This document shows positions 1-64,000 of a DNA stretch of 64,000 nucleotides, one piece after another. The stretch comes from Methylocapsa acidiphila B2. Its GTDB lineage: Bacteria; Pseudomonadota; Alphaproteobacteria; Rhizobiales; Beijerinckiaceae. The position numbers and the translations under genes are program-made. The notes beneath the pieces were generated by a model, which had not been told where the DNA came from, did not search any database, and worked only from the letters and a program-made list of their open reading frames with translations. The stretch's first letter is position 1. Every line of letters starts with the position of its first letter. The stretch is taken from the NCBI RefSeq assembly GCF_000427445.1, contig NZ_KE386496.1, positions 1,663,585-1,727,584 on the forward strand, written 5' to 3'.

Positions 1-677
1 AATGCGCCATGAGCGATTGCGGGATTGAAAAAGACGACGTCGCCTTTCTTCAGCTGCGGCGCGAATCTCTCATGCGGCTTGACCCGCGATTCGACCTTTG
101 CGCTTACAAATGGCCATGCCTGATTATGAAGGCGGCGCCATAATTCCGGCTCTTCTCCAAGACGATCGAAGAGCGCAGCGAGATCGGGACGCTCGCTCAG
201 CAGTTCTCCGCAAAGGCGCGGCGCGAGGGCGCGATGCGCGCCTGGAACGAGATAGAATAGCCCGCTATCGGGATGAATGTCTTCGAGGGCGCACCAGGTT
301 CGACAGACCGAATAGGGCGGATCGGGCGAGCGGAAAATCGTGTCGACATGGGCGCGCACGCGTTCCGGCTGCCAAAACGCGCTGCGGGCGAAGCCGAGAG
401 AGGGCTCTCCGCCGAAAAGCTGACGCAGGATCGAGCGGATGATTGGGCCGTGAAGGAGGTTGCCGGCGCTGTCGCCGCGACGATGCAGATAGAGCATCGC
501 CGTCATAAGCCTATCATCGGCCTGCGGCGCGAGCGATGCGAATGTCGCGGCGTCCGTGGCGCCGTATTCGCGCAGCAGCGCCTCGACCTCGGCTAGGTGG
601 CCGTCTATAAGATCATGAGAAAGGGCGCCCTCGACCACGATGAACCCCAAGCTGCTATATTCTTCTCGCCAATTCAT
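1..677 (-). CDS. Phytanoyl-CoA dioxygenase (PhyH) family protein, C-terminus cut by window edge
   Basis: I translated the minus strand from an ATG at 675-677 (protein begins MNWREEYSSLGFIVVEG); the frame stays open to base 1, so about 225 residues are visible. The family is Fe(II)/2-oxoglutarate-dependent oxygenases. Visible features are an HxD-type iron motif (RAHVDTIF), the double-stranded-helix segment ALEDIHPDSGLFYLVPGAHR, typical of PhyH proteins, and near the edge KGDVVFFNPAIAHGA, which carries the distal iron histidine. The substrate cannot be told from sequence; PhyH homologues hydroxylate varied lipids and small molecules. The gene is divergent from the next one and has a long structured intergenic region upstream. 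Confidence 0.8.
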   Translation of the reverse strand, partial: MNWREEYSSLGFIVVEGALSHDLIDGHLAEVEALLREYGATDAATFASLAPQADDRLMTAMLYLHRRGDSAGNLLHGPIIRSILRQLFGGEPSLGFARSAFWQPERVRAHVDTIFRSPDPPYSVCRTWCALEDIHPDSGLFYLVPGAHRALAPRLCGELLSERPDLAALFDRLGEEPELWRRLHNQAWPFVSAKVESRVKPHERFAPQLKKGDVVFFNPAIAHGA

Positions 678-1172
678 CGCCGTTTCCCGGTTCCCACTCG
701 TGATCGCGCCTTACGGAGCTTCGCCAAAGCCGCGCGCCGAAGCGCCTAGCTCCGCTAGCGAGACTATTGGAGCCGCCCAGAAGGCGGCTCCTTCCCGCTC
801 GTCCGAACGGACCAACAAATAGCGTGACACGCCACTCATTATGTAATTATAGTACATGACGATGCGCAAGCGTTTTCGCATCGCGAGAGGCCGGCGGCGA
901 ACCGCCAGCGGAGCGTCACCCGAATGGTGGCTCGGCCGCTCGCGTCTCGGCGACGGGCGCGCGGGCGGGATTTCGGTCCTCTTGGCCGTCCGCGCGCCCG
1001 TCTTATCGAGCTGCTGACTGAAGCCCGATTCTCATGCGCTCTTGCTCGAGGCGCGGCAGCGACCGATCGTCGCTGCCGAAAATTTGTCGTTGACTTGTCG
1101 TAAACGCGACAGCCATACCCATGGCGCGCCGCTCTAGCGGCGCGTTTTACCTGCAGAAAGGGAGAGTTCTGG
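678..1172. other. 495-bp intergenic region with several strong inverted repeats
   Basis: No convincing gene lies here. Perfect or near-perfect hairpins are seen at 770-790 (8-bp stem, 5-nt loop), 952-1002 (13-bp stem GACGGGCGCGCGG, 25-nt loop), 1054-1078 (10-bp stem CGGCAGCGAC) and 1125-1144 (8-bp stem followed by TTTT). A weak sigma-70-like pair, TTGACT at 1090 and CATACC at about 1114, precedes the last hairpin. It could be a long regulatory leader, a small RNA locus or a pair of back-to-back control elements. I do not recognise a known RNA family; 6S RNA, RNase P RNA and SRP RNA signatures were looked for and not seen. Confidence 0.45.
1125..1148 (+). terminator. Hairpin with U-tract just upstream of the 1173 gene (possible attenuator)
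   Basis: CGCGCCGC, loop TCTA, GCGGCGCG, then TTTT. The stem is perfect and the T-run follows at once, which is the form of an intrinsic terminator. It sits only 24 bp before the ATG at 1173 and before that gene's AAAGGGAGAG ribosome-binding region. It may end a short upstream transcript or attenuate the downstream gene. Confidence 0.5.
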
Positions 1173-1490
1173 ATGGCGGACAATATTGAAGCGACGGCGG
1201 TTTTGGACATTAAAACAAAGACTTCTTCTGACGCCCAAAGCAAGTCGTCGGCGCCGGTCGGCCGCGACGCCGGAACCCACGGCGAAGTGATCGTTCATGT
1301 CCGCTTCCATCCCAATGGCAGGGTCAATATGGTGAACCATCGGCCGGCGAACGTCGATCCGCAGGATTGGTTCGACATGCTTGCCCGCCGCACAGCGGCC
1401 TCCTGCTATCAGGCCTTTTCTGGCGGCCGTGGCGTTTTCCGCATCCAAGTCGACGCTTTCGAAACGATCTGGCGCGAAGCGGAAGCTTGA
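1173..1490 (+). CDS. Conserved hypothetical protein, 105 aa
   Basis: ATG start with a good ribosome-binding site (AAGGGAGAG, about 9 bp upstream). The N-terminal 35 residues are polar and low-complexity. The rest (VIVHVRFHPNGRVNMVNHRPANVDPQDWFDMLARR) reads as a compact alpha/beta domain with no signal peptide or membrane segment. I do not recognise a family and assign no function. A GC-rich hairpin at 1503-1522 follows the stop codon and may end the transcript, although a YkgJ-type gene starts inside it. Confidence 0.6.
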   Translation: MADNIEATAVLDIKTKTSSDAQSKSSAPVGRDAGTHGEVIVHVRFHPNGRVNMVNHRPANVDPQDWFDMLARRTAASCYQAFSGGRGVFRIQVDAFETIWREAEA

Positions 1491-1502
1491 TCGCTGTGGA
1501 AG

Positions 1503-1522
1503 CGGGCGGCTTTGGCCGCCCG
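1503..1522 (+). terminator. Terminator-like hairpin overlapping the next start codon
   Basis: CGGGCGGC, loop TTTG, GCCGCCCG: a perfect 8-bp stem 13 bp after the stop of the 105-aa gene. There is no strong T-run after it. The TTG proposed as start of the next gene is in the loop (1512-1514), so the hairpin could instead control translation initiation. Confidence 0.4.
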
Positions 1523-2300
1523 TCTCGCCCCTGCACAGGACGGCGAGGCCACAACCGACGCGAAGGATAGTTTTCTGCTCGATCAATCCAATCCCTTGGG
1601 CTTCTTCAAGGCGCTGCATCGCGGATTCGGCGCACGTCTCGCCGCGCCCGTGCAATGGGAGCAGGTCCAGGCCTTGCTCCAGCAGGCTTTCGACGCCTTC
1701 GAGCGCAATGTCGCGGAGCCCGCTGATTGCGGCGGCGCCGTGGCGTGCCACGGCGGATGCGCCGCCTGCTGCGCGATCCGGGTGGCGGCGACCGCGCCGG
1801 AAATCCTTTTGATCGCGCGCACGATCAACGACTTGCCGAAGCGCCTCGAGATCGAGGGCAAAATCATCGACGCCGATCGCATGACGAGGCGGCTCGATCC
1901 GCAACAGCGCATGCTGGCAGGGCTCGTTTGCCCTTTTATCGAGCAGGATTTATGCGTCATCTATCCCGTGCGGCCCATGGCCTGTCGCGGGCATGCTTCG
2001 TTCGATCAGCGCGCTTGCGCCGAAGCCATGGCGGGGCGCGCGGGCGACGTCCCGATCTCGGCCTTGCATCTGACGGTGCGCAGCCTGGTGCAGAACTCCA
2101 TGCAGTCGGCGTTGCGCGACGCGGGATTGAGCTGGGCCAATTATGAGCTGAACCAAGGCCTGCAAATCGCTCTCGCCGACAATAGCTGCGAAGCGCGCTG
2201 GCTTGCGGGCGAGGACGTGTTCGCCTCGGCCCTCATCGCCGATGTGAGCCTCGCGGAAATGGCCGAGACGTTCGACGCGATCAAGGCTGTCGATCTCTGA
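1512..2300 (+). CDS. YkgJ-family cysteine-cluster (Zn/Fe-chelating) protein
   Basis: The core is a CxxxCCxxC-like cluster (CHGGCAACCAIRV), then CPFIEQDLCVIYPVRPMACRGH, matching the YkgJ/CxxCxxCC family, whose cysteines bind a metal. The biochemical role in most bacteria is unknown; some members are annotated as flagellin lysine methylases (FliB-like), which this context does not support. TTG at 1512 is the only start codon after the in-frame stop at 1488 that keeps the full N-terminus; GGAAG at 1498-1502 is a suitable ribosome-binding site. The N-terminal 60 residues are helical and less conserved. No signal peptide is seen, so it is probably cytoplasmic. Confidence 0.75.
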   Translation: MAARLAPAQDGEATTDAKDSFLLDQSNPLGFFKALHRGFGARLAAPVQWEQVQALLQQAFDAFERNVAEPADCGGAVACHGGCAACCAIRVAATAPEILLIARTINDLPKRLEIEGKIIDADRMTRRLDPQQRMLAGLVCPFIEQDLCVIYPVRPMACRGHASFDQRACAEAMAGRAGDVPISALHLTVRSLVQNSMQSALRDAGLSWANYELNQGLQIALADNSCEARWLAGEDVFASALIADVSLAEMAETFDAIKAVDL

Positions 2301-2547
2301 TAGGCTTCGCCTCTGTTCTAAAAATTCGATCGGCCTGCGCGATATATTGAGTACAGCGCGCCTTCCTCTCATGAAGCGGCCGCGGCGCGGAACCTCCTTT
2401 TGCCCGGAATGCAAATTTGCTAGCTTCGACTTGAGGAAGGTCAAGGCGACGGCTCCTATGCGCCATAAACCGTCATGAGCATTCGCGAAAGCGTCGTTAG
2501 AGCTTGTGCGCGATTTTGCGCTCGCCGATCTCAGTGGAGGCCAGCCC

Positions 2548-3375
2548 TTGTCCTATGCAACCTTTCTGGTTCATCTCGATCTCGATCAAACGAATGAGGC
2601 GCGGCTGAAAATCGTCGCCGACCTCGCCCAGCGTTTCGACGCGAGCGTCATCGGCGTCGCGGCTTGCGCGCAAACAATGCCCCTCTATTTCACCGATGGA
2701 ATGGTCGCCGAGGAACTCGTCGTGCAAGATCGCTCTGATCTCGAGCAGCGTCTGCGCGAGACGGAGCAGCAATTCCGCGCCGGCCTCGCTGGACGCGTGA
2801 ATCAGATCGAGTGGCGATCGGCGCTCACCCAGCCGACCTCCTTCGTCGCCGAGCAAAGCCGCGCCGCCGATCTCGTCGTCATCGGCGGGCGCGCGTCCGG
2901 CGATCCGATCGACTCTTTGCGGCAACTCATCCCGAGCGACGTCGTCACATTCGTCGGCAGACCCGTTCTCGTCGTTCCGCAGAATGTCGAGACGCTCGCT
3001 GCAAAGCGGGTCCTGATCGCCTGGAAGGATGCGCGAGAGGCGCGCCGCGCGGTCTTCGACGCCCTGCCCCTTCTTTTGAAATGCGAGAAGGCGATCGTCG
3101 CGGAAATCGATGAAAGCGGCGAGCCGGACGCGGCGCGCGCGCGCGTCGAGGACGTCGCCGCCTGGCTCGGCCGGCACGGCGTGACGGCGTCGTGCCTCGT
3201 TCAGAATGCGATCGCCAAAACCTCCGACGAGTTGAATGCGCTCGCGCGCCAGGAGGAAGCGGATCTCATCGTCGCCGGCGCCTACGGCCATAGCCGGGTC
3301 CGCGAATGGATTCTCGGAGGCGTCACCCGCGACCTTCTAACCCGGACGCCCCGCTGCGCCCTGCTCTCCCATTGA
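2548..3375 (+). CDS. Universal stress protein, tandem UspA domains
   Basis: Two UspA-like halves are visible: SYATFLVHLDLDQTNEARLK at the start, ending in ADLVVIGGRASG, and a second half beginning KRVLIAWKDAREARRAV and ending ADLIVAGAYGHSRVREWILGG. The last segment is the G-2x-G-9x-G ATP-binding type loop of Usp proteins. Length, about 275 aa, fits tandem Usp proteins. I chose TTG at 2548 because GTGGAGG sits about 9 bp before it and the protein then starts right at the first beta strand; an in-frame GTG at 2506 would add 14 unconserved residues. Likely a soluble stress-response protein. Confidence 0.8.
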   Translation: MSYATFLVHLDLDQTNEARLKIVADLAQRFDASVIGVAACAQTMPLYFTDGMVAEELVVQDRSDLEQRLRETEQQFRAGLAGRVNQIEWRSALTQPTSFVAEQSRAADLVVIGGRASGDPIDSLRQLIPSDVVTFVGRPVLVVPQNVETLAAKRVLIAWKDAREARRAVFDALPLLLKCEKAIVAEIDESGEPDAARARVEDVAAWLGRHGVTASCLVQNAIAKTSDELNALARQEEADLIVAGAYGHSRVREWILGGVTRDLLTRTPRCALLSH

Positions 3376-3400
3376 GCAGAAGTTGCGAAGAAAGACGGCG

Positions 3401-4102
3401 ATGGAAGATCAGGGATTCAAGACGGCATTGATCGTCGGGGCCGGCAGTGGACTGAGCGCGGCTCTGGCGCGCTTGTTCACGCGACACGGCCTTGCTGTCG
3501 GGCTCGCGGCCCGCGACATCGGCAAGCTCGCACCGCTCGCAGCCGAAATCCGCGCGCGGACCTATCAGGCCGACGCCTCCGATCCGGCAAAGGTCGCAGA
3601 TCTTTTTTCGACAGTCGAGAAAGAGATCGGCCCGCCGGAGGTCGTCGTCTATAACGCCGCCGCGCGGGTGCGAGGTCCTCTGCTCGATCTCGATCCGAGA
3701 GACGTCGCGCGTTGCCTGAGCATTGGCGCGTTCGGAGGATTTCTGGTGGCGCAACAGGCGGCGCGGCGGATGATCCCCCGGCGGCGGGGCGCGATTTTCT
3801 TCACCGGCGCCTCGGCGAGCGTCAAAGGCTATCCGCAATCGGCGCCTTTCGCGATGGGGAAGTTCGCGCTGCGCGGCCTCGCCCAAAGCCTCGCGCGGGA
3901 GCTTGCGCCGCAGGGGATTCATGTCGCGCATTTCGTGATAGACGGCGCGATCAGGCACCCAGCCTATCCCAATCCACCCGGCCGACCGGACAGTCAGCTC
4001 GATCCCGAAGCCATCGCCCAAACCTATTTCGACATTCTGATGCAGCCGCGCAGCGCCTGGACTTGGGAGATTGAGCTTCGGCCATGGGTCGAGAAATTCT
4101 AG
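3401..4102 (+). CDS. Short-chain dehydrogenase/reductase (SDR) with Phe in place of catalytic Tyr
   Basis: Rossmann-fold SDR of 233 aa. The cofactor loop is GAGSGLSAAL near residue 15 and the NNAG-like motif is YNAAARV. The active-site region reads GASASVKGYPQSAPFAMGKF: the serine and lysine are present, but the YxxxK tyrosine is phenylalanine (FAMGK). An FxxxK SDR subgroup is known in proteobacteria, so it may still bind NAD(P) but use another chemistry. Start ATG 3401 lies downstream of AAGAAAG; a TTG at 3383 is the alternative. It follows the Usp gene by 25 bp and may be co-transcribed. The C-terminus shows no membrane anchor. Confidence 0.8.
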   Translation: MEDQGFKTALIVGAGSGLSAALARLFTRHGLAVGLAARDIGKLAPLAAEIRARTYQADASDPAKVADLFSTVEKEIGPPEVVVYNAAARVRGPLLDLDPRDVARCLSIGAFGGFLVAQQAARRMIPRRRGAIFFTGASASVKGYPQSAPFAMGKFALRGLAQSLARELAPQGIHVAHFVIDGAIRHPAYPNPPGRPDSQLDPEAIAQTYFDILMQPRSAWTWEIELRPWVEKF

Positions 4103-4150
4103 AGCGGGAGAAAGAAAAGCGGAAACCGGTTTTCCGCCCGCATTCCGCTC
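4103..4150. repeat. Intergenic palindromic repeat, copy 1
   Basis: Directly after the SDR stop, GCGGAAA, CCGGT, TTTCCGC forms a hairpin flanked by GAGCGGGAG and CATTCCGCTC, which also pair in part. The same design (GAGCGGGA, GAAAAA, CCGTTTTTCCGCCCGC, CCCGCTC) recurs at 36817-36865 after an unrelated gene. This is typical of dispersed rhizobial intergenic palindromic repeats. It may also act as a transcription terminator. Confidence 0.55.
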
Positions 4151-4229
4151 AAAAATATTGGAAGCGATCACGTGCCGATCTGACGAATTTATCCAATCGA
4201 CACGAACTCGCTTCAGATCGACATGCGCC

Positions 4230-5354
4230 TCAGATCTTCTGCGCGACCCATCGCACGAGATCCGTCGCCGCCTGCGAAAAAGCCTGATTGAGAGCCTCCG
4301 TCGCCGCAGGTGGGTCCATCGCCTTGACCGGAGCCTCGCCGCGAAACAAGCGGCTATCGATGATCCGCCCCTTCTGATCGACGATTTTCGCCATAAATTC
4401 GATGCTCGCCACAGGCGGCGCCGTCTCGGCGATCTGGAACGCATGCAGATCAATCAATAGCTGATAATCCGCCGTGAGATTATCGGACGGGCGCCCGACT
4501 CCGGCGAGGAAATTCGCGTTTTCCAGGCTTTGAATGATTTTGGCCTGGATGAGCTTCGGCGCGCTATCCGCCCATTGGGCGTTCTCCAGGAAGGAGCTTT
4601 GCCCATCGCTCGCCACAAGTATGATTCTCTGCGTGTCGTTGCGGACCACGGTCGTCGGATCCGCCACAACGAGCTCCTTTGGCGGCTTTTTCGCCGCCGA
4701 AACAGTAACGCGAGCAGCGGTCAAGTCGAAAGTCGGCGGCGGGCCCTTGGCGGCGCCCCCGCCGAATGTCTTTTCGAGGCCGGAGAGAATGCCGTCGACG
4801 CTCTTGGAATTGCGCGCGAGCGCGCCGGAGAACGTGTCTAAATTGGCGATCGTCTCGTGAAGAGGATCTGAATTCTCGGCAAGAATCTTGTCGATCCGCG
4901 CAAGCGTCTCGCGCGCCGCCTGAGCGAGATCCTGCCCAGCGTTGGGCGCAGCCACTAGCAAAGGCGGCGCGCCCGGCGCCGCCGTCATCGGCGGCAGATT
5001 CGGCGAGCCTCCGCTCAGCGCGATCGAGGGGCTGCCCATGAGGCCCTGCACCTCGATCCGAGCCTCGGTGTCGGCGCGAATCGGCGTGCCGAGCGCCACG
5101 GCGATCGTGACGATCACCTGGGACGGGTTGTCGGCGCGCAGGTGAAGATCGGTGACTTCGCCGACCCTGATGCCATTGAAGGACACCCCCGCGCCGGGCC
5201 GCAATCCCGAGACCGTATTCTCGAAGCGTACGCGATAGATCGCGCGCTCGCCAAGGCCGCCGGTCGCATGCAGCCAATATACGAATCCGAAGCCGGCGAG
5301 GCTCGCGACGAAGACGAAAAGACCAATTAGGATATATCGCGCGCGCGTTTCCAT
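4230..5354 (-). CDS. mlaD: MlaD/MCE-family protein fused to an ABC-transport auxiliary (lipoprotein-type) domain
   Basis: 374 aa. An N-terminal membrane anchor (YILIGLFVFVASLAGFGFVY) is followed by the MCE domain (RVRFENTVSGLRPGAGVSFNGIRVGEV), the periplasmic lipid-binding module of Mla/Mce importers. After a linker near residue 190 comes a second domain (PTFDLTAARVTV, then AKIIQSLENAN, then AATEALNQAFSQAATDLVRW) that matches the ABC_trans_aux family. That domain is normally a separate outer-membrane lipoprotein gene downstream of mlaD. ATG 5354 is chosen over the long in-frame extension because it begins just before the anchor and follows the mlaF stop by 7 bp with GAGG between. It is the last gene of the mlaE-mlaF-mlaD operon. 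Confidence 0.85.
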   Translation of the reverse strand: METRARYILIGLFVFVASLAGFGFVYWLHATGGLGERAIYRVRFENTVSGLRPGAGVSFNGIRVGEVTDLHLRADNPSQVIVTIAVALGTPIRADTEARIEVQGLMGSPSIALSGGSPNLPPMTAAPGAPPLLVAAPNAGQDLAQAARETLARIDKILAENSDPLHETIANLDTFSGALARNSKSVDGILSGLEKTFGGGAAKGPPPTFDLTAARVTVSAAKKPPKELVVADPTTVVRNDTQRIILVASDGQSSFLENAQWADSAPKLIQAKIIQSLENANFLAGVGRPSDNLTADYQLLIDLHAFQIAETAPPVASIEFMAKIVDQKGRIIDSRLFRGEAPVKAMDPPAATEALNQAFSQAATDLVRWVAQKI

Positions 5355-5361
5355 CTCAGCC

Positions 5362-6150
5362 TCATTGCGCGACAGTCGGCGTCCCGGCGACGCCGCGGGA
5401 GCGCTTTCCGCGAAAATAGTCTTTGACCCAGGGATGCTCGCTTTCGAGCATCTCGGCGATCGAGCCCTCCGCGACCACTTTGTGGTCGGCGAGCGCGACG
5501 ATGCGATTGCAGTCCGAATGCAAGCTGTCGAGATCATGCGTGACCATGAAGACCGTCAGCCCGAGCGTCTGCTGCAAGGTGACGATCAACGAATCGAAAT
5601 CGCCAGCCGCGATCGGATCGAGGCCCGACGTCGGCTCGTCGAGAAAGACGATCTCTGGGTCGAGCGCGAGGGCCCGGGCGAGGGCGACGCGCTTGACCAT
5701 GCCGCCCGAAAGCTCCGACGGCATTTTCCGGCCGTCCTCGGGGCTCATGCCGACCATTTCGAGTTTCGCCGTCGCGACCTCCTCCAGCAATGTTTCCGAC
5801 AGGCGGAGATGCTCTCGCATGGGAAACTGCACGTTCTCCTGCACGGTCAGGGAGGAAAAAAGCGCCCCCTGCTGGAATAGAATGCCCCAGCGCCGCTCGA
5901 TGGCCTGCATCTCCTCCGATGAGATTCGGTCGAGGTCCTCTTCGAATACCGAAATGACGCCTCGCCTCTTACGAATCAATCCGATGATCGTCCGCAACAG
6001 GACCGATTTGCCGCCGCCCGAGGCCCCTACGACGCCGAGAATCTCGCCACGCCGAACGTCGAGCGAGACGCCGTCGAGCACGGTCTGTTCGCCGAAGCCG
6101 ACGACGAGATCACGCACGCGGATGATCGGCTGACCAGACAACGGCGCCAT
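5362..6150 (-). CDS. mlaF: ABC transporter ATP-binding protein MlaF
   Basis: 262 aa ATPase of the Mla/Mce phospholipid transport system. Walker A is GASGGGKSVL, the Q-loop is LFQQGALFSSL, the signature is LSGGMVKRVALARAL, Walker B is EIVFLDEPTSGLDP and the switch histidine is in VTHDLDSL. The LSGGM signature and the downstream MCE gene mark it as MlaF rather than a generic importer ATPase. It starts 3 bp after the mlaE stop, so the two are translationally linked. It would act on the cytoplasmic face of the inner membrane. Confidence 0.92.
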   Translation of the reverse strand: MAPLSGQPIIRVRDLVVGFGEQTVLDGVSLDVRRGEILGVVGASGGGKSVLLRTIIGLIRKRRGVISVFEEDLDRISSEEMQAIERRWGILFQQGALFSSLTVQENVQFPMREHLRLSETLLEEVATAKLEMVGMSPEDGRKMPSELSGGMVKRVALARALALDPEIVFLDEPTSGLDPIAAGDFDSLIVTLQQTLGLTVFMVTHDLDSLHSDCNRIVALADHKVVAEGSIAEMLESEHPWVKDYFRGKRSRGVAGTPTVAQ

Positions 6151-6153
6151 CGA

Positions 6154-7287
6154 TCACATCCCGATCGCGGCGAAGAAGATGGCGAAGAAGCCGTCGATGA
6201 CGATCACGAGAAAGATCGACTTCACGACGGAGGCGGTGGTCTTGAGGCCAAGCGATTCGGCGCTGCCTGCGACTTGCAGCCCCTCCGAGCAGGCGACGAG
6301 GCCGATGACCAGCGCCATGAAGGGCGCCTTGATCATGCCGACCTGAAAATGCGTGACGGTGATCACCTCCTTGAGGCGGGCGATATAGATCGGCGGGCTC
6401 ATGCCGCCATAAAACCATGCGACCAGGCCGCCGCCGTAAAGCGCGCACATCGAGCCAAAAAAGGTGAGGATGGGCATGGCGATGACCAGCGCGACGATGC
6501 GCGGCAGCATCAGCGCCTCGACCGGATCGAGGCCCATGGTGCGTAGCGCGTCGATCTCCTCGCGCATCTTCATGGAGCCGAGTTCGGCGGTGTAGGAACT
6601 GCCCGAGCGGCCGGCCACCATAATTGCGACAAGCAACACGCCGATCTCGCGCAGGACCAGGACGCCGACCAGATCGACCGCGTAATCGCCGGCGCCGAAC
6701 TTTCGGAAATGAAAAATGCCTTGCTGCGAAATGATCGCGCCAATGAGCAACGTCATCAGAAAAATGATCGGCAAGGCCTGCCACCCGACGCGATCGAGAT
6801 GATGCACAGTCGAAGCGAGCCGAAACCGGCGCGGGCGCCGGAGAATGAGCGCGATGGAGGAGCCGAGGCGTCCCGCCAGGTCGATCAACCGGACGAGATC
6901 TTGAAGGAATTCCGTCGTCGCGACGCCGAGATCTTCGAGCTTGGTGAGAATGGCGTTTCGCCTGACCGGGACGACCTTAATTTTGTTGCACGCTCTGATC
7001 TCGTCGAGCAGGTCGGAAAACCGCTCCGGGACATTGGCGAGCTGCGTCTCGAGCCCTTGCGCCGAAAAAGAGCGCGCCAGGCGCTCGAGCAGCCAGGCGC
7101 CGAACGTGTCGAGCTCGACGACGCCGGCCGCGTCGATCTCGAGCCGGCGCGCATCCGAAACGTCCAATCCGACCGCACCAAGCTTCTCTTCGATCGAGGC
7201 GGCATGCGCCGCAGTCCATGCGCCGGAAGCGAAAACGCGCGTAGGCTCTCCGGCCTCGCCGCTTTGGACGATCAATTCGGGCGCCAA
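6154..7287 (-). CDS. mlaE: MlaE-family permease with N-terminal STAS-like domain
   Basis: 377 aa. Residues 1-110 form a STAS-like domain (LEIDAAGVVELDTFGAWLLERLAR). The remainder is the MlaE permease core, with membrane segments including ALPIIFLMTLLIGAIISQQG and VGVLVLREIGVLLVAIMVAG, and the conserved ELGSMKMREEIDALRTMGLDPVE loop that couples to the ATPase. The STAS fusion is common in alphaproteobacterial MlaE. It heads the operon and is transcribed away from the IalB gene. The system moves phospholipid between the outer and inner membranes. Confidence 0.9.
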   Translation of the reverse strand: MAPELIVQSGEAGEPTRVFASGAWTAAHAASIEEKLGAVGLDVSDARRLEIDAAGVVELDTFGAWLLERLARSFSAQGLETQLANVPERFSDLLDEIRACNKIKVVPVRRNAILTKLEDLGVATTEFLQDLVRLIDLAGRLGSSIALILRRPRRFRLASTVHHLDRVGWQALPIIFLMTLLIGAIISQQGIFHFRKFGAGDYAVDLVGVLVLREIGVLLVAIMVAGRSGSSYTAELGSMKMREEIDALRTMGLDPVEALMLPRIVALVIAMPILTFFGSMCALYGGGLVAWFYGGMSPPIYIARLKEVITVTHFQVGMIKAPFMALVIGLVACSEGLQVAGSAESLGLKTTASVVKSIFLVIVIDGFFAIFFAAIGM

Positions 7288-7552
7288 TATCTCGCTCCGA
7301 TCTCTCGGCGCGCCCCGGCGCCATCGCGACGCGATATCTTAATGCGTTTCCTGCACCCGATCCAACACGCACCAAGGCTTATTTGGAGTTTTCCCAAGTC
7401 TCGGCTGTTAGCGCGACGCGCAGATCCTTCCTGCGCATCCAATGGTTGCGCCGCCCGCGCAAAAGCGGTGCGCAAGACGCGAACGCCCTTGACCAAAAGC
7501 TTTACACATAGATAGCTAGCAAGCGACGAGGCTAAATTTAGAACGTGGGCAC

Positions 7553-8116
7553 ATGCGACAAATATTCATGGCGGCCATCGGTTTTTCGCTTATTTCCAAT
7601 GCAGCCGTGCAGGCGCAAACGCGCCCGGCCGAGCCGAAGCCCACGGAAGCGCCAAAGGCCCAGCCGGGCGCTCCCGACACGACGACCGACACGTTCGGCG
7701 ATTGGGCGGTGGTGTGCGGCTCCCATCCGAGCGGCACCGGCGAGAAAATTTGCGAAGTCGACGCGACCCTTACCGTGCGAGGCCAGCCCTCGCCGATCGC
7801 GAAAATCGCCTTCGCGCGGCAGGCGAAGGACAAGCCCCTCCGAATCATTGCGCTGGTGCCGGTGAACGTCTCTTTCCATAAGGGCGTCCGCATCGACCTC
7901 GAGCCCGGCAAGTCCGGCGTCGATCTCGCCTATAAGTCCTGCGTGCCTGCCGCCTGCATTGGCGAGGCGGAGCTTTCCGCCGCGCAACTCCAGGCGTTTC
8001 GCTCGCCGCCGGCGTCCGGCCAGCTCACCTTCGAGGATGCGACGGGCAAGCCGATGCAGGTGCAATTTTCCTATAAGGGCCTGGATCAGGCGCTCGAGTC
8101 GTTCCTGAAGCGGTGA
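7553..8116 (+). CDS. Invasion-associated locus B (IalB) family periplasmic protein
   Basis: 187 aa. An N-terminal signal peptide (MRQIFMAAIGFSLISNAAVQAQ) is followed by a Pro/Ala-rich linker and the IalB fold (FGDWAVVCGSH, then EKICEVDATLT). Cysteines occur in pairs (CGSH..ICEV and SCVPAACIGEA), as in the family, consistent with periplasmic disulfides. The family was named from Bartonella but is widespread in free-living Rhizobiales, where the function is unknown. ATG 7553 gives an intact signal peptide. It is divergent from mlaE and monocistronic in appearance. Confidence 0.85.
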   Translation: MRQIFMAAIGFSLISNAAVQAQTRPAEPKPTEAPKAQPGAPDTTTDTFGDWAVVCGSHPSGTGEKICEVDATLTVRGQPSPIAKIAFARQAKDKPLRIIALVPVNVSFHKGVRIDLEPGKSGVDLAYKSCVPAACIGEAELSAAQLQAFRSPPASGQLTFEDATGKPMQVQFSYKGLDQALESFLKR

Positions 8117-8283
8117 GACGCAAATAAGGAGCGAAATCGCGTGAGGTCGAGCGCGCCGTTCAGCGCGCTCGCGGAGCCTCACGACAAGCCGGCGGCATTT
8201 CTTGCATGCAACGGATGCGCGCGATAGGCTTCGCGCGGCGTCCGCGTAAGACCGCGCTGACGCCCTCGCCTTCCGAAGGCCCG

Positions 8284-9384
8284 ATGGAAAGCGCTCCGCA
8301 CATGGCAACCGATCGCTTTCGCGCCGCGCTCGCCGTTGACGACGATCCTGCCCGGGCCGCCGCTCGCCTTGCCGAGGATCTCGCCGCTCAGGGCGAGGGC
8401 GGTTCGATCGGTTTTGTTTACGCAACCGACCGGCTGGAGGGCGGGTTGGCGCCCGTCATTGCGACTCTTGCGCAGCGAACCGGCGTCGCCCGCTGGGTCG
8501 GGACGATCGGCTTCGGCGTCATCGGCGGCGAAAAGGCCGTTTTCGATCGACCCGCCGTCGCGGCGATGATCGCGACATGGCCGGAAGATCAATTCAAGCT
8601 GTTCGACCGAGAGGATGCGCAAGGCTTCGCCGGCGGCCTGGCGACCGCAATCGTCCATGTCGATCCCCGACAGCCGTACGAGGACTCCCTGCTCCGGCTC
8701 GCCGAGAGCAGCGGCGCCTATCTTCTCGGCGGCGTGACGGCCTCGCGCACGCGCTCTTTCGACCGGGTCGCCGGCGGCGTGGCCGAAGGCGGGCTCTCGG
8801 GTCTCTTGCTCGGCCCCGGCATCGAGGCGGCGGTCGGCGTCTCGCAAGGATGCAGCGCGCTCGGGCCTGTGCGCACGATCGAATCCGTGGAGAACGGTTT
8901 GATCGCCAAGCTCGACGGGGAAACGCCGCTGCACGCCCTGCTCGAGGACCTCTCCCATTCACAAGAGACCGACGCCCGCAAGCTGCTTTTGTCGCTGCAT
9001 GTCGGCCTGCCCGCCTCAAATTCCGACACCGGCGACTATGTCGTGCGCAATATTCTCGGGATCGACGCCGAAAGCGGCCGCATCGGAATCGCCGAACACG
9101 TCGAGCCCGGGCAAAAACTATTCTTCTGCCGGCGCGACCGGACAGCCGCCGCGAAGGATCTCTCAGCGATGGCGCATAGGCTCCGCAAGCGAAAGCCTGC
9201 GGCTCGTGGCGCGCTTTATGTATCGTGCTGCGCGCGCGGCCCCAATCTGTTCGACTCCGCCGATGAGGAAGTCGATCTGATCCGGTCCGCTCTCGGCGAG
9301 GTTCCGCTCGTCGGCTTCTACGCCAATGGTGAGATCGCCGGAGACCGCATCTACGGCTATACCGGCGTGCTCGCCCTATTTTGA
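8284..9384 (+). CDS. FIST domain-containing sensory protein
   Basis: About 366 aa with the FIST N domain (GSIGFVYATDRLEGGLAPVI, WVGTIGFGVIGG) and FIST C domain (ARGALYVSCCARGPNLF, VPLVGFYANGEIAG). The closing CCARGP...GFYANGEI pattern is characteristic. FIST proteins are proposed small-ligand sensors, often for amino acids or their derivatives. It lies 15 bp upstream of alr and is very probably in the same operon, which is suggestive given that Alr handles alanine. ATG 8284 has GAAGG just upstream; ATG 8302 with GGAAAG is equally possible, and a longer form from 8206 is less likely. Confidence 0.85.
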   Translation: MESAPHMATDRFRAALAVDDDPARAAARLAEDLAAQGEGGSIGFVYATDRLEGGLAPVIATLAQRTGVARWVGTIGFGVIGGEKAVFDRPAVAAMIATWPEDQFKLFDREDAQGFAGGLATAIVHVDPRQPYEDSLLRLAESSGAYLLGGVTASRTRSFDRVAGGVAEGGLSGLLLGPGIEAAVGVSQGCSALGPVRTIESVENGLIAKLDGETPLHALLEDLSHSQETDARKLLLSLHVGLPASNSDTGDYVVRNILGIDAESGRIGIAEHVEPGQKLFFCRRDRTAAAKDLSAMAHRLRKRKPAARGALYVSCCARGPNLFDSADEEVDLIRSALGEVPLVGFYANGEIAGDRIYGYTGVLALF

Positions 9385-9399
9385 TCGGCCCGCCCGACA

Positions 9400-10524
9400 A
9401 TGCCGTCTGTTGAGATTTCCCCGCTCGAGGCAGGCTGCGTCCTGACCGTCGACCTTTCCGCTCTCGTCGCCAATTGGCGCACGCTCCAAACCGTGTGCGG
9501 CGAGGCGGAATGCGGCGCGGCGGTGAAAGCCGACGCCTATGGGCTCGGCCTCGAGCCCGTCGCCAAGGCGCTGCATGATGCCGGCTGCCGGACCTTCTTC
9601 GTCGCCCATGTGTTCGAAGGCCGAACCCTGCGCGCGCTTGCGCCGGACGCCGATATTTACGTGCTCGACGGGCTTCGGCCAGGCGCCGCCGCCGCCTATG
9701 CGGATCACGCGCTTCGTCCTGTCCTCGGCTCCGTTCCGGAAATGGAGGATTTTGGCCAGTTTTGCGCCACTTCCGGCCGGCGCTGGCCCGACGGCTCGAG
9801 CCTCAAGGCGGCCTTGCGCCTCGACGCCGGCCGGCGCCAACTGGGCCTCAGCGCCTATGATCTCGACCGCGCCGACCATCTCGCGCCTCTGTTCGACGTG
9901 ACTCTCCTCCTTGGCGAGATCGCCCGGCGCGACGGGGAAGATCCGGCGGAGGCCCAGATCGACGCCTTCGACGCGATGCGCGCGCGATTTCCGGGGCGGC
10001 GCGCCTCGCTTGCGAATTCCTCCGCGATTTTCCTCGACGCCATCCCACTCTATGATCTCGTTCGGCCGGGTTATGCGCTTTACGGCGGCAACCCGACGCC
10101 CGGACGGCCGAACCCCATGCGGCCCGTCGTCACGCTCGAGGCGAAAATCATCCAGATGCGCATCCTGGAGCCGGGAATGCGCATCGGCGAGGATTTGGCC
10201 TGGAAGGCGAAAGGGCCGCGCCGAATCGCCCTCGTCGCCGCTGGCTTCGCCGACGGGCTTCCAATCGCCATGACCGACAATAAAGCGCGGTCCGGCGGCG
10301 TCGCGCTCGCGCAAGGACGCCGTTGCGCCTTCGTCGGCCCGATCGCCATGGATCATGCGGCGCTCGACGTGAGCGACGCCGGCTATCTCGAACGCGGCGA
10401 GACGGTCGAGTTAATCGGCAAGACGATCACGATCGACGATTTCGCGGCGCAGGCGGGGATGCGCGGCGCGGAGGCCCTGGTTCATCTCGGCCGGCGCTGC
10501 CATCGCCGCTATCGACAAGCTTGA
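9400..10524 (+). CDS. alr: Alanine racemase family protein with substituted catalytic tyrosine
   Basis: 374 aa PLP enzyme that should interconvert L- and D-alanine for peptidoglycan. The PLP lysine is K43 in AVKADAYGLG, the usual VKADAYGLG motif. The C-terminal beta domain is present (VTLEAKIIQMR, ELIGKTITIDDFAAQAGM). In the usual GYADG motif, which supplies the second catalytic base (Tyr265 of the Geobacillus enzyme), this protein has GFADGLP. The usual GRISMD-type motif reads GPIAMD and the terminal RRYHR-type motif reads RRCHR. It may be weakly active or a diverged paralogue. It follows the FIST gene closely. Confidence 0.8.
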   Translation: MPSVEISPLEAGCVLTVDLSALVANWRTLQTVCGEAECGAAVKADAYGLGLEPVAKALHDAGCRTFFVAHVFEGRTLRALAPDADIYVLDGLRPGAAAAYADHALRPVLGSVPEMEDFGQFCATSGRRWPDGSSLKAALRLDAGRRQLGLSAYDLDRADHLAPLFDVTLLLGEIARRDGEDPAEAQIDAFDAMRARFPGRRASLANSSAIFLDAIPLYDLVRPGYALYGGNPTPGRPNPMRPVVTLEAKIIQMRILEPGMRIGEDLAWKAKGPRRIALVAAGFADGLPIAMTDNKARSGGVALAQGRRCAFVGPIAMDHAALDVSDAGYLERGETVELIGKTITIDDFAAQAGMRGAEALVHLGRRCHRRYRQA

Positions 10525-10668
10525 GCGAGCCGCTCCATGCGGAAAGACAACGCATCTTGCGCCGCCGCGGACGTGCAACCATATACGCCGCGCCGATCGG
10601 ACGCGGTTGGGAACCGGCTCTATCCCGTCTGGATTTGAATGAAAGAGATTTGGGATCTGGGGTGACGC

Positions 10669-11142
10669 ATGAGCGATTGGAGCAGCTACGACAGACGGCC
10701 CGCGCCGCCAATGTTTTTGCCGGCCTATCTGCCGCCGGAGGCTCTCGCCGGCGTGCGCACGCGACGCGTTCTCGCGCTTTTCCTGGATCTCATCCTCGTC
10801 TCGTTCCTATCCTTGGCGCTTTGGCTCGGCCTCGCGGTCTTGACCTTTGGCCTCACGACGCTGCTTCTGCCGCCGCTTTTTCCGCTGGTCGCCTTTTTCT
10901 ATAACGGCCTAACCATCTCCGGCCAGCGGATGGCGACGCTCGGCATGCAGGCGATGGACCTAGAAATGCGCCTCGTCGACGGCCAAAGGACGCCCTTCCT
11001 GAACGCGGCGGCGCATGCTGTGCTGTTTTACGTCAGCACCATGTTCATGCCGATTTTTCTCGTCTCGCTATTCGCCGAAGGCAAAAGATGCCTGCATGAC
11101 ATGCTCGCCGGCGTGATCGTCACGCGGCGGCCATATTCGTAA
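10669..11142 (+). CDS. RDD family integral membrane protein
   Basis: 157 aa. RDD domain with the arginine and aspartate landmarks RTRRVLALFLDLILVSF and a final LHDMLAGVIVTRR, typical of the family (R..A...D, then H D...GT.VV). There are three hydrophobic segments (LILVSFLSLALWLGLAVL, LLLPPLFPLVAFFYNGL, VLFYVSTMFMPIFLVSLF). RDD proteins are implicated in Na+/H+ antiport or membrane homeostasis in a few cases; no specific role can be assigned. GGGGTG precedes the ATG at 10669. Confidence 0.85.
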   Translation: MSDWSSYDRRPAPPMFLPAYLPPEALAGVRTRRVLALFLDLILVSFLSLALWLGLAVLTFGLTTLLLPPLFPLVAFFYNGLTISGQRMATLGMQAMDLEMRLVDGQRTPFLNAAAHAVLFYVSTMFMPIFLVSLFAEGKRCLHDMLAGVIVTRRPYS

Positions 11143-11231
11143 ATCCGGCGGTCATCGTGCTTTGCAGCGCGTGCGGAACGCGCTAGCCTGCGTCCAATGC
11201 CGCCGAAATTTGCACATAGGGACGCACCAGC

Positions 11232-11972
11232 TTGACGCGAGAACCGCGCGACGCGCCGCAGTTCTATCTGACGGCGCCCTCCGTCTGCCCCTATCTCCCG
11301 GATCGGCAGGAGCGCAAGGTCTTCACCCATTTGATCGGCGGCCGCGCCGTGGCCCTGAACGATCAGCTCACGCTCTCCGGCTTCCGCCGCTCCCAAACGA
11401 TCGCCTATCGCCCGGCCTGCGAGAATTGCCGCGCCTGCGTCTCGGTTCGGGTCAAGGTCGATGAATTCCGCCCCTCGCGCAATTTCCGCCGGGTGATCGA
11501 GCAAAACCGCGACCTCGCCGGGACCGTAGGCCGCGCGGAGCCGACTTCGGAGCAATATTCGCTTTTTCGCCGCTATCTCGACGCCAGACACGGCGAGGGC
11601 GGCATGGCCGACATGACTGTGCTCGACTATTCCATGATGATCGAGGACAGCCATGTCGAGACAAGGCTGATCGAATATCGCCCTCTGTCCGGCGGCTCGC
11701 GCGCCCGAGCCGGCCAGCCGCTGATCGCCGCCTGCCTCACCGACCTCCTCGCCGACGGGCTCTCGATGGTCTATTCCTTCTACGCGCCGGACCAACCCCA
11801 GCGCTCCCTCGGCACTTACATGATCCTCGATCATATCGAGCGCGCCCGCCGCCTCGGGCTGCCGCATGTCTATCTCGGCTATTGGGTCGAGGGGTCGCAG
11901 AAAATGGCCTATAAGTCGCGCTTCCTCCCGCAGGAGCGACTCGGCATGAACGGCTGGGAGCGGGCGGAGTAA
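11232..11972 (+). CDS. bpt: Arginyltransferase-family aminoacyl-protein transferase (Bpt type)
   Basis: 246 aa. N-terminal ATE domain ([41 protein letters not shown], with the CxxC pair) and C-terminal ATE domain ([43 protein letters not shown]). Bacterial Bpt transfers leucine from Leu-tRNA to N-terminal Asp/Glu, feeding the ClpS N-end-rule pathway. The start is a TTG at 11232, giving [14 protein letters not shown], the usual N-terminus of the family. It is a soluble enzyme. Confidence 0.9.
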
Positions 11973-12065
11973 ATTTTCGAAGCCGCCTTCACGATGCCCG
12001 GCGGCGCGCACAATTACCGATCGAAAAGCTGCAATAGGCATGACCGGTAACGCGCCAACCTCGCG

Positions 12066-14318
12066 TCAACCGAACCGATTATTCTTCGGAAATCCCCTCG
12101 GCGGCAGGCGTCCGGCCTCGGCGCGATTGCCGATCCAATCGTTAAGCTCATTCGCGGCGACCGTGAAGGTCCGCCCCGCCGGGTCCTTCCAAGTCAAGCC
12201 CTGAGCGAGGGCGAACACCTTGGCGTCGGCCATGCCGCCATCCTTGTATTTCTGCAGGCGGACGCCCTTGCCGCGCGCCATTTCCGGGACCTGCTCCAGC
12301 GGAAGGACGAGCAGCTTGCGGTTCTCGCCAATGACGGCGACATGGTCGCCCTCGGCCGAGACTATGAGAGACGCTTTGGCCGGCGCATCGATATTGAGGA
12401 CGAGCTTGCCCTTGCGCGTGCCGCCGACCATCTCGTCCTGCGCGACAACGAAGCCGCGCCCGTCGCTCGCCGCAACCAGCATTTTCGCGCCCGGCGCATA
12501 GGGGAAGACCGCCGTGATGGCCTCGCCCTCGCCGAGATCGGCCATCAGCCGGATCGGCTCACCCTGGCCGCGCCCGCCCGGCAGCTTGCCAGCGTCGAGC
12601 GTGAAGACTTTCCCGTCGCTCGCGAGCACGAGAATTTTCGACGTCGTCTCGGCGAAGAATGAGACGAAGAGCTGGTCGTCGCCTTTGAACTGAAGGTTCG
12701 ACAGATCCGCCACATGGCCCTTGAGCGCGCGGATCCAGCCTTTTTCCGAAACGACGACCGTGACCGGCTCGCGCTCGACCATGGCTTCGGCGAATTCGGC
12801 GGAGGCGATGTCGGGCGCGTCGCCAAAGCTGGTGCGGCGCTTCCCGATCTTGGTCTCGGGACCATATTTCTTCTTCAGCTCGCGAATCTGCGACGCGATC
12901 GTCTTCCACTGCTTCGCTTCGTCGCCAAGCAGGCGCTCGATCTCGCGCTTCTCCTTCTCGAGATCGTCATGCTCGCGGCGAAGCTGCATCTCCTCGAGCC
13001 GGCGCAGGCTGCGCAAGCGTGTGTCGAGAATGTAATTGGCCTGCAGATCCGAGAGCGCGAAGGCGTCTTTCAGCGCTTCCTTTGGCTCGTCCTCCTCGCG
13101 GATGATTTTGATCACCGCATCGAGATTGAGGAAGACGATGAGCATTCCGGCGACCATTTCGAGCCGGCGCTCGATCTCCGCCTGCCGGTGCCGCGAGCGC
13201 CGCAGAAGAACCTCGCGGCGGTGGTCGAGCCATTGTTGCAAGGCCTCCTTGAACGACACGACGCGGGGCACGACCCCGTCGACGAGCACGTTCATGTTCA
13301 TCGGAAATCTTGTTTCGAGCTCGCTGAGCTTAAAGAGCTGCTCCATCAGAAGGGCCGGATCGATCGTGCGGGAGCGCGGCTCAATCACCACGCGCACGTC
13401 CTCCGCCGATTCGTCGCGAATGTCGGCGACGAGCGGCAGTTTCTTGTCGTTCAAAAGCTCGGCGATCTTCTCGATCAGCCGAGACTTCTGCACCATGTAG
13501 GGAATTTCGGTGACGACCACGACCCACGCGCCGCGCGCGCCTTCCTCCTTCGACCAGCGCGCGCGCAGGCGGAACGAGCCGCGCCCGGTCCGATAGGTCT
13601 CGACGATCGACTCTTTCGATTCGACGATAATCCCGCCGGTCGGAAAATCCGGCCCCGGCGCGAAATTCAGCAATTGCTCCACGGACGCGTCGGCATGCGC
13701 GATCAGATAGAGCGCGGCGTCGCAAAGCTCGGCGAGATTATGCGGCGGGATCGAGGTCGCCATGCCGACCGCGATGCCCTGCGCGCCATTGGCGAGAAGA
13801 TTGGGCAGAGCGGCGGGAAGGACCACCGGCTCTTGCTGATCGCCCGAATAATTCTCGCGAAAATCGATCGCGTCCTCGTCTATGCCTTCAAGCAAGAGGC
13901 GCGCGACATCGGTCATGCGCGCCTCGGTGTAGCGATAGGCCGCGGCGCTGTCGCCGTCGATATTGCCGAAATTGCCTTGCCCGTCGACGAGCGGATAGCG
14001 CGAGGAGAAATCCTGCGCGAGCCGCACGAGCGCGTCATAGATCGCCTGATCGCCATGGGGATGGAAAGAGCCCATCACGTCGCCGACGATTTTCGCGCAT
14101 TTCTTGAAGGCGGTTCCCGGATCGAGCCTTAGGATCTGCATGCCGTAGAGGATGCGCCGATGCACCGGCTTCAACCCGTCGCGGGCGTCGGGCAAGGCCC
14201 GCCCCATGATGGTCGAGAGCGCATAGGCGAGATAGCGCTCCTCCAGCGCGTCGCGCAGATTGACGGGTTCGGCGCCGCCGGTCGCGGGCGGCGCGGGAGG
14301 CTGAACGTTCTTTCCCAT
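12066..14318 (-). CDS. parC: DNA topoisomerase IV subunit A (ParC)
   Basis: 750 aa. The N-terminal breakage-reunion domain begins [20 protein letters not shown] and contains the catalytic tyrosine in [11 protein letters not shown]. It continues with [21 protein letters not shown] and a coiled-coil tower ([20 protein letters not shown]). A C-terminal beta-pinwheel carries GyrA/ParC-like repeats ([12 protein letters not shown]). The long in-frame antisense frame is a GC-rich shadow. ATG 14318 ([11 protein letters not shown]) is chosen because 29 upstream in-frame residues are unconserved. It works with ParE, not in the window, in chromosome decatenation. Confidence 0.95.
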
Positions 14319-14618
14319 GACGCATGGCCTAACCGAGGCGCCGCCACAGCGCAAGTTCGCTTTTCGTTCGTACACCGCCGCTGGCGAAAAAACTCCCCGA
14401 GCCACAAATCCGCCGCCGTTCGACCGGGTTCCCGCCGCCGCGGGAAACGCCCGCTGTGGCCTTGCCGCACTAGTTCGCCTTCGGGCGCCCGGCTACATGG
14501 AGACCCATTGAAGCCGCCGCGACGTGTAGCGACGCACGGATGGAACTTCGAGAATAGCTGAGCATTATCGCGGCGGAGTTCGAGCCCTTTAGGGCGCGGC
14601 TTTTGGTAGGGAGCGGAT

Positions 14619-14831
14619 ATGAACAGAACAGCGTCGATTCTGGGTTTGGCGATAAGCTTTGCAGTGATTTTCTCGGCCTATTCGGGCACGCCCGAAGCCT
14701 CCAGCGCCGAAACGAAGACGGCCGAGGCCGCGAGCGCCGCCGGCAAGAATTGCGTGAACCGCGAATTCGCGCTCGACGAAGGCTATGGCGTGACCCGCAC
14801 CGAAACCCGCCTGGTCTGCGCCGAGGACTGA
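14619..14831 (+). CDS. Small secreted protein, 70 aa
   Basis: ATG with a clear ribosome-binding site (GGTAGGGAGCGGAT). Residues 1-31 form a signal peptide (MNRTASILGLAISFAVIFS, with cleavage near SSAET). The mature part is about 40 residues with two cysteines (NCVNREFALDEGYGVTRTE, LVC), suggesting one disulfide. I do not recognise the family. The gene ends 6 bp from the end of convergent bioA. Confidence 0.65.
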   Translation: MNRTASILGLAISFAVIFSAYSGTPEASSAETKTAEAASAAGKNCVNREFALDEGYGVTRTETRLVCAED

Positions 14832-14837
14832 CCCGCC

Positions 14838-16121
14838 CTATCGCGCCTCGCGCGAAAACGCCCACAAGACAGAGACGATCGCATCGGTGAGGCGTTTCAA
14901 ATCCGCCTCGTCGATGGTGAAGGCCGGCGTCAAATAGACGATATTGCGGAAGGGCCGCACCCAAACGCCGGCCTCGACGAAGTGGCGCTTCAAATCCCTC
15001 AGATCCTCTATTCGATCAAGCTCGACGACCCCGATCGCGCCCTTGACGCGAATGTCGCGCACGCCCGGAGTTTCCCGCGCGGGCGCGAGATCGCGGGCGA
15101 GCGCCGTCGAAATTCTTGCGACCTGCTCCAGGCGCGGCTCGGACTCGAACAGGTCGAGCGAGGCGTTGGCTGCGGCGCAAGCGAGCGCATTGGCCATGAA
15201 GGTCGGACCATGCATCAAGGCGCGCTGCGGATCGTCCGATAGAAAGCCCTCGAACACCCGGCTCGTGGCGATTGTCGCGGCGAGGGCCATGGTCCCGCCG
15301 GTTAGCGCCTTCGAAAGCGTGATTATGTCCGGCGCGACGCCAGCCGCCTCGCAGGCGAAGAGGGTCCCAGCGCGCCCGAAGCCAGTGAAGATCTCATCGA
15401 AAATCAGAAGCAGACCATGCCGATCGGCGGCGACGCGCAGCGCGCGCAGCGTTTCGGCGTCGTGAAACAGCATGCCGCCCGCGCCCTGGACGAGCGGCTC
15501 GACGATGATTCCGGCGAGTTCTGCCGAATGGCGATCGAGCAACGAATCGAGCGCCTCCCCTCGCCCGGCGTCGACCGGCAGCTCCGCGACGATTTGCTTT
15601 TGCAGCACGTCGGCGAAGAGGCTGTGCATCCCCTCCTCGGGATCGCAGACCGCCATGGTCGCGAATGTGTCGCCATGATAAGCGCCCTTGAAGGCGACGA
15701 ATTTACTCCGGCCGCTAACGCCCCGATTGAGCCAGAACTGGACCGCCATTTTCATAGCGACCTCGACGGCGACCGAGCCGCTGTCGGAGAAGAAGACCCG
15801 ATCGAGGCCTTCGGGCAGAAGCGCCGCGAGCCGCCGCGCCAGGGTCAGGGCCGGCTCATGGGCGAGGCCGCCGAACATGACATGCGGCATCTCGTCGAGC
15901 TGCCTCGCGACGGCCGCGCGAATATGCGGATGGTTATAGCCATGGCAGGCGGTCCACCAGCTTGCGATCCCGTCGATGAGCTCCCGCCCATCGGCGAGAA
16001 TGATGCGCGAGCCATGGGTTCTCACGACAGGAAGCGGCGGCGCCTCGGTTTTCATCTGGGCGTAAGGCCGCCAGATATGGGGGAGGCCGCGCGTGAACCA
16101 ATCCGGCGGATCGCTGCTCAT
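14838..16121 (-). CDS. bioA: Adenosylmethionine-8-amino-7-oxononanoate aminotransferase BioA
   Basis: 427 aa class III PLP aminotransferase, converting KAPA to DAPA with SAM as amino donor in biotin synthesis. Diagnostic segments are HIWRPYAQMKTEAPPLPVV, DGIASWWTACHGYNHP, FSDSGSVAVEVAMKMA, LLIFDEIFTGFGRAGT and the PLP lysine in ITLSKALTGG. ATG 16121 (MSSDPPDWF) fits the usual N-terminus; an in-frame TTG at 16151 would add 10 residues and neither has a strong ribosome-binding site. It is divergent from bioF-bioD, 0.5 kb away across a small membrane-protein gene. Confidence 0.92.
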   Translation of the reverse strand: MSSDPPDWFTRGLPHIWRPYAQMKTEAPPLPVVRTHGSRIILADGRELIDGIASWWTACHGYNHPHIRAAVARQLDEMPHVMFGGLAHEPALTLARRLAALLPEGLDRVFFSDSGSVAVEVAMKMAVQFWLNRGVSGRSKFVAFKGAYHGDTFATMAVCDPEEGMHSLFADVLQKQIVAELPVDAGRGEALDSLLDRHSAELAGIIVEPLVQGAGGMLFHDAETLRALRVAADRHGLLLIFDEIFTGFGRAGTLFACEAAGVAPDIITLSKALTGGTMALAATIATSRVFEGFLSDDPQRALMHGPTFMANALACAAANASLDLFESEPRLEQVARISTALARDLAPARETPGVRDIRVKGAIGVVELDRIEDLRDLKRHFVEAGVWVRPFRNIVYLTPAFTIDEADLKRLTDAIVSVLWAFSREAR

Positions 16122-16253
16122 AGCGGCGTTTTGGAGACCCACAAGCGCCAAGTCAACATAACTGCTGGAAAGGCTCGGCCCCCGGCCGCCTTTCCGAACC
16201 CCGATCCTCTCGGCAAGGCTCGTGACCGAACATCTATGCGCCCGGCATTCAGC

Positions 16254-16502
16254 CTATTGACTCGGCGGGCGCGCGGAATTCGCTTCGAGCGCGTTCAACC
16301 GATCAAGAATGGAAAGGAATGTCAGGAGGAAGAAGATCGCCGATATGAACAAACCAATGAACGGGATCAAGGTCCCGATCGTCCAACCCCAAGGGTTGAT
16401 CCTACGCTTTCGCGCCACGATGAAAACAATCACAGCATAAATGATGCTGATAAGTGTAAAAGGCACGACTTGGACAAACATGTCGCTCGACGATGGGTGC
16501 AT
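16254..16502 (-). CDS. Small two-TM membrane protein, hypothetical
   Basis: A frame of about 82 aa with two hydrophobic segments (VVPFTLISIIYAVIVFIVA and TIGTLIPFIGLFISAIFFLLTFL) separated by a basic loop (RKRRINPWGW) and ending in a short helix with LDRLNALEA. Several in-frame ATGs exist (16502, 16508, 16520); 16502 has GGAG 9 bp upstream. The frame also stays open to 16619. It lies in the bioA-bioF intergenic space; a role in biotin uptake or control is not supported by sequence. I know no family for it. Confidence 0.5.
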   Translation of the reverse strand: MHPSSSDMFVQVVPFTLISIIYAVIVFIVARKRRINPWGWTIGTLIPFIGLFISAIFFLLTFLSILDRLNALEANSARPPSQ

Positions 16503-16630
16503 GTCCATACACTCCGACATCGTGAAGGAAGCGCCACCATAGGCGGCTCTCCCTTGAGGGTCAAACCTGGTGCGGCCCGCGACTAATTTCTCGTGGGCGA
16601 AATTCAAGCAGGGAAGCATAGGACCGGCCG

Positions 16631-17824
16631 ATGCGATCGCTCGATGATTTCTCCGCCCAAAAGCTTGCCGAACTCGAGGCGGCGCATTTGCGCCGGACCT
16701 TGGTCGAGAGCTATCGGGAAGACGGCCTTTACGTCACCCGCGCAGGCCGCAGGCTCTTGTCCTTCTCCTGCAACGACTATCTCAATCTCACCCATCATCC
16801 GGCCGTGAAGGCGGCCGCCTGCCGCGCGATCGAGCTTTATGGCGCGGGGGCGGGCGCGTCGCGCCTCGTGACCGGCAATCATCCCCTGCTCGCGGAGCTG
16901 GAGCAAAGGCTCGCAAGGCTCAAGGGCGCGGAGGCGGCTTGCGTATTCGGCTCCGGCTATCTCGCCAATGCCGGCATCATCCCGACGCTCGCTGGCGCGC
17001 GGGACCTGATCTTGATCGATGAACTGGCCCATGCCTGCCTTTGGGCCGGCGCGCAATTGTCATCGGCGAAGATCTTGCTCTTTCGGCACAATGATCTCGT
17101 CCACGCCGAGGAGTTGCTCGCGCGCGAGCGCGGCCATTTTCGTCACGCGCTTCTCGTCACCGACGGCGTGTTCTCTATGGATGGCGATCTCGCGCCCCTG
17201 CCGGCGCTCTCCGTCCTTTGCGGCGCTTACGACACATGGCTGATGAGCGACGACGCGCATGGGCTCGGCGTCCTCGGCGATGGGCGCGGCTCGGCTTTCG
17301 CCGCCGGCGAAAAGGCGGACATCCCCTTGCAAATGGGCACATTATCCAAGGCGATCGGCGGTTATGGCGGCTATTTATGCGCGTCGCAGCCGGCAATCGA
17401 CCTGATCAAGACAAGGGCGCGCACCCTCATCTACTCGACCGGCCTGCCGCCGGCCATGGCCGCGGCGGCGATCGCGGCGCTCGACGTGATCGAGTCCGAG
17501 CCTGAACTAACCGGAAAGCCACTCAAAAAGGCGCGCCTCTTTACCGCGAACCTCGGCCTGCCCGAGGCGCAGAGCCCGATCGTTCCGGTACTCCTGGGTG
17601 AGCCGGAACAGGCGCTCGACGCTTCGCGCACATTGGCGGAGGCGGGCTTCCTCGTCGCGGCGATCCGCCCGCCGACCGTTCCGGCGGGGACCGCGCGCCT
17701 GCGTTTCGCATTCACCGCCGGCCATCCAGACGAAGAGATCGCGCGGCTCGCTGAGACCGTGCGTCCGCTCCTTCCCGCTGGTTTGGCCCAAGACGGGCGA
17801 ACGCTCCGTCGATCGGCCTCATGA
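16631..17824 (+). CDS. bioF: 8-amino-7-oxononanoate synthase BioF
   Basis: 397 aa alpha-oxoamine synthase, condensing pimeloyl-ACP/CoA with alanine. Motifs are SFSCNDYLNLTHHPAVK, GAGASRLVTGNHPL, DELAHACLWAG, VTDGVFSMDGDLAPLP, SDDAHGLGVLG and GTLSKAIGGYGGY with PLP lysine K240. The C-terminal domain ends PTVPAGTARLRFAFTAGH. The stop is 1 bp before the bioD start, so bioF and bioD form an operon. It is divergent from bioA. Confidence 0.95.
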   Translation: MRSLDDFSAQKLAELEAAHLRRTLVESYREDGLYVTRAGRRLLSFSCNDYLNLTHHPAVKAAACRAIELYGAGAGASRLVTGNHPLLAELEQRLARLKGAEAACVFGSGYLANAGIIPTLAGARDLILIDELAHACLWAGAQLSSAKILLFRHNDLVHAEELLARERGHFRHALLVTDGVFSMDGDLAPLPALSVLCGAYDTWLMSDDAHGLGVLGDGRGSAFAAGEKADIPLQMGTLSKAIGGYGGYLCASQPAIDLIKTRARTLIYSTGLPPAMAAAAIAALDVIESEPELTGKPLKKARLFTANLGLPEAQSPIVPVLLGEPEQALDASRTLAEAGFLVAAIRPPTVPAGTARLRFAFTAGHPDEEIARLAETVRPLLPAGLAQDGRTLRRSAS

Positions 17825-17825
17825 G

Positions 17826-18500
17826 ATGCCGGCCTATTTCGTCACCGGCGCGGGCACGGATGTCGGCAAAACCTTCGTGACCGCCGGCCTCATCCGCCAT
17901 CTTCGCCGGCAAGGCCGCGTGGTCGACGCGTTGAAGCCCATCGTCAGCGGCTTCGACCCGGCCGCGCCCGCCCGAAGCGATCCCGCGATCCTCCTCGAAG
18001 CCCTCGGCCTCGAGGCCAACGACGCCGAGATCGCGCGGATCTCGCCCTGGCGCTTTCGCGCGCCGCTTTCGCCCGACATGGCCGCGCGCGCCGAGGCCCG
18101 CGCGATCGATTTTGAAGAGCTGCTCGCGTGCTGCCGCGCGGCGAGCGCGGCGTGCGACGGCGTCCTGCTAATCGAAGGCGTCGGCGGCGTCATGGTTCCC
18201 CTCGACGATCGCAATACGGCGCTCGACCTGATGGCGGGGCTCGGGCTTCCGCTGATTTTCGTCGGCGGAACCTATCTCGGCGCCATCAACCATATTTTGT
18301 GTGGGATCGACGCCCTGCTTCATCGCGGACTCGAGCTGCGCGCCGTCGTCGTCAGCGAGACGGAGCGCTCATCCGTCCCACTTGACGCAACAATGACGAC
18401 CCTCGCCCATTTCGTCTCCTGCCCTCTGCTCGCCTTGTCGCACGACGGCGATGCGAACGCGCATGACGCAGTCTTCGCGCGCATCGCCGCCCAGCTGTGA
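17826..18500 (+). CDS. bioD: Dethiobiotin synthetase BioD
   Basis: 224 aa ATP-dependent carboxylase closing the ureido ring of dethiobiotin. The P-loop is GAGTDVGKTFVTAGL, followed by LKPIVSGFDP (substrate-binding K) and LLIEGVGGVMVPLDDRNTALD. ATG 17826 lies directly after the bioF stop (17822-17824); the overlapping ATGA at 17821 is out of frame. bioB is not in the window. Confidence 0.93.
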   Translation: MPAYFVTGAGTDVGKTFVTAGLIRHLRRQGRVVDALKPIVSGFDPAAPARSDPAILLEALGLEANDAEIARISPWRFRAPLSPDMAARAEARAIDFEELLACCRAASAACDGVLLIEGVGGVMVPLDDRNTALDLMAGLGLPLIFVGGTYLGAINHILCGIDALLHRGLELRAVVVSETERSSVPLDATMTTLAHFVSCPLLALSHDGDANAHDAVFARIAAQL

Positions 18501-18681
18501 ACCTGCGGACGACCTCCGCCGCTCGACTTGGATGGCACAATTCCTGCCTGAATTGCGCTCAGAAACCCGGCGCGCCCGTCTTTGTCGGGCTCGAGACTCC
18601 CCTCTCGCCGGCCGCCAATTCGCGTCGCGGTTCAGCGCCCGGATCGGGCGTTGCAATGACGATTTTTAAGGAGATGGACGC

Positions 18682-19143
18682 GTGACGGAAACAGCAGAAA
18701 AACGCTCCGTTGTCGTGGAAGCGGACATGCCCTATCCGGTCGAAAAAGTTTGGCGGGCGCTCACCGATTCCGAATGTATCGCGCTTTGGTTCATGAAGAA
18801 CGATCTCGTTCCCGAGTTCGGCCATAAGTTCACTTTGCGCAGCCGACCGATCGAACGCTGGGACGGCGAATTCCAATGCCAGGTCCTCGAGGTCGAGGAA
18901 AACCAGAAAATCTCTTTCGCCTGGAAAGGCGGGCATCCGGAGCTGAAGGCCTTCGGGCGCTACATCGACACAATGGCGACCTGGACGATCGCTCCCAACG
19001 CCGACGGCGGCACGCATGTCCGCTTCGATCATGACGGCTTCGACACCAGCGAAGAATCGAACGGCTGCTACGAGGCGATGACCAAAGGCGCGCAGAGCAT
19101 CATGCGGACGCTGAACAAGATGATCCCCGATTTCGACGAATAG
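18682..19143 (+). CDS. SRPBCC / AHSA1-type domain protein
   Basis: 153 aa. A START-like fold is indicated by VVVEADMPYPVEKVWRALTDSECIALWFM, then KISFAWKGG and an HVRFDHDGF strand leading into the C-terminal helix NGCYEAMTKGAQSIMRTLNKM. This is the activator-of-Hsp90-ATPase-like (AHSA1) group, with a hydrophobic ligand pocket and unknown ligand. It starts at GTG 18682, with AAGGAG at 18668-18673. It is followed by a strong hairpin. Confidence 0.8.
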   Translation: MTETAEKRSVVVEADMPYPVEKVWRALTDSECIALWFMKNDLVPEFGHKFTLRSRPIERWDGEFQCQVLEVEENQKISFAWKGGHPELKAFGRYIDTMATWTIAPNADGGTHVRFDHDGFDTSEESNGCYEAMTKGAQSIMRTLNKMIPDFDE

Positions 19144-19157
19144 CGCTTCGGGCTGAA

Positions 19158-19183
19158 CTCATGCGGGCTTTGGCCCGCATGAG
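19158..19183 (+). terminator. Hairpin after the AHSA1-like gene
   Basis: CTCATGCGGGC, loop TTTG, GCCCGCATGAG: an 11-bp perfect stem beginning 15 bp after the stop. There is no T-run, so termination efficiency is uncertain. Confidence 0.55.
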
Positions 19184-19330
19184 GCGTCGGAAGAACACGG
19201 CGCGTGGATTTGAAGGTTTTGCCCCGCTCAATCGCGGCGATTGTGGTTTAAGCCGACATGCCTTTGGGCGAAGAGGGATAGCTGGCCCGAAACCGGGGCC
19301 ACGCGCGGCATCGTCACATTGAAGCAGTAA

Positions 19331-20506
19331 TCACTGCGCTCGCAAAACCCGCTCGACAGTCTCGGCGGCCGCGGTCAGGCGCTTGCGCATATCTTCGAGA
19401 TCCTTGCCGCCCGCCGTCACCCCGAGGTCGCGATCCTGATAGGATTGAAACACGACGATGTCGCCATCGGCGATTTCCGCCGCGTCGACAGCAGCCGCGA
19501 CTCTTTCAGAATCGAGCGTCCCATCGGTCGTGACGATAACCGCCGCAGCGGATTCGTCGCGCCAGCGGAACGGATCGAAGCGCACCAACATCTCGTCGTA
19601 AGACGAGATCAGAGCGGGCATGAGATCGCCGTCCATCCGCAAAACGATCGTCTGAAACTCAGGGTCGGACAACCTGACCTTGTAATCCAGAACCTTCGGC
19701 CCCTCGGCCGTCAACATGATCCGGGCGGAGAGCAGGCCCTTGCACATACGCCGCTCCGCCTTCATGCCTTCGATAGCCGGACTAAAAATACGCGCGACGA
19801 TCTCACGCTCGATTTCGGGCGTCACCGCGGGCGCCGGCGAAAGGCATCCGCGACGCGAGGGCGTCTCCGCGCCGTCCCAACGCGGCGTCGTCGAGGTCAA
19901 CGGCAAAGCGATATTGCCGTCGGTGATCACCGAATAGCCGATTTCCTCCCCAGACAGGAGTTCCTCGACAATAATCTGGCCTCCATCGGAGCCGGACAGG
20001 CGCGCTCGGATCGCCGCTTCGGCCTCCTCCTTCGTGTGGCAGGCGGCTGCGTCGGGCCCGTCGACCGCGCGGTCGGATCGCACCACGACCGGCGCGCCGA
20101 CCTTATCTAGATAGCGCAGGGCCTCATCCACATCCGCGAAACAAGCGAATTGCGGCGTCGGGATATTCTGGCGGCGGCAGAATTCCCTCGCAAAGACATT
20201 CGAAATTTCCAGCTTGATGCCGCCCATGTCGGGACCGAAAGCCGGATAGCCGTTGCGATTCAGCATATCGACAAGGCCGCTCTCAATGGCTGGGAGAGCG
20301 TCGACGACGACGAATTCGATGTCGTTCTCATCGCAATAGCTGAGAAAGGTCTGCAGCGCGGAAACCGAGATCGGCACGCATTCCGCGACCACGGCGACGC
20401 CATCGCTGCCCGGCGCGCAATAAAGCTCATCGACCAGAGGAGATTCGATCAGCTTCCAGCACAAGGCGTGCTCACGCGCGCCGTCGCCAATCACCAGAAC
20501 TCGCAT
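19331..20506 (-). CDS. Diverged PurD-like ATP-grasp protein
   Basis: 391 aa, shorter than typical GAR synthetase (about 425). The N-terminal preATP-grasp domain begins MRVLVIGDGAREHALCWKL, close to the PurD start (GxGGREHAL). The ATP-grasp and C-terminal parts are recognisable (IIVEELLSGEEIGYSVITDG, KGLLSARIMLTAEGPKVLDY, LSDPEFQTIVLRMDGDLMPAL). The conserved QDHKR and GPNTGGMG active-site segments of true PurD are replaced by TTPRWDGAETPSRRG, and EFNVRFGDPE by DYKVRLSDPE. The family resemblance is certain, but GAR synthetase activity is doubtful; a bona fide purD is expected elsewhere. It stands alone, away from purM-purN. Confidence 0.8.
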   Translation of the reverse strand: MRVLVIGDGAREHALCWKLIESPLVDELYCAPGSDGVAVVAECVPISVSALQTFLSYCDENDIEFVVVDALPAIESGLVDMLNRNGYPAFGPDMGGIKLEISNVFAREFCRRQNIPTPQFACFADVDEALRYLDKVGAPVVVRSDRAVDGPDAAACHTKEEAEAAIRARLSGSDGGQIIVEELLSGEEIGYSVITDGNIALPLTSTTPRWDGAETPSRRGCLSPAPAVTPEIEREIVARIFSPAIEGMKAERRMCKGLLSARIMLTAEGPKVLDYKVRLSDPEFQTIVLRMDGDLMPALISSYDEMLVRFDPFRWRDESAAAVIVTTDGTLDSERVAAAVDAAEIADGDIVVFQSYQDRDLGVTAGGKDLEDMRKRLTAAAETVERVLRAQ

Positions 20507-20769
20507 TGCGATTCCTTATATTTTTCACTGAATGGGACGATCGTTCCGCACGAGCGGGACTTGCTGGCGGGGGCCTCGCTCGAGTTCCAAACCAGGCGGC
20601 CCGAGCGGCTCCGCGCGGCGAGGAGTTCGGTTCAGCTTGCAAGACGGATGCGCTGCGGCCGTGTGGACGCAGCTCGCCGCCGAGCTAGCCGACGCCGTCG
20701 CAAGACGCAAGGGCGATGCCAAATTTCGGCCTCAGGCCGGGCGGCCGGGCGCGCTCGTGGACCGCGCCT

Positions 20770-21171
20770 TCAATCGGCCAGCGTCTTATCGGCCTTGGTC
20801 CCTTGCGCATGAGCGGAAGGCGCCGCTTTCGCCGCGCTGCGCCGGCCCGCGCTCGCTTGATTATGGGCCGCGCCCCTTTCAAGCTCTGCTTCCAGCGCCT
20901 TAAGCTCCGCCTCGGTTCTGGGCGCCGGGCGCTCCGGATCGGTTCTAGCCGTCGGCAGATAGCCCAGCGCTTCGCTCGGAGGCCGCGACGCGCGGACAAA
21001 TTCCTTGGCTTCAGGCCTGTCCGCAAAGATTTTCGTCTTCGCAATCGTGTCGAAGGGCGAACCGGTCGCCTTCTTGTCCTCTGCGTGGAGAGGCCCAGCC
21101 AAAAGCGCGCCGCCAAACGTCGCCAGGACGAACGCCGCGCGCCGGAGGCGCCAAATCCGATTTCGTTTCAT
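20770..21171 (-). CDS. Secreted hypothetical protein
   Basis: 133 aa with a signal peptide (basic start MKRNRIWRLRRAAFVLATFGGALLAGPLHA, cleavage AEDKK). The mature part is short, charged and Ala/Lys-rich (RTEAELKALEAELERGAAHN, then KAAPSAHAQGTKADK), probably disordered or helical, in the periplasm. No family recognised. ACAGG lies just before the ATG. It is divergent from phaC and may share its promoter region. Confidence 0.6.
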   Translation of the reverse strand: MKRNRIWRLRRAAFVLATFGGALLAGPLHAEDKKATGSPFDTIAKTKIFADRPEAKEFVRASRPPSEALGYLPTARTDPERPAPRTEAELKALEAELERGAAHNQASAGRRSAAKAAPSAHAQGTKADKTLAD

Positions 21172-21393
21172 TTGCCTGTCGTCCGTTCGAGCGCCGTCGC
21201 GGGACCCTCCACCTTCAGATTATCCGTGCTTTGTGACGGAACGGGGACCATGCGCCCCTTTGAGACCGGGACCTTTTACACTGTGAGAATAGGCTATATA
21301 TCATGCGGTTAACAAACATCTTCCCAAGAGTTCCCCCTGCGCCGCCGCAGGGGCGAGGTGTTCGTTTCTCACCCGCCGACGATGGAAGACGCA

Positions 21394-23367
21394 ATGACAA
21401 AAAAAAAGAACCTGCGGCCCGGCGAAACGAGCGAGGAGCGGCGGGAGCGGAGCCGAACCGCTGGCGGCGTCAATAAAAAGAAGCAGTCTCGAGCCAAGGC
21501 GGCGGACAAGAAGGCGCAGGCGCGCGCGGAAGCCAACGAGACGCGGGGGCCGGCGCCCGTCGCGACAGCAGCGCCGCCGTACGGAGCAGAAGCCCCGCCA
21601 AAGGTGGATTATCAGCGTCTGACCTACAATGTGGCGCGGCTCGTCGAACAAGGCGGCAGGGCCTTGGCCTCCATGCTGAGGCCCGCCGATCCGGGCGAGG
21701 TCAAAATAGATCTCTCAGCCGAGCTCGGCGACGCCGTTCGCTCGCTCGGCCGCGTCGCGGAACATTGGTACAGCGATCCGGCGCGCGCCGTCGAGGCGCA
21801 ATCGGCGCTAGCCGCCAATTTTATCGCGCTCTGGGCGCATACGATGCGCCGCATGTCCGGAGAAACCGAAAATCCGATCGTCCCGATCGACCCGGCGGAC
21901 AAACGATTCATCGCCCCGGAATGGCGGGAAAGCCCGCTGTTCGACTTCTTGCGGCAAGCCCACACCATGGTGTCGCGCTGGGCCAATGATCTCGTCGATC
22001 GCTCCGACGAGCTCGATCCGCAGGTCCGGCAGAAGGCCAAATTCTATTTGCGGCAGCTTTCGAGCGCGCTCGCGCCGTCGAATTTCCTCGCCACCAATCC
22101 GGAGCTTCTCAAGGAGACCTGGGCCACGAGCGGCGACAACCTCGTTCGCGGCGCGGCCTATCTCGCCGAGGACATCGAGGCCGGCAAGGGCACGCTGAAG
22201 ATCCGTCGCTACGACGCCTCCAAATTCGAGGTCGGCGCGAATTTGGCGACCACGCCGGGCAAGGTCGTCTACCGCAACGACATTATCGAGCTCATCCAAT
22301 ATGCGCCGACGACGGAATCCGTCTACAAGCGGCCTCTCCTGATCATCCCGCCCTGGATCAATAAATTCTATATTCTCGACCTGACGCCGGAGAAGAGCTT
22401 TATTCGCTTCGCCGTGTCGCAAGGCCTGACCGTTTTCGTGATCTCCTGGGTCAATCCGGACTCGCGCCACCGCGACAAGGGCTTTGAAGACTATATGCGG
22501 GAGGGCATATTCGCCGCGCTCGACGCGATCGAGAAAGCGACCGGCGAGAAAAACGTCACCGCCATCGGCTATTGCATCGGCGGCACCCTGCTCGCCATGA
22601 CGCTCGCCTATATGGCCGAGATGGGCGACGAGCGGATCGAGAGCGCCTCATTTTTCACGACCCAGACGGATTTCAGCCAGGCCGGCGACCTCAAGGTCTT
22701 CGTCGATGAGGATCAGCTCCGCGCCCTGGAAGAAAAAATGGCGACGACCGGCTATCTCGACGCGGCGGGCATGGCCAACGCCTTCAACATGCTGCGGCCC
22801 GACGACCTCATCTGGTCCTTCGTCATCAATAATTATATGAAGGGCAAGGCCCCGCTCGCCTTCGATCTTTTGGCGTGGAATTCCGACTCTACGCGAATGA
22901 CAGCGGCCAATCATCTCGCCTATCTGCGCGATTGCTATCTCGAGAACCGTCTCGCCAAAGGACAAGCCCAATTCGGCGGCAAGACCCTCGACCTCGGCAA
23001 GGTCTCGGCGCCGATCTATCATCTGGCGACGCGGGAAGATCATATCGCGCCGGCCAAATCCGTCTTCATCGGCGCGAAACTCTTCGGCGGCGAGGTTCGC
23101 TTCGTACTCGCCGGGTCCGGCCATATCGCCGGCGTCATCAATCCGGTGAGCAAGCCGAAATATCCCTATTGGCTCGGCGCGCCGCCGACCGGCGAGTTCG
23201 AGAATTGGCTCGAGAACGCGACAGAATATAAGGGGAGCTGGTGGCTCGATTGGATCGCTTGGGTGACGCAGCAATCGCCTGAGAAAGTTCCGGCTCGCCA
23301 GCCAGGGGAAGGCGCGCTCGCGCCCATCTGCGACGCTCCCGGCGAATATGTGCTCGTGCGCTATTGA
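21394..23367 (+). CDS. phaC: Class I poly(3-hydroxybutyrate) synthase PhaC
   Basis: 657 aa. PhaC polymerises (R)-3-hydroxyacyl-CoA on the PHB granule surface. The lipase-like box is GYCIGGTLLAM with nucleophile C394. Also seen are PPWINKFYILDLTPEKSF, SWVNPDSRHRDKGFEDY, the catalytic Asp in TREDHIAP and His in GSGHIAGVINP. The first 80 residues are an unusually long Lys/Arg/Ala-rich disordered extension (KKKNLRPGETSEERRERSR). ATG 21394 has GGAAGA about 6 bp upstream; ATG 21382 and GTG 21358 are in frame. The phasin lies separately at 34 kb; phaA and phaB are not here. Confidence 0.93.
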   Translation: MTKKKNLRPGETSEERRERSRTAGGVNKKKQSRAKAADKKAQARAEANETRGPAPVATAAPPYGAEAPPKVDYQRLTYNVARLVEQGGRALASMLRPADPGEVKIDLSAELGDAVRSLGRVAEHWYSDPARAVEAQSALAANFIALWAHTMRRMSGETENPIVPIDPADKRFIAPEWRESPLFDFLRQAHTMVSRWANDLVDRSDELDPQVRQKAKFYLRQLSSALAPSNFLATNPELLKETWATSGDNLVRGAAYLAEDIEAGKGTLKIRRYDASKFEVGANLATTPGKVVYRNDIIELIQYAPTTESVYKRPLLIIPPWINKFYILDLTPEKSFIRFAVSQGLTVFVISWVNPDSRHRDKGFEDYMREGIFAALDAIEKATGEKNVTAIGYCIGGTLLAMTLAYMAEMGDERIESASFFTTQTDFSQAGDLKVFVDEDQLRALEEKMATTGYLDAAGMANAFNMLRPDDLIWSFVINNYMKGKAPLAFDLLAWNSDSTRMTAANHLAYLRDCYLENRLAKGQAQFGGKTLDLGKVSAPIYHLATREDHIAPAKSVFIGAKLFGGEVRFVLAGSGHIAGVINPVSKPKYPYWLGAPPTGEFENWLENATEYKGSWWLDWIAWVTQQSPEKVPARQPGEGALAPICDAPGEYVLVRY

Positions 23368-23517
23368 CGCTCGGTTCGGGTCGTTGGGACCGTGATCGCC
23401 GACGTCCGACAAAATGCGGCCCCATGTGGCGAGGCTTGGCCAATGGCGTCAATCGGCGAATTATTGCTTGCTTTAGCGCCAAAGGCAGCCCGATTTGGGC
23501 CGCCCATCGCTGAGCGC

Positions 23518-23578
23518 GCCGTCCGATCGGATCGAACCGGTCTGATCGGACGGCATATGCTTACTTTTTCTTACTTTT
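23518..23578 (+). terminator. Rho-independent terminator, probably shared by phaC and the convergent Cys-rich gene
   Basis: GCCGTCCGATC (23518-23528) pairs with GATCGGACGGC (23544-23554), an 11-bp stem with a 15-nt loop. It is followed by a T-rich direct repeat (CTTACTTTTT twice) reaching the stop of the opposing gene. Confidence 0.6.
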
Positions 23579-23870
23579 TCTTCTCGCACTCGACCTTGCA
23601 GCCCTTCAACTCATAGGCGCAGAGCTCCGGGGAGCTTTGATCGTTGATGCACTTCTCGTGGTCCTGAGTGCATTTGGCGACGCAGGCGTCGGGCGAAGCC
23701 GCACTCGTCGATTGCGCATAGGCGCCATTCGCCAAACCCAATCCGCCGAACATCATTAAAGCCGCCGCAGCCGCGCCAATCTGGCGGCTAGACAGCAGCC
23801 CGGCGAACCGCGCGCGCGGCTCGATGCGTAGAGCGGAAATCTTCGCTCCGCACGAGCTGACTTGTACCAT
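23571..23870 (-). CDS. Small secreted cysteine-rich protein
   Basis: 99 aa. ATG 23870 has an excellent ribosome-binding site (AGGAGG, 7 bp upstream). A long N-region precedes the hydrophobic stretch IGAAAAALMMFGGLGLANGAYA, with cleavage before QSTSAAS. The mature part of about 45 aa has six cysteines (CVAKC, then C, C, GCKVEC) and many charged residues (DHEKCIND, ending EKKK), so it is probably a disulfide-locked periplasmic miniprotein or a metal binder. I do not recognise a family. Confidence 0.65.
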   Translation of the reverse strand: MVQVSSCGAKISALRIEPRARFAGLLSSRQIGAAAAALMMFGGLGLANGAYAQSTSAASPDACVAKCTQDHEKCINDQSSPELCAYELKGCKVECEKKK

Positions 23871-24172
23871 GGCGCAACCTCCTATGCTTTGATCTCGTGG
23901 TGACTGAGAAAGAAGCCTGACCTGATTGCGCGGTCTTTGGAGCTTTCAGCGGCGCAGCCAAGCCAAGCGGCCCCTTGGCTTGACGCAAAGTGAGCTTGCG
24001 GCGTCGAATTCCACATCGGAGAAAATTTCGCAACCCATTTGTTCACTGAAACGTCGCACGGATTGCCGCATCCGCATCCGACGAAATAAAACTCTCCCGC
24101 CTTTCGGCGGGGCGAGCCAAATCGCAATATTTCTAGCCAGAAGTCTGTCGTGAGGCCCCGCGCCAATTCGTT

Positions 24173-25102
24173 TTATTTATCTTCGGCCCCGCCTTCGAGC
24201 ATCAACTTCAGATTTTGGAGTGCCGCGCCCGACGCGCCCTTGCCCAAATTGTCGAGCTTCGCGACGAGAACAACCTGCCGGTAGGCTTCATTGGCGAAGA
24301 CCCGAAGCTCCAAATCATTGGTTCCATTCAGGGCCTCAGGCTCGATCCGACCGGATGGCTCGGCCTCGACCAGCCGGACATATTGGCGCGCCGCATAATG
24401 CGCAGCGATCGCGGCTTTGAGATCGGCGGCCTTTGGCCAGCCGGGCAGTTCGTCGAGAAAGAGCGGCGCGCAGACCAGCATGCCTTGCGCGAAATTCCCG
24501 ACCGACGGGGTAAAGACAGGGCGGCGATCAAGACGCGCATAGCGCTGAATCTCAGGCACATGCTTATGTTCGAGCCCGAGCGCATAGGCCTCGAAGGCCG
24601 GCGCATGGCCGCTCTCGTAATCCGCGATCATCGCCTTGCCGCCGCCGGAATATCCAGAGACGGCATGGATCGCGATCGAAAAATCGGGCGAGATCAGGCC
24701 GGCGTCGACCAAAGGCCGCAAGAGAGCGATCGCGCCGGTCGCATAGCAACCCGGATTGGAAACGCGCCTCGCCGTCCGGATCGCATCGGATTGCCCTTTC
24801 GCGAGTTCCGGGAAGCCATAGGTCCAACCTTCGGCGACCCGATGGGCGGTCGAGGCGTCGAGGATGCGCGGCCCTTGGTCGCCGAGGGAATCGACGAGGG
24901 CGACGGTCTCGCGGGCGGCGTCGTCCGGCAAGCAGAGAACGACGACGTCGACGCCGGCAAGAAGAGCCTTCTTGGCCTCGGGATCCTTGCGCAGCTCCGG
25001 CGCGAGGCTCACGCGCTCGACGCCGGGCTCGCCTGCAAGGCGAGCCGCGATCCCGAGGCCTGTCGTTCCGGCTTCGCCGTCAATGAAAATTTTCGCGGGC
25101 AT
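24173..25102 (-). CDS. argC: N-acetyl-gamma-glutamyl-phosphate reductase, type 2 (ArgC)
   Basis: 309 aa. ArgC carries out the NADPH-dependent third step of arginine synthesis. The start [19 protein letters not shown] holds the cofactor loop, [16 protein letters not shown] has the catalytic cysteine, and [14 protein letters not shown] and [11 protein letters not shown] are the short (type 2) ArgC signatures. The location downstream of rplM-rpsI is a conserved Rhizobiales arrangement. A terminator separates it from rpsI, but read-through is possible. Confidence 0.93.
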
Positions 25103-25228
25103 GGCTTATCGGCCTCTCGGCTGAAGCTCGATGATGGTGCGAGGCGAGGCGGCGTTTCCGCAAAGCCAGGCTTAGATTGCGAGACCCGCGACTTTTGATC
25201 GCCGCGGCGACGATGAGATGACGCGCAA

Positions 25229-25252
25229 GAAAAAGGCGGCCCAAGGCCGCCT
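25229..25252 (-). terminator. Rho-independent terminator after rpsI
   Basis: Read on the minus strand: GGCGGCC, TTG, GGCCGCC, then TTTTT. The stem is 7 bp, perfect and followed at once by a T-run, 30 bp past the rpsI stop. Confidence 0.75.
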
Positions 25253-25281
25253 CCCTTCCCGCATCTTCGCGAATACGCCGA

Positions 25282-25758
25282 TTAGCGTTTCGAGAATTGG
25301 AAGCTCCGGCGGGCTTTTTTCTTGCCGTATTTCTTGCGCTCGACGACGCGCGAATCGCGGGTCAGGAAGCCCTCTTTCTTGAGGGCGCCCCTGAGCTCCG
25401 GCTCGAAATTGACCAGCGCCTTGGCGAGGCCATGGCGGACCGCGCCCGCCTGGCCCGACAGGCCGCCGCCCGCGACGCTGACGGTCATATCATATTGATC
25501 GACGCGCTTGGCGACGCCGAGAGGCTGTTGCAGGATCATCCGCAACACGGGACGCGCGAAATAGACCTCGAGCGCCCGGCCGTTCACGGTGACCTTGCCC
25601 GATCCAGGCTTGATCCAGACCCGGGCGACGGCGTCCTTGCGCTTGCCGGTGGCGTAGGCGCGGCCCTGCGGGTCCAGCTTCTGGACGTAGAAAGGCGCTT
25701 CCTGAGCCGGAGTCGCCGCGGCCTTGAGGTCCTGAAGGGAGGATAATGTCTCGACCAT
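25282..25758 (-). CDS. rpsI: 30S ribosomal protein S9
   Basis: 158 aa. Diagnostic segments are [18 protein letters not shown], the [19 protein letters not shown] loop and a basic tail, [24 protein letters not shown], which reaches the P site of the ribosome. ATG 25758 lies 2 bp after the rplM stop; an in-frame TTG at 25764 overlaps that stop. It is co-transcribed with rplM. Confidence 0.97.
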
Positions 25759-25760
25759 GT

Positions 25761-26231
25761 TCAACCAAGCCTCACATTCTTGCGGTTCAGGCTCGCGACA
25801 TCGAGCGTCGCCGGCTGCTGCGCCGCATGCGGATGCTCTGAGCCCTTATAGACGCGCAGATTGCCGAGCTGCTGGCGGCCGAGGGGGCCGCGCGGAAGCA
25901 TGCGTTCGACCGCCTTCTCGACGACGCGCTCGGGAAAGCGCCCCTCGAGAATGAATTTGGCGGAGCGTTCCTTGATGCCGCCCGGATAGCCGGTGTGGTA
26001 ATGGTAGACTTTCTGGTCCCGCTTGCGTCCGGTCAGCACAACCTTCTCGGCATTGATGACGACGACATTGTCGCCATCGTCCATATGCGGGGTGAAGGTC
26101 GGCTTGTGCTTGCCGCGAAGCCGCAGGGCGATCAGCGACGCGAGACGGCCGACGACCAGCCCGCTGGCGTCGATCACCACCCATTTCTTCGCGATATCCG
26201 CGGCCTTCGCGGAATAGGTCTTGCCAAACAT
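25761..26231 (-). CDS. rplM: 50S ribosomal protein L13
   Basis: 156 aa. Typical L13 text: [89 protein letters not shown] 26231 (MFGKTYSAK) is the standard N-terminus, with GGAG about 7 bp upstream; the longer open frame to 26354 is not conserved. It is the first gene of the rplM-rpsI operon. Confidence 0.97.
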
Positions 26232-26505
26232 AAAACGGCTCCATGCCGATCGAGCGCCCGCGGCGGAGGAGCCGCATCGGCGTCGATCTTTGTCTAGCCA
26301 GCGTATATTTGCAGCAATCGAAGGCGTCAAGCCACTTTGCTCGTTGAGAACCAATAGTTTACAAAATACGGTATGATAGTACCATATTTCCGTGAAAACG
26401 CCGCGAGGCTCCTTTTCCGCCGCCGCATCGGCGCCCTGCGTCCTCTGGCCTTATCCAGGAATCACGTTTAGACTTGCTCGAAGATCGCCCCAAGGCGACG
26501 ACCCG

Positions 26506-26958
26506 ATGAGCGACGAACCCAGCGTCTTGACCTATTCCGACGCCTTCCTGCGCGATCTCCTCGCCAGCGTAAAGACGATTGCCGTCGTCGGCGCATCCGA
26601 CAATCCGATGCGTCCGTCCTTCGGCGTTTTCGCGTTTCTGCTCTCCCGCGGCTGTCACGTGATCGGCGTCAACCCCGGACTCGACGGCAAGCTCGTGCAG
26701 GGCGCGCCCTTCGTCGGCCGCCTCGCCGACATTTCGGAACCCGTCGATATGATTGATATTTTCCGAAATTCCGAGGCGGCCGGGCAAGTCGTCGATGAAG
26801 CGCTCGCCCTCTCTCCATCGCCGCGAGCGATCTGGATGCAGCTCGGCGTCCGAAACGACGCGGCCGCCCGACGGGCGCAAGCGCGCGGCGTCGAGGTCGT
26901 CATGAACCGCTGTCCCAAAATCGAATATGAACGGCTCGCGCTCGCATCGCGATCCTAA
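26506..26958 (+). CDS. CoA-binding domain protein
   Basis: 150 aa. Rossmann-like CoA_binding_2 domain: KTIAVVGASDNPMRPSFGVFAFLLSRGCHVIGVNP, then VDMIDIFRNSEAAGQVVDEAL, PRAIWMQLGVRN and VVMNRCPKIEYERL. The NRCP(K) close is typical of the YccU-like family. It probably binds an acyl-CoA or nucleotide; function unknown. ATG 26506 has AAGG upstream. It lies 96 bp before the PLP-enzyme homologue with only a short hairpin between, so the two are probably co-transcribed, an arrangement seen for O-acetylhomoserine-lyase genes. Confidence 0.82.
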   Translation: MSDEPSVLTYSDAFLRDLLASVKTIAVVGASDNPMRPSFGVFAFLLSRGCHVIGVNPGLDGKLVQGAPFVGRLADISEPVDMIDIFRNSEAAGQVVDEALALSPSPRAIWMQLGVRNDAAARRAQARGVEVVMNRCPKIEYERLALASRS

Positions 26959-27054
26959 CGAGCGAAGCCTTCGCTCCATGCCGTGAAGTCCCTGAATACG
27001 CAGAAGTCCCGAGAAGAAGCCGCATCCCGAACGGCTCGAAAGGATCAACGCCAC

Positions 27055-28332
27055 ATGACGGACGACGCCGCGCCGCGCTTCGCGACCAAAGCGCTTCATG
27101 CCGGCGCCGAGCGGGACCATTCGCTCTGCGGAGGCGCGCCGGCTCATAGCGACATTTGGTCGATGGTTTTCGATAGCGACGCGAACGCGTCGCCCTCGTT
27201 GAGACCGAGCCGCTTATGCGGCGTGCAGATGCAAGCCGAGAGCCGCGCCGTGGCCCTCCTCGAGGAGCGAATCGCCGCGCTCGAGGAAGGCGTCGCGGCG
27301 GTGGCCTTCGCCTCGGGACGCGGGGCCTTGCTCGCCACCTTTCATCTTCTCATGAAGCCGGGCGAGGACATTATCGCCGCGCGCGCGGCTCGTGGCGGCG
27401 CGATGGATCAACTCGCTCACGGCTTCGGCGATTTCGGCATGCGGATCAAATGGGCGGATCCGATGGATCTCTCGACCTTCACGGCCGCGATCGGTCCGCG
27501 CACCAAGGCGATTTTCGTCGAATCGACGTGGGGTCCCGGCGGCGCGATCGTCGATCTGGAGGCCATCGGGTCGGTCGCGAAATCGGTCGGCATTCCCCTG
27601 ATCGTCGACAACACGGCCGCCACGCCTTATCTGGTTCGGCCCTTCGAGCATGGCGCGGATATTGTCGTCCATTCGGCCGCCGCGCTTCTGAGCGGGCGCG
27701 GCGACCAGCGCGGCGGGCTGATCATCGACGGCGGCGGCTTCAACTGGCTCCAGGACGAGCGCTACCCCATGCTGAGCGCGCCGCGGCCCGAATTCGACGG
27801 AACAATCCTCGCCAATACATTTGGGAATTTCAGCTTCGCAGTCGCGGCCCGCGCGCTCGGCCTTGGCCATTTCGGCTGTGAACTCGCGCCTCTCGACGCC
27901 TTGCTGATTCTAGCCGGGGTCGAGACCTTGGCCCTGCGCATGCAGCGCCACTGCGAGAACGCGCGCACGATCGCCGAGCATCTGGCCCGCCATCCGGCTG
28001 TGCGATGGGTGAGCTATCCGGGGCTTTCGGGCGACCGCTCGAATGCGCTCGCGCAGAAATATTGCCCGAATGGCGCCGGCGCCGCGCTGACGCTGGGCTT
28101 GACCGGAGGCTACCCCGCCGCCGCCGCGGTCGTCTCCAGGTTGAAGCTATTTTCCGCTCTTTCAAATTTCGGGGATGCGCGCTCGCGGGCTTTGCATCCG
28201 GCCTCGAGCGCTGAGCGCCGGCCGAGCTATGACGGCGAATCGGACGAGCCGCCTGACTTGGTGCGGCTTTCGATCGGGATCGAAGATACAAACGACATCA
28301 TCGCCGATCTTGACCAAGCGCTAGCGGGTTAG
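27055..28332 (+). CDS. Cys/Met metabolism PLP-enzyme homologue lacking the PLP lysine
   Basis: 425 aa, clearly of the cystathionine/O-acetylhomoserine lyase fold: FATKALHAG at the start, EERIAALEEGVAAVAFASGRGA, FVESTWGPGGAIVDLEAI, IVDNTAATPYLVRPFEHGAD, and the C-terminal FSALSNFGDARSRALHPASS. The cofactor motif, normally HSxTKYxxGHGD, reads HSAAALLSGRGD, so alanine replaces the Schiff-base lysine. The usual LYGGT segment reads ARAARGGAM, losing the PLP-stacking tyrosine. The reading frame is intact over its whole length. It is therefore probably a pseudoenzyme with a retained fold. ATG 27055 has AAGGATC upstream. Confidence 0.85.
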   Translation: MTDDAAPRFATKALHAGAERDHSLCGGAPAHSDIWSMVFDSDANASPSLRPSRLCGVQMQAESRAVALLEERIAALEEGVAAVAFASGRGALLATFHLLMKPGEDIIAARAARGGAMDQLAHGFGDFGMRIKWADPMDLSTFTAAIGPRTKAIFVESTWGPGGAIVDLEAIGSVAKSVGIPLIVDNTAATPYLVRPFEHGADIVVHSAAALLSGRGDQRGGLIIDGGGFNWLQDERYPMLSAPRPEFDGTILANTFGNFSFAVAARALGLGHFGCELAPLDALLILAGVETLALRMQRHCENARTIAEHLARHPAVRWVSYPGLSGDRSNALAQKYCPNGAGAALTLGLTGGYPAAAAVVSRLKLFSALSNFGDARSRALHPASSAERRPSYDGESDEPPDLVRLSIGIEDTNDIIADLDQALAG

Positions 28333-28746
28333 AGTCAGTCCAAAATACCTGGCCGCATTCTCAGATGCGAGAGCGGATCCTACATCGAAACGTGATTTGT
28401 CCGTCGCTCGATGTTTCGAGGCGTCGCCGCGCGCCTGAACTCTGCAGGGTTGCGGAGACAGGATCCAGTTCCGTAGAAGAAAAAAAGATCATTAGATCTT
28501 ACGCCGACCACAAGTATTGCAGGCGCCCCGACAAGCTTCGGCAAAGGGTGGAGCGCCAGGATCATTTCCTAATCGCCTCGCCCTATTGCGTCGCAACATT
28601 GCAGGCGCTCCGCATTTACGTTGCATTCCAGCCACACTCGCCAGCAATACGCCCGATCGAGGCGCATTTCGTGGGTTAGGCGGTTGTTGAGCCGCGAAAT
28701 CAAGGTAATTTGCCTCAGCTTCAACTTCCTCAAAAGGAGAGCGCTG
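28333..28746. other. Intergenic region, nothing recognised
   Basis: 414 bp between the PLP-enzyme homologue and the outer-membrane protein. Short frames on both strands have no family resemblance and poor starts. The last 60 bp are the leader of the porin-like gene, with a clear AAAAGGAGA ribosome-binding site. No tRNA, riboswitch or terminator hairpin was recognised. Confidence 0.4.
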
Positions 28747-29562
28747 ATGTTACGTCAATTCCTTATGGCCACGGTTGGCGCCGTCGCGCTCGCCGGATCG
28801 GCCGTCGCGGCCGACCTTCCCTCCCGCGTCCCGGCGCCAGCGCCGGTTTTTGTCGCCGCGCCCTACAGCTGGTCCGGCCTCTATATCGGCGGCCAGATCG
28901 GCTACGCCTGGGGCGATCTGAACAGCTCCACCATTGGCTATGCCGCTCCTACCATCACCTCGGGAGCATTCTTTCTGGATGCGCCGTCCAACTCTAATCC
29001 GCAAGGCGTGATCGGCGGCGTCCATCTCGGCTACAATCTGCAGATCGGTCAATGGCTGCTGGGCCTCGAGGGCGACGTTGACGGAACGAGCGTCAGCAAG
29101 ACGGTCAATGCGGCGACCTTCTTCACGCCGCCGATCGACGCCGCGTTCGTCACGCCAGGCTTCGGCGCGACGGTCCATACAACCTCCCCGATCCAGGGAT
29201 CGATCCGGCTGCGCGCTGGCTTCGCCTGGGATCGCGCCCTGCTCTACGCAACGGGCGGCGCCGCTTTCGCCAGCGTCAAGACGACCTATTCGGATTACTA
29301 CGGGTTCGACAGCATTTCGAGAACCCGCGCCGGTTGGACCGTCGGCGGCGGCATCGATTACGCCGTCACCGACAATTGGTCGGTGCGCGCGGAATATCGC
29401 TATGCCGACTTCGGCCATTTCGACAATTACCTGATCAATTCAGCCTATAATCCGAGCGGCTCGTGGGAGGGCGTGCACACCCATTTCACCGAAAACCGGG
29501 TGCAGGTCGGGTTCAGCTACAAGTTCGGCTCGACGCCGGCGCCGGTCGTCGCCAAATATTGA
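28747..29562 (+). CDS. Outer-membrane beta-barrel protein, Omp25/31 (OmpA-like) family
   Basis: 271 aa. A signal peptide (MLRQFLMATVGAVALAGSAVAA) is followed by the short Pro-rich lead (DLPSRVPAPAPVF) and the rhizobial porin-like opening YSWSGLYIGGQIGYAWGD. Further strands include GVHLGYNLQIGQWLLGLEGD, RLRAGFAWDRALLYATGGAAF and WSVRAEYRYADFGHF, ending HFTENRVQVGFSYKFG. The position of these repeated aromatic strands fits an eight-stranded barrel. It starts at ATG 28747 after AAGGAGAGCGCTG, with a strong terminator downstream, so it is monocistronic and probably highly expressed. Confidence 0.88.
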   Translation: MLRQFLMATVGAVALAGSAVAADLPSRVPAPAPVFVAAPYSWSGLYIGGQIGYAWGDLNSSTIGYAAPTITSGAFFLDAPSNSNPQGVIGGVHLGYNLQIGQWLLGLEGDVDGTSVSKTVNAATFFTPPIDAAFVTPGFGATVHTTSPIQGSIRLRAGFAWDRALLYATGGAAFASVKTTYSDYYGFDSISRTRAGWTVGGGIDYAVTDNWSVRAEYRYADFGHFDNYLINSAYNPSGSWEGVHTHFTENRVQVGFSYKFGSTPAPVVAKY

Positions 29563-29605
29563 GGGCGGCCTCCGCGCACCTGTTTGACAACTCCGAAGAC
29601 TGAAG

Positions 29606-29636
29606 AGCCCGGCCGCTGCGCCGGGCTTTTTCGTTT
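29606..29636 (+). terminator. Rho-independent terminator after the outer-membrane protein
   Basis: AGCCCGGC, loop CGCTGC, GCCGGGCT, then a TTTTTCGTTT tail, 43 bp after the stop. The 8-bp perfect GC stem and T-run make it a classic intrinsic terminator. Confidence 0.85.
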
Positions 29637-29825
29637 GCGTCCGCTCATCGCCGGAGGGTCGGAGGGCGCGCAGGAGCAACCACGCCACAGCGCGAGACCC
29701 TCGCGCATCGACGGCGAATCACCGATCTCGCCATGGCGCGGCCCGTCTCAATCAAAGCGTGCGCCAGGGTGTTTTCCAGAGCCTACAATTAACCCTAAAT
29801 GAGAACAAAAAGAGCTTGCGGGTGA

Positions 29826-29840
29826 GAACAAACAGAGTAC
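29826..29840 (+). promoter_or_regulatory. Candidate LexA (SOS) box upstream of recA
   Basis: GAAC-AAACAGA-GTAC matches the alphaproteobacterial direct-repeat SOS box GAAC-N7-GAAC at 7 of 8 fixed positions. It lies 64 bp before the recA start and next to a possible -10 (TTTTAAGTCTATC). A second GAAC lies at 29803-29806. That recA is LexA-controlled is general knowledge; the site itself is imperfect. Confidence 0.45.
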
Positions 29841-29904
29841 TTTTAAGTCTATCGCAGCTTTCGTTGCGCTCCGCGCCCAGCCCGTGCCAGAAGGAATGAC
29901 TACA

Positions 29905-30972
29905 GTGAGCCAAGCCAATCTCCGCCTCGTGGAAGGATCGTCCGTGGACAAGACCAAGGCGCTCGACGCCGCCCTTTCGCAAATCGAGCGCTCATTCGGC
30001 AAGGGCTCGATCATGCGGCTCGGCAAGAATCAAAAGGCCATCGAGATCGAAACCGTGCCGACCGGCTCTCTCGGGCTGGACATCGCGCTGGGGGTCGGCG
30101 GCCTGCCGCGAGGACGGGTGGTCGAGATCTATGGCCCGGAATCCTCCGGTAAAACCACGCTGACCCTGCATGTCATCGCCGAGGCCCAGAAAAAGGGCGG
30201 AGTTTGCGCCTTCATCGACGCTGAGCACGCCCTTGATCCAATTTACGCCAGGAAACTCGGCGTCCATCTCGACGATCTCTTGATCTCGCAGCCGGACACG
30301 GGCGAACAGGCCCTGGAGATTACCGACACGCTGGTGCGCTCCGGCGCCGTCGACGTGCTCGTCATCGACTCAGTCGCCGCCTTGACGCCCCGCGCCGAGA
30401 TCGAAGGCGAAATGGGCGACGCCCAGCCGGGACTTCAGGCGCGGCTCATGAGCCAGGCGCTGCGCAAGCTCACCGCCTCGATCTCGCGATCCCAAACCAT
30501 GGTCATCTTCATCAATCAAATCCGGATGAAGATCGGCGTCATGTACGGCAGCCCGGAAACGACCACGGGCGGCAACGCGCTGAAATTCTACGCCTCGGTC
30601 AGGCTCGACATTCGCCGCATCGGCTCGATCAAGGACCATGAGGAGGTCGTCGGCAACCAAACCCGAGTCAAGGTCGTGAAGAACAAGGTCGCGCCGCCCT
30701 TTAAGCAAGTCGAGTTCGACATCATGTATGGCGAAGGCGTCTCGAAAATGGGCGAGCTTGTGGATCTCGGCGTGAAAGCGGGCGTGGTCGAGAAGTCCGG
30801 CGCGTGGTTTTCCTATGACAGCCAAAGGCTGGGCCAAGGCCGGGAGAACGCCAAGAATTTCTTGAAGGCGAATCCGCAAGTGGCGGATCGGATCGAACAG
30901 GCGATCCGGGAAAACTCCGGCCTGATCGCCGATCGCATTCTCGGCCAGGCCGAGGCCGACGACGACGCGTGA
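29905..30972 (+). CDS. recA: Recombinase RecA
   Basis: 355 aa. Walker A is [19 protein letters not shown]. Further landmarks are [40 protein letters not shown], loop L1/L2 text with [29 protein letters not shown], and an acidic C-terminal tail (EADDDA). GTG 29905 gives the usual alphaproteobacterial start ([10 protein letters not shown]) and has AGAAGGA 9 bp upstream; ATG 29896 and GTG 29884 are in frame but too close to, or before, that site. It is followed about 240 bp later by alaS, a common alphaproteobacterial neighbour. Confidence 0.97.
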
Positions 30973-31210
30973 AGCTTCGGAAAGCGGCTCGATCGTTTCG
31001 GCGCTGGCTCGGCGGTCCTTGAGCGTTTCGCCAATGCTCTGATGAAAGCGCTTTCCGGCGCCTCGCAAGAGGCCTATTTTCCGGCGCTTCGGAAATGCTC
31101 TAAAGTAACGAAAGCTTTCCGGTCGGAGCCCCCTGATCCCGGTCCGGCCGGCGCAATCGCGCCGGCTTGGAACTGGGTCGAGCCAAGAAGAGCAGGCAGG
31201 TCTAAAAGAA

Positions 31211-33895
31211 ATGAATGGCGTCAACGAGATCAGATCGGCCTTTCTCGACTTTTTCAAAAAGAACGGGCACGAGATTGCGCCGTCTTCCCCACTCGTGCCG
31301 CGCAACGACCCGACGCTCATGTTCACCAACGCGGGGATGGTGCAATTCAAAAATCTATTCACCGGCGTCGAGAAGCGCCCATATACGCGGGCCGCGAGCG
31401 CGCAAAAATGCGTGCGCGCCGGCGGCAAGCACAATGACCTCGACAATGTCGGCTATACCGCGCGCCATCACACATTCTTCGAGATGCTCGGCAATTTCTC
31501 ATTCGGCGATTATTTCAAGGCGCAGGCGATCGAATTCGCCTGGACCTTGATCACGCGGGTATTCGACCTGCCGAAGGACCGGCTTCTCGTCACCGTCTAT
31601 CATGACGACGACGAGGCCTATGATTTATGGCGAAAGATCGCCGGCTTTCCGGACTCTAAGATCATTCGCATCGCGAGCTCGGACAATTTCTGGTCGATGG
31701 GCGACTCCGGCCCCTGCGGTCCATGCTCCGAGATTTTCTACGATCAAGGCGATAAGCTTTTCGGCGGCCCACCCGGCAGCATCGATGAGGACGGCGACCG
31801 CTATCTCGAATTCTGGAATCTCGTCTTCATGCAATTCGAGCAGGTCGCGCCCGACGAGCGGCTGCCTCTGCCGCGGCCGTCAATCGACACCGGCATGGGG
31901 CTCGAGCGCATAGCGGCCCTCCTGCAAGGCGTCTCGTCGAATTACGACATCGATTTGATGCGGAGCTTGATCCTCGCCGTCGCCGCCGCAACGGGCGTCG
32001 ACCCCGATGGACCGCATATGGCGAGCCACCGCGTCATCGCCGACCATTTGCGCGCCTCGGCTTTTCTGGTGGCGGACGGCGTCCTGCCCTCGAACGAAGG
32101 CCGCGGCTATGTGCTGCGCCGAATCATGCGCCGCGCCATGCGTCACGCCCAATTGCTCGGCGCCCAGGAGCCGCTGATGTGGCGGCTCGTTCCGGCCCTT
32201 TCGCGCGAGATGGGGCAAGCCTATCCTGAGCTTTTGCGCGCCAAGGCGCTCATCGTCGAAACGCTTCGTCTCGAAGAGACGCGCTTTCGCATCACCCTCA
32301 AGAAAGGGCTCGAAATCCTCGACGAGGCGCGGGCGTCGCTCAAGCCCGGGGACGAGCTCGACGGCAAGATCGCCTTCAAGCTCTACGACACTTATGGCTT
32401 TCCGCTCGATCTCACGCAGGACGCGCTGAGAGCGACGTCGAACACGGTCAACACCGAAGTCTATAGCCAGGAGATGGAGCGCCAGCGCGCCGAGGCGCGC
32501 AAGGCCTGGGCCGGATCAGGCGAAGCGGCGACCGAAGCCATCTGGTTCGCCCTCAAGGAGAAGATCGGCGCGACCGATTTCCTTGGTTACGATACAGAGC
32601 GCGCGGAAGGGATCGTCGCCGCCCTTCTCAAGGACGGCAAGGAGGTCTCGAGCCTGCGCGCCGGCGAAGCCGGCTCGGTCATTCTCAACCAAACGCCGTT
32701 TTACGGCGAATCCGGCGGCCAGGTCGGAGATACCGGCATTGCGCTCGCGAGCGGCGCGCGCTTTCGCATCGCAAACACGCAAAAAAAGGCGGGCGACCTC
32801 TTTGTTCACGAGGGCGTCGTAGAAGAAGGCGTTCTCGAACGGGGTTTAGCCGTCGAACTCTTCGTCGATCATGAGCGCCGTGCGGCCGTGCGGGCGAATC
32901 ATTCCGCGACTCATATCCTTCACGAAGCGCTGCGGCTCGTCCTCGGGGACCATGTAGCGCAAAAAGGATCTCTGGTGGCTCCGGATCGCCTGCGGTTCGA
33001 CTTCGCGCATCCGAAGCCGATCAGCGCGGAAGAACTTGCGCGCATCGAGGACATCGCCAATCGCGCCATATTGGACAATGCGCCGGTGCTCACCCGCCTC
33101 ATGGGGGTCGAGGAGGCGATCGGCGCCGGCGCCCGCGCGCTGTTCGGCGAGAAATACGGCGACGAAGTCCGAGTGGTCTCGATGGGCTACGCCCATTTGG
33201 ACGAAGCGGGCCTCGACGCTTCTGAACGCGCCTTTTCGACGGAGCTTTGCGGCGGCACCCATGTCACTCGCACCGGCGACATCGGCCTCGTCACAATTTT
33301 GTCCGAAGGGGCGGTCGCCGCCGGCGTACGCCGCATCGAAGCGAAGACCGCCGCCGAGGCGCGCCGCCATCTCAATACGCAGGCCCGACGTCTGCACGAG
33401 ATCTCGGCGCTGTTGAAAACGCCGGAAGACGAGTCCGTCGTGCGCTTGGCGAGCCTTATCGACGATCGCCGCAAGCTCGACCGCGAACTGGCCGAGGCCC
33501 GCAAAAAGCTGGCGATGGGCGGCGGCGAAGGAACTGCGCCGCCCATCGAAGACATCGACGGGATCAAATTCTTCAGACGCGCCGTTTCCGGGGTCGAGAT
33601 GAAGGATTTGAAATCGCTCGCCGACGAAGCCAAGCAGACCGTCGGCTCGGGGATTGTCGCAATCGCTGGAGTGGGACCCGACGGCAAGGCTGGCGTCGTC
33701 GTCGGGGTCACCGCCGATTTGACCGCTCGCTTCGACGCCGTCCAATTGGCGCGCGCGGCCGCCGCGAAGCTCGGCGGCAAGGGCGGCGGCGGAAGAAGAG
33801 ACATGGCCCAAGCCGGCGGCCCCGAGGGCGGCTCGGTCGACTCCGCCTTGGCGGCGATCGGCGCCGCGCTGCGGGAAATCACGCGCGCAGCATAG
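31211..33895 (+). CDS. alaS: Alanyl-tRNA synthetase
   Basis: 894 aa. A class II catalytic core ([20 protein letters not shown], then [18 protein letters not shown]) and a tRNA-recognition domain are followed by the editing domain with its zinc-type motif ([26 protein letters not shown]). The C-terminal C-Ala region includes a Gly-rich segment ([17 protein letters not shown]). Length fits the family (about 875-900). The 238-bp recA-alaS gap contains an AAAGCGCTTT palindrome and repeated TGCTCT but no T-tailed terminator that I could see. Confidence 0.97.
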
Positions 33896-34032
33896 AAGAC
33901 GATCGGCGCGCGGAAGGAAGAGGCTCTGACCGGAACTAGTTTAGCTTGGCCATGCAACTCAAACGCGCCAGGACCGTTTTAAATATATCCCCGCCCAAGC
34001 GCCTGGGGATTTCTATTGCTGAGGAGAGTGAC

Positions 34033-34464
34033 ATGGCCCAACAGGACCCGCAGGCGAACCCCGCTGCGAGCGGCATCGACGCCGCTGTCGGCGGCATGGC
34101 GGATGCGTCCAAGAGACTGCAGGCTTTCGCGGGCGAAATCGCGCAAATGTCGAAAGAAACCTTCGACCATGCTTCGGCGACGGTCGAAAAGCTGCGCGGC
34201 GCCCATAATCTCGAGGACATCCTCGCGATCCAGACGAGCTTCGTCAAAGAAGCATTTGAGCACGCCGCGCAACATACGCGCAAATTCAGCGAGCTGTTCT
34301 CGGCTTTTCCGCTCGAGCTTACGAAAACCTACCAAGACGCCTGGGCCAAATCCGTCGACGCCGCGATGAAATCCACCGAAGCGGCGCGAAAGGCTGTAGC
34401 ATCAAATGTGGAGCGCTTCTCTGAAGCCATTCACAAGGAAGCTGGACCCGGCCGCGACTCTTGA
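34033..34464 (+). CDS. Phasin family protein
   Basis: 143 aa. The phasin_2-type helical domain (KRLQAFAGEIAQMSKETFDHASATVEKLRGAHNLEDIL, AIQTSFVKEAFEHAAQHTRKFSELFSAFPLE) is amphipathic throughout and lacks membrane segments. Phasins coat PHB granules, consistent with phaC in the same window. ATG 34033 is preceded by GAGGAGAGTGAC. It ends at an intrinsic terminator, so it is likely a single-gene transcript with high expression. Confidence 0.88.
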   Translation: MAQQDPQANPAASGIDAAVGGMADASKRLQAFAGEIAQMSKETFDHASATVEKLRGAHNLEDILAIQTSFVKEAFEHAAQHTRKFSELFSAFPLELTKTYQDAWAKSVDAAMKSTEAARKAVASNVERFSEAIHKEAGPGRDS

Positions 34465-34498
34465 GGTCTCCCTCCAAAGCCCAAACGAGAGATGACGC

Positions 34499-34528
34499 AG
34501 AAGCGCGGTTTCGCCGCGCTTCTCTTGT
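34499..34528 (+). terminator. Rho-independent terminator after the phasin gene
   Basis: AGAAGCGCGG, loop TTTCG, CCGCGCTTCT, then CTTGTT. A 10-bp perfect stem 34 bp after the phasin stop. Confidence 0.75.
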
Positions 34529-34860
34529 TAGGGCGGCACGAACTTGATCGCCCGCGCTTCGGTCGTTGTCCGCGGGCGGACTGACTGCTGCGCTGCGACA
34601 AAATTTCTCAATCGCGTCTTGGTCCTCGCGCATATCGAATCATGCGATAGAGCGCAATTTTTCCGCTGGCGGGGCGGCCACAAATGAGCGATCTCCGTCC
34701 GCGCGAAACCGCCGCCTGCGGATTCAATCCGCGAGTATTCATTTTTGCGCGCATTTGCCGGTTGTCGGCTCTTTCCTATTGCCCAGAAACATGAAAAAGC
34801 TTCGGTCTCTCGCCTCGATGAGGCGCACGTTTTCTGCAAAATGAAGCTCTGGCTCGAGTC
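34529..34860. other. Intergenic region, nothing recognised
   Basis: About 330 bp between the phasin terminator and the SixA-like gene. Frames on both strands lack any family resemblance, and no RNA or regulatory motif was identified. The SixA-like gene must take its promoter from here. Confidence 0.35.
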
Positions 34861-35376
34861 ATGCTGCGGCTCCTTCTCCTTCGTCACGCCGAGGCCGTCG
34901 TCCATGCGGCAGCTGGGGACATGGAAAGGCGTCTTACAACCGCAGGACGCACCGGAGCCGCGCGGATCGGGGCTTATATCCGCAAATCCGGTCTCGCCCC
35001 AGATCTGGTTTTTGTCTCGCCCGCGCGACGGACGCTTGAGACTCTTGAGATCGTCGAAAGCGAAATGGGGCAAAAGCTTTCGAGCGCCATCGAGCCGTCG
35101 CTCTTTAGCGCCAGCCTGAGCGCTGTCCAAGGCATGCTTATGAGAACGCCCGCCGCCATCAGGACCTTGCTAATTGTCGGGCATAATCCAAGCCTAGCCG
35201 AACTGGCCAACGTGCTTGCCTCCGAGGGAGAAAGCGCAAGCTTGACGACGATGCGCAGCCAATTCCCGGCGCCCTGTCTCGCGGTCATCGATTTCCGCGT
35301 AGACGACTGGAGCGAGGCCTATGCTGGCCGGGGCGCGCTCGATCGTTTCGTCACGCTCCCAACCCTATCTGGTTGA
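34861..35376 (+). CDS. Histidine phosphatase family protein (SixA-like)
   Basis: 171 aa. The phosphohistidine motif LRLLLLRHAEAV (R8, H9) opens the protein; DLVFVSPARRTLETLEI supplies the second arginine and TLLIVGHNPSLAEL the second catalytic histidine. The short length and absence of extra domains fit SixA, which removes phosphate from histidine of phosphotransfer proteins. The target here is unknown. It is a soluble protein. Confidence 0.85.
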   Translation: MLRLLLLRHAEAVVHAAAGDMERRLTTAGRTGAARIGAYIRKSGLAPDLVFVSPARRTLETLEIVESEMGQKLSSAIEPSLFSASLSAVQGMLMRTPAAIRTLLIVGHNPSLAELANVLASEGESASLTTMRSQFPAPCLAVIDFRVDDWSEAYAGRGALDRFVTLPTLSG

Positions 35377-35577
35377 TCGCCGTCCAGCCGAACCTCATTG
35401 GAATCGGCTGATTTTCGGCGAAAGGGTCGCTCTGGAAATTTGTTGCAACAGCGTAGGACCAGGACGCTGCGCATGCGTTTAGCATTAGTTCTGCCGAACA
35501 CCGGAACTAGGATCGAAACTCCGGGCCAGGGGCGTTCGGCGCGATGGGCGTGGACCCATCAACCTCGGGGCCATCGC

Positions 35578-36639
35578 ATGTTTCCTGAAGCTTTCGCGTT
35601 TTTGGCCCTGATCGCCGGCGGCGCCATCGAGACGACTCCCGTGGAAGCAAAGCTCAACGCGCTTCCAGAGGCGGTGGCTCTGATCGCCAACGCGCCTTTT
35701 TTCGCTGACGTACTCTCCGGGGCAAAATTCCGGCCGGCTGACCGCGCGGTTACGAATTGGCGCTTCGAAGCGACGACAAATCTTGATCTTTCTCCGGCCT
35801 CAGCTACGAAATTGATCGCCGATCGGACGCCAGCTTCGATCGCCCGTTGCGTCAAGCTTAACAATTATTGGTGCGTCAAGCGGGCGGGATGGGCGGGCGA
35901 GATCGCGGCGGATTCCGAAGGGCATGTCGCCTTCGCCTCGGCGATCGAGGGCGCGACGGTGGCTGCGGTGCTGTTGCGCCGCTACTATCTCGATTATCAT
36001 CGACATTCAGCATTGGCGATCCTGTCGCGCTGGGCGCCGGCCCAATGCGGGACCGCCACGAGCGCTTTGCACAAGAGCGCACCTCGCGCGCGGCCGGCCC
36101 AGATCAGCGCGGGGACCCTCGCGATCCGCGGACTCGGCAATACGCTCCGCGCACGCTGGCTCGCCGCGCATCGGCCCGGCCAAGCGGGCGCCGGCAAAGC
36201 CGTCGCGCTCCGTCGATCCGTCGTCGCCGATCGACCGGTTCCCCTCATGCGCGCACCGCAAATAGCCGTCGGCATGGGAGAAGCGAATGTCGAGCGCGCT
36301 CCAGTGCGTCTGGCGGCGCTCGACCTCGTGTCGAGCGCCGCGCTACAGCCCGAAGCGCCGCCGGGGCCGGTCAGCGGCGCTTCTTGTCCCGGCGAGACGC
36401 TTAGGATTCGCAATTACGCTCTGCGCGCGATCCAGGGCATAGGCTCCAACCCCGACGAAGACTTGAAGCTCTTTTCGCCTGACGGAACGCCAGGAGAAAA
36501 TTTGGCTGGCCTGATGCGCAACATGGCCCGGGTCGAGATCGGCCCCCTGGCTGCGCGCGACGACTTGATCGCCGCGGCGATCGAGATCGCGGCGCAAAGG
36601 GGTCGGGTCGCGGGAAAGGTCGCCGGAGACGCGCATTGA
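35578..36639 (+). CDS. Hypothetical protein with probable N-terminal export signal
   Basis: 353 aa from ATG 35578; the frame is open back to 35398, and ATG 35473 is another possible start. The N-terminus MFPEAFAFLALIAGGAIETTPVEA looks like a short signal or membrane segment. A compact central region (CVKLNNYWCVKRAGWAGEIAADSEGHVAFA, then LLRRYYLDYHRHSALAILSRWAPAQCG) with four cysteines is the most conserved-looking part and resembles uncharacterised rhizobial proteins. The middle 36060-36360 is Ala/Pro/Arg-rich. No function can be assigned. Confidence 0.6.
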   Translation: MFPEAFAFLALIAGGAIETTPVEAKLNALPEAVALIANAPFFADVLSGAKFRPADRAVTNWRFEATTNLDLSPASATKLIADRTPASIARCVKLNNYWCVKRAGWAGEIAADSEGHVAFASAIEGATVAAVLLRRYYLDYHRHSALAILSRWAPAQCGTATSALHKSAPRARPAQISAGTLAIRGLGNTLRARWLAAHRPGQAGAGKAVALRRSVVADRPVPLMRAPQIAVGMGEANVERAPVRLAALDLVSSAALQPEAPPGPVSGASCPGETLRIRNYALRAIQGIGSNPDEDLKLFSPDGTPGENLAGLMRNMARVEIGPLAARDDLIAAAIEIAAQRGRVAGKVAGDAH

Positions 36640-36816
36640 ACGCAAATGCGTTTGCGCCTAAATGAGATGCAGTCGGACAGCCGAGGCAATCCGATTCGGT
36701 CCTCGATTCCAGATCAAATTCCGAAAATCCTCGTGATTTCAGGGTCCGCCGCTTCTAAAAAGAAGCCGCAGATCGTGTTTCTGTTAACCATTTTCGGCCA
36801 AGTGTCGGTAACGCTG

Positions 36817-36917
36817 GAGCGGGACGCGAAAAAATGGAGCCCGTTTTTCCGCCCGCTTCCCGCTCGCCGGTGGGAATGGATCGTGGCGATTTTGGATCGA
36901 AACGATTGAAAATCGCC
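36817..36917. repeat. Intergenic palindromic repeat, copy 2
   Basis: The 36817-36865 block (GAGCGGGA ... CCGTTTTTCCGCCCGC ... CCCGCTC) has the layout of the 4103-4150 repeat. It is followed by a second hairpin, GGCGATTTT (36885-36893) pairing with AAAATCGCC (36909-36917). The rest of 36640-36953 shows no gene. Confidence 0.5.
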
Positions 36918-36953
36918 GTGGTTTAGCTTGAAAGATCGGCCGGAATTGCTGCT

Positions 36954-38456
36954 TTGCCCTTGATCTCGGATCTCTTGTTCGAGGCTCGCGCCGTCGCGCA
37001 GAGCCTCGCCGAATACGCCAGCGGTCCGCATATTCGCCTGGGCGTGACCGGACTTTCGCGCGCCGGCAAGACAGTCTTCATAACCTCGCTCATCGAGCAT
37101 CTGACCAAGGCCGCCGACCCCTCTTTGCGCGGCCGTCGGAGCACCTTGCCCGTCTTTCGGGTCCACGCCGAGGGAAGGCTCATCGGCGGAAGGCTCGAGC
37201 CTCAGCCCGACGACGCCGTGCCGCGATTCGCCTACGAGGATCACATCGCAGCTCTGACTGGTCCCCAGCGCCAGGTCGAAGCCCGGCATTGGCCGCAGTC
37301 AACTCGGCGCGTGTCCGAATTGCGCATTCGCCTCGATTTCGAGCAAAAGGCCGGCCTTCGCCCTGGCCGTCAGTCCCTCGCGATCGACATTGTGGACTAT
37401 CCCGGCGAATGGCTTTTGGATCTGCCCCTGCTCTCAAAGTCTTTCGCCCAATGGTCGCGCGAAACCTTCATCGCCTCCGCGAGCGCGGGCCGAGCGGCGC
37501 TTGCGGCGCATTGGCGCGGCTTCGCCATCAACGCCGATCCACGCGCCAAAGCCAATGAAGACGACGCCCGCCGCGCGGCCGAACTCTTCACCGCTTATCT
37601 GCGGGCCTGCCGCGCCGACGAATATAGCTTTTCAAGCCTGCCGCCTGGGCGCTTTCTGATGCCCGGCGACCTCGAAGGGTCGCCAGCGCTGACCTTCGTG
37701 CCGCTCGCGATCGAAGAGGGCGAGGTCTATCCGCCCGATTCGCTCGCCGCGATGATGGAGCGCCGCTACGAGGCCTATAAGGCCCATGTGGTCAAACCCT
37801 TCTTCCGGGACCACTTTTCGCGCCTCGACCGGCAGATCGTTCTCGTTGACGCGCTGGCGGCGCTCAATGCGGGCCCCGCCGCGATGCGCGACCTCGAGAT
37901 CGCCCTGACCGACGTCCTCACCGCATTCAGAGCCGGGCGCGGCAATGTCCTGACGAACCTGTTCCGACCAAAAATCGACAAGATCCTTTTCGCCGCGACC
38001 AAGGCCGATCATCTCCACCACACGAGCCATGATCGGCTCGAGGCGATCCTGCGGCACTTGACCACGCGCGCGATCGAGCGGGTCGAAAACGTCGGCGCGG
38101 AGGTCGACGTCATCGCGCTCGCCGCAGTCCGCGCCACGCGCGAGGCGAAGGTCAATGGCCATGGCGGTCCGGCCCTCGAAGCGGTGATCGGCACGCCTTT
38201 AGACGGCGAGCGCATCGGCGACGAAATCTTCGACGGGAAAACGGAGGCGGCGATCTTTCCGGGCGAATTACCCAAGGACCCGCAAGCGGTCTTTCTCGGC
38301 GAGCCTCTGGCCATGCTGTCTGACGAGATCGATTACCGCTTCGTTCGGTTTCGCCCGCCGACGCCCGTCCGCGGCAAGGATGGAAAGCCGTTCCCTCCTC
38401 CCCATATTCGGCTCGACCGCGCGCTTCAGTTTCTCCTCGGAGACAAGCTGATATGA
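36954..38456 (+). CDS. ycjX: YcjX family P-loop (GTPase-like) protein
   Basis: 500 aa from a TTG at 36954. Walker A is VTGLSRAGKTVFITSLIEHL. The characteristic YcjX segments are LAIDIVDYPGEWLLDLPLL (Walker B-like) and RQIVLVDALAALNAGP, with ILFAATKADHLHH as the guanine-type TKAD motif. The YcjX/YcjF pair is phage-shock/stress-associated in enterobacteria; in alphaproteobacteria it is conserved but unstudied. It is followed by the YcjF-like membrane partner 115 bp downstream. Confidence 0.88.
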   Translation: MPLISDLLFEARAVAQSLAEYASGPHIRLGVTGLSRAGKTVFITSLIEHLTKAADPSLRGRRSTLPVFRVHAEGRLIGGRLEPQPDDAVPRFAYEDHIAALTGPQRQVEARHWPQSTRRVSELRIRLDFEQKAGLRPGRQSLAIDIVDYPGEWLLDLPLLSKSFAQWSRETFIASASAGRAALAAHWRGFAINADPRAKANEDDARRAAELFTAYLRACRADEYSFSSLPPGRFLMPGDLEGSPALTFVPLAIEEGEVYPPDSLAAMMERRYEAYKAHVVKPFFRDHFSRLDRQIVLVDALAALNAGPAAMRDLEIALTDVLTAFRAGRGNVLTNLFRPKIDKILFAATKADHLHHTSHDRLEAILRHLTTRAIERVENVGAEVDVIALAAVRATREAKVNGHGGPALEAVIGTPLDGERIGDEIFDGKTEAAIFPGELPKDPQAVFLGEPLAMLSDEIDYRFVRFRPPTPVRGKDGKPFPPPHIRLDRALQFLLGDKLI

Positions 38457-38571
38457 GTCCGTCGAGACAGATGAATGTCACCAAAGGAGCCGCCCGGCGT
38501 GCGCCTCGGACGAGTTCAATTTCCCGACAGCAAGGGGACTCCCGCGACGGGCGCCCTGAGAGGTTTGTGCC

Positions 38572-39639
38572 GTGACGCTTGAGAAAAGACGCCCTCCGCG
38601 CGCCTTTCGCCTCGATGAGCTGAACCTGAACGGCGCCGGAGCCGGCGACAGCATTCCGCGCGGCGCGACAGTGATCGAGCCCGCGATCGACCCGTTCGAA
38701 GCCGAACTCGAGTCCACAGCCTCCGCCGCGAGCATTGACGAAGCCGCTGTCGAGGTTGCGCAAAAGCAAGGCGTCGTCGCCCGCACCCTACTCTCTTGGA
38801 CTGGCGTCTTCTGGTCGTCGTTCGGAGGCTTGGTCTCGCTCGGCTTCAGCCTCGAGATCGCCCAGCTGATCGAAGCGCTGTTCGCGCAGGCGCCGGCGCT
38901 AGGCGCGATCGCCATCGTATTGGCGTGCCTCGCCGGAGTCGCTCTGTTCGTTCTCGCGGCGCGAGAAATCTCGAGCGTCGTCCGACAGCGCCATATCGCG
39001 GAGCTTCATATCGGGCTCGCAAGGGCGAGAGAGGCGGATGATTTCAAGGAGGCTCGGAAGCTCGTCGGCGAGCTATCCGCGCTTTACGTCGGGCGCCCGG
39101 AAACCGCTCAAGCGCGCACACAACTGCGCCAACTCTCCCGCGACATTGTCGATGGAAGCGACCTCATCGATATTGCGGAACGAACCTTGGTCTCGCCGCT
39201 GGACAGCGAAGTCAGGCGGGAAATCGCCGCCGCCGCAAAACGCGTATCCGTGGTGACCGCTCTCGCGCCGCGGGCGATCATCGATGTCGTCTTCGTTTTG
39301 GCGCAAGCGATCCGCTTGATCCGGCGCATCGCGACGATTTACGGAGGCCGGCCTGGCTTGCTCGGCTTTTTCAGATTGTTGCGTTCGATCGCAGCGCATA
39401 TCGCGATTACCGGAGGCATGGCCGCAGGGGATAGCCTCATTCAACAACTGGTTGGCCACGGGATCGCCGCGAAATTATCGGCGCGGCTCGGCGAAGGCGT
39501 TTTGAACGGGCTTTTGACGGCCCGCGTCGGGCTGTCCGCCATGGCGGTCTGCCGACCGATGCCCTTCTCGACGGGACGCGCCCCAGGCGTCAGCGAAGTG
39601 GCGCCATTCTTGTTCAGCAAATCGGATGCGAAGAGCTGA
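38572..39639 (+). CDS. YcjF-like (TIGR01620/DUF697) membrane protein
   Basis: 355 aa starting at GTG 38572. An acidic, disordered N-terminus is followed by two hydrophobic segments (SSFGGLVSLGFSLEIAQLI; APALGAIAIVLACLAGVALFVLA) and a cytoplasmic helical region (LHIGLARAREADDFKEARKL). The DUF697-like C-terminal domain is VVTALAPRAIIDVVFVLAQAIRLIRRIATIYGG and GFFRLLRSIAAHIAITGG. It is the usual partner of YcjX. Confidence 0.85.
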   Translation: MTLEKRRPPRAFRLDELNLNGAGAGDSIPRGATVIEPAIDPFEAELESTASAASIDEAAVEVAQKQGVVARTLLSWTGVFWSSFGGLVSLGFSLEIAQLIEALFAQAPALGAIAIVLACLAGVALFVLAAREISSVVRQRHIAELHIGLARAREADDFKEARKLVGELSALYVGRPETAQARTQLRQLSRDIVDGSDLIDIAERTLVSPLDSEVRREIAAAAKRVSVVTALAPRAIIDVVFVLAQAIRLIRRIATIYGGRPGLLGFFRLLRSIAAHIAITGGMAAGDSLIQQLVGHGIAAKLSARLGEGVLNGLLTARVGLSAMAVCRPMPFSTGRAPGVSEVAPFLFSKSDAKS

Positions 39640-39767
39640 CGGCCAAGGCGCGATCGAAATACCTGGCTCAAGCCGGCATTTCTACTTGACCCAAGCGCCT
39701 TAGCTCGGCTTCGACGCACGGCGACGGGCCGGCGCGTGAAGCTTTGCCTCATGCATGGAGACATCCA

Positions 39768-39965
39768 ATGGCCTTGATCCAAGCCCCGATTACTTTCGTC
39801 GTTGGCACCAAGATCGTTCGCGCGGAAGGCGCCGTCGATAAAAAGACTGCGGAAAACCTGATCGTCGTCGAAACGATCGACACGAAAGAGGGAGGGCGCG
39901 CCTTTTCTATATTTCGGACCCGCAAAGAATATGATGCCTATGCGGAGAAGATCATCAATCCTTGA
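39768..39965 (+). CDS. Small hypothetical protein, 65 aa
   Basis: ATG 39768 has GGAGACATCC upstream. The product (ALIQAPITFVVGTKIVRAEG, then RAFSIFRTRKEYDAYAEKI) looks like a small beta-sheet plus C-terminal helix. It has no signal peptide and no known family. A TTG at 39744 would extend it by 8 residues. Confidence 0.6.
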   Translation: MALIQAPITFVVGTKIVRAEGAVDKKTAENLIVVETIDTKEGGRAFSIFRTRKEYDAYAEKIINP

Positions 39966-40185
39966 GCTGATCCGCTCGTCCGACGATCGTGATCGTCTCA
40001 AACGCGCGAGGTGGCCGCGACGCACCCCGCCGGCGCCGATACTGCATAAGAACTGACGTTGAAATCACCGGTTCCGACGCGCGCCCCGATGGCTAGCGTT
40101 TGGCTTTGGGGCGCATCGCGCGGGCTGAAGCCGACGATCAGATCAGGGTAAAGCGACAAGTCTCACAGATCTTAGGAGAATCACG

Positions 40186-40449
40186 ATGGCCGCGCCCCAC
40201 AGCGCTGAAGATAGCGCGCACTATGTCTTGACAATTTTCAAGCGGCATAAATGCAGAACCGGTTCGACCCTATTGGCGCATAATCTCCAACTCCCGTTCA
40301 GCCAGGATGGTTGGCAAGCCAGCGATCTCGCCGCCGGGCAGCAATATGCAGTCGAGAAAGGTTGGATCGAGATCGGCAAAGAGGAAAAGTTCATCAAGCT
40401 CCTCGAGGCCGGCTACGTCGAGTCTGAATCGGAGAGGACCTACGCCTAA
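40186..40449 (+). CDS. Small hypothetical protein, 87 aa, winged-helix-like
   Basis: ATG 40186 is preceded by TAGGAGAATC. The order of predicted elements (AHYVLTIFKRHKC; STLLAHNLQLPF; WQASDLAAGQQYAVEKGWIEIG; FIKLLEAGYVES) resembles a small winged-helix, with the wing near KEEKFIKLLEAGY. No known family, signal peptide or membrane segment. Function unknown. Confidence 0.6.
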   Translation: MAAPHSAEDSAHYVLTIFKRHKCRTGSTLLAHNLQLPFSQDGWQASDLAAGQQYAVEKGWIEIGKEEKFIKLLEAGYVESESERTYA

Positions 40450-40580
40450 AAGCGTGTTCCGAAAAAATTGATCGAGTTTTTCGAAATTTAGGCATCGGGT
40501 CTATCCAATGCCTCATGAGAACATGCTTCGACTTTGGTCTGGAGCGTGTTCTTGGCGACTGGACGATTGGTCACTGATTG

Positions 40581-41252
40581 TCAGCCGCTATCCCCTTCAG
40601 CGGAAGGAACCCGTAGAGGCGCCGAGGGGAATGCGTCGTCGCCGCAAAATACGCGATTGCCCTCCACCCGCAATTTCTCGCCGGCGACGCGCTCCAGGGC
40701 TGCCGGATAGATGATATGCTCTTGCTCGAGAACGCGGGCCGCGAGCGTTTCCGTCGTGTCGCTGTCGAGAACAGGCACAGCCGCCTGCGCGATGATCGGT
40801 CCCTCGTCCATGGCCGGTACGACGAAATGCACCGTGCAGCCATGGATTTTCACGCCGTCGGCGAGCGCACGCGCATGGGTGTCGAGGCCACGATAGGCCG
40901 GTAGAAGCGCAGGATGAATATTCAAGAGCCTGCCGCGCCAATGGCCGACGAACCAGGGCGTCAAAATGCGCAAAAAGCCTGCAAGGCAAATATATTCGAT
41001 GCGATGCAGCTCCAGGAGGAGTTGCATCGAGCGCTCGAACTCTTCGCGTCCCGCGTAAATCTTATGATCGACAGCGGCGGTCGCAATGCCGTTTTCCTTA
41101 GCGAAGGCCAATCCAGGCGCGTCGGGGCGATTCGACAAAACGAGGGCGATTTCGGCCGGATAGGAGGGACTTCGTGCTCTCTGGACCAGGGCCCGCATGT
41201 TTGATCCGCGCCCGGAGATCAAAATAGCCGTGCGCTTACGCCGGATCGTCAC
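40581..41252 (-). CDS. purN: Phosphoribosylglycinamide formyltransferase PurN
   Basis: 223 aa. PurN transfers formyl from 10-formyl-THF to GAR in purine synthesis. Motifs: [38 protein letters not shown] (catalytic Asn and His), [20 protein letters not shown] (catalytic Asp). It starts at GTG 41252, overlapping the purM TGA by 4 bp (GTGA), which implies translational coupling. The long upstream open frame is out-of-gene purM sequence. Confidence 0.95.
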
Positions 41253-42313
41253 AGGCCGAGCCGTCCAGAATAGACCACGCGCTCGCCGTCGCCTGCTTCT
41301 ACGACCTCGCCAAGGGCGATAGGCGCCTCGCCTTGGTTGCGCAACGCGCGCTCGAGAACGGCGGCGCTTTCGCGACTGGCGATTATGATCATGCCGACTC
41401 CGCAATTAAAGGTTCGCAGCATTTCGGCTTCACCGACGCCGCCTGATGCGGCGAGCCATGCGAAAACACGCGGAACCTGAATTGCCGAGAGATCGAGCCG
41501 GGCTCCAAGGCCGCCCGGCAGCACGCGCGGAAGATTGTCTGGAAAACCGCCCCCGGTTATATGGGCGAGCGCCTTGACGCCATCGCATTCCGCCAGCGCC
41601 GCCAGCGCCGCCTTGACGTAAATGCGGGTTGGTGTGAGCAAGGCCTCCCCAAGCGTCTTTTCAACGTCAAATGGCGCCGGCGCGTCCCAGCCGAGCCCCA
41701 AGTTCGCCACGATCTTCCGGACAAGCGAAAAACCATTCGAATGGACTCCGGACGACTTCAAGCCGAAGAGGACGTCTCCCGGCGCAATGTCGGTCCTGGG
41801 CAAGAGCTTGGCGCGCTCGACGGCGCCGACCGCAAATCCTGCGAGGTCAAAATCCCCGCCTGCGTAGAGGCCTGGCATTTCAGCGGTCTCGCCGCCGATC
41901 AAGGCCGCTCCAGCCTCGACGCAGCCCCGCGCTATGCCCGCGACGACATCGGCCGCGATCTTCGGATCGAGCCTGCCAGACGCATAATAGTCGAGGAAAA
42001 ACAACGGCTCCGCGCCTTGCACGACAAGATCGTTCACGCACATGGCGACGAGATCGATCCCGATCGTGTCGTGGACGCCAGTCTCGATCGCAATCTTGAC
42101 CTTCGTGCCGACGCCGTCATTGGCCGCGACGAGGATAGGGTCGACAAAGCCGGCGGCCTTGAGATCGAAAAGGCCGCCGAAGCCACCGATTTCCGCGTCT
42201 GCTCCGCGCCTCCGCGTCGACCGCACGAGCGGCTTGATCCGTTCGACCAAGGCGTTTCCAGCGTCAATATCGACGCCGGCGTCGGCATAAGTGAGGCTGC
42301 TTTTTTCAGTCAT
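41249..42313 (-). CDS. purM: Phosphoribosylformylglycinamidine cyclo-ligase PurM
   Basis: 354 aa. [15 protein letters not shown] opens the protein, followed by the ATP-site region [71 protein letters not shown] and [17 protein letters not shown]. Start ATG 42313 (MTEKSSLTY); the open frame beyond it is not conserved. It is the last host gene before the phage lysis cassette, 77 bp away, so its promoter must lie in or beside the prophage edge. Confidence 0.95.
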
Positions 42314-42389
42314 GGACGTTCCGGACCAACGCCCCACGGCTAGAGCAGTTTCCGGGAAATGTCGACCGCCGATTAACGGCCAAAGTTGC

Positions 42390-42728
42390 TCAGGGTTTGA
42401 AATGAAAATCCACGCCGACCGCATGCAGCAAATAGCCGATGGCGGACAAAATCCCCAAAAATATGGTCGCCAGAACACGCCTTTCGGTTTTGCGCTCGGC
42501 CTCCGCCGCCGCATGGGACAGCTCGAGATTGCTCACGCGCTTCCCGATTCCGGGCGCCGAATCGGTTCCTAGCAGTTCATTGAGAATTGTCCGGGTCAGG
42601 GTCCGGGTGGCTGCGGCGTCCTCCTTCACGCCAATCATCAAATCCTCGAGCCTGACGAGCCGCGTATTTGCGTCATCCGCCATCGAGCTCCGCCTTTCTT
42701 GCTCCGGCTCCGCATAGGTCAGCGACAT
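42390..42728 (-). CDS. Small phage membrane protein with C-terminal TM (lysis cassette)
   Basis: 112 aa. A polar helical N-part ([27 protein letters not shown]), then a probable coiled coil ([20 protein letters not shown]) and one C-terminal membrane helix ([21 protein letters not shown]). ATG 42728 has AAGGACC upstream. This architecture is common in phage lysis accessory proteins. It could also be a spanin-like or superinfection-exclusion protein. Last gene of the prophage. Confidence 0.55.
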
Positions 42729-42761
42729 TTTTGGTCCTTTGAATTTTAGCGCCTATGGCTT

Positions 42762-42953
42762 TCACGTCAGAAAGACAGCTGCCGATGCGACGAATGCTCC
42801 GGTGGCGATTGAACCGAAGGCGCCGGCCCACGCCTCGACCTCATGCATTCGTGGGATGACTCTCGGCGTCCTGATTGAGCCGAGCCAGCCTCCGGCGAGA
42901 ACGGCGCAAAGCGATATAATCGCCGTCAAGAGAAAAAGCGGGTCATCCATCAT
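42762..42953 (-). CDS. Small two-TM holin-like protein
   Basis: 63 aa with two hydrophobic segments (FLLTAIISLCAVLAGGWLG and GAFGSIATGAFVASAAVFL) and a short charged turn, which is the size and topology of a class II holin. The ATG overlaps the stop of the preceding gene (ATGA), indicating coupled translation. Assignment as holin is by size and place only. Confidence 0.5.
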   Translation of the reverse strand: MMDDPLFLLTAIISLCAVLAGGWLGSIRTPRVIPRMHEVEAWAGAFGSIATGAFVASAAVFLT

Positions 42954-43174
42954 GAAGCGCGTCCGTCCTCTTCTAGGTCGAATAGATGGAGTTTGATCGT
43001 AATCTCGACGCCCTCATGCTTGAGGCCCTTGAGCTTCCTCGCCGAAACGAGGAATGGCGCGTCGAGCCCCGCCTCAATCGACGGCCTGAGCGCAGCGATC
43101 TCGGCGTCGGCGAGGCGCAGTCCAGAAATGGAATCGCGCAACCGGTCTAGGAGCTTGACGGGGATCGTCGCCAT
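42950..43174 (-). CDS. Hypothetical phage protein, 74 aa
   Basis: Starts at ATG 43174 (MATIPVKLLDRL), 4 bp after the stop of the preceding gene. Charged and soluble, with a short beta-rich C-terminal half (RKLKGLKHEGVEITIKLHLFDLEE). Its position between membrane proteins suggests the lysis cassette; function unknown. The frame is open upstream to 43216. Confidence 0.5.
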   Translation of the reverse strand: MATIPVKLLDRLRDSISGLRLADAEIAALRPSIEAGLDAPFLVSARKLKGLKHEGVEITIKLHLFDLEEDGRAS

Positions 43175-43178
43175 CTGG

Positions 43179-43496
43179 CTAAGCGGAAGCGGCCGGCACG
43201 GAGGACACAGACCCAATGGCGTTCGTCACCTCGCTTTCGAGCGCGCCGATCGCACCTACGACACTGTCGAGATCTGCGGCATTGCTCGATGCAGCGGCGG
43301 CTTGCTCTTTGGAAAGCGCCGTCTTGAGCTCCGCGAGCGCGGACTCGACGGAGGTCTTGAGGCTGTCGAGAGCGGTTTGAACCTCAGCGATCGTGGCCAT
43401 TTGTTTCTCCTGGTTGACGAGGATCACGGCCTGGTCGGCCGACAGCGATTGCAGCGTCGAAATCATGCTGGTGATCAGTGGCAGCGCATTGCTCAT
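43179..43496 (-). CDS. Coiled-coil phage protein with internal start option
   Basis: 105 aa from ATG 43496, which overlaps the upstream stop (ATGA). An in-frame ATG at 43400 has a much better ribosome-binding site (AGGAGAAACAA) and would give a 73-aa protein. The shared part is a helical coiled coil rich in Ala and Glu (TALDSLKTSVESALAELKTALSKEQAAAAS). Two products from one frame would echo dual-start phage lysis genes. No family recognised. Confidence 0.5.
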   Translation of the reverse strand: MSNALPLITSMISTLQSLSADQAVILVNQEKQMATIAEVQTALDSLKTSVESALAELKTALSKEQAAAASSNAADLDSVVGAIGALESEVTNAIGSVSSVPAASA

Positions 43497-43909
43497 TGGC
43501 GATGCACCCATGAGGCGAAGGCCGAGGCAATTGGCATGGTCGGCGCAAGAATGAAAAAGCTCAGCGCTATAGTCTGCTCGGCGCTTGCGTAGGCAGCGGG
43601 AAGCGCTGGTACGACCCAGCCGAATTGCGGGATCGTCGAGACGAAGAACACCGCGCCCCAATGGAGCGCGGCGGGAAGCCCAAAGGCGAACACCATGAAG
43701 CGCGCCCCGCCCCACGTGTTTGTCGAAGCCTTGAGTTGATTTACCTGAGCCTGGGCGGTGAGATAGGCTTGGTAGCCTTGTAGATCGAAGCCCCGCTCCG
43801 ATGTGAATGCAGCGAGATCCGCGTCGGCCTTTTTATTCAGCCAGCCGAAAAGCGGCCCCGCGACACCCTCAACCAATGAAGTCAACAGCGCGCCGATCGA
43901 CGCAAGCAT
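43493..43909 (-). CDS. Three-TM holin-like protein (GTA-holin type)
   Basis: 138 aa. The pattern is an N-terminal hydrophobic helix (MLASIGALLTSLVEGVAGPLFGWLNKK), a charged linker, then two membrane helices near the C-terminus (FMVFAFGLPAALHWGAVFFV and IALSFFILAPTMPIASAF). The internal NTWGGAR motif, just before the second helix, recalls the 3TM holins found with gene-transfer-agent-like elements. Start ATG 43909, 3 bp after the previous stop. Confidence 0.55.
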   Translation of the reverse strand: MLASIGALLTSLVEGVAGPLFGWLNKKADADLAAFTSERGFDLQGYQAYLTAQAQVNQLKASTNTWGGARFMVFAFGLPAALHWGAVFFVSTIPQFGWVVPALPAAYASAEQTIALSFFILAPTMPIASAFASWVHRQ

Positions 43910-43912
43910 CCG

Positions 43913-44317
43913 CTACGCCAAGGGCGGCGTCTTAGCCGCCTGATTGACGCCGTAGACATGTGCGACCCACGCGAGAATCGTCGCAGCGGAGGCGATCTTA
44001 TTCGCCGTCGCTGCGTCGAAGAACTCCGCCCAGGGCAGCGTCTTCAACTCGACGAGGGCGTCCCCGTCAAGACTCTCCAGGATTTGCTCGCCGCCCTTGA
44101 AGATCGCCGCGATGGCGAGCAAAATCGGCGTTTTCCAACCGTCAATTTTGAGCCAACACTTCCGCCAAAACGAAAGGGACGGATCGGCGAGCTTACCGGG
44201 CTTGCCAAGCACCAGCGCCGTCTCCTGCAATTTAGGTCGCAGATAGACGACGTAGACGACCAAAGTCGCGAGCATAAAGACGAGCGGCCATCCGGCCGCG
44301 TCCCAAAAAGACGCCAT
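43913..44317 (-). CDS. Phage membrane protein, hypothetical (lysis cassette)
   Basis: 134 aa with an N-terminal membrane segment (WPLVFMLATLVVYVVYL), a basic cytoplasmic loop, and hydrophobic stretches KTPILLAIAAIFKGGEQIL and IASAATILAWVAHVYG. The central motif WCLKIDGWKT-like (KCWLKIDGWKTPILLA) is shared with other small rhizobial-phage membrane proteins. It probably acts with the lysozyme as holin or antiholin. Confidence 0.5.
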   Translation of the reverse strand: MASFWDAAGWPLVFMLATLVVYVVYLRPKLQETALVLGKPGKLADPSLSFWRKCWLKIDGWKTPILLAIAAIFKGGEQILESLDGDALVELKTLPWAEFFDAATANKIASAATILAWVAHVYGVNQAAKTPPLA

Positions 44318-44326
44318 GAAGATCTC

Positions 44327-45253
44327 CTATTTGCGCTCAACTGGCGCAAGTAATTTTGTGACGATCTTTTCAGCCAGAGCATCCATGTCCGCAGGAGCGA
44401 TCAATGCCGGATCGGTGGAAGCCTGTACAACAGGTGGAGGCGGCGGCGCATGCGCGCCACGGACCCAAATCGCAAGGCTCTCGATCCAAAGCCATTCTGC
44501 CTCCCCAGTCGGGACGGCGCACTGCATCGCAGGCGCCTCCCGCTCCATACGCGCCGCCGTCTGCGATAGATCAACAACAGTCGCCGCCGCCACGGTCTTC
44601 GCTTTCTCCGATTGAAAAATGGAGTAGAGGACCGCGAACCCTATAACGCAGCCAATCGCGGATAGCATCGGCGCCGGAATTTCCAGGGTCCCACGGAAGA
44701 CCCCGAGCAATCCGCCGGCAATCACGCCCAATCCCGCATGCGCGTCATGCGTCTCGCCGGCTTTCTTTGCCAAAATGATCTTCGCTTGCGCTTCCGCTGC
44801 TGGCGAATGCGCTGGATTCGCACCGATATAATCGCGAAAAACGTTATGCGCCTGCCTGATGCGATTGGATAGATTGGCCGATGCCTTCGCTGGCCGTTCA
44901 TATTCCCAACATACGCGCGCCGTCAGCTTGTCGAGATCCCCACCTGCGCGCAGCGCTTTATCCAGCTCCGGATAAGCCTTCCCGAGTTCGAAGACGGCAA
45001 ATTTGATCTGCGCCGCCAGTGTCCCCGAATGGAGCCTTCGACCTGAGCAAAACTCTTCCAACGCATCGAGTCGGGCCAACCTCCATTGCGCAATTCCCTG
45101 GCTTCCGTGGTCCGATCGAGACGTCGGGATATAACCGGAATGAAGATCGCCCCCCGACTCTTGACTGAAATTCCCGACAACCGCCGCCGCACCGGTTGGA
45201 TCATAACCCTCCGCAATAAAAAGACCTGCCGCGATCTGTTGCCGGATGGTCAT
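44327..45253 (-). CDS. Phage-tail-lysozyme-like endolysin with TM anchor
   Basis: 308 aa. The N-terminal domain (AAVVGNFSQESGGDLHSGY, E32 probable catalytic acid; then SDHGSQGIAQWRLARLDAL) is of the phage_lysozyme2 type, a peptidoglycan hydrolase. Around residue 200 lies a single membrane segment (MLSAIGCVIGFAVLYSIF), then a Pro-rich stretch (APPPPPVVQ) and a charged tail. The membrane-tethered layout suits release through the adjacent holin-like genes. ATG 45253 overlaps an upstream stop. Confidence 0.75.
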   Translation of the reverse strand: MTIRQQIAAGLFIAEGYDPTGAAAVVGNFSQESGGDLHSGYIPTSRSDHGSQGIAQWRLARLDALEEFCSGRRLHSGTLAAQIKFAVFELGKAYPELDKALRAGGDLDKLTARVCWEYERPAKASANLSNRIRQAHNVFRDYIGANPAHSPAAEAQAKIILAKKAGETHDAHAGLGVIAGGLLGVFRGTLEIPAPMLSAIGCVIGFAVLYSIFQSEKAKTVAAATVVDLSQTAARMEREAPAMQCAVPTGEAEWLWIESLAIWVRGAHAPPPPPVVQASTDPALIAPADMDALAEKIVTKLLAPVERK

Positions 45254-45495
45254 TGTGGCGACCTAACGCCGCCATAAATCGAAATAGCCTGCCCATACAC
45301 AGACGCGAAACTTCTGTTGAAGAAGTACGAATTCGCCTTTGACGAAATCAAACGCCTTGCAGATGACACCCTCCTTTGTGATCCCACCGTGGAAAAATGA
45401 CGTATGACGCGCAAATCGACGCGCATCCTTTCACACAAGCCGACCGAAAAACCGAAAAACAAAATATCAATCAATCCGTCGCTCGCGCATTTCAC
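45250..45495 (-). CDS. Uncertain small open frame
   Basis: An 81-codon frame that ends overlapping the lysozyme start (ATGA). An AAGGAGG sequence near 45371-45377 lies inside it, directly before an in-frame GTG (45369), a spacing too short to be convincing. Another minus frame across the same DNA has equally protein-like text (CKAFDFVKGEFVLLQQKF) but no standard start. I cannot tell which, if either, is translated. Confidence 0.25.
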   Translation of the reverse strand: MKCASDGLIDILFFGFSVGLCERMRVDLRVIRHFSTVGSQRRVSSARRLISSKANSYFFNRSFASVYGQAISIYGGVRSPQ

Positions 45496-45593
45496 ATTTG
45501 GTCCGGCGGCAAAAGCATCCGGCTCAAATCGCCCCCCCCAACGCCAAGCGCCTACCCGAGAACCCTAATAATTCCGTCCGGCCTTTCCCGACC

Positions 45594-47099
45594 TCACGGC
45601 ATCGCGCTCCAGATTGCTCCAAGCGCGCGGGCTTGGCGAAGCGCGGTCGCACAATGACCTGCAACTGTCCGATGAAGACCGCCGCTATCAATGTCGAAAT
45701 CAGCGCCACCGTTGCCAGTTACAGTGCCGACCCGCCCAGTACCCGTAATGTCCGGACCAAGCGGATCGCTGGCGAGTGTTATGCCAAAAGTATTCAAATC
45801 GCCTCGCGCTTGCTGCTGCGTTACAGCAGCCAAAACCGCACTCTCGTTGCCCAGCTGAGCCGCTTGTTGCGCTGATGCATTCGAACCGCCTGTCAATGCT
45901 CCAAGGGAAATAATCGGCACCCCGGGAAAGGCCCCGCGCAAAGTCTGAAGCAAGGTCGACATCGCCGAATTAATTCCACTATTGCTGGCATAGCTCGTGT
46001 CGTTCGACGAAGGCTGAATTAAAATTCCAGCGATAGGTCTATGCCCATTATGGACTGCCAGATTCTTCAATGCGCGCGTTTGATAGTTCGCCGCCGTATT
46101 TGATGCAGTCGCGACAATGCCAGTCCCCGCTATCGAGTCGTTTACGATCTCAACGCCGAGCAAATTCTGCAATTGCAACGCATAGGCGTTCCACGATGCG
46201 GCGAGGTCATAGCCCTCACTTTGGCTGTCGCCTAGGAGATAGAGTCTCCGATTGTCCGCGACCGAAGGATAGGAGAGATTCGACGTAGGCTTGCATGACG
46301 CACTAACGACCCAAATCGGAGACGCAGTGTTTTGATTCATGCCAAAGGTGATTTCGATCTGATAAATCGACCGGCCGATGGTCGTCCCAAAAGCCTGCGC
46401 CGACGTACAATTCGTGAAATCCAATGTGACGTAGCGAAATCCACCAGCGACAGGTGTAAAAGCGTAGTCGAGCGGGACCCCATTGACGCGGATCAAGATC
46501 GGCCCTGCGCCAAAAAAAATGCCCTTAAATTCCAGTATGTCCCCTTCAAAATCCACTTGATAGCACGACTGCCAGGAACAATAGCCGCTCTCCCCCGCGC
46601 CCTTCCCACCCAAGTTTCCAGTGGACAACATCAAGTCCGTTTGGAAACCCGGAATGCCCGCCTGGTTTCCGTTCGAGAAAGGCGTGCCGCCAACGACCCG
46701 AAACACACTGGAGCGATCCGAAGGGAAATCCGGGTTGGAACCCGGCGGAGTAAAAGTTAGGCTCAACGCTGCATTGTGCGATGCAGATTGGGACACCACC
46801 GGCGCGGTCTGAACTCCCCAAAACGTCCAGTTAATCCCACCGTCGCTCACAGTGCCTGTGATATGCGTCGGCGGCGTGGTCCCTGCCGTCCCGCCAGACG
46901 CGGCGTAATAGACAAATCCACCGTTTGACACAACCTGACCGCCAGAAAATAAACCGCCTGCGATCCATGGTACGGAACCAACCAACCTTGTCGTCGAGAA
47001 CAGCGGATTGCTCCTTTGCGCAGCGACATATGAACGCCGCAGCCAGCCGCCGGTCGTCTCCTTCGACGCACCATAACCTGAGGGTAAAATGCGAGACAT
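45594..47099 (-). CDS. Tail fibre-type protein with C-terminal SGNH hydrolase domain
   Basis: 501 aa. Residues 1-110 are a beta-rich repeat region (GGQVVSNGGFVYYAASGG, then WTFWGVQTAP), residues 110-280 a jelly-roll-like domain (VDFEGDILEFKGIFFGAGP), and residues 285-500 an SGNH/GDSL esterase. Block I is LLGDSQSEGYD (S292), then a conserved Gly in SIAGTG, SSND (block III) and DSGGLH (H476). SGNH domains on phage fibres typically deacetylate or cleave surface polysaccharide esters. It lies with other fibre genes, next to the lysozyme. Confidence 0.8.
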   Translation of the reverse strand: MSRILPSGYGASKETTGGWLRRSYVAAQRSNPLFSTTRLVGSVPWIAGGLFSGGQVVSNGGFVYYAASGGTAGTTPPTHITGTVSDGGINWTFWGVQTAPVVSQSASHNAALSLTFTPPGSNPDFPSDRSSVFRVVGGTPFSNGNQAGIPGFQTDLMLSTGNLGGKGAGESGYCSWQSCYQVDFEGDILEFKGIFFGAGPILIRVNGVPLDYAFTPVAGGFRYVTLDFTNCTSAQAFGTTIGRSIYQIEITFGMNQNTASPIWVVSASCKPTSNLSYPSVADNRRLYLLGDSQSEGYDLAASWNAYALQLQNLLGVEIVNDSIAGTGIVATASNTAANYQTRALKNLAVHNGHRPIAGILIQPSSNDTSYASNSGINSAMSTLLQTLRGAFPGVPIISLGALTGGSNASAQQAAQLGNESAVLAAVTQQQARGDLNTFGITLASDPLGPDITGTGRVGTVTGNGGADFDIDSGGLHRTVAGHCATALRQARALGAIWSAMP

Positions 47100-47115
47100 T
47101 CAATGACCCTCCGCT

Positions 47116-48084
47116 TTAGCCTTCCCAAGCTGTAAATTGCTGAAATGCAGTCCCGCCGATCAGCGCAATCGCATTGCTCGGAATCCGCCCCCCCGCCTCG
47201 CTCCAACCGTCGCCGTTAGGTCCAAAGGTCGTCGTGCCGACCGCGCCGAAAGCTGCAGTCGCCCCAATAGACGCCCCGAGGTTTTGTGAGCTGCTCTCGT
47301 TTCGAAACATAAAATATTGACGACCCGAATTGCTGGAAAACACCGGAGTCGACAGCGGAGAAAAGGACATCAGGTTGACAGCGACGCCCGAACCCGATCC
47401 AGACGTCGACACCGGAACGATCGGATTTGTTTGCGGAGCGCCGTAAATCCCTGGCGCGCTTACAGTCAAAGTCGCCGCACCCATAATCAAATTCAGCTGC
47501 GCGCCCGCCAAGCTTCCGCCGCTAACCGGTTCTGCGGCCGGCGTGGTTGGATTGACTGTATATGATCCTGCGGCGGCTATGGACAGCACTGCTGTAATAG
47601 CCCCCCCGGCCACAGTGACTGACGCTTGAAATTTTATTCCCGTCCCGGTCGTACCGATGACCGTTTGCGTACCATTTGCGCCGCCGGTCCCGCCAGCCGC
47701 AACTGTCGCAGCAACGACTTGCGTCGTAGCAACGGTTAAAGCCGCTGGAGCAACGACGCCCGCACCAGTCGGCAGAATCAAAGTGTCCCCAGGGGAATAA
47801 ATATGCCCCGCGGCGCCACCTGCTGTCTGAACCGTAGCGCCGATAACGCCGCCACGAATATATCCGGAACGATCAATTAAAGAAATGGCTCCGCCGGTAA
47901 CTACTATCGCATTTGTCACACCCGGCGTAGTTTGATCGATGCCGCACTTTCCAACGACCTGCACGGGCGCTTGATCAGTGGCTAACGCGACCGACACGCT
48001 ATTTGCAGTCACTGCGGGCGCATTTGGAAGCGTGTTTACCACAGCGCCAGATCCTGGCGTCACATTTAAAGTCGGCAATGCCAT
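47116..48084 (-). CDS. Phage tail fibre-like structural protein
   Basis: 322 aa of Gly/Thr/Val/Ala-rich repetitive beta sequence (TTQVVAATVAAGGTGG, AAITAV.. and LTVSAPGIYGAPQT), closing with a compact domain (YFMFRNESSSQNLGASIG, then FGPNGDGWSEAGG). The composition is that of a trimeric fibre shaft. No enzymatic motif. Placed between the SGNH fibre and two small paralogous proteins, it is probably part of the receptor-binding apparatus. Confidence 0.6.
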   Translation of the reverse strand: MALPTLNVTPGSGAVVNTLPNAPAVTANSVSVALATDQAPVQVVGKCGIDQTTPGVTNAIVVTGGAISLIDRSGYIRGGVIGATVQTAGGAAGHIYSPGDTLILPTGAGVVAPAALTVATTQVVAATVAAGGTGGANGTQTVIGTTGTGIKFQASVTVAGGAITAVLSIAAAGSYTVNPTTPAAEPVSGGSLAGAQLNLIMGAATLTVSAPGIYGAPQTNPIVPVSTSGSGSGVAVNLMSFSPLSTPVFSSNSGRQYFMFRNESSSQNLGASIGATAAFGAVGTTTFGPNGDGWSEAGGRIPSNAIALIGGTAFQQFTAWEG

Positions 48085-48102
48085 AGATATTACCCCTCGA
48101 GC

Positions 48103-48447
48103 CTAAGCAGCAACAGCGGCAAGCAAAGCCGAATTCGTCGCCTTGCCGAAATCTGCGACGCCCCCTCCAACTTCGCTTCCCTTTACCGATGACAACAAAG
48201 CTCCGTCAATTGGAGCGAAAATAATCGCCGCAGATCTAACAGGGGTCGATGCATAGACCGACGTCGTAGTCCATATCTCATCTTGCTCGCCTGCTGCGAA
48301 CAGAATCCCAATTTGGTCTTGTCTCGGCGCCTCGCCGCCCCAATGCAGGACAATTGGATTCGCTCTGCCCTCAATTCGGAGCGAACCAATCCCTAGTAGG
48401 CTCCAAACACCCTGCGTTAAGAAAAGCACATTCGTTTCGATCGCCAT
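48103..48447 (-). CDS. Small fibre/decoration-like protein A
   Basis: 114 aa, paralogous to the next gene at 48466-48711. Shared text: LTQGVWSLLGIGSLRIEGR here and LAQGVWSLIGVGPVMLQAR there, then IWTTTSVYAST and LWTASQIWAST, and a closing hydrophobic strand. This copy has a C-terminal extension of about 30 aa (SSVKGSEVGGGVADFGK). Family unknown; the size suggests a head or tail fibre tip decoration. Confidence 0.55.
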   Translation of the reverse strand: MAIETNVLFLTQGVWSLLGIGSLRIEGRANPIVLHWGGEAPRQDQIGILFAAGEQDEIWTTTSVYASTPVRSAAIIFAPIDGALLSSVKGSEVGGGVADFGKATNSALLAAVAA

Positions 48448-48465
48448 CGGACTCTCATCTATGAT

Positions 48466-48711
48466 CTAACTCAGCGGATAGAACACTACAACGCTATCCT
48501 CCGTCCCCGACGTCGACGCCCAAATCTGACTTGCGGTCCAAAGCTTCACTCGCTCATCTGGTCGAAGGCTAAACCCGACCGCTCCATCGGCAGGCGGAAG
48601 ATCAGAAATTACATACCAGACCGGGGAGGACCGCGCTTGAAGCATAACCGGCCCAACTCCAATCAAGCTCCACACACCTTGCGCGAGCGATAAAAACGTC
48701 GTTGCAGCCAT
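48466..48711 (-). CDS. Small fibre/decoration-like protein B (paralogue of A)
   Basis: 81 aa. It aligns along its full length with the first 80 residues of the 48103-48447 product, including the QGVWSL opening and a WxAST strand, with about one third of positions identical by eye. The tandem arrangement points to local duplication and divergence. Function unknown. Confidence 0.55.
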   Translation of the reverse strand: MAATTFLSLAQGVWSLIGVGPVMLQARSSPVWYVISDLPPADGAVGFSLRPDERVKLWTASQIWASTSGTEDSVVVFYPLS

Positions 48712-48778
48712 ACGATATCCTAAGCAAAAGTGCGTACGGCTGAAATGCCGTGCGAGGACGCTAAAGACCTCGAAAACA

Positions 48779-49330
48779 TTACGATGCCGGCGGATCGAAT
48801 GTCGCGTAATGAATCGCGATTCTCACCACGCCCGCCGTGAACGCGCCGCCAATCGCGATGATACTGATTGCCGAGGGGAAGTACCACACTGTTGGGCCGA
48901 TTAGCCCTGAGTTGGTCACTCCAGTCGAAGTCCCAATAGCGGAGCCAAATCGACCGTTCACAGACCCGAGTTCTCCTCCGGGCCCCGTCGTCGCATCGAC
49001 ATTAAATGAATTGGCGCCGGAAATGGACGTCAATACTCGTACTGAAACCGAAAAAACAAGGGATCGGCTTGGGATCTCCATGACTGACGAGCTCAACGCG
49101 CCTGAGCAGGTGACGGCTTCTTCGACGACCCAAAACTGAATGCCAGCCCCGTGAGGCGTGCGGCTGCATGGCACCTCACTCAACTTAGCGGCTGCAAAGC
49201 CGCCTGCTGTCACGCCATCTTGAACTAAAACCCGATTATTTGTTGTATCGACAAGAAGCTCTCCCGCCGCTCCGACATAGCCCGCAAGGAAGCCTGCGGC
49301 CTCCCGCCTACGTTTGACTTGAATGCTCAT
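48779..49330 (-). CDS. Tail fibre-type protein with adhesin-like N-terminal domain
   Basis: 183 aa. The opening VKRRREAAGFLAGYVGAAGELLVDTTNNRVLVQDGVTAGG is the common RRGT..GAAGE..VDTT...V.V.DG.T.GG attachment domain of phage fibres. The rest is beta-rich (AIGTSTGVTNSGLIGPTVW). It ends with a hydrophobic strand and a short tail. It overlaps the hub gene stop by 4 bp (ATGA), consistent with coupled translation of hub and fibre. Confidence 0.65.
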   Translation of the reverse strand: MSIQVKRRREAAGFLAGYVGAAGELLVDTTNNRVLVQDGVTAGGFAAAKLSEVPCSRTPHGAGIQFWVVEEAVTCSGALSSSVMEIPSRSLVFSVSVRVLTSISGANSFNVDATTGPGGELGSVNGRFGSAIGTSTGVTNSGLIGPTVWYFPSAISIIAIGGAFTAGVVRIAIHYATFDPPAS

Positions 49331-51483
49331 GCAGACGCTAACCCCAAATCGATTACGATGCTATATGGATCGGACGCCCGCCCCCAATCGTCAACAGAGT
49401 TGTCTGCGAGGCTTGCGAGCCCAAAATCCAGACTAGATCCTGAAATAAGGGCCGCGGTGACTTCGCCAATCATTCCCGCGCCCGTCGGCGTGTAACTATA
49501 GGTTGCACAATCGGCTAGATCCTGAATGCCTTGCCCAAATATGTTGACGCTTTGAAATTTGAAATAGAGCTTAATCCCGATATAGTTATTCATCAAATTA
49601 TACTTAAAAATTGCGTTATCCAATCTAGCGAATGGCGCGCCACCGAGATGCTCCGACGGCGACGATCCAAAAAGCCCACGCTGAAGACCGGTAAGGCTGT
49701 ATGTGTTGGCGCTAGTCAACACTGCATTTGCATACGCAATGAACTCAGTGTCTATAATGGATAGAGTCGCGCCATTGCGTGCGTCTAGGTCTGTCGACGG
49801 CGCCAACATTCCTCCGCTCTCGAGAAGTGAAACCGAAAGCACATCAGCGTTGTCTAGACCGCCGATGGCGGGCAATCTATTGATAAGATTGCCTTGGCGT
49901 GCAGGCCCATGGGTCGTTGCACCAATTAAACTATAGCTTGTATCATCCAATGAAACATAGATGTTCGCGCCACCCCAATTTGGGTCAACGCGCCCATTCG
50001 TTCCTCCCGAAAGCGCAACCCAAATCTGAGCGATGCCCCCCGTCAATGCTGCGGGCGGTTCGAGGATCAATGGAATGTTTACAGCAGCAGGAACAATAGA
50101 ACTATTGTAAGCAACGCCTTGACCACTTTGAACGGAATAAATAGAAGCGGTTGCGGCCCCAAGCTCAAAATCCTCCGCGCTCACGGCGAGTACGCCGATG
50201 TCATCTTCCTCGACTGCGGTAATCCGAACCGGATAGCAATCCAAGCCGAGCGCGGGATCGGTCAGCGAAACGATGTCCATAGGCTCCAGCAGGCAATATT
50301 CAAATGTTAATTTGAATTGATAAGTGTTCCGTACAGCAAGACCGCGCTGCAGCATTAATTGAACAGCAATCTGACCGACCTCCGGATCGCAAATCTCATG
50401 GGCGGTAATGCTGGATCCTTTCCGCAGGCCGAATGTTTCAATTGAATTTTGGTCCCAAGCCTCAATCGGTAAAGGGCTATACTGCGCTTCTCTCTCCGCT
50501 ATTTCCAACGCCAGCCAATTTTTCGCTGTAAATGGATCCGAGCGCGACACCTGCACGGGATCATTTTCTCCCGTGGCGACAAAGTCATCGTCGGTTAAGT
50601 TGTAAATTGGCGATATCTGTGGAGTATAAGTTGAAAGCTTTCCGGTTTGGAGTTGCCTTGTAATTTGCAAGTCGCCATAGGGAATAAATTTCAATTCTCC
50701 GCCCGACCATACTACAGCGGCATTTGTAAGCAACAACCATCGCGCAAGTATGCTGTTGGCAGTCTCTTGATTAACTAACGTCGGGGAAAGCGCGAGACCG
50801 GCTGCTCGACAATAGGTCTGATAGGATGCATCTCCTGACGCGCCCAATAGAGTCGATGCATTTATGCTTTCTGGTGGAAAGCCGACGCCATATTGTGAAT
50901 TCGTCAGGAAGTCCTGCACAATAAGTGCTGGATCCGCATCCAAGCCGTTTACGACTGCAGAAGTAGATGGGAAGGATAGCACGCCACGTATTTCGAAATT
51001 TTCGGACGGCAGATTTGCACTCGAACCCAAATAAAATGCTGCTGAACATACATATGCTAGACCACCATAAGCGATTGTTTGGTCGGGAAACTGCGTTGAA
51101 AGAACCGACCAATACGGTTGTGGCGTGGAGCCGCTGAAGAATGTCCAACCTGCGGACGCCAATGTCGTGGAACTCGACCCGGACCAAATTGTTCCAATTC
51201 CTGCAATCGGACCTTCGCACAGACCTAGAATAGCTGAAACATAGTAGCTGTAACCCGATACCGTCTGCTTATTTGACGACCCGCCCTTCCCGCCTGAACC
51301 GGTGTTCGCCGAATATTGCGGCACGCCAAAAAAGCCGCCTTGCCATATTAAATTATAGCCACTCTTATTCGTTCCATAGACAATTGGAATTGGAACTCCG
51401 GCCGTTGCCGACTGTATCTGCAGTCCAGAATATTCATAGACCCATGCTTGTTTAGCAGCATTCGCCGAGCGCAAGAAACTCAT
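49327..51483 (-). CDS. Tail tip / baseplate hub protein (gpJ-like, Phage-tail_3 type)
   Basis: 718 aa. The opening has the tail-hub text VPIPIVYGTNKSGYNLIWQGGFFG, SYYVSAILGLCEGPIAGI, AYVCSAAFYLGSSANLP (usually AYVA...L). Next come NSILARWLLLTNAAVVWSGGELKFIPYGD, a fibronectin-like region, and EPMDIVSLTDPALGLDCYPVRITAVEEDD, which is conserved in gpJ/RcGTA g15-type hubs. Unlike RcGTA g15, no TIM-barrel domain precedes it; that domain is in the gene at 54670. ATG 51483 follows the peptidase stop with no gap. Confidence 0.8.
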   Translation of the reverse strand: MSFLRSANAAKQAWVYEYSGLQIQSATAGVPIPIVYGTNKSGYNLIWQGGFFGVPQYSANTGSGGKGGSSNKQTVSGYSYYVSAILGLCEGPIAGIGTIWSGSSSTTLASAGWTFFSGSTPQPYWSVLSTQFPDQTIAYGGLAYVCSAAFYLGSSANLPSENFEIRGVLSFPSTSAVVNGLDADPALIVQDFLTNSQYGVGFPPESINASTLLGASGDASYQTYCRAAGLALSPTLVNQETANSILARWLLLTNAAVVWSGGELKFIPYGDLQITRQLQTGKLSTYTPQISPIYNLTDDDFVATGENDPVQVSRSDPFTAKNWLALEIAEREAQYSPLPIEAWDQNSIETFGLRKGSSITAHEICDPEVGQIAVQLMLQRGLAVRNTYQFKLTFEYCLLEPMDIVSLTDPALGLDCYPVRITAVEEDDIGVLAVSAEDFELGAATASIYSVQSGQGVAYNSSIVPAAVNIPLILEPPAALTGGIAQIWVALSGGTNGRVDPNWGGANIYVSLDDTSYSLIGATTHGPARQGNLINRLPAIGGLDNADVLSVSLLESGGMLAPSTDLDARNGATLSIIDTEFIAYANAVLTSANTYSLTGLQRGLFGSSPSEHLGGAPFARLDNAIFKYNLMNNYIGIKLYFKFQSVNIFGQGIQDLADCATYSYTPTGAGMIGEVTAALISGSSLDFGLASLADNSVDDWGRASDPYSIVIDLGLASA

Positions 51484-51484
51484 T

Positions 51485-51931
51485 TTAATTATCTTCTTTT
51501 CGCACAACGCTAAAGAAGCGCACGCGGCGTTTGGAGTTACTCAGATCGGGATGAGTCCAGACAGGATCCTCGACAACAACGCGAGACGGCTGAAAAGCAT
51601 GAATAATTGTCAATGGTTCCACATTCGAAACGATTCCGCCGTGTGAGTAGCACCTTCCCCAACGAAATACGCATATGTCACCTGACTCGGGTCGGGGGAC
51701 TTCAGTGGCCCGCTCGTCGACGAAGCCTAGATATCTTTCGTCAGATCGATGCAAGTGCCAGTCGGCACTGTACGGCCTGGGATCAAATTGCGCCGTCAGT
51801 CCAAGGTCGACGTAGACGCGGACGAGGAGCATCCCACAATCAACCCCGACGCCCCGCACATCGGCGCAATTATGATATGGGGTTCCAATCCACTTCCGAG
51901 CCTCTCGTACGATAACTGATCTAGTATCCAT
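51485..51931 (-). CDS. NlpC/P60 family phage cell-wall peptidase
   Basis: 148 aa. The catalytic triad fits: C32 in GVDCGMLL, H97 in YSHGGIV and H111 in IIHAF. It is of the RcGTA g14 / phage tail peptidase type, acting on peptidoglycan during DNA injection. It sits between DUF2163 and the hub, the same order as in RcGTA g13-g14-g15. Start ATG 51931. Confidence 0.85.
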   Translation of the reverse strand: MDTRSVIVREARKWIGTPYHNCADVRGVGVDCGMLLVRVYVDLGLTAQFDPRPYSADWHLHRSDERYLGFVDERATEVPRPESGDICVFRWGRCYSHGGIVSNVEPLTIIHAFQPSRVVVEDPVWTHPDLSNSKRRVRFFSVVRKEDN

Positions 51932-51945
51932 GGCTAACTCGATAA

Positions 51946-52812
51946 TTACAGGTCATATGTCGGTGGCGGTATGAATGGAAAGCCACGAAAATTGATCTGG
52001 TTATTGAATTTGGTCCGGCACGTAGATAGCGTGTGATCACATCCTTGATAGACTGTAAACGCGTCTCCGACAGTAGGTTGGTGCGGTAGCTTATTGCTTA
52101 GCGTCAAAGAGCCAGCTACCGCTGCCTTGATGTTCGCCGTCGCACCTATATTTGGACCGGAAGTGAACGCAATCGTTCCTTGGGCGTATTCTGCCGCGGC
52201 AGCCGACCAATTGATTATCGTCGGCGTAGAGCCAGCACCGACCTGACCCATAGCGCCAAAGGCACTTTTAATGAGCGTGCAGCCAGAATCATAAAGCTTA
52301 TGTTGACAACTTGGCGAATATATGTTGCGCGGCATCTCGATGTCGAGGAGCACTAAATCCGAGTTCACGGTCAATTGTGCCGTTGTACGCCCAACGTTAT
52401 CCACCGCTCCGACCCGTCCTTTAAATAGGACAACGCTACCTATCGGTGGTTCAGTCCACGTTTTCAGAAACGCTCTCTCCCGCTGGATTAGCGCGCCGTC
52501 AAAAATCCCGTTGCGGACAGCTTGCATAAACGGGATGCCGCCCAGGGTGTCAACGGTCCTTGCAGAAATCGTAATTTGCTGTTGATCCACCTCAAGCCCG
52601 ACGCTGCTCTTCAATCTCAAGCCGTCAATGAGGATTGAATTCGCTTGATATATTGCGCCATTTAGCGCAATTGACACATCGGCGTTTGTAACGGTCAGTA
52701 TTAGTCCGTTTTGAAGCGTCAAAGTAAAGCAGTCGCCGACAAGTGCAGTTATATCACAATTCGAACGTAGTACGCCGAGAAATTCGACTAGATCTGGCGA
52801 CGCGCTTCTCAT
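51946..52812 (-). CDS. DUF2163 / phage BR0599-family tail protein
   Basis: 288 aa. The N-terminal domain (SASPDLVEFLGVL, then CDITALVGDCFTLTLQNG) and the C-terminal BR0599 domain (SPSCQHKLYDSGCTLIKSAF, GCDHTLSTCRTKFNNQINFRGFPFIPPP) carry the paired cysteines typical of RcGTA g13 and related tail proteins. It overlaps the DUF2460 stop by 4 bp (ATGA). Confidence 0.85.
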   Translation of the reverse strand: MRSASPDLVEFLGVLRSNCDITALVGDCFTLTLQNGLILTVTNADVSIALNGAIYQANSILIDGLRLKSSVGLEVDQQQITISARTVDTLGGIPFMQAVRNGIFDGALIQRERAFLKTWTEPPIGSVVLFKGRVGAVDNVGRTTAQLTVNSDLVLLDIEMPRNIYSPSCQHKLYDSGCTLIKSAFGAMGQVGAGSTPTIINWSAAAAEYAQGTIAFTSGPNIGATANIKAAVAGSLTLSNKLPHQPTVGDAFTVYQGCDHTLSTCRTKFNNQINFRGFPFIPPPTYDL

Positions 52813-53441
52813 GGCCTCACGCTTCGAAATTTCACAGAGGTGGCTTGCCAGAGCCCATCCATTATCTGTTGAAAGTCACTTTGATCATCCGCAAATCTAC
52901 ACAAATACGCAAAAGCGAAGCTTGCACTAACAATATGACCTTCCTGCGGGGCGATTGAGAACGCTATCATATTATTTGAACCGTGCGGCGCGTAGATTGA
53001 GTAATCTGTGTTAGCAACCACCGTATCATTGTCGTAAATTGTGGCCGGCGGATTGCTTAATACCCAACCTACCGGCTCCGTGAACCCTCCGTAGGTCCGG
53101 ACTAAGACAAATGTTGTCGATATTCTATCTCCAGTTGCGATGATTTGCCTATCAGCAAGATGATCGGACGGGTCGACGTAGAGAAACGTACCATATTGGC
53201 CTTGACATTGCAGGTAAAGCCCGAGAAGGGCCTGCAGAGAATTGGCGCCTAAGCCAGGAAATTTGCCCGCAGAATCGAGGGCATCGAAGGTCATTTCAAA
53301 TTCATAGAGGGGATAGGCGTAGAACGGTACGCGCGCTTCGCGACCAGAGACGTGCGAAGCGACTCTGGTAGAAAATGTTGGCCGCTTTGTTATCGACCAT
53401 CCCTGACCCGGCAACATCGGGAAATTTGGCGGCGCAGTCAA
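52809..53441 (-). CDS. DUF2460 tail protein (RcGTA g12-like)
   Basis: 210 aa, starting at TTG 53441 (MTAPPNFPMLPG), which overlaps the upstream small frame (TTGA). Text: GWSITKRPTFSTRVASHVSGREAR, YEFEMTFDALDS, FLYVDPSDHLADRQIIATGDRISTTF, LVRTYGG, ending SVKFRSVRP. This is a distal-tail (Dit-like) protein in GTA structures. A second DUF2460-type domain is fused to the TIM-barrel protein 1.2 kb upstream. Confidence 0.82.
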   Translation of the reverse strand: MTAPPNFPMLPGQGWSITKRPTFSTRVASHVSGREARVPFYAYPLYEFEMTFDALDSAGKFPGLGANSLQALLGLYLQCQGQYGTFLYVDPSDHLADRQIIATGDRISTTFVLVRTYGGFTEPVGWVLSNPPATIYDNDTVVANTDYSIYAPHGSNNMIAFSIAPQEGHIVSASFAFAYLCRFADDQSDFQQIMDGLWQATSVKFRSVRP

Positions 53442-53620
53442 TCAAGCACCGCCGGCGCGGCATTTGAGCAATCCCCGATCGCGCAGCGACTCGCAACAAA
53501 CGCATCACCGTAGTCGCTCTTATCGACGTAAGAATATTGCCCGAAGGCACTCAAGATTACCGCGATAGATTCCTTAACCACGGAGCCTTCCTTGTGCGTG
53601 AGAGACTTATAGATCCACAA
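53438..53620 (-). CDS. Small open frame upstream of DUF2460
   Basis: 60 codons from TTG 53620, or 46 from an in-frame GTG preceded by GAAGGCTCC. Product ends SNAAPAVLD and overlaps the DUF2460 start (TTGA). It could be a coupling leader peptide or the broken C-terminal end of a protein interrupted by the adjacent IS. No family recognised. Confidence 0.3.
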   Translation of the reverse strand: MWIYKSLTHKEGSVVKESIAVILSAFGQYSYVDKSDYGDAFVASRCAIGDCSNAAPAVLD

Positions 53621-53829
53621 CCTGTAATATCAATCCAGTGTGCCGAATGTCTCGTACAAGTGTAGCTGAATACGTTCAAATAGGCGCCGTTAAAAAGGCC
53701 TCATTCAGTAGGTTATCCTTCGCCCGGAGCACGACGGGACGTCGCCCGAACTCAACGCACGATTTGAACCGCCGATTTCAAAGGCGACATAATTTCGGGC
53801 GTAACCGATCCATTCCGTCTAGGTCCTGT

Positions 53830-54562
53830 TGACCAATGGCTCCATAGCCGGATCTCGATAATTTGGAAGAAACCAAGATAATTGGCTGGGGCTTTGGCAT
53901 ATCGGATCGCCCGGCTACGCGCGTTCTTGTCCTTGTGAAGCAGCGTTCGATGTCGTTGCGCGAGGTATAGTCCTAGCCAGCGACCTAGATTTGGCTTTGC
54001 GCTTCCTGCGCGTAACGACGGTCGCGGCGCCCTTGTCCTCTAGCGTTTCGCGAATACGATCGGAATTATTGCAGCCATCTGCGATTGATATTTGGCTACG
54101 GCCCGACCGCGTCCCTCAAAGGGTCAAAGCGCGAATAATCCAAGCCCTAGCCTGCAATGATCTCTGCGGCTAACAGCAGTCCTCGCCGTTCCTAGGGAGG
54201 TGACTCTTAGGCGTGAAGTCGCCTCTCAAGCGCCCAAGACCTGACGCGAGGTCCCTTTAGCGCCTACGGCGCAGTGATGCACCCGGACGATGGCGCCATG
54301 ATCGTCTGGACTCTCTCGCCGACGCCTTCAGTCTCGTTCAGAGGCTCAAGCAGAAGGTCCCGCAATCCGCGGATCATCCAGCGTCGGAACTGTCGATAGG
54401 ACGACGACCACTTGCTAAAATGTTCATGCCGGCCGAGATGGTGCAGGCGATCCAGACAATCCCATCCGGAAAAGGGCGATGATCTTTAGGGCGTCGCCCG
54501 CAGTGTATGCCGCGAACCGTCACGAAGGACTCAAAATTGGCCCATTCCTCATCTGACATCAA
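53830..54562 (-). pseudogene. Decayed IS5-family transposase
   Basis: Read on the minus strand the DNA gives, in different frames, the pieces of an IS5-group transposase in the right order. They are MSDEEWANFESFVTVRG, GRRPKDHRPFPDGIVWIA, KWSSSYRQFRRW, IVRVHHCAVGAKGT, NDIERCF, and KNARSRAIRYAKAPANYLGFF. Several frameshifts and in-frame stops separate them (for example between RRW and IVRVHH), and part of the centre is missing. Its ends and terminal inverted repeats were not found. It lies between the GTA_TIM fusion and the DUF2460 gene. Confidence 0.85.
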
Positions 54563-54669
54563 TCCTCGAACCAGGGCCGCTGCCCGCCGAAACGGATATC
54601 AAATCAGAAACTTGTCCTAATGGGACTCCTTTCTGTCAATAAAGCCTAGGCTCGGCAAGCCATGTAATC

Positions 54670-56955
54670 CTACTCGCCCTTCACGCTGCGAAATTTAATT
54701 GCGCCGAGTGCTACGAGGCGTTCCATGAATTCTTCGTAGCTTTCGCCCTCATCATCCAAGCGACATGTCAGCATCGTTATGCCGTCATGCTCGATTGGCG
54801 CCGGAAATAGAAACGGACGATGTCGACCAAAATGCATCGCGACGAAACCGATGACTTCTTGCAGCTCAGCGTAAGGCGGGTCCATTCGTAATAGATCAAA
54901 GCCGATTTCGATGTTAAATATGGGCGTCGACATACGACTAAGAAGACACTGCCTTCCGGACGCATGTCTTGTTATAGCGGATGAAAATTGCGGTTGATAG
55001 CGCACGCACCAGCCGCGCCCAACGAAAGTAGGAAATTGAAAGTACGATCCAAGCTCCGGAGGCGGATCAGGGATTGGCATCTCTGTTGGTGGCGACTTTC
55101 CAGTGAGCCAACTTCCGCCTGACCAATTGCTCCCGTCCGCCCACACATCAGATCTGACGGGAAAGATCGGAAAAGGCCGAGCGTCCCAATTCCAAACCGA
55201 ACAAAATTCGGGCTGGATCATATGGATGCTATCTACGACGGGATTATTGCTCGGCACATCGGTGAACCAATATTCGTGGAAGGCCTGGAGCGCCAAGCTT
55301 TGAAGAACTAAATCAGTTCGCGGCAAATAGCCAGCCCCATCCGCGGAATCCCAGATAGACCAATAAGCGGTGGCGCTCTCCGATGATTTTGCATCGAAAA
55401 AGGCATTGGGCTGATTTGTCGATCGGTCTGTACTCGCGAAACCGTATTCTGTGAACGCTACGGATTTCATATGGGCAAACCAAGCAGTTGTCTGGCCTTT
55501 CGGGCTTTCTCCGGCGCCGTCACCGCTATCATAGAGCGCTCTATGAGAATTGCTCCACCACCACCGAACTTGCTTTTGGGCCAGTATCTCCTGATTTGGA
55601 TAATAGCGATTTCGCGCCTGCGTCAGACGATCTCCGTCGACGCACGAAACACGAAGATCAGTTCCAAATGGATCAAGACCAACTCCCTTGTTGCGCGAGT
55701 TGACATAGAACCAATTAAACCGCTCGCCACCCTCAATATTTGCTTTCAGATATTCCTTCGAGTAGAGCGTGGGAGCGCCAGTAAGGCCGAGTCCGATCGA
55801 AAGGGGATCGGCCGGAGGCCAAATTATCGGCGCGGAATCACACCAAAGTCTCGCATCGAGACCGCCAGAACCCGTCGTCCAATCCGACATCGGTAGATAA
55901 TTGTCAAAACAAACGAGATCGATATTCGGACTAGACCAAAGCGAATCTAGATGTGGCCACAATCCAACCGACGAAGCTGGGTTCGACAACGAATGGTCAC
56001 ATCCCATCCAAGTCGACCAATCAGCTGCGTAGCTGATGAGGTTGTGTAGTCCAGCTACGTTCTTCGTCAGACCCGCCTCGTCAAAAATTCCTCTGACGTC
56101 GTCGGACAATTGCGATAGGCCGCCAACGAACGGATAATCCCATGCCGCATGACTGTTCTCATCGACCGTCCCGGCAGCGCTCCATCCTGGGCCTCGAATC
56201 GTCTCGAGCCCGCGGAGTTCGGAACCGAGAAGAAATAGGTCAACGCCACCTGCAATGACGCACAGATTTGCGTAATGCAAAATCATACGCCTATATGTAT
56301 AATTAGAAGGCGGTCCAGAATATCCGACCGTTAAATTCATTGTGTCGCGACTAAACTCTGATGGCGACGCCATCCCCAGAAATTTGGCGACGGCTGAGGC
56401 AGCAGACTCCGAGATATCAGGGCCGCTATAGGCAATCCTTCCACGCCAAGGCAACCCCTGGCAGGTCATCAATATGAACGGATAGAAGACGATCCGAAGG
56501 CCCCGCGATCTCAGTGCCCGAATACAGCGTACGATCGATTGGTCCGAAGGCGTTCCACCGTAGATAAACGATTCTCCATTCATTGGAAGCGGAATTATTT
56601 CCTGCGATAGTTGCGTCAGTTCAGAACATCGCCATACGTCACCGACCCAGTCGTTCCCGCTCCACTTCTCAAATCCACCGCCTATATATGTCGTTGACGG
56701 AAAAATCTTGCAATTCTCTACATCGGTCGAATTTCCAAACCACGACACTACAATGGCAACGGTGATACAGCTAGGGAACGCGGCTTGAAGCTGATCAAGC
56801 GCAAGTTCGATATCGCCTCTATCCGGCCCTTCGCCGCCATAAGCATTGATCAACTCGAAGGCCGATGCATTCGCTCGATGGCCTCGGTAACAGATAGTGT
56901 CATAGGTGAACTCTCCAGTCGACGGGAGCAGATTCACGCCATTGACAAACTCCAT
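54670..56955 (-). CDS. GTA TIM-barrel domain protein fused to a C-terminal DUF2460-like domain
   Basis: 761 aa. The main part is the glycoside-hydrolase-like TIM barrel of gene transfer agents and related phages: RRMILHYANLCVIAGGVDLFLLGSELRGLE, DNYLPMSDWTTGSGG, KSVAFTEYGFASTD, WNWDARPFPIFP. From about residue 640 a second domain follows: FVGRGWCVRYQPQFSSAITRHASGRQ, then a closing GAIKFRSVKGE. It matches the DUF2460 protein at 52809-53441 (GQGWSITKRPTFSTRVASHVSGRE, ending SVKFRSVRP) but lacks the DPSDH..GDG middle of that family. In RcGTA the barrel is the N-terminal half of the hub (g15). Confidence 0.82.
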   Translation of the reverse strand: MEFVNGVNLLPSTGEFTYDTICYRGHRANASAFELINAYGGEGPDRGDIELALDQLQAAFPSCITVAIVVSWFGNSTDVENCKIFPSTTYIGGGFEKWSGNDWVGDVWRCSELTQLSQEIIPLPMNGESFIYGGTPSDQSIVRCIRALRSRGLRIVFYPFILMTCQGLPWRGRIAYSGPDISESAASAVAKFLGMASPSEFSRDTMNLTVGYSGPPSNYTYRRMILHYANLCVIAGGVDLFLLGSELRGLETIRGPGWSAAGTVDENSHAAWDYPFVGGLSQLSDDVRGIFDEAGLTKNVAGLHNLISYAADWSTWMGCDHSLSNPASSVGLWPHLDSLWSSPNIDLVCFDNYLPMSDWTTGSGGLDARLWCDSAPIIWPPADPLSIGLGLTGAPTLYSKEYLKANIEGGERFNWFYVNSRNKGVGLDPFGTDLRVSCVDGDRLTQARNRYYPNQEILAQKQVRWWWSNSHRALYDSGDGAGESPKGQTTAWFAHMKSVAFTEYGFASTDRSTNQPNAFFDAKSSESATAYWSIWDSADGAGYLPRTDLVLQSLALQAFHEYWFTDVPSNNPVVDSIHMIQPEFCSVWNWDARPFPIFPVRSDVWADGSNWSGGSWLTGKSPPTEMPIPDPPPELGSYFQFPTFVGRGWCVRYQPQFSSAITRHASGRQCLLSRMSTPIFNIEIGFDLLRMDPPYAELQEVIGFVAMHFGRHRPFLFPAPIEHDGITMLTCRLDDEGESYEEFMERLVALGAIKFRSVKGE

Positions 56956-56958
56956 ATT

Positions 56959-58215
56959 TCACACCGTCCCGAGCTTGGTTAGGCCAAGATGTGAACCAGT
57001 TCGCACGCTCTCATTGATTGAACGCAATATTGTTTTGCCGTGATCTTTAAAGAACTGCTTTAGGCCCATTGCGTCTACGGCTTGAATATTGAAATTTGTG
57101 GAATTATGCACATGCACAGCGCCAGCCGCGCCGCCACCGCCTTCCAATGCACTACGAAGCGCTGCGGCAGGGCCCGCCGGGACAATCATCTCGCCTTGAT
57201 GCACTGCAGCAATCATATCGCTCGGAAGACTCCAAGCGCCTACGGCAAAGGATGCTAGCCCCCCGGCTGCACTGGCTACCGTCGCTGCGCCCGCCGCAGC
57301 TGGCCCGGCCGCTCCTGGTCCCATGACCGGAGCCAAAAATCCAAAAATCCCAGCGAACGTTTCCGCCGCCGACGCACTAATGCTACGCAATACCGCCGAG
57401 ATCGTCTCCGCGGCAGACGCTGTCGACGCGGTCGCCTCAAGACTTGTTCGTGCAGATGTTCCGGCAGCGACCGCCGCAGTCTTACTCGCCTCACTAGACG
57501 CCGTGACGCTCAATTGCGCGACAGCTCCCGCCGTCCAATCACCCACCATTTTTATCTTCGCTTGAAGAAACGACTGAATGATAGCCAAGCACACCTTTTG
57601 CGCCGCCTGGGCCAGCGTCTGCTGCCCTTGGATCATTCCCATGATCGATGTGGACGCGCTCGCACCAATTTGCTCAAAACTCCGACGATAGTCTCCTGCA
57701 ATCTCCCCGTTGACTCGGCGCATGATATCCAGTTGGCTCAGCGCCGATCGGCTGGATAGATCCACAATGGCGCGCTGATTTTCGGCAAACTCGTTTGCTT
57801 TTTCTTGCCCCGAAAACCTCGCTGCCTCCAATCGGCGTCGATCGAGATCTTCCTTTTCTTGATCAAGAGCTAGCAAACCCGCCAGTTCCGCTTGCCGCGA
57901 CATCTGCCCTAGTCTGCCCGATTCGATCGTGATCGCGGACTGCTGCTGCAATCCCTCCAGTGCGCTCTCATAGCGTGCTTGCTGAACTCTACGTGCGTTA
58001 GCTAATAGCGCCTCACTATTCGATTCATCATCCGAGGCCATCTGGACACCGCCCCCGGCAACCGCCTGAGATAGCGATGCAAACGACGCTTGGGCCTGTG
58101 AGGCGCCACTGCGCAATGTCCCGACCGTAGCATCTACCGCACCCGCCGCCTGTTGCATTCCCTTCTGCAAATTTGAAATATCGGCGATAAAGCGGATTGT
58201 TACATCATCGGCCAT
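56959..58215 (-). CDS. Phage tail tape measure protein (short)
   Basis: 418 aa. The opening RFIADISNLQKGMQQAAGAVDA, a long Ala/Ser/Gln-rich coiled coil (ALEGLQQQSAITIESGRLGQMSRQAELAGLLA), hydrophobic Gly/Ala segments near residues 280-340, and the C-terminal SDMIAAVHQGEMIVPAGPAAALR motif with NSTNFNIQAVD are typical of tape measures of this phage group. Length is modest, implying a short tail. It lies 3 bp upstream of the TIM-fusion gene. Confidence 0.82.
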   Translation of the reverse strand: MADDVTIRFIADISNLQKGMQQAAGAVDATVGTLRSGASQAQASFASLSQAVAGGGVQMASDDESNSEALLANARRVQQARYESALEGLQQQSAITIESGRLGQMSRQAELAGLLALDQEKEDLDRRRLEAARFSGQEKANEFAENQRAIVDLSSRSALSQLDIMRRVNGEIAGDYRRSFEQIGASASTSIMGMIQGQQTLAQAAQKVCLAIIQSFLQAKIKMVGDWTAGAVAQLSVTASSEASKTAAVAAGTSARTSLEATASTASAAETISAVLRSISASAAETFAGIFGFLAPVMGPGAAGPAAAGAATVASAAGGLASFAVGAWSLPSDMIAAVHQGEMIVPAGPAAALRSALEGGGGAAGAVHVHNSTNFNIQAVDAMGLKQFFKDHGKTILRSINESVRTGSHLGLTKLGTV

Positions 58216-58390
58216 TCAGCATCGTCCTTCTATAAGACCAAACAAACTAACGGACGCCGATGCACCGCCTTAAGCGTTGATTGATACGTAGCAAATCGCT
58301 TATGTGAGCATCGCGACCGTCGACGTCGCGCCAGCGGCATCGCAATGACCAATGCACTGCACAAAAAATCGGGACCCGATCACCTTTTTG

Positions 58391-58687
58391 TCAACGCGCC
58401 CGCACAAATCCCTCAGGGAAAGCCGCCACGAGCGCCCCAACGCCGCTAGGATCACCTTTGCTTCGGATTGATGACGTCGGCTCTTTCGCCTCGATCCGAT
58501 AGACACATTTCAATATCTCATGGACAGGCGGCGAAGTTCTCCAGTAATCGAATAGAACCCGCACATCATGAAGCGTCATATCGTCGATTTGCGACGGCGC
58601 ATAGCCACATGCCGTCATTAGTCGGGCATAGATATAGTTAAAATCGATGCGGGCGGACGGACCAGATCCACCACACCCGCCTACACT
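58391..58687 (-). CDS. Tail assembly chaperone, frameshift extension (gpT-like part)
   Basis: Read from the slippery site onward in the -1 frame, the text is continuous and protein-like through SARIDFNYIYARLMTACGYAPSQIDDMTLHDVRVLFDYW; the first ATG at 58618 is internal to that text. There is no stop between the site and this ATG. It is therefore the C-terminal extension of a G-GT type fusion of about 204 aa, with about 98 residues from this frame. A separate 75-aa protein from ATG 58618 is the alternative. It ends EGFVRAR. Confidence 0.75.
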   Translation of the reverse strand, partial: SVGGCGGSGPSARIDFNYIYARLMTACGYAPSQIDDMTLHDVRVLFDYWRTSPPVHEILKCVYRIEAKEPTSSIRSKGDPSGVGALVAAFPEGFVRAR

Positions 58688-59004
58688 CCCCCCGGCGCAA
58701 TTCCCCCAGATCTTTCTTTGTCTCCCTGCTCCGATTCAATAAAGCCGCCAAGTCGAAGAACAGCGCCCATCGCCAGCGCAATATCCGACGCCGTCGCCTC
58801 GATCTCACCCAGCGCGCGCGCCGCTTCCGGATGGTCGCGCCTCAAGCCGATAGCCACAATGGCGACAGCCGACTGAACGCTGCATCTCGCGCCTCCATCC
58901 GCACTCATCAAAAATGGCTCAATCTCCTGAACTTGACACAAATTTAGCGGACGAACCAACCATTCATGTTCGCCAAGACGAATTACCTCGGGCTGCGGAC
59001 GCAT
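58681..59004 (-). CDS. Tail assembly chaperone, upstream frame (gpG-like)
   Basis: 107 aa (RPQPEVIRLGEHEWLVRPLNLCQVQEIEPFLMS, then HPEAARALGEIEATASDIALAMGAVLRLGG), starting 1 bp after the major tail stop. The size and position, between the tail tube and tape measure genes, are those of lambda gpG. Its last codons are CCG-GGG-GGA-GTG-TAG, which hold the frameshift site. The product would escort the tape measure during tail assembly. Confidence 0.75.
   Translation of the reverse strand: MRPQPEVIRLGEHEWLVRPLNLCQVQEIEPFLMSADGGARCSVQSAVAIVAIGLRRDHPEAARALGEIEATASDIALAMGAVLRLGGFIESEQGDKERSGGIAPGGV
58687..58693 (-). promoter_or_regulatory. Putative -1 ribosomal frameshift slippery heptamer GGGGGGA
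   Basis: On the minus strand G-GGG-GGA lies in the correct phase (X-XXY-YYZ) two codons before the upstream-frame stop TAG. Slipping back one base leads straight into the downstream frame (next codons AGT, GTA, GGC). The position between a tail tube gene and the tape measure is where tailed phages commonly use such a site. Confidence 0.7.
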
Positions 59005-59005
59005 T

Positions 59006-59743
59006 TTAGGACGCCTCGCCGAAGGACCAAGTCATGACGTTACCAGCCGCATCGGCAAAGCAGGAAAAATCGAATTCCGGCATGACAAAGTCCTCGAGCT
59101 TCGTCTGGAAACTCAGCTTAGTCGACGTGCAATTATTAAGTTGCAACGAAATTGCCTGCCCCTGATAAGACGTATAAAAAACCGCCTGAAAGGTCGGAGT
59201 CGTACCCAATAGCTGGTTTGCCACGCTGACCTTCGTCCCCGAATTGCCGACCGTGTAAAGATAGCTCGTAAAGACCGTCTTTCCCGCATCGCCGGAACTA
59301 AATGTATAGACACCTGAAACGACCGAATATTGACCTACTGACGGCGTCGACGCAACCTTCACCAGTGGCAAGCCTGTCGCCGCATAAACGACACCTTCAT
59401 CGCCGACAAACGACCCGGAATTAGCTACAGTATTTGTGTATGGACTTGTTGACCCGACAGCCCCAACTTCAGCAAATGACGTCGCCACTTGGCCAGCGAC
59501 CGGATTAACGCCATAAAATAAATTTGCGAAGGCTAAGCCGGAGATGCGCGCCAGTTTAGCCTTTCCTGTTGTCTTAATCGTCCCGCGAGCAGCAGCTATC
59601 GGTCTCTGATACTGGCCATATAGCTCTTTGATCGTCGCAGTTTCCTCAATTGTTACCTCTTGAACCGATCCAAAATTAATTGGCGTCCCATTCAATATGT
59701 CATTACGAGTCCCAAGCAATACGCCGGAACCAAAACTATACAT
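59006..59743 (-). CDS. Major tail (tube) protein
   Basis: 245 aa. The N-terminal text (FGSGVLLGTRNDILNGTPINFGSVQEVTIEETATIKELYGQ) and the C-terminal domain (LSFQTKLEDFVMPEFDFSCFADAAGNVMTWSFGE) fit tube proteins of this phage type. Residues about 115-170 are an inserted beta domain (VVYAATGLPLVKVASTPSVG, then YTFSSGDAG) that also occurs in the head-tail connector at 61007-61843. Confidence 0.8.
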   Translation of the reverse strand: MYSFGSGVLLGTRNDILNGTPINFGSVQEVTIEETATIKELYGQYQRPIAAARGTIKTTGKAKLARISGLAFANLFYGVNPVAGQVATSFAEVGAVGSTSPYTNTVANSGSFVGDEGVVYAATGLPLVKVASTPSVGQYSVVSGVYTFSSGDAGKTVFTSYLYTVGNSGTKVSVANQLLGTTPTFQAVFYTSYQGQAISLQLNNCTSTKLSFQTKLEDFVMPEFDFSCFADAAGNVMTWSFGEAS

Positions 59744-59873
59744 TTATAACCTCACTTCTAAGTTTCGTAATTTGCCACACTGATTTTCTTAATGTAGCTT
59801 AGGATGCGATCAATCTTGCGAACAGCCGTCAATTCCAGTGTCGCACTCACGCACAACTTACAATATCCGGTCC

Positions 59874-60062
59874 TTAGGTAGCGCTTTCAGGTTCGCCAAC
59901 CAATTTTTTTATGCGTTCCTTAAGGTCTTCAATTGCAGCGCTGACCGTGTTCCAGACAATCACGTCACGCGCTACGACCGATCCAGCAAGCATCTCGAAG
60001 CGCCACAGGTCCACGATCTCGGCGACGTCATCAATTTTCGTTGGATAGCGAGAAACGTTCAC
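59874..60062 (-). CDS. Small phage protein, hypothetical
   Basis: 62 aa from GTG 60062, mostly one amphipathic helix at the C-terminus (AAIEDLKERIKKLVGE) after a basic start. It lies 12 bp after the tail completion gene stop and 130 bp before the tail tube. No family recognised. Confidence 0.5.
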   Translation of the reverse strand: MNVSRYPTKIDDVAEIVDLWRFEMLAGSVVARDVIVWNTVSAAIEDLKERIKKLVGEPESAT

Positions 60063-60074
60063 AATTCTACTCTC

Positions 60075-60515
60075 TTAGGGCAAAATGATCTTAATAGGAA
60101 CAATTACGAGTCCATCGCCATCGATGTCACCCGGGTCTTTTAAAATCTTGCCGTCGATTCGACATTGATACGCGACGCCGTTCAAAGTGTTGCGTCCGGC
60201 GACCTTATCATAGCCAGTCGGCATGAACGCCTCGTCAAGCGCGTCAAGCACATCGTTGACGAGCGCGCCGCCAATAGACTTTGGATCCTTCGCATTAAGG
60301 TAAATAAATAACTTAACTTCAACTATACGCTTCGGCGTCGCAATATCTGTCCAAACATATGTGTCATGTCCCCCTTCATAGATAAAACAGGCGGGACGGT
60401 TCATCGTAGGGACATCACTCCATAATTTCAATCGACGCGCCGGTCCGATCGCCCAGGCATATGTACCTTCAACTTGCTGAATAAGTCCCGCAATTGCGAG
60501 CTCACGTGCAGACAT
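60075..60515 (-). CDS. Tail completion / terminator-like phage protein
   Basis: 146 aa. Alternating helix and strands (LAIAGLIQQVEGTYAWAIG; CFIYEGGHDTYV; VEVKLFIYLNAKDP; VNDVLDALDEAF; CRIDGKILKDPG) match tail-terminator (gpU/Lambda_U-like) folds found just ahead of the tail tube gene. The family name is inferred from position and fold, not from a specific motif. Confidence 0.6.
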   Translation of the reverse strand: MSARELAIAGLIQQVEGTYAWAIGPARRLKLWSDVPTMNRPACFIYEGGHDTYVWTDIATPKRIVEVKLFIYLNAKDPKSIGGALVNDVLDALDEAFMPTGYDKVAGRNTLNGVAYQCRIDGKILKDPGDIDGDGLVIVPIKIILP

Positions 60516-60575
60516 AGCGTTTGCTCATAAAAATCATAAGTTGCGGCGCAGATCTACGCAAATAGCGAAGCACTA

Positions 60576-60884
60576 TCAGCCCTTATTCAAAGACTTTAGC
60601 AACGCAGCTTTCCAACTCGCCATTAAAACATCATGGATATTTGCATTTGCATCGCCAAATACGATCGTGCTTGACGCGTCCGGCTCGCCAACAGAGTCTC
60701 TGCCCACGACCCGTGACCGACATATGAGGCAACTCCCTAAAACTTTCTCTTTCGTCGATGTCAATTCGGTCGCTGCGCGTCGACCGGCTAGTTTAACTTT
60801 TCGAGAAACACACCCGTCACTTTCTGTCGTCAATACTAAAATCCCTTGATCGTCGCTCACCGTCGCATAAATCGACGATGCCAA
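60576..60884 (-). CDS. Phage structural gene, hypothetical, possibly truncated at its start
   Basis: 102 aa from a weak TTG at 60884, behind a GC-rich palindrome (GCGCGC near 60888-60905) and without a clear ribosome-binding site. Text such as GILVLTTESDGCVSRKVKL and IHDVLMASWKAALLKSLNKG is protein-like, and the gene order suggests a head completion or neck protein. The true start may lie elsewhere. Confidence 0.45.
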   Translation of the reverse strand: MASSIYATVSDDQGILVLTTESDGCVSRKVKLAGRRAATELTSTKEKVLGSCLICRSRVVGRDSVGEPDASSTIVFGDANANIHDVLMASWKAALLKSLNKG

Positions 60885-61006
60885 GCGCGCCCAAGGCGCG
60901 CGAACGCGTTCGACACACCGAACTCGTCAAATGCGATCTCCAAAGACGTCGCATAAATTTACTACTGTTGAAGGAAACATGTTGAAATTGCGCCGATTCA
61001 ATTTAG

Positions 61007-61843
61007 TCAAGGGGTCACAATTCTTCGATAGGGGACCAGAGCGCTTCGAACAAAATCCGGTATATCCTTAACAATAAACGCTATCGTTTCTTGTCCGCCG
61101 AGAGACTTCGATTGTTGCCCGATGCGCGAGCGATATGTATATCGCTCTGCGGCCCAATCCATACAACAAGCAGCAAGTTCAGCCGGCATATATCCGTAGG
61201 ATATTTGCATCTCGACGCCAGCATCAGCCTGCGAAAATGTATATGTTCCGTCCGCTACAGAATATTGCCCACCTAAAGGATTCGAAGCGACACGCGTGAG
61301 TTGCGTACCGTCGATATAACTTACGCCGCAATCACTGCGCCAGTCGCCCAACGGCGCTGCTGCAGCAACACAAAATGGAGCGGACTTCGGTCCGGTCACA
61401 TTTTCGTCAGTGATTTGATATCCCGCGGTATAGGAAATCATCACATTCTGAATGCCGCAGACGAAGCGTCCATTTCGAAGCGACAAGCGCTGCATACCTC
61501 CAGGCGGCCAACTCCCGGCAGGATCTATAATATACCCAACACTTTCACTCCATATTCCCGCGTTTTGGACGAAAGAGGGAATGAGTACGTCATTGATCCT
61601 GCATGCTATGATTCCGAGAACAGGCCACTCGCGAAGTGTGACCGACCTCTCGCCGCCGCCATCAAATACATCTTCAAATGGCATTGGAAGAATGGATGAA
61701 CGGTTGATGTATGCAAGAATAGCGCGACTAATTTGACTTATTAGATGACCAAGGAACACATCGTCGTCGTCCCCAGCGATATCCAAACATCCCTTCAAAT
61801 CTCCTAGACTCGCAAAGTCAAACGGAGAAGGCATTTTATTCAT
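61007..61843 (-). CDS. Head-tail connector/adaptor protein (gp6-like) with inserted beta domain
   Basis: 278 aa. The N-terminal helices (LGDLKGCLDIAGDDDDVFLGHLISQISRAILAYINRS) and the C-terminal pair (LAACCMDWAAERYTYRSRIG, IPDFVRSALVPYRRIVTP) are those of connector proteins. Between them are WPVLGIIACRIND and a further beta region containing YIDGTQLTRVASNPLGGQYS and YTFSQADAG, a domain shared with the tail tube. Start ATG 61843. Confidence 0.75.
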   Translation of the reverse strand: MNKMPSPFDFASLGDLKGCLDIAGDDDDVFLGHLISQISRAILAYINRSSILPMPFEDVFDGGGERSVTLREWPVLGIIACRINDVLIPSFVQNAGIWSESVGYIIDPAGSWPPGGMQRLSLRNGRFVCGIQNVMISYTAGYQITDENVTGPKSAPFCVAAAAPLGDWRSDCGVSYIDGTQLTRVASNPLGGQYSVADGTYTFSQADAGVEMQISYGYMPAELAACCMDWAAERYTYRSRIGQQSKSLGGQETIAFIVKDIPDFVRSALVPYRRIVTP

Positions 61844-62012
61844 ATCCCTTCACGAGAGACGTCTCTTCGTATTCTCGTAAGTCACGCCCGAACCTGATGT
61901 CCGCGGCAATCCATCGAAATTCAAGCGTTCCACTTTTCAATTTCTGAAGATCGCCTTTGCCTACGCATAAAAATGCGCTGTCCAATTACCCCAAGTCGTT
62001 GCAGGCACGGGC

Positions 62013-62468
62013 TCATTTGCCGGCGTTGCGAGCCAGTCGGCGCAACTGGTCATTTGTAATCGGCAACGAGACCGCGACGCGCTGCATTCTGAGAAATGCA
62101 AATAACTCGTTACGGTTGAGCTTTTCAATCCGTTCGGCATCGCATATTGTCATTCTGCCACTCTGCCCGAATCCGTCAGATCCTTCTGGCGCAACATTTT
62201 GCTCTTCTACATGAAATTTTAGCCCGTCAGACGCTTTTTCCGAGCTCGACGACGACGAATATTTCGGCTGAATAACCAATTCGGGATTGTCCAATGCGCT
62301 TTTGCAGTTTATCGAGTTAAGATTAGTTTCATTGCAATGCGTAAAGCCATGGCTTGCGAACGTCAGCCAGTCTTGGTCATCGACTTCGATTGAGCCATCT
62401 TCGCCTATGTTAACTGCAGTGCCGCGATGCGATACCGAGGCACAGCCAATTGGAGCACGCAATTTCAT
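62013..62468 (-). CDS. Phage head-region protein with C-terminal SAP/LEM-like helices
   Basis: 151 aa. ATG 62468 (MKLRAPIGCASVSHRG) has GAGGATAAAGCC upstream; the frame extends to 62492. An N-terminal beta segment (AVNIGEDGSIEVDDQDWLTFASHGF) precedes a polar Ser-rich linker and C-terminal helices LNRNELFAFLRMQRVAVSLPITNDQLRRLARN, which resemble a SAP-type nucleic-acid-binding element. Found between capsid and connector, a common place for such small proteins. Confidence 0.6.
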   Translation of the reverse strand: MKLRAPIGCASVSHRGTAVNIGEDGSIEVDDQDWLTFASHGFTHCNETNLNSINCKSALDNPELVIQPKYSSSSSSEKASDGLKFHVEEQNVAPEGSDGFGQSGRMTICDAERIEKLNRNELFAFLRMQRVAVSLPITNDQLRRLARNAGK

Positions 62469-62516
62469 CGGCTTTATCCTCATTGCCTTCATATAGAAGT
62501 GTAGCCAGAGGCCCTT

Positions 62517-64000
62517 TTAGCCATTTCCGATGTTGGTGATCATCGCCATTGACGGAGGAAAGTAATTTTGAAGCACTTCATCCGCATAGACTCCGTACTC
62601 GTATCTACGCGTCCGCAACGGCCACTCGATCTGATAATAATCTTGTCGCGTCCGGATTTGCAACACGTTGCCGACGCCAGCGAGCGGGTACGGAAGCGCC
62701 TTAGAGGTCATCAATATTGTTCCAGCGGGCATATTCGGATGCACTTTAATATCTAGCACCGCTCCACCCTGCATTGGAAAGCGGTTTAGATATGTTCGAA
62801 CCATGATCCCACCGCCAACCATTTCCTGAGCGGACTCGAATACAAATCGCTGCGCGGCGGATTGGGAGCCCAACAAGATTTTTCGTGATATGTTCAAAGC
62901 CTCTTGCGAATTCACCCAAATCGTGTCCGGCGAGAGTCGGAAATTGTCCCACATATACTTGAGCACTGCATCAATTTCGATAATTCCTCCTGCGCTATCG
63001 GAGGTCAGAGGTGTGCCAGTCCCTGCCGCCCCAGTGGTCATCGTATAGATGTAAGAACCCGATCCCTGCTTGATTGCTTGATAAATCAAACCATCGAATG
63101 CGAGCGCATTTGCAGAATTGTCATTCACTCCGAGCGACGCAGCAGTCTGCACACCGGCAGCAATCGCCGTAATGACAATTGAATTAATTGTAGTGATAGC
63201 ACCAAGCGCTTCAGCTCCGGGCGCACCCCAGAACCAAGCGTATCCCAACGCACCGCGTACCGCCGAAACGCTCGCGCTAATAGATCCAGTTGGCCCCGCT
63301 ACTGCGACGGTGGCGTTGGCGCTTTTAGCGCCAACGCCACCGCCAAACGTATCAGTCGATCCGTCCGCGTTAACACGTGTGATTTGTCCCTGGATACCCG
63401 ACGCCACAGAGCCATTGACGAGTCCATCATGCGTGAGGGCCGCGCAAATGACAGAATAGGTCTGTGTCCCGAGAGAACCTCCAATTCCAGATGACGTCAA
63501 CGTAGGGGTCGGCGTTACGCCGAGAGGCGTTGAGGCGCATCCACCAAGAATCATCGATTCTTCGCCCAGCATCAATGCCTCGAGGCCCGTTTTCGCTGCC
63601 GCGGCGCGAACGTCATCGAACTCCTGACCGGCATATTGCGCCTCAAAGTCGACGCTGGTCTCAACGCCGATGCCTTTATAGGTCGCTGTGTAATCCTGGG
63701 TCGCAATCGCTAGCACACCGCCACGATTAGCGGAAGAAACGCCGAAACGTAGCCCATTTGTGTTAATTGCCGTAATTGCCCGCCACGCGGCCTGAATGCC
63801 GCCTTTCCCGGAAACGCGAGGAATCGAGTTACGTAGGGGAGTGAGAACAGGATAAAGGAATTTTGCGCCAAGCTCGAGATCGTAAAATGTGAGTCCTGAG
63901 GTCGGTGACGAACTTTGCGAGAACGTTCCTTTTTCAAGTCCCAGTAGACTTCTAAACCGAGGATCACCGAGAGGCCGTTGCTGGGCCGTCTTGAGTCGGC
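62517..64000 (-). CDS. Major capsid protein with large inserted beta domain, N-terminus beyond window
   Basis: I extended the frame upstream of the GTG at 63716; it stays open and protein-like to the edge (RLKTAQQRPLGDPRFRSLLG, AWRAITAINTNGLRFGVSSA), so about 494 codons are visible and the start is missing. The outer parts (VDFEAQYAGQEFDDVRAAA; YMWDNFRLSPDTIWVNSQEA; LDIKVHPNMPAGTILMTS) read as an HK97-type capsid. Residues between LGGCASTPLG and AFDGLIYQAIK form a Gly/Ser/Thr/Val-rich insertion, perhaps an Ig-like domain. Confidence 0.7.
   Translation of the reverse strand, partial: RLKTAQQRPLGDPRFRSLLGLEKGTFSQSSSPTSGLTFYDLELGAKFLYPVLTPLRNSIPRVSGKGGIQAAWRAITAINTNGLRFGVSSANRGGVLAIATQDYTATYKGIGVETSVDFEAQYAGQEFDDVRAAAAKTGLEALMLGEESMILGGCASTPLGVTPTPTLTSSGIGGSLGTQTYSVICAALTHDGLVNGSVASGIQGQITRVNADGSTDTFGGGVGAKSANATVAVAGPTGSISASVSAVRGALGYAWFWGAPGAEALGAITTINSIVITAIAAGVQTAASLGVNDNSANALAFDGLIYQAIKQGSGSYIYTMTTGAAGTGTPLTSDSAGGIIEIDAVLKYMWDNFRLSPDTIWVNSQEALNISRKILLGSQSAAQRFVFESAQEMVGGGIMVRTYLNRFPMQGGAVLDIKVHPNMPAGTILMTSKALPYPLAGVGNVLQIRTRQDYYQIEWPLRTRRYEYGVYADEVLQNYFPPSMAMITNIGNG

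Follow-up and report, generated by a model that had tools for sequence, protein, structure and literature searches.

A TIM barrel fused to a second DUF2460 domain in the tail-tip genes of a prophage family represented in Methylocapsa acidiphila B2

Gene content of the tail-tip region

The window, by which we mean the whole 64,000-nucleotide stretch of the Methylocapsa acidiphila B2 genome that was analyzed, carries an element of about 25 kb, with purM/purN on one side and glcF-like genes on the other. Its tail-tip genes are transcribed in the order tape measure protein, TIM barrel-DUF2460 fusion, DUF2460 protein, gp13-like protein, gp14-like protein, and a hub protein without the TIM barrel (Table 1). 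A sequence-only reading of this DNA had already given the fusion, the additional DUF2460, the TIM-less hub, and the gene order, all of which are correct according to the Pfam and phrog profiles; its coordinates for the fusion gene were right as well, and we add that the strand is minus.

Table 1 Features of the tail-tip region, with positions counted from the first letter of the window
Feature	Coordinates	Strand	Basis
TIM barrel-DUF2460 fusion gene, 761 aa	54670..56955	minus	Pfam GTA_TIM and DUF2460; layout repeated in relatives
TIM-barrel part of the fusion, residues 1-620	55096..56955	minus	phrog_4271 match at 3-620
Low-confidence linker, residues ~621-639	55039..55095	minus	pLDDT <50 at 619-635
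Short DUF2460 (Dit-core-like) domain, residues 640-761	54673..55038	minus	~78 profile positions absent mid-domain
Tape measure protein, 418 aa	56959..58215	minus	phrog_2854, E 5.2e-10; no Pfam match
Decayed IS5-family transposase between both DUF2460 genes	53442..54669	minus	Broken reading frames
Full-length DUF2460, predicted main distal tail protein (Dit), 210 aa	52809..53441	minus	Pfam, E 9.2e-38
gp13-like baseplate hub protein	51946..52812	minus	TIGR02218, 107.8 bits, above cutoff of 80.5
gp14-like NlpC/P60 peptidase	51485..51931	minus	TIGR02219, 53.4 bits, below cutoff of 81.9
Megatron-like central protein (hub) without TIM barrel	49327..51507	minus	PF13550, E 1.1e-34; Rcc01698_C, E 7.1e-14; phrog_1101, E 6.4e-87

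GTA_TIM (PF13547) matches residues 219 to 599 of the fusion (E 5.5e-92; 308.7 bits, over the curated cutoff of 27), while a Pfam scan of the hub gave no GTA_TIM match. The DUF2460 match of the fusion covers residues 640 to 720 (E 1.5e-4) and, at 21.8 bits, stays below the curated cutoff of 30.4. As had been read from the translations, both DUF2460 proteins end almost identically, with ...KFRSVKGE in the fused copy and ...KFRSVRP in the separate one. The separate protein has weak sequence matches to known Dits (R4C, E 0.018; RcGTA, E 0.064).

The two DUF2460 genes had been taken as adjacent, but they are not contiguous in the window, as an IS5-family remnant of 1,228 bp separates them. Its best IS5 transposase match covers 31% of the stretch at 66.7% identity, and a search for terminal inverted repeats around it found none. 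The fusion and the separate DUF2460 gene overlap in 48 of the 87 loci where the distance was measured (the window copy among them), and none of the gaps is longer than that of the window. Gaps of more than 700 bp occur in 5 of these 87 loci and hold the IS5 remnant (window, 53442-54669), a HigB-like toxin with an HTH region (L155, 7528-8157), an addiction-module pair (L080, 1881-2506), an ADP-ribosyltransferase-like gene (L204, 11291-11992), and a stretch of which one frame was scanned and gave no Pfam match (L207, 11260-11940). The junction may be a cargo spot. Elsewhere in the element, a domain of about 65 residues is common to a head-tail adaptor-like protein (61007-61843) and a 245-aa tail protein (59006-59743). 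A capsid gene frameshift that we had suspected was an effect of the window edge, the gene coding for 505 aa in the genome.

The fused DUF2460 domain and its spread

Scans with a single protein returned solely the window's own prophage from viral contigs and nothing from genome contigs, and finding relatives took an alignment as the query. From two such scans, 160 loci were obtained, the best 80 of 255 relatives in one and the best 80 of at least 567 in the other. TIM and DUF2460 lie in one frame in 104 of these 160 best-scoring loci, a share that is overstated, as the set consists of top hits, counts the window's own copy (as L129), and has some records in duplicate. By our own thresholds (HMM bits and C-terminal length), the fused loci comprise 41 of type A, with a short DUF2460 as in the window (one of them, L188, is cut by a contig end, its length not known), 58 of type B, with a full-length domain, and 5 of type C. 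Type C, made up of five viral loci with two near-copies among them, has its barrel on the main Dit, and a second DUF2460 was not found there. In the other 99 fused loci, the separate DUF2460 was found in 96, and the remaining three lie at contig ends. The nonfused loci are 44 megatrons, all from genome contigs, and 12 (9 genome, 3 viral) that are frameshifted, cut by a contig end, or of type D and were counted as not fused. Named hosts of the fusion include Methylocella tundrae, Methylobacterium, Beijerinckia, Rhodoblastus, Roseiarcus, and Methylocapsa.

A sample of 119 genomes of the host family provides the fairer count. A GTA_TIM match is present in 98 of them and an intact fusion in at least 13, the window's own included, which is a lower bound since loci were chosen by frame length and match span. 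The 13 are G000 (as L001), G010, G017, G023, and nine more genomes with ten loci, some of which share their records with loci from one of the alignment-based scans; the separate DUF2460 is present at all 10 of these additionally read loci. Within the same sample the fusion is frameshifted in G013 and the barrel sits on another protein in G008, and an eleventh locus chosen for its similar frame length, in G098, has no DUF2460 fusion. No INPHARED phage record with the fusion was seen among the matches listed (60 of 62 judged), all of which end by query residue 621. The window, put forward at first as an oddity, is therefore not exceptional, the fusion being common among its relatives. The arrangement had been noted as unfamiliar among described GTAs, and in the open-access literature searched we likewise found no description of a TIM barrel-DUF2460 fusion; what turned up on a distal tail protein together with a TIM barrel concerns Rhodobacter phages with megatrons. 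This tail-tip architecture is real and widespread, apparently undescribed, and ordinary within its phage family, a large one whose hosts are bacteria of soil and plants.

The setting of the cluster bears on whether it belongs to a prophage family or is a GTA kept vertically by the host genus. Its terL is 78 to 82% identical in seven of eight relatives and the portal is conserved in seven of eight, but the window's flanking host genes that were tried do not recur in the flanks of these relatives (~19.5 kb on each side), apart from a hisA homologue found near the cluster in the window genome and in G017, at opposite ends. The fusion is also carried by IMG/VR contigs of 57 to 68 kb. Although the small size of the element, the lack of an integrase among the genes scanned (part of the element), a host with no other GTA_TIM gene, and the hisA homologue would suit a vertically kept GTA, we regard that origin as very improbable, and the idea of a GTA at a conserved host site was rejected on the unshared flanks, hisA in G017 excepted. 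The description that suits the element best is that of a prophage, possibly one in decay. The host genome (G000) has one GTA_TIM match in all, and a standard megatron GTA was not seen in it.

Sequence comparison indicates that the homology of the window's short C-terminal domain to DUF2460 is beyond chance, because the separate DUF2460, as phmmer query, recovers the fused protein of the window's own prophage (L001; full-sequence E 9e-10) and those of L033 to L038 (6e-17 to 9e-21, in a small database of fetched frames), and because the fused domain passes the Pfam cutoff in both type A/B relatives scanned (L033, 38.8 bits; L051, 104.6 bits). L173 and L183, scanned alongside, are of type C and do not bear on the fused domain of types A and B. 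The second DUF2460 proposed from the letters thus holds, with the window copy itself below the threshold. Modeled alone, the domain has a pLDDT of 79.5. Its Foldseek matches in the PDB are led by the lambda tail tip (E 0.022), followed by the T1 tail tip and RcGTA, all of them weak (E >0.001); the top ten are all phage-tail, GTA, or contractile-injection entries, with the R4C Dit 15th and T5 23rd, and TM-scores by query length are 0.26 to 0.48 in the first seven.

The fused DUF2460 of type B extends about 215 residues beyond the barrel, whereas that of type A lacks profile positions ~93 to 170. Residues 97 to 187 of the separate DUF2460 align weakly with positions 96 to 187 of the RcGTA Dit (E 0.064), and the RcGTA and R4C Dits consist, in the available sections of their structural reports, of a tube-like core and an insertion domain (PMC7296036, PMC10276861). 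From this alignment and this build, the part lost in the type A anchor would most likely be the outward-facing insertion domain. An extra middle stretch of roughly 150 to 310 residues occurs in some DUF2460 domains (L183, 8992-12465; L180, 230-3313; L044, 52-1152).

The anchor domain is under purifying selection in the relatives, with dN/dS of 0.095 to 0.394 in the 11 computable pairs of 14; both pairs with the window copy are saturated. The window copy may be decaying, given its DUF2460 score below the cutoff, a branch among the longest (1.0 in the larger quick tree described below and 0.94 in the 70-domain tree), the saturated dN/dS, and the IS5 remnant between the genes. These same features, a short and fast-evolving domain next to an IS5 remnant, could be read as a nonfunctional leftover of the duplication, without which the barrel works. 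We give little credence to this reading, since type B keeps the domain at full length and under constraint, and since type C, which lacks this copy, has its barrel attached to the Dit that remains.

Three unrooted trees address the history of the two halves: a careful one of 70 DUF2460 domains, and a larger DUF2460 tree and a barrel tree that were both quick and carry SH-aLRT support only. Eight loci that repeat another record (nine were named, one absent from the set) and then near-copies were left out, reducing 102 loci to 93. In the 70-domain tree, the fused domains form a clade (100/98), the separate ones another (96/91), and both together a single clade (99/83), outside which fall five Dits from phages that have no TIM. 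The value of 99/83 for a single duplication may be too high, because the KT1 and XAJ2 Dits sit on long branches that drew a long-branch warning and the GTA outgroup does not fall on one side of a branch. The larger tree, which excludes domains longer than 260 residues or without a clear match and kept 3 of the 5 type C, 78 separate, and 35 GTA domains, agrees with supports of 88 and 83. These sister clades point to a Dit that was duplicated, one copy then being joined to a barrel and shortened in the branch that leads to the window. Of the type C domains, the three that were kept nest inside the separate clade, so type C seems to have lost the first copy and to have its barrel on the main Dit. 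The short form needs three changes in the larger DUF2460 tree and nine in the barrel tree, and since these trees disagree, the two halves of the fusion may recombine.

The barrel and the barrel-free hub

The model of the fusion has a mean pLDDT of 84.6, and its best PDB match in Foldseek is the R4C megatron (E 8e-25), followed by GH113 mannanases (E 2e-6 to 2e-4). GH113 also gives a partial Pfam match in the window protein and in several members of the family, but identity to the mannanases is only about 9 to 13%, and the activity of the phage barrel is putative. Two acids are conserved: E246 in 92 of 93 fused barrels (with one gap) and E503 in 93 of 93. In the model, E246 directly follows the strand at 240 to 245, and E503 is within the strand at 499 to 504. 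Enzymes of clan GH-A have conserved acids at strands 4 and 7, and in the model E246 and E503 are placed as in a GH-A/GH113-like enzyme, with a strand numbering that is our own assignment. Both acids have their equivalents in 53 of 53 megatron barrels, for which reason the fused and megatron barrels may both bind or cleave glycans of a similar kind. The peripheral domain of the R4C megatron is likewise predicted to be mannanase-like in the available part of its report (PMC10276861), and what exactly the TIM barrel of the RcGTA megatron does has remained unknown according to a preprint of 2026 (PMC13420450). A further context of the barrel is seen in the Paracoccus phage ParMal1, annotated as Autographiviridae (L238, 3118-5772), where GTA_TIM lies at residues 564 to 857 of an 884-aa product encoded one gene away from an internal virion protein.

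The fused barrels and the 53 megatron barrels form two groups in the barrel tree (support of 100, with 50 of the 93 fused barrels used plus one from Methylocella silvestris). This last barrel, from a prophage of M. silvestris TVC (L040, 7245-9815), is fused to a Dit of a family other than DUF2460, phrog_1302, "distal tail protein" (E 2.5e-21), and falls inside the fusion family in the quick tree (88); its gene comes after the hub rather than before it, and the hub is lambda-J-like.

Ten phage records cover at least 80% of the window hub at 36 to 43% identity, with single-piece alignments over ~90%; they belong to Brevundimonas, Acinetobacter, and Pseudomonas phages, several being near-copies of one phage. 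No barrel lies inside the aligned stretch of these ten best matches, Pfam found no GTA_TIM in the two phage hubs scanned, and none of the organism names of the TIM-bearing phage records is among the hub's 13 phage matches. In four annotated regions of such phages, a profile search found the tape measure protein, a single DUF2460, gp13, gp14, and the hub in the same order as in the window, with other genes between them, and no TIM in the region. The hub and DUF2460 of the window have homologues in the Brevundimonas phages Polewnik and Strzyga and in the Acinetobacter and Pseudomonas phages, and gp13 and gp14 do so in the four regions searched, which differ from the window in having one DUF2460 and no barrel. 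The DUF2460 of Polewnik has another domain attached at its N terminus, an ALK/LTK glycine-rich domain in place of the barrel. Polewnik's DUF2460 protein is also matched by phrog_8234, as is the head-tail adaptor-like protein of the window (61007-61843).

Hence, going by these alignments, the window hub need never have held a barrel. The sequence-only reading had the module gain a second DUF2460 and move the barrel out of a megatron-type hub into the DUF2460 gene. The gain accords with the sister clades. For the move speak the homology of the fusion barrel to the megatron peripheral domain (414.2 bits to the megatron model NF048004, and phrog_4271) and the match of the hub to other parts of the same model (143.6 bits), each of these scores being below the cutoff of 800 bits that is set for a single protein. 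The barrel-free, single-piece hub relatives and the four phages with the same gene order and no TIM make it quite unlikely in our judgment. A barrel gain is better supported than a relocation from the hub, on the grounds that the nearest hubs are without a barrel and that the barrels fall into two separate groups.

A predicted enzyme carrier at the tail tip

We consider that the fusion is probably a carrier of an enzyme at the tail tip, with a GH113-like barrel on a Dit-like anchor derived from a duplicated Dit. In the ancestor of the prophage family, the Dit gene (DUF2460) would have been duplicated, the upstream copy gaining the N-terminal GH113-like TIM barrel while the downstream copy stayed an ordinary Dit. 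The duplicated core would anchor the barrel in or beside the tail-tip ring, so that barrels would be displayed around the tip from the Dit side and not from a trimeric megatron as in RcGTA, and the barrel would bind or cut a surface polysaccharide as the phage adsorbs. The anchor of the window's branch would have lost its middle, most likely the outward-facing insertion domain, and such a loss fits a domain kept for anchoring. Assembly of the fusion into the virion, its copy number, its enzyme activity, and its substrate are what we infer from this reading, as is a ring formed by the fused domain. The natural variants retain a barrel on a Dit, both in type C and in M. silvestris TVC with phrog_1302. 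More tentatively, there could be an additional Dit-derived ring that solely holds six mannanase-like barrels around the tail tip, with the barrel itself passing as a portable host-surface cassette among unrelated Dit families and hubs.

The number of barrels would be three if fused and separate DUF2460 subunits alternated, three of each, in one ring, which would match the threefold baseplate. Odd and even Dit subunits of RcGTA do differ in conformation to meet the threefold hub, according to the section available (PMC7296036), and both window copies keep the C-terminal KFRSV. In type C, however, the barrel sits on the sole DUF2460, and six barrels should fit there; we hold the alternating ring to be rather unlikely.

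The gene set and the order from tape measure to hub are like those of the RcGTA and R4C baseplate (g12 Dit, g13 hub, g14 peptidase, g15 megatron), whose barrel, Dit, hub protein, and peptidase are homologous to those of the window. The difference from RcGTA that had been pointed out is real: RcGTA and R4C have one Dit and hold the barrel within the megatron, as its peripheral domain (residues 230 to 744 in RcGTA, per the accessible part of PMC7296036), whereas the window has it on a second copy of the Dit, next to a hub that lacks it. In the accounts available to us, the evolved Dits of lactococcal and other Gram-positive phages resemble the fusion in bearing extra carbohydrate-binding modules on a Dit. 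Evolved Dits carry binding modules on the usual Dit of the tail. Type C, with its module on the tail's own Dit, fits this type, but the window family has a GH113-like barrel on a duplicated Dit, the second copy being the one that carries it in the window. The arrangement is a variant, and a new one, of both the GTA-type baseplate and evolved Dits. As a separate protein anchored through a Dit-like domain, the barrel could be expressed, tested for activity, and removed by deletion while the hub stays intact. For the phage family, the case looks like a Dit duplication that yielded a carrier subunit, of which full-length, shortened, and single-Dit forms still exist.
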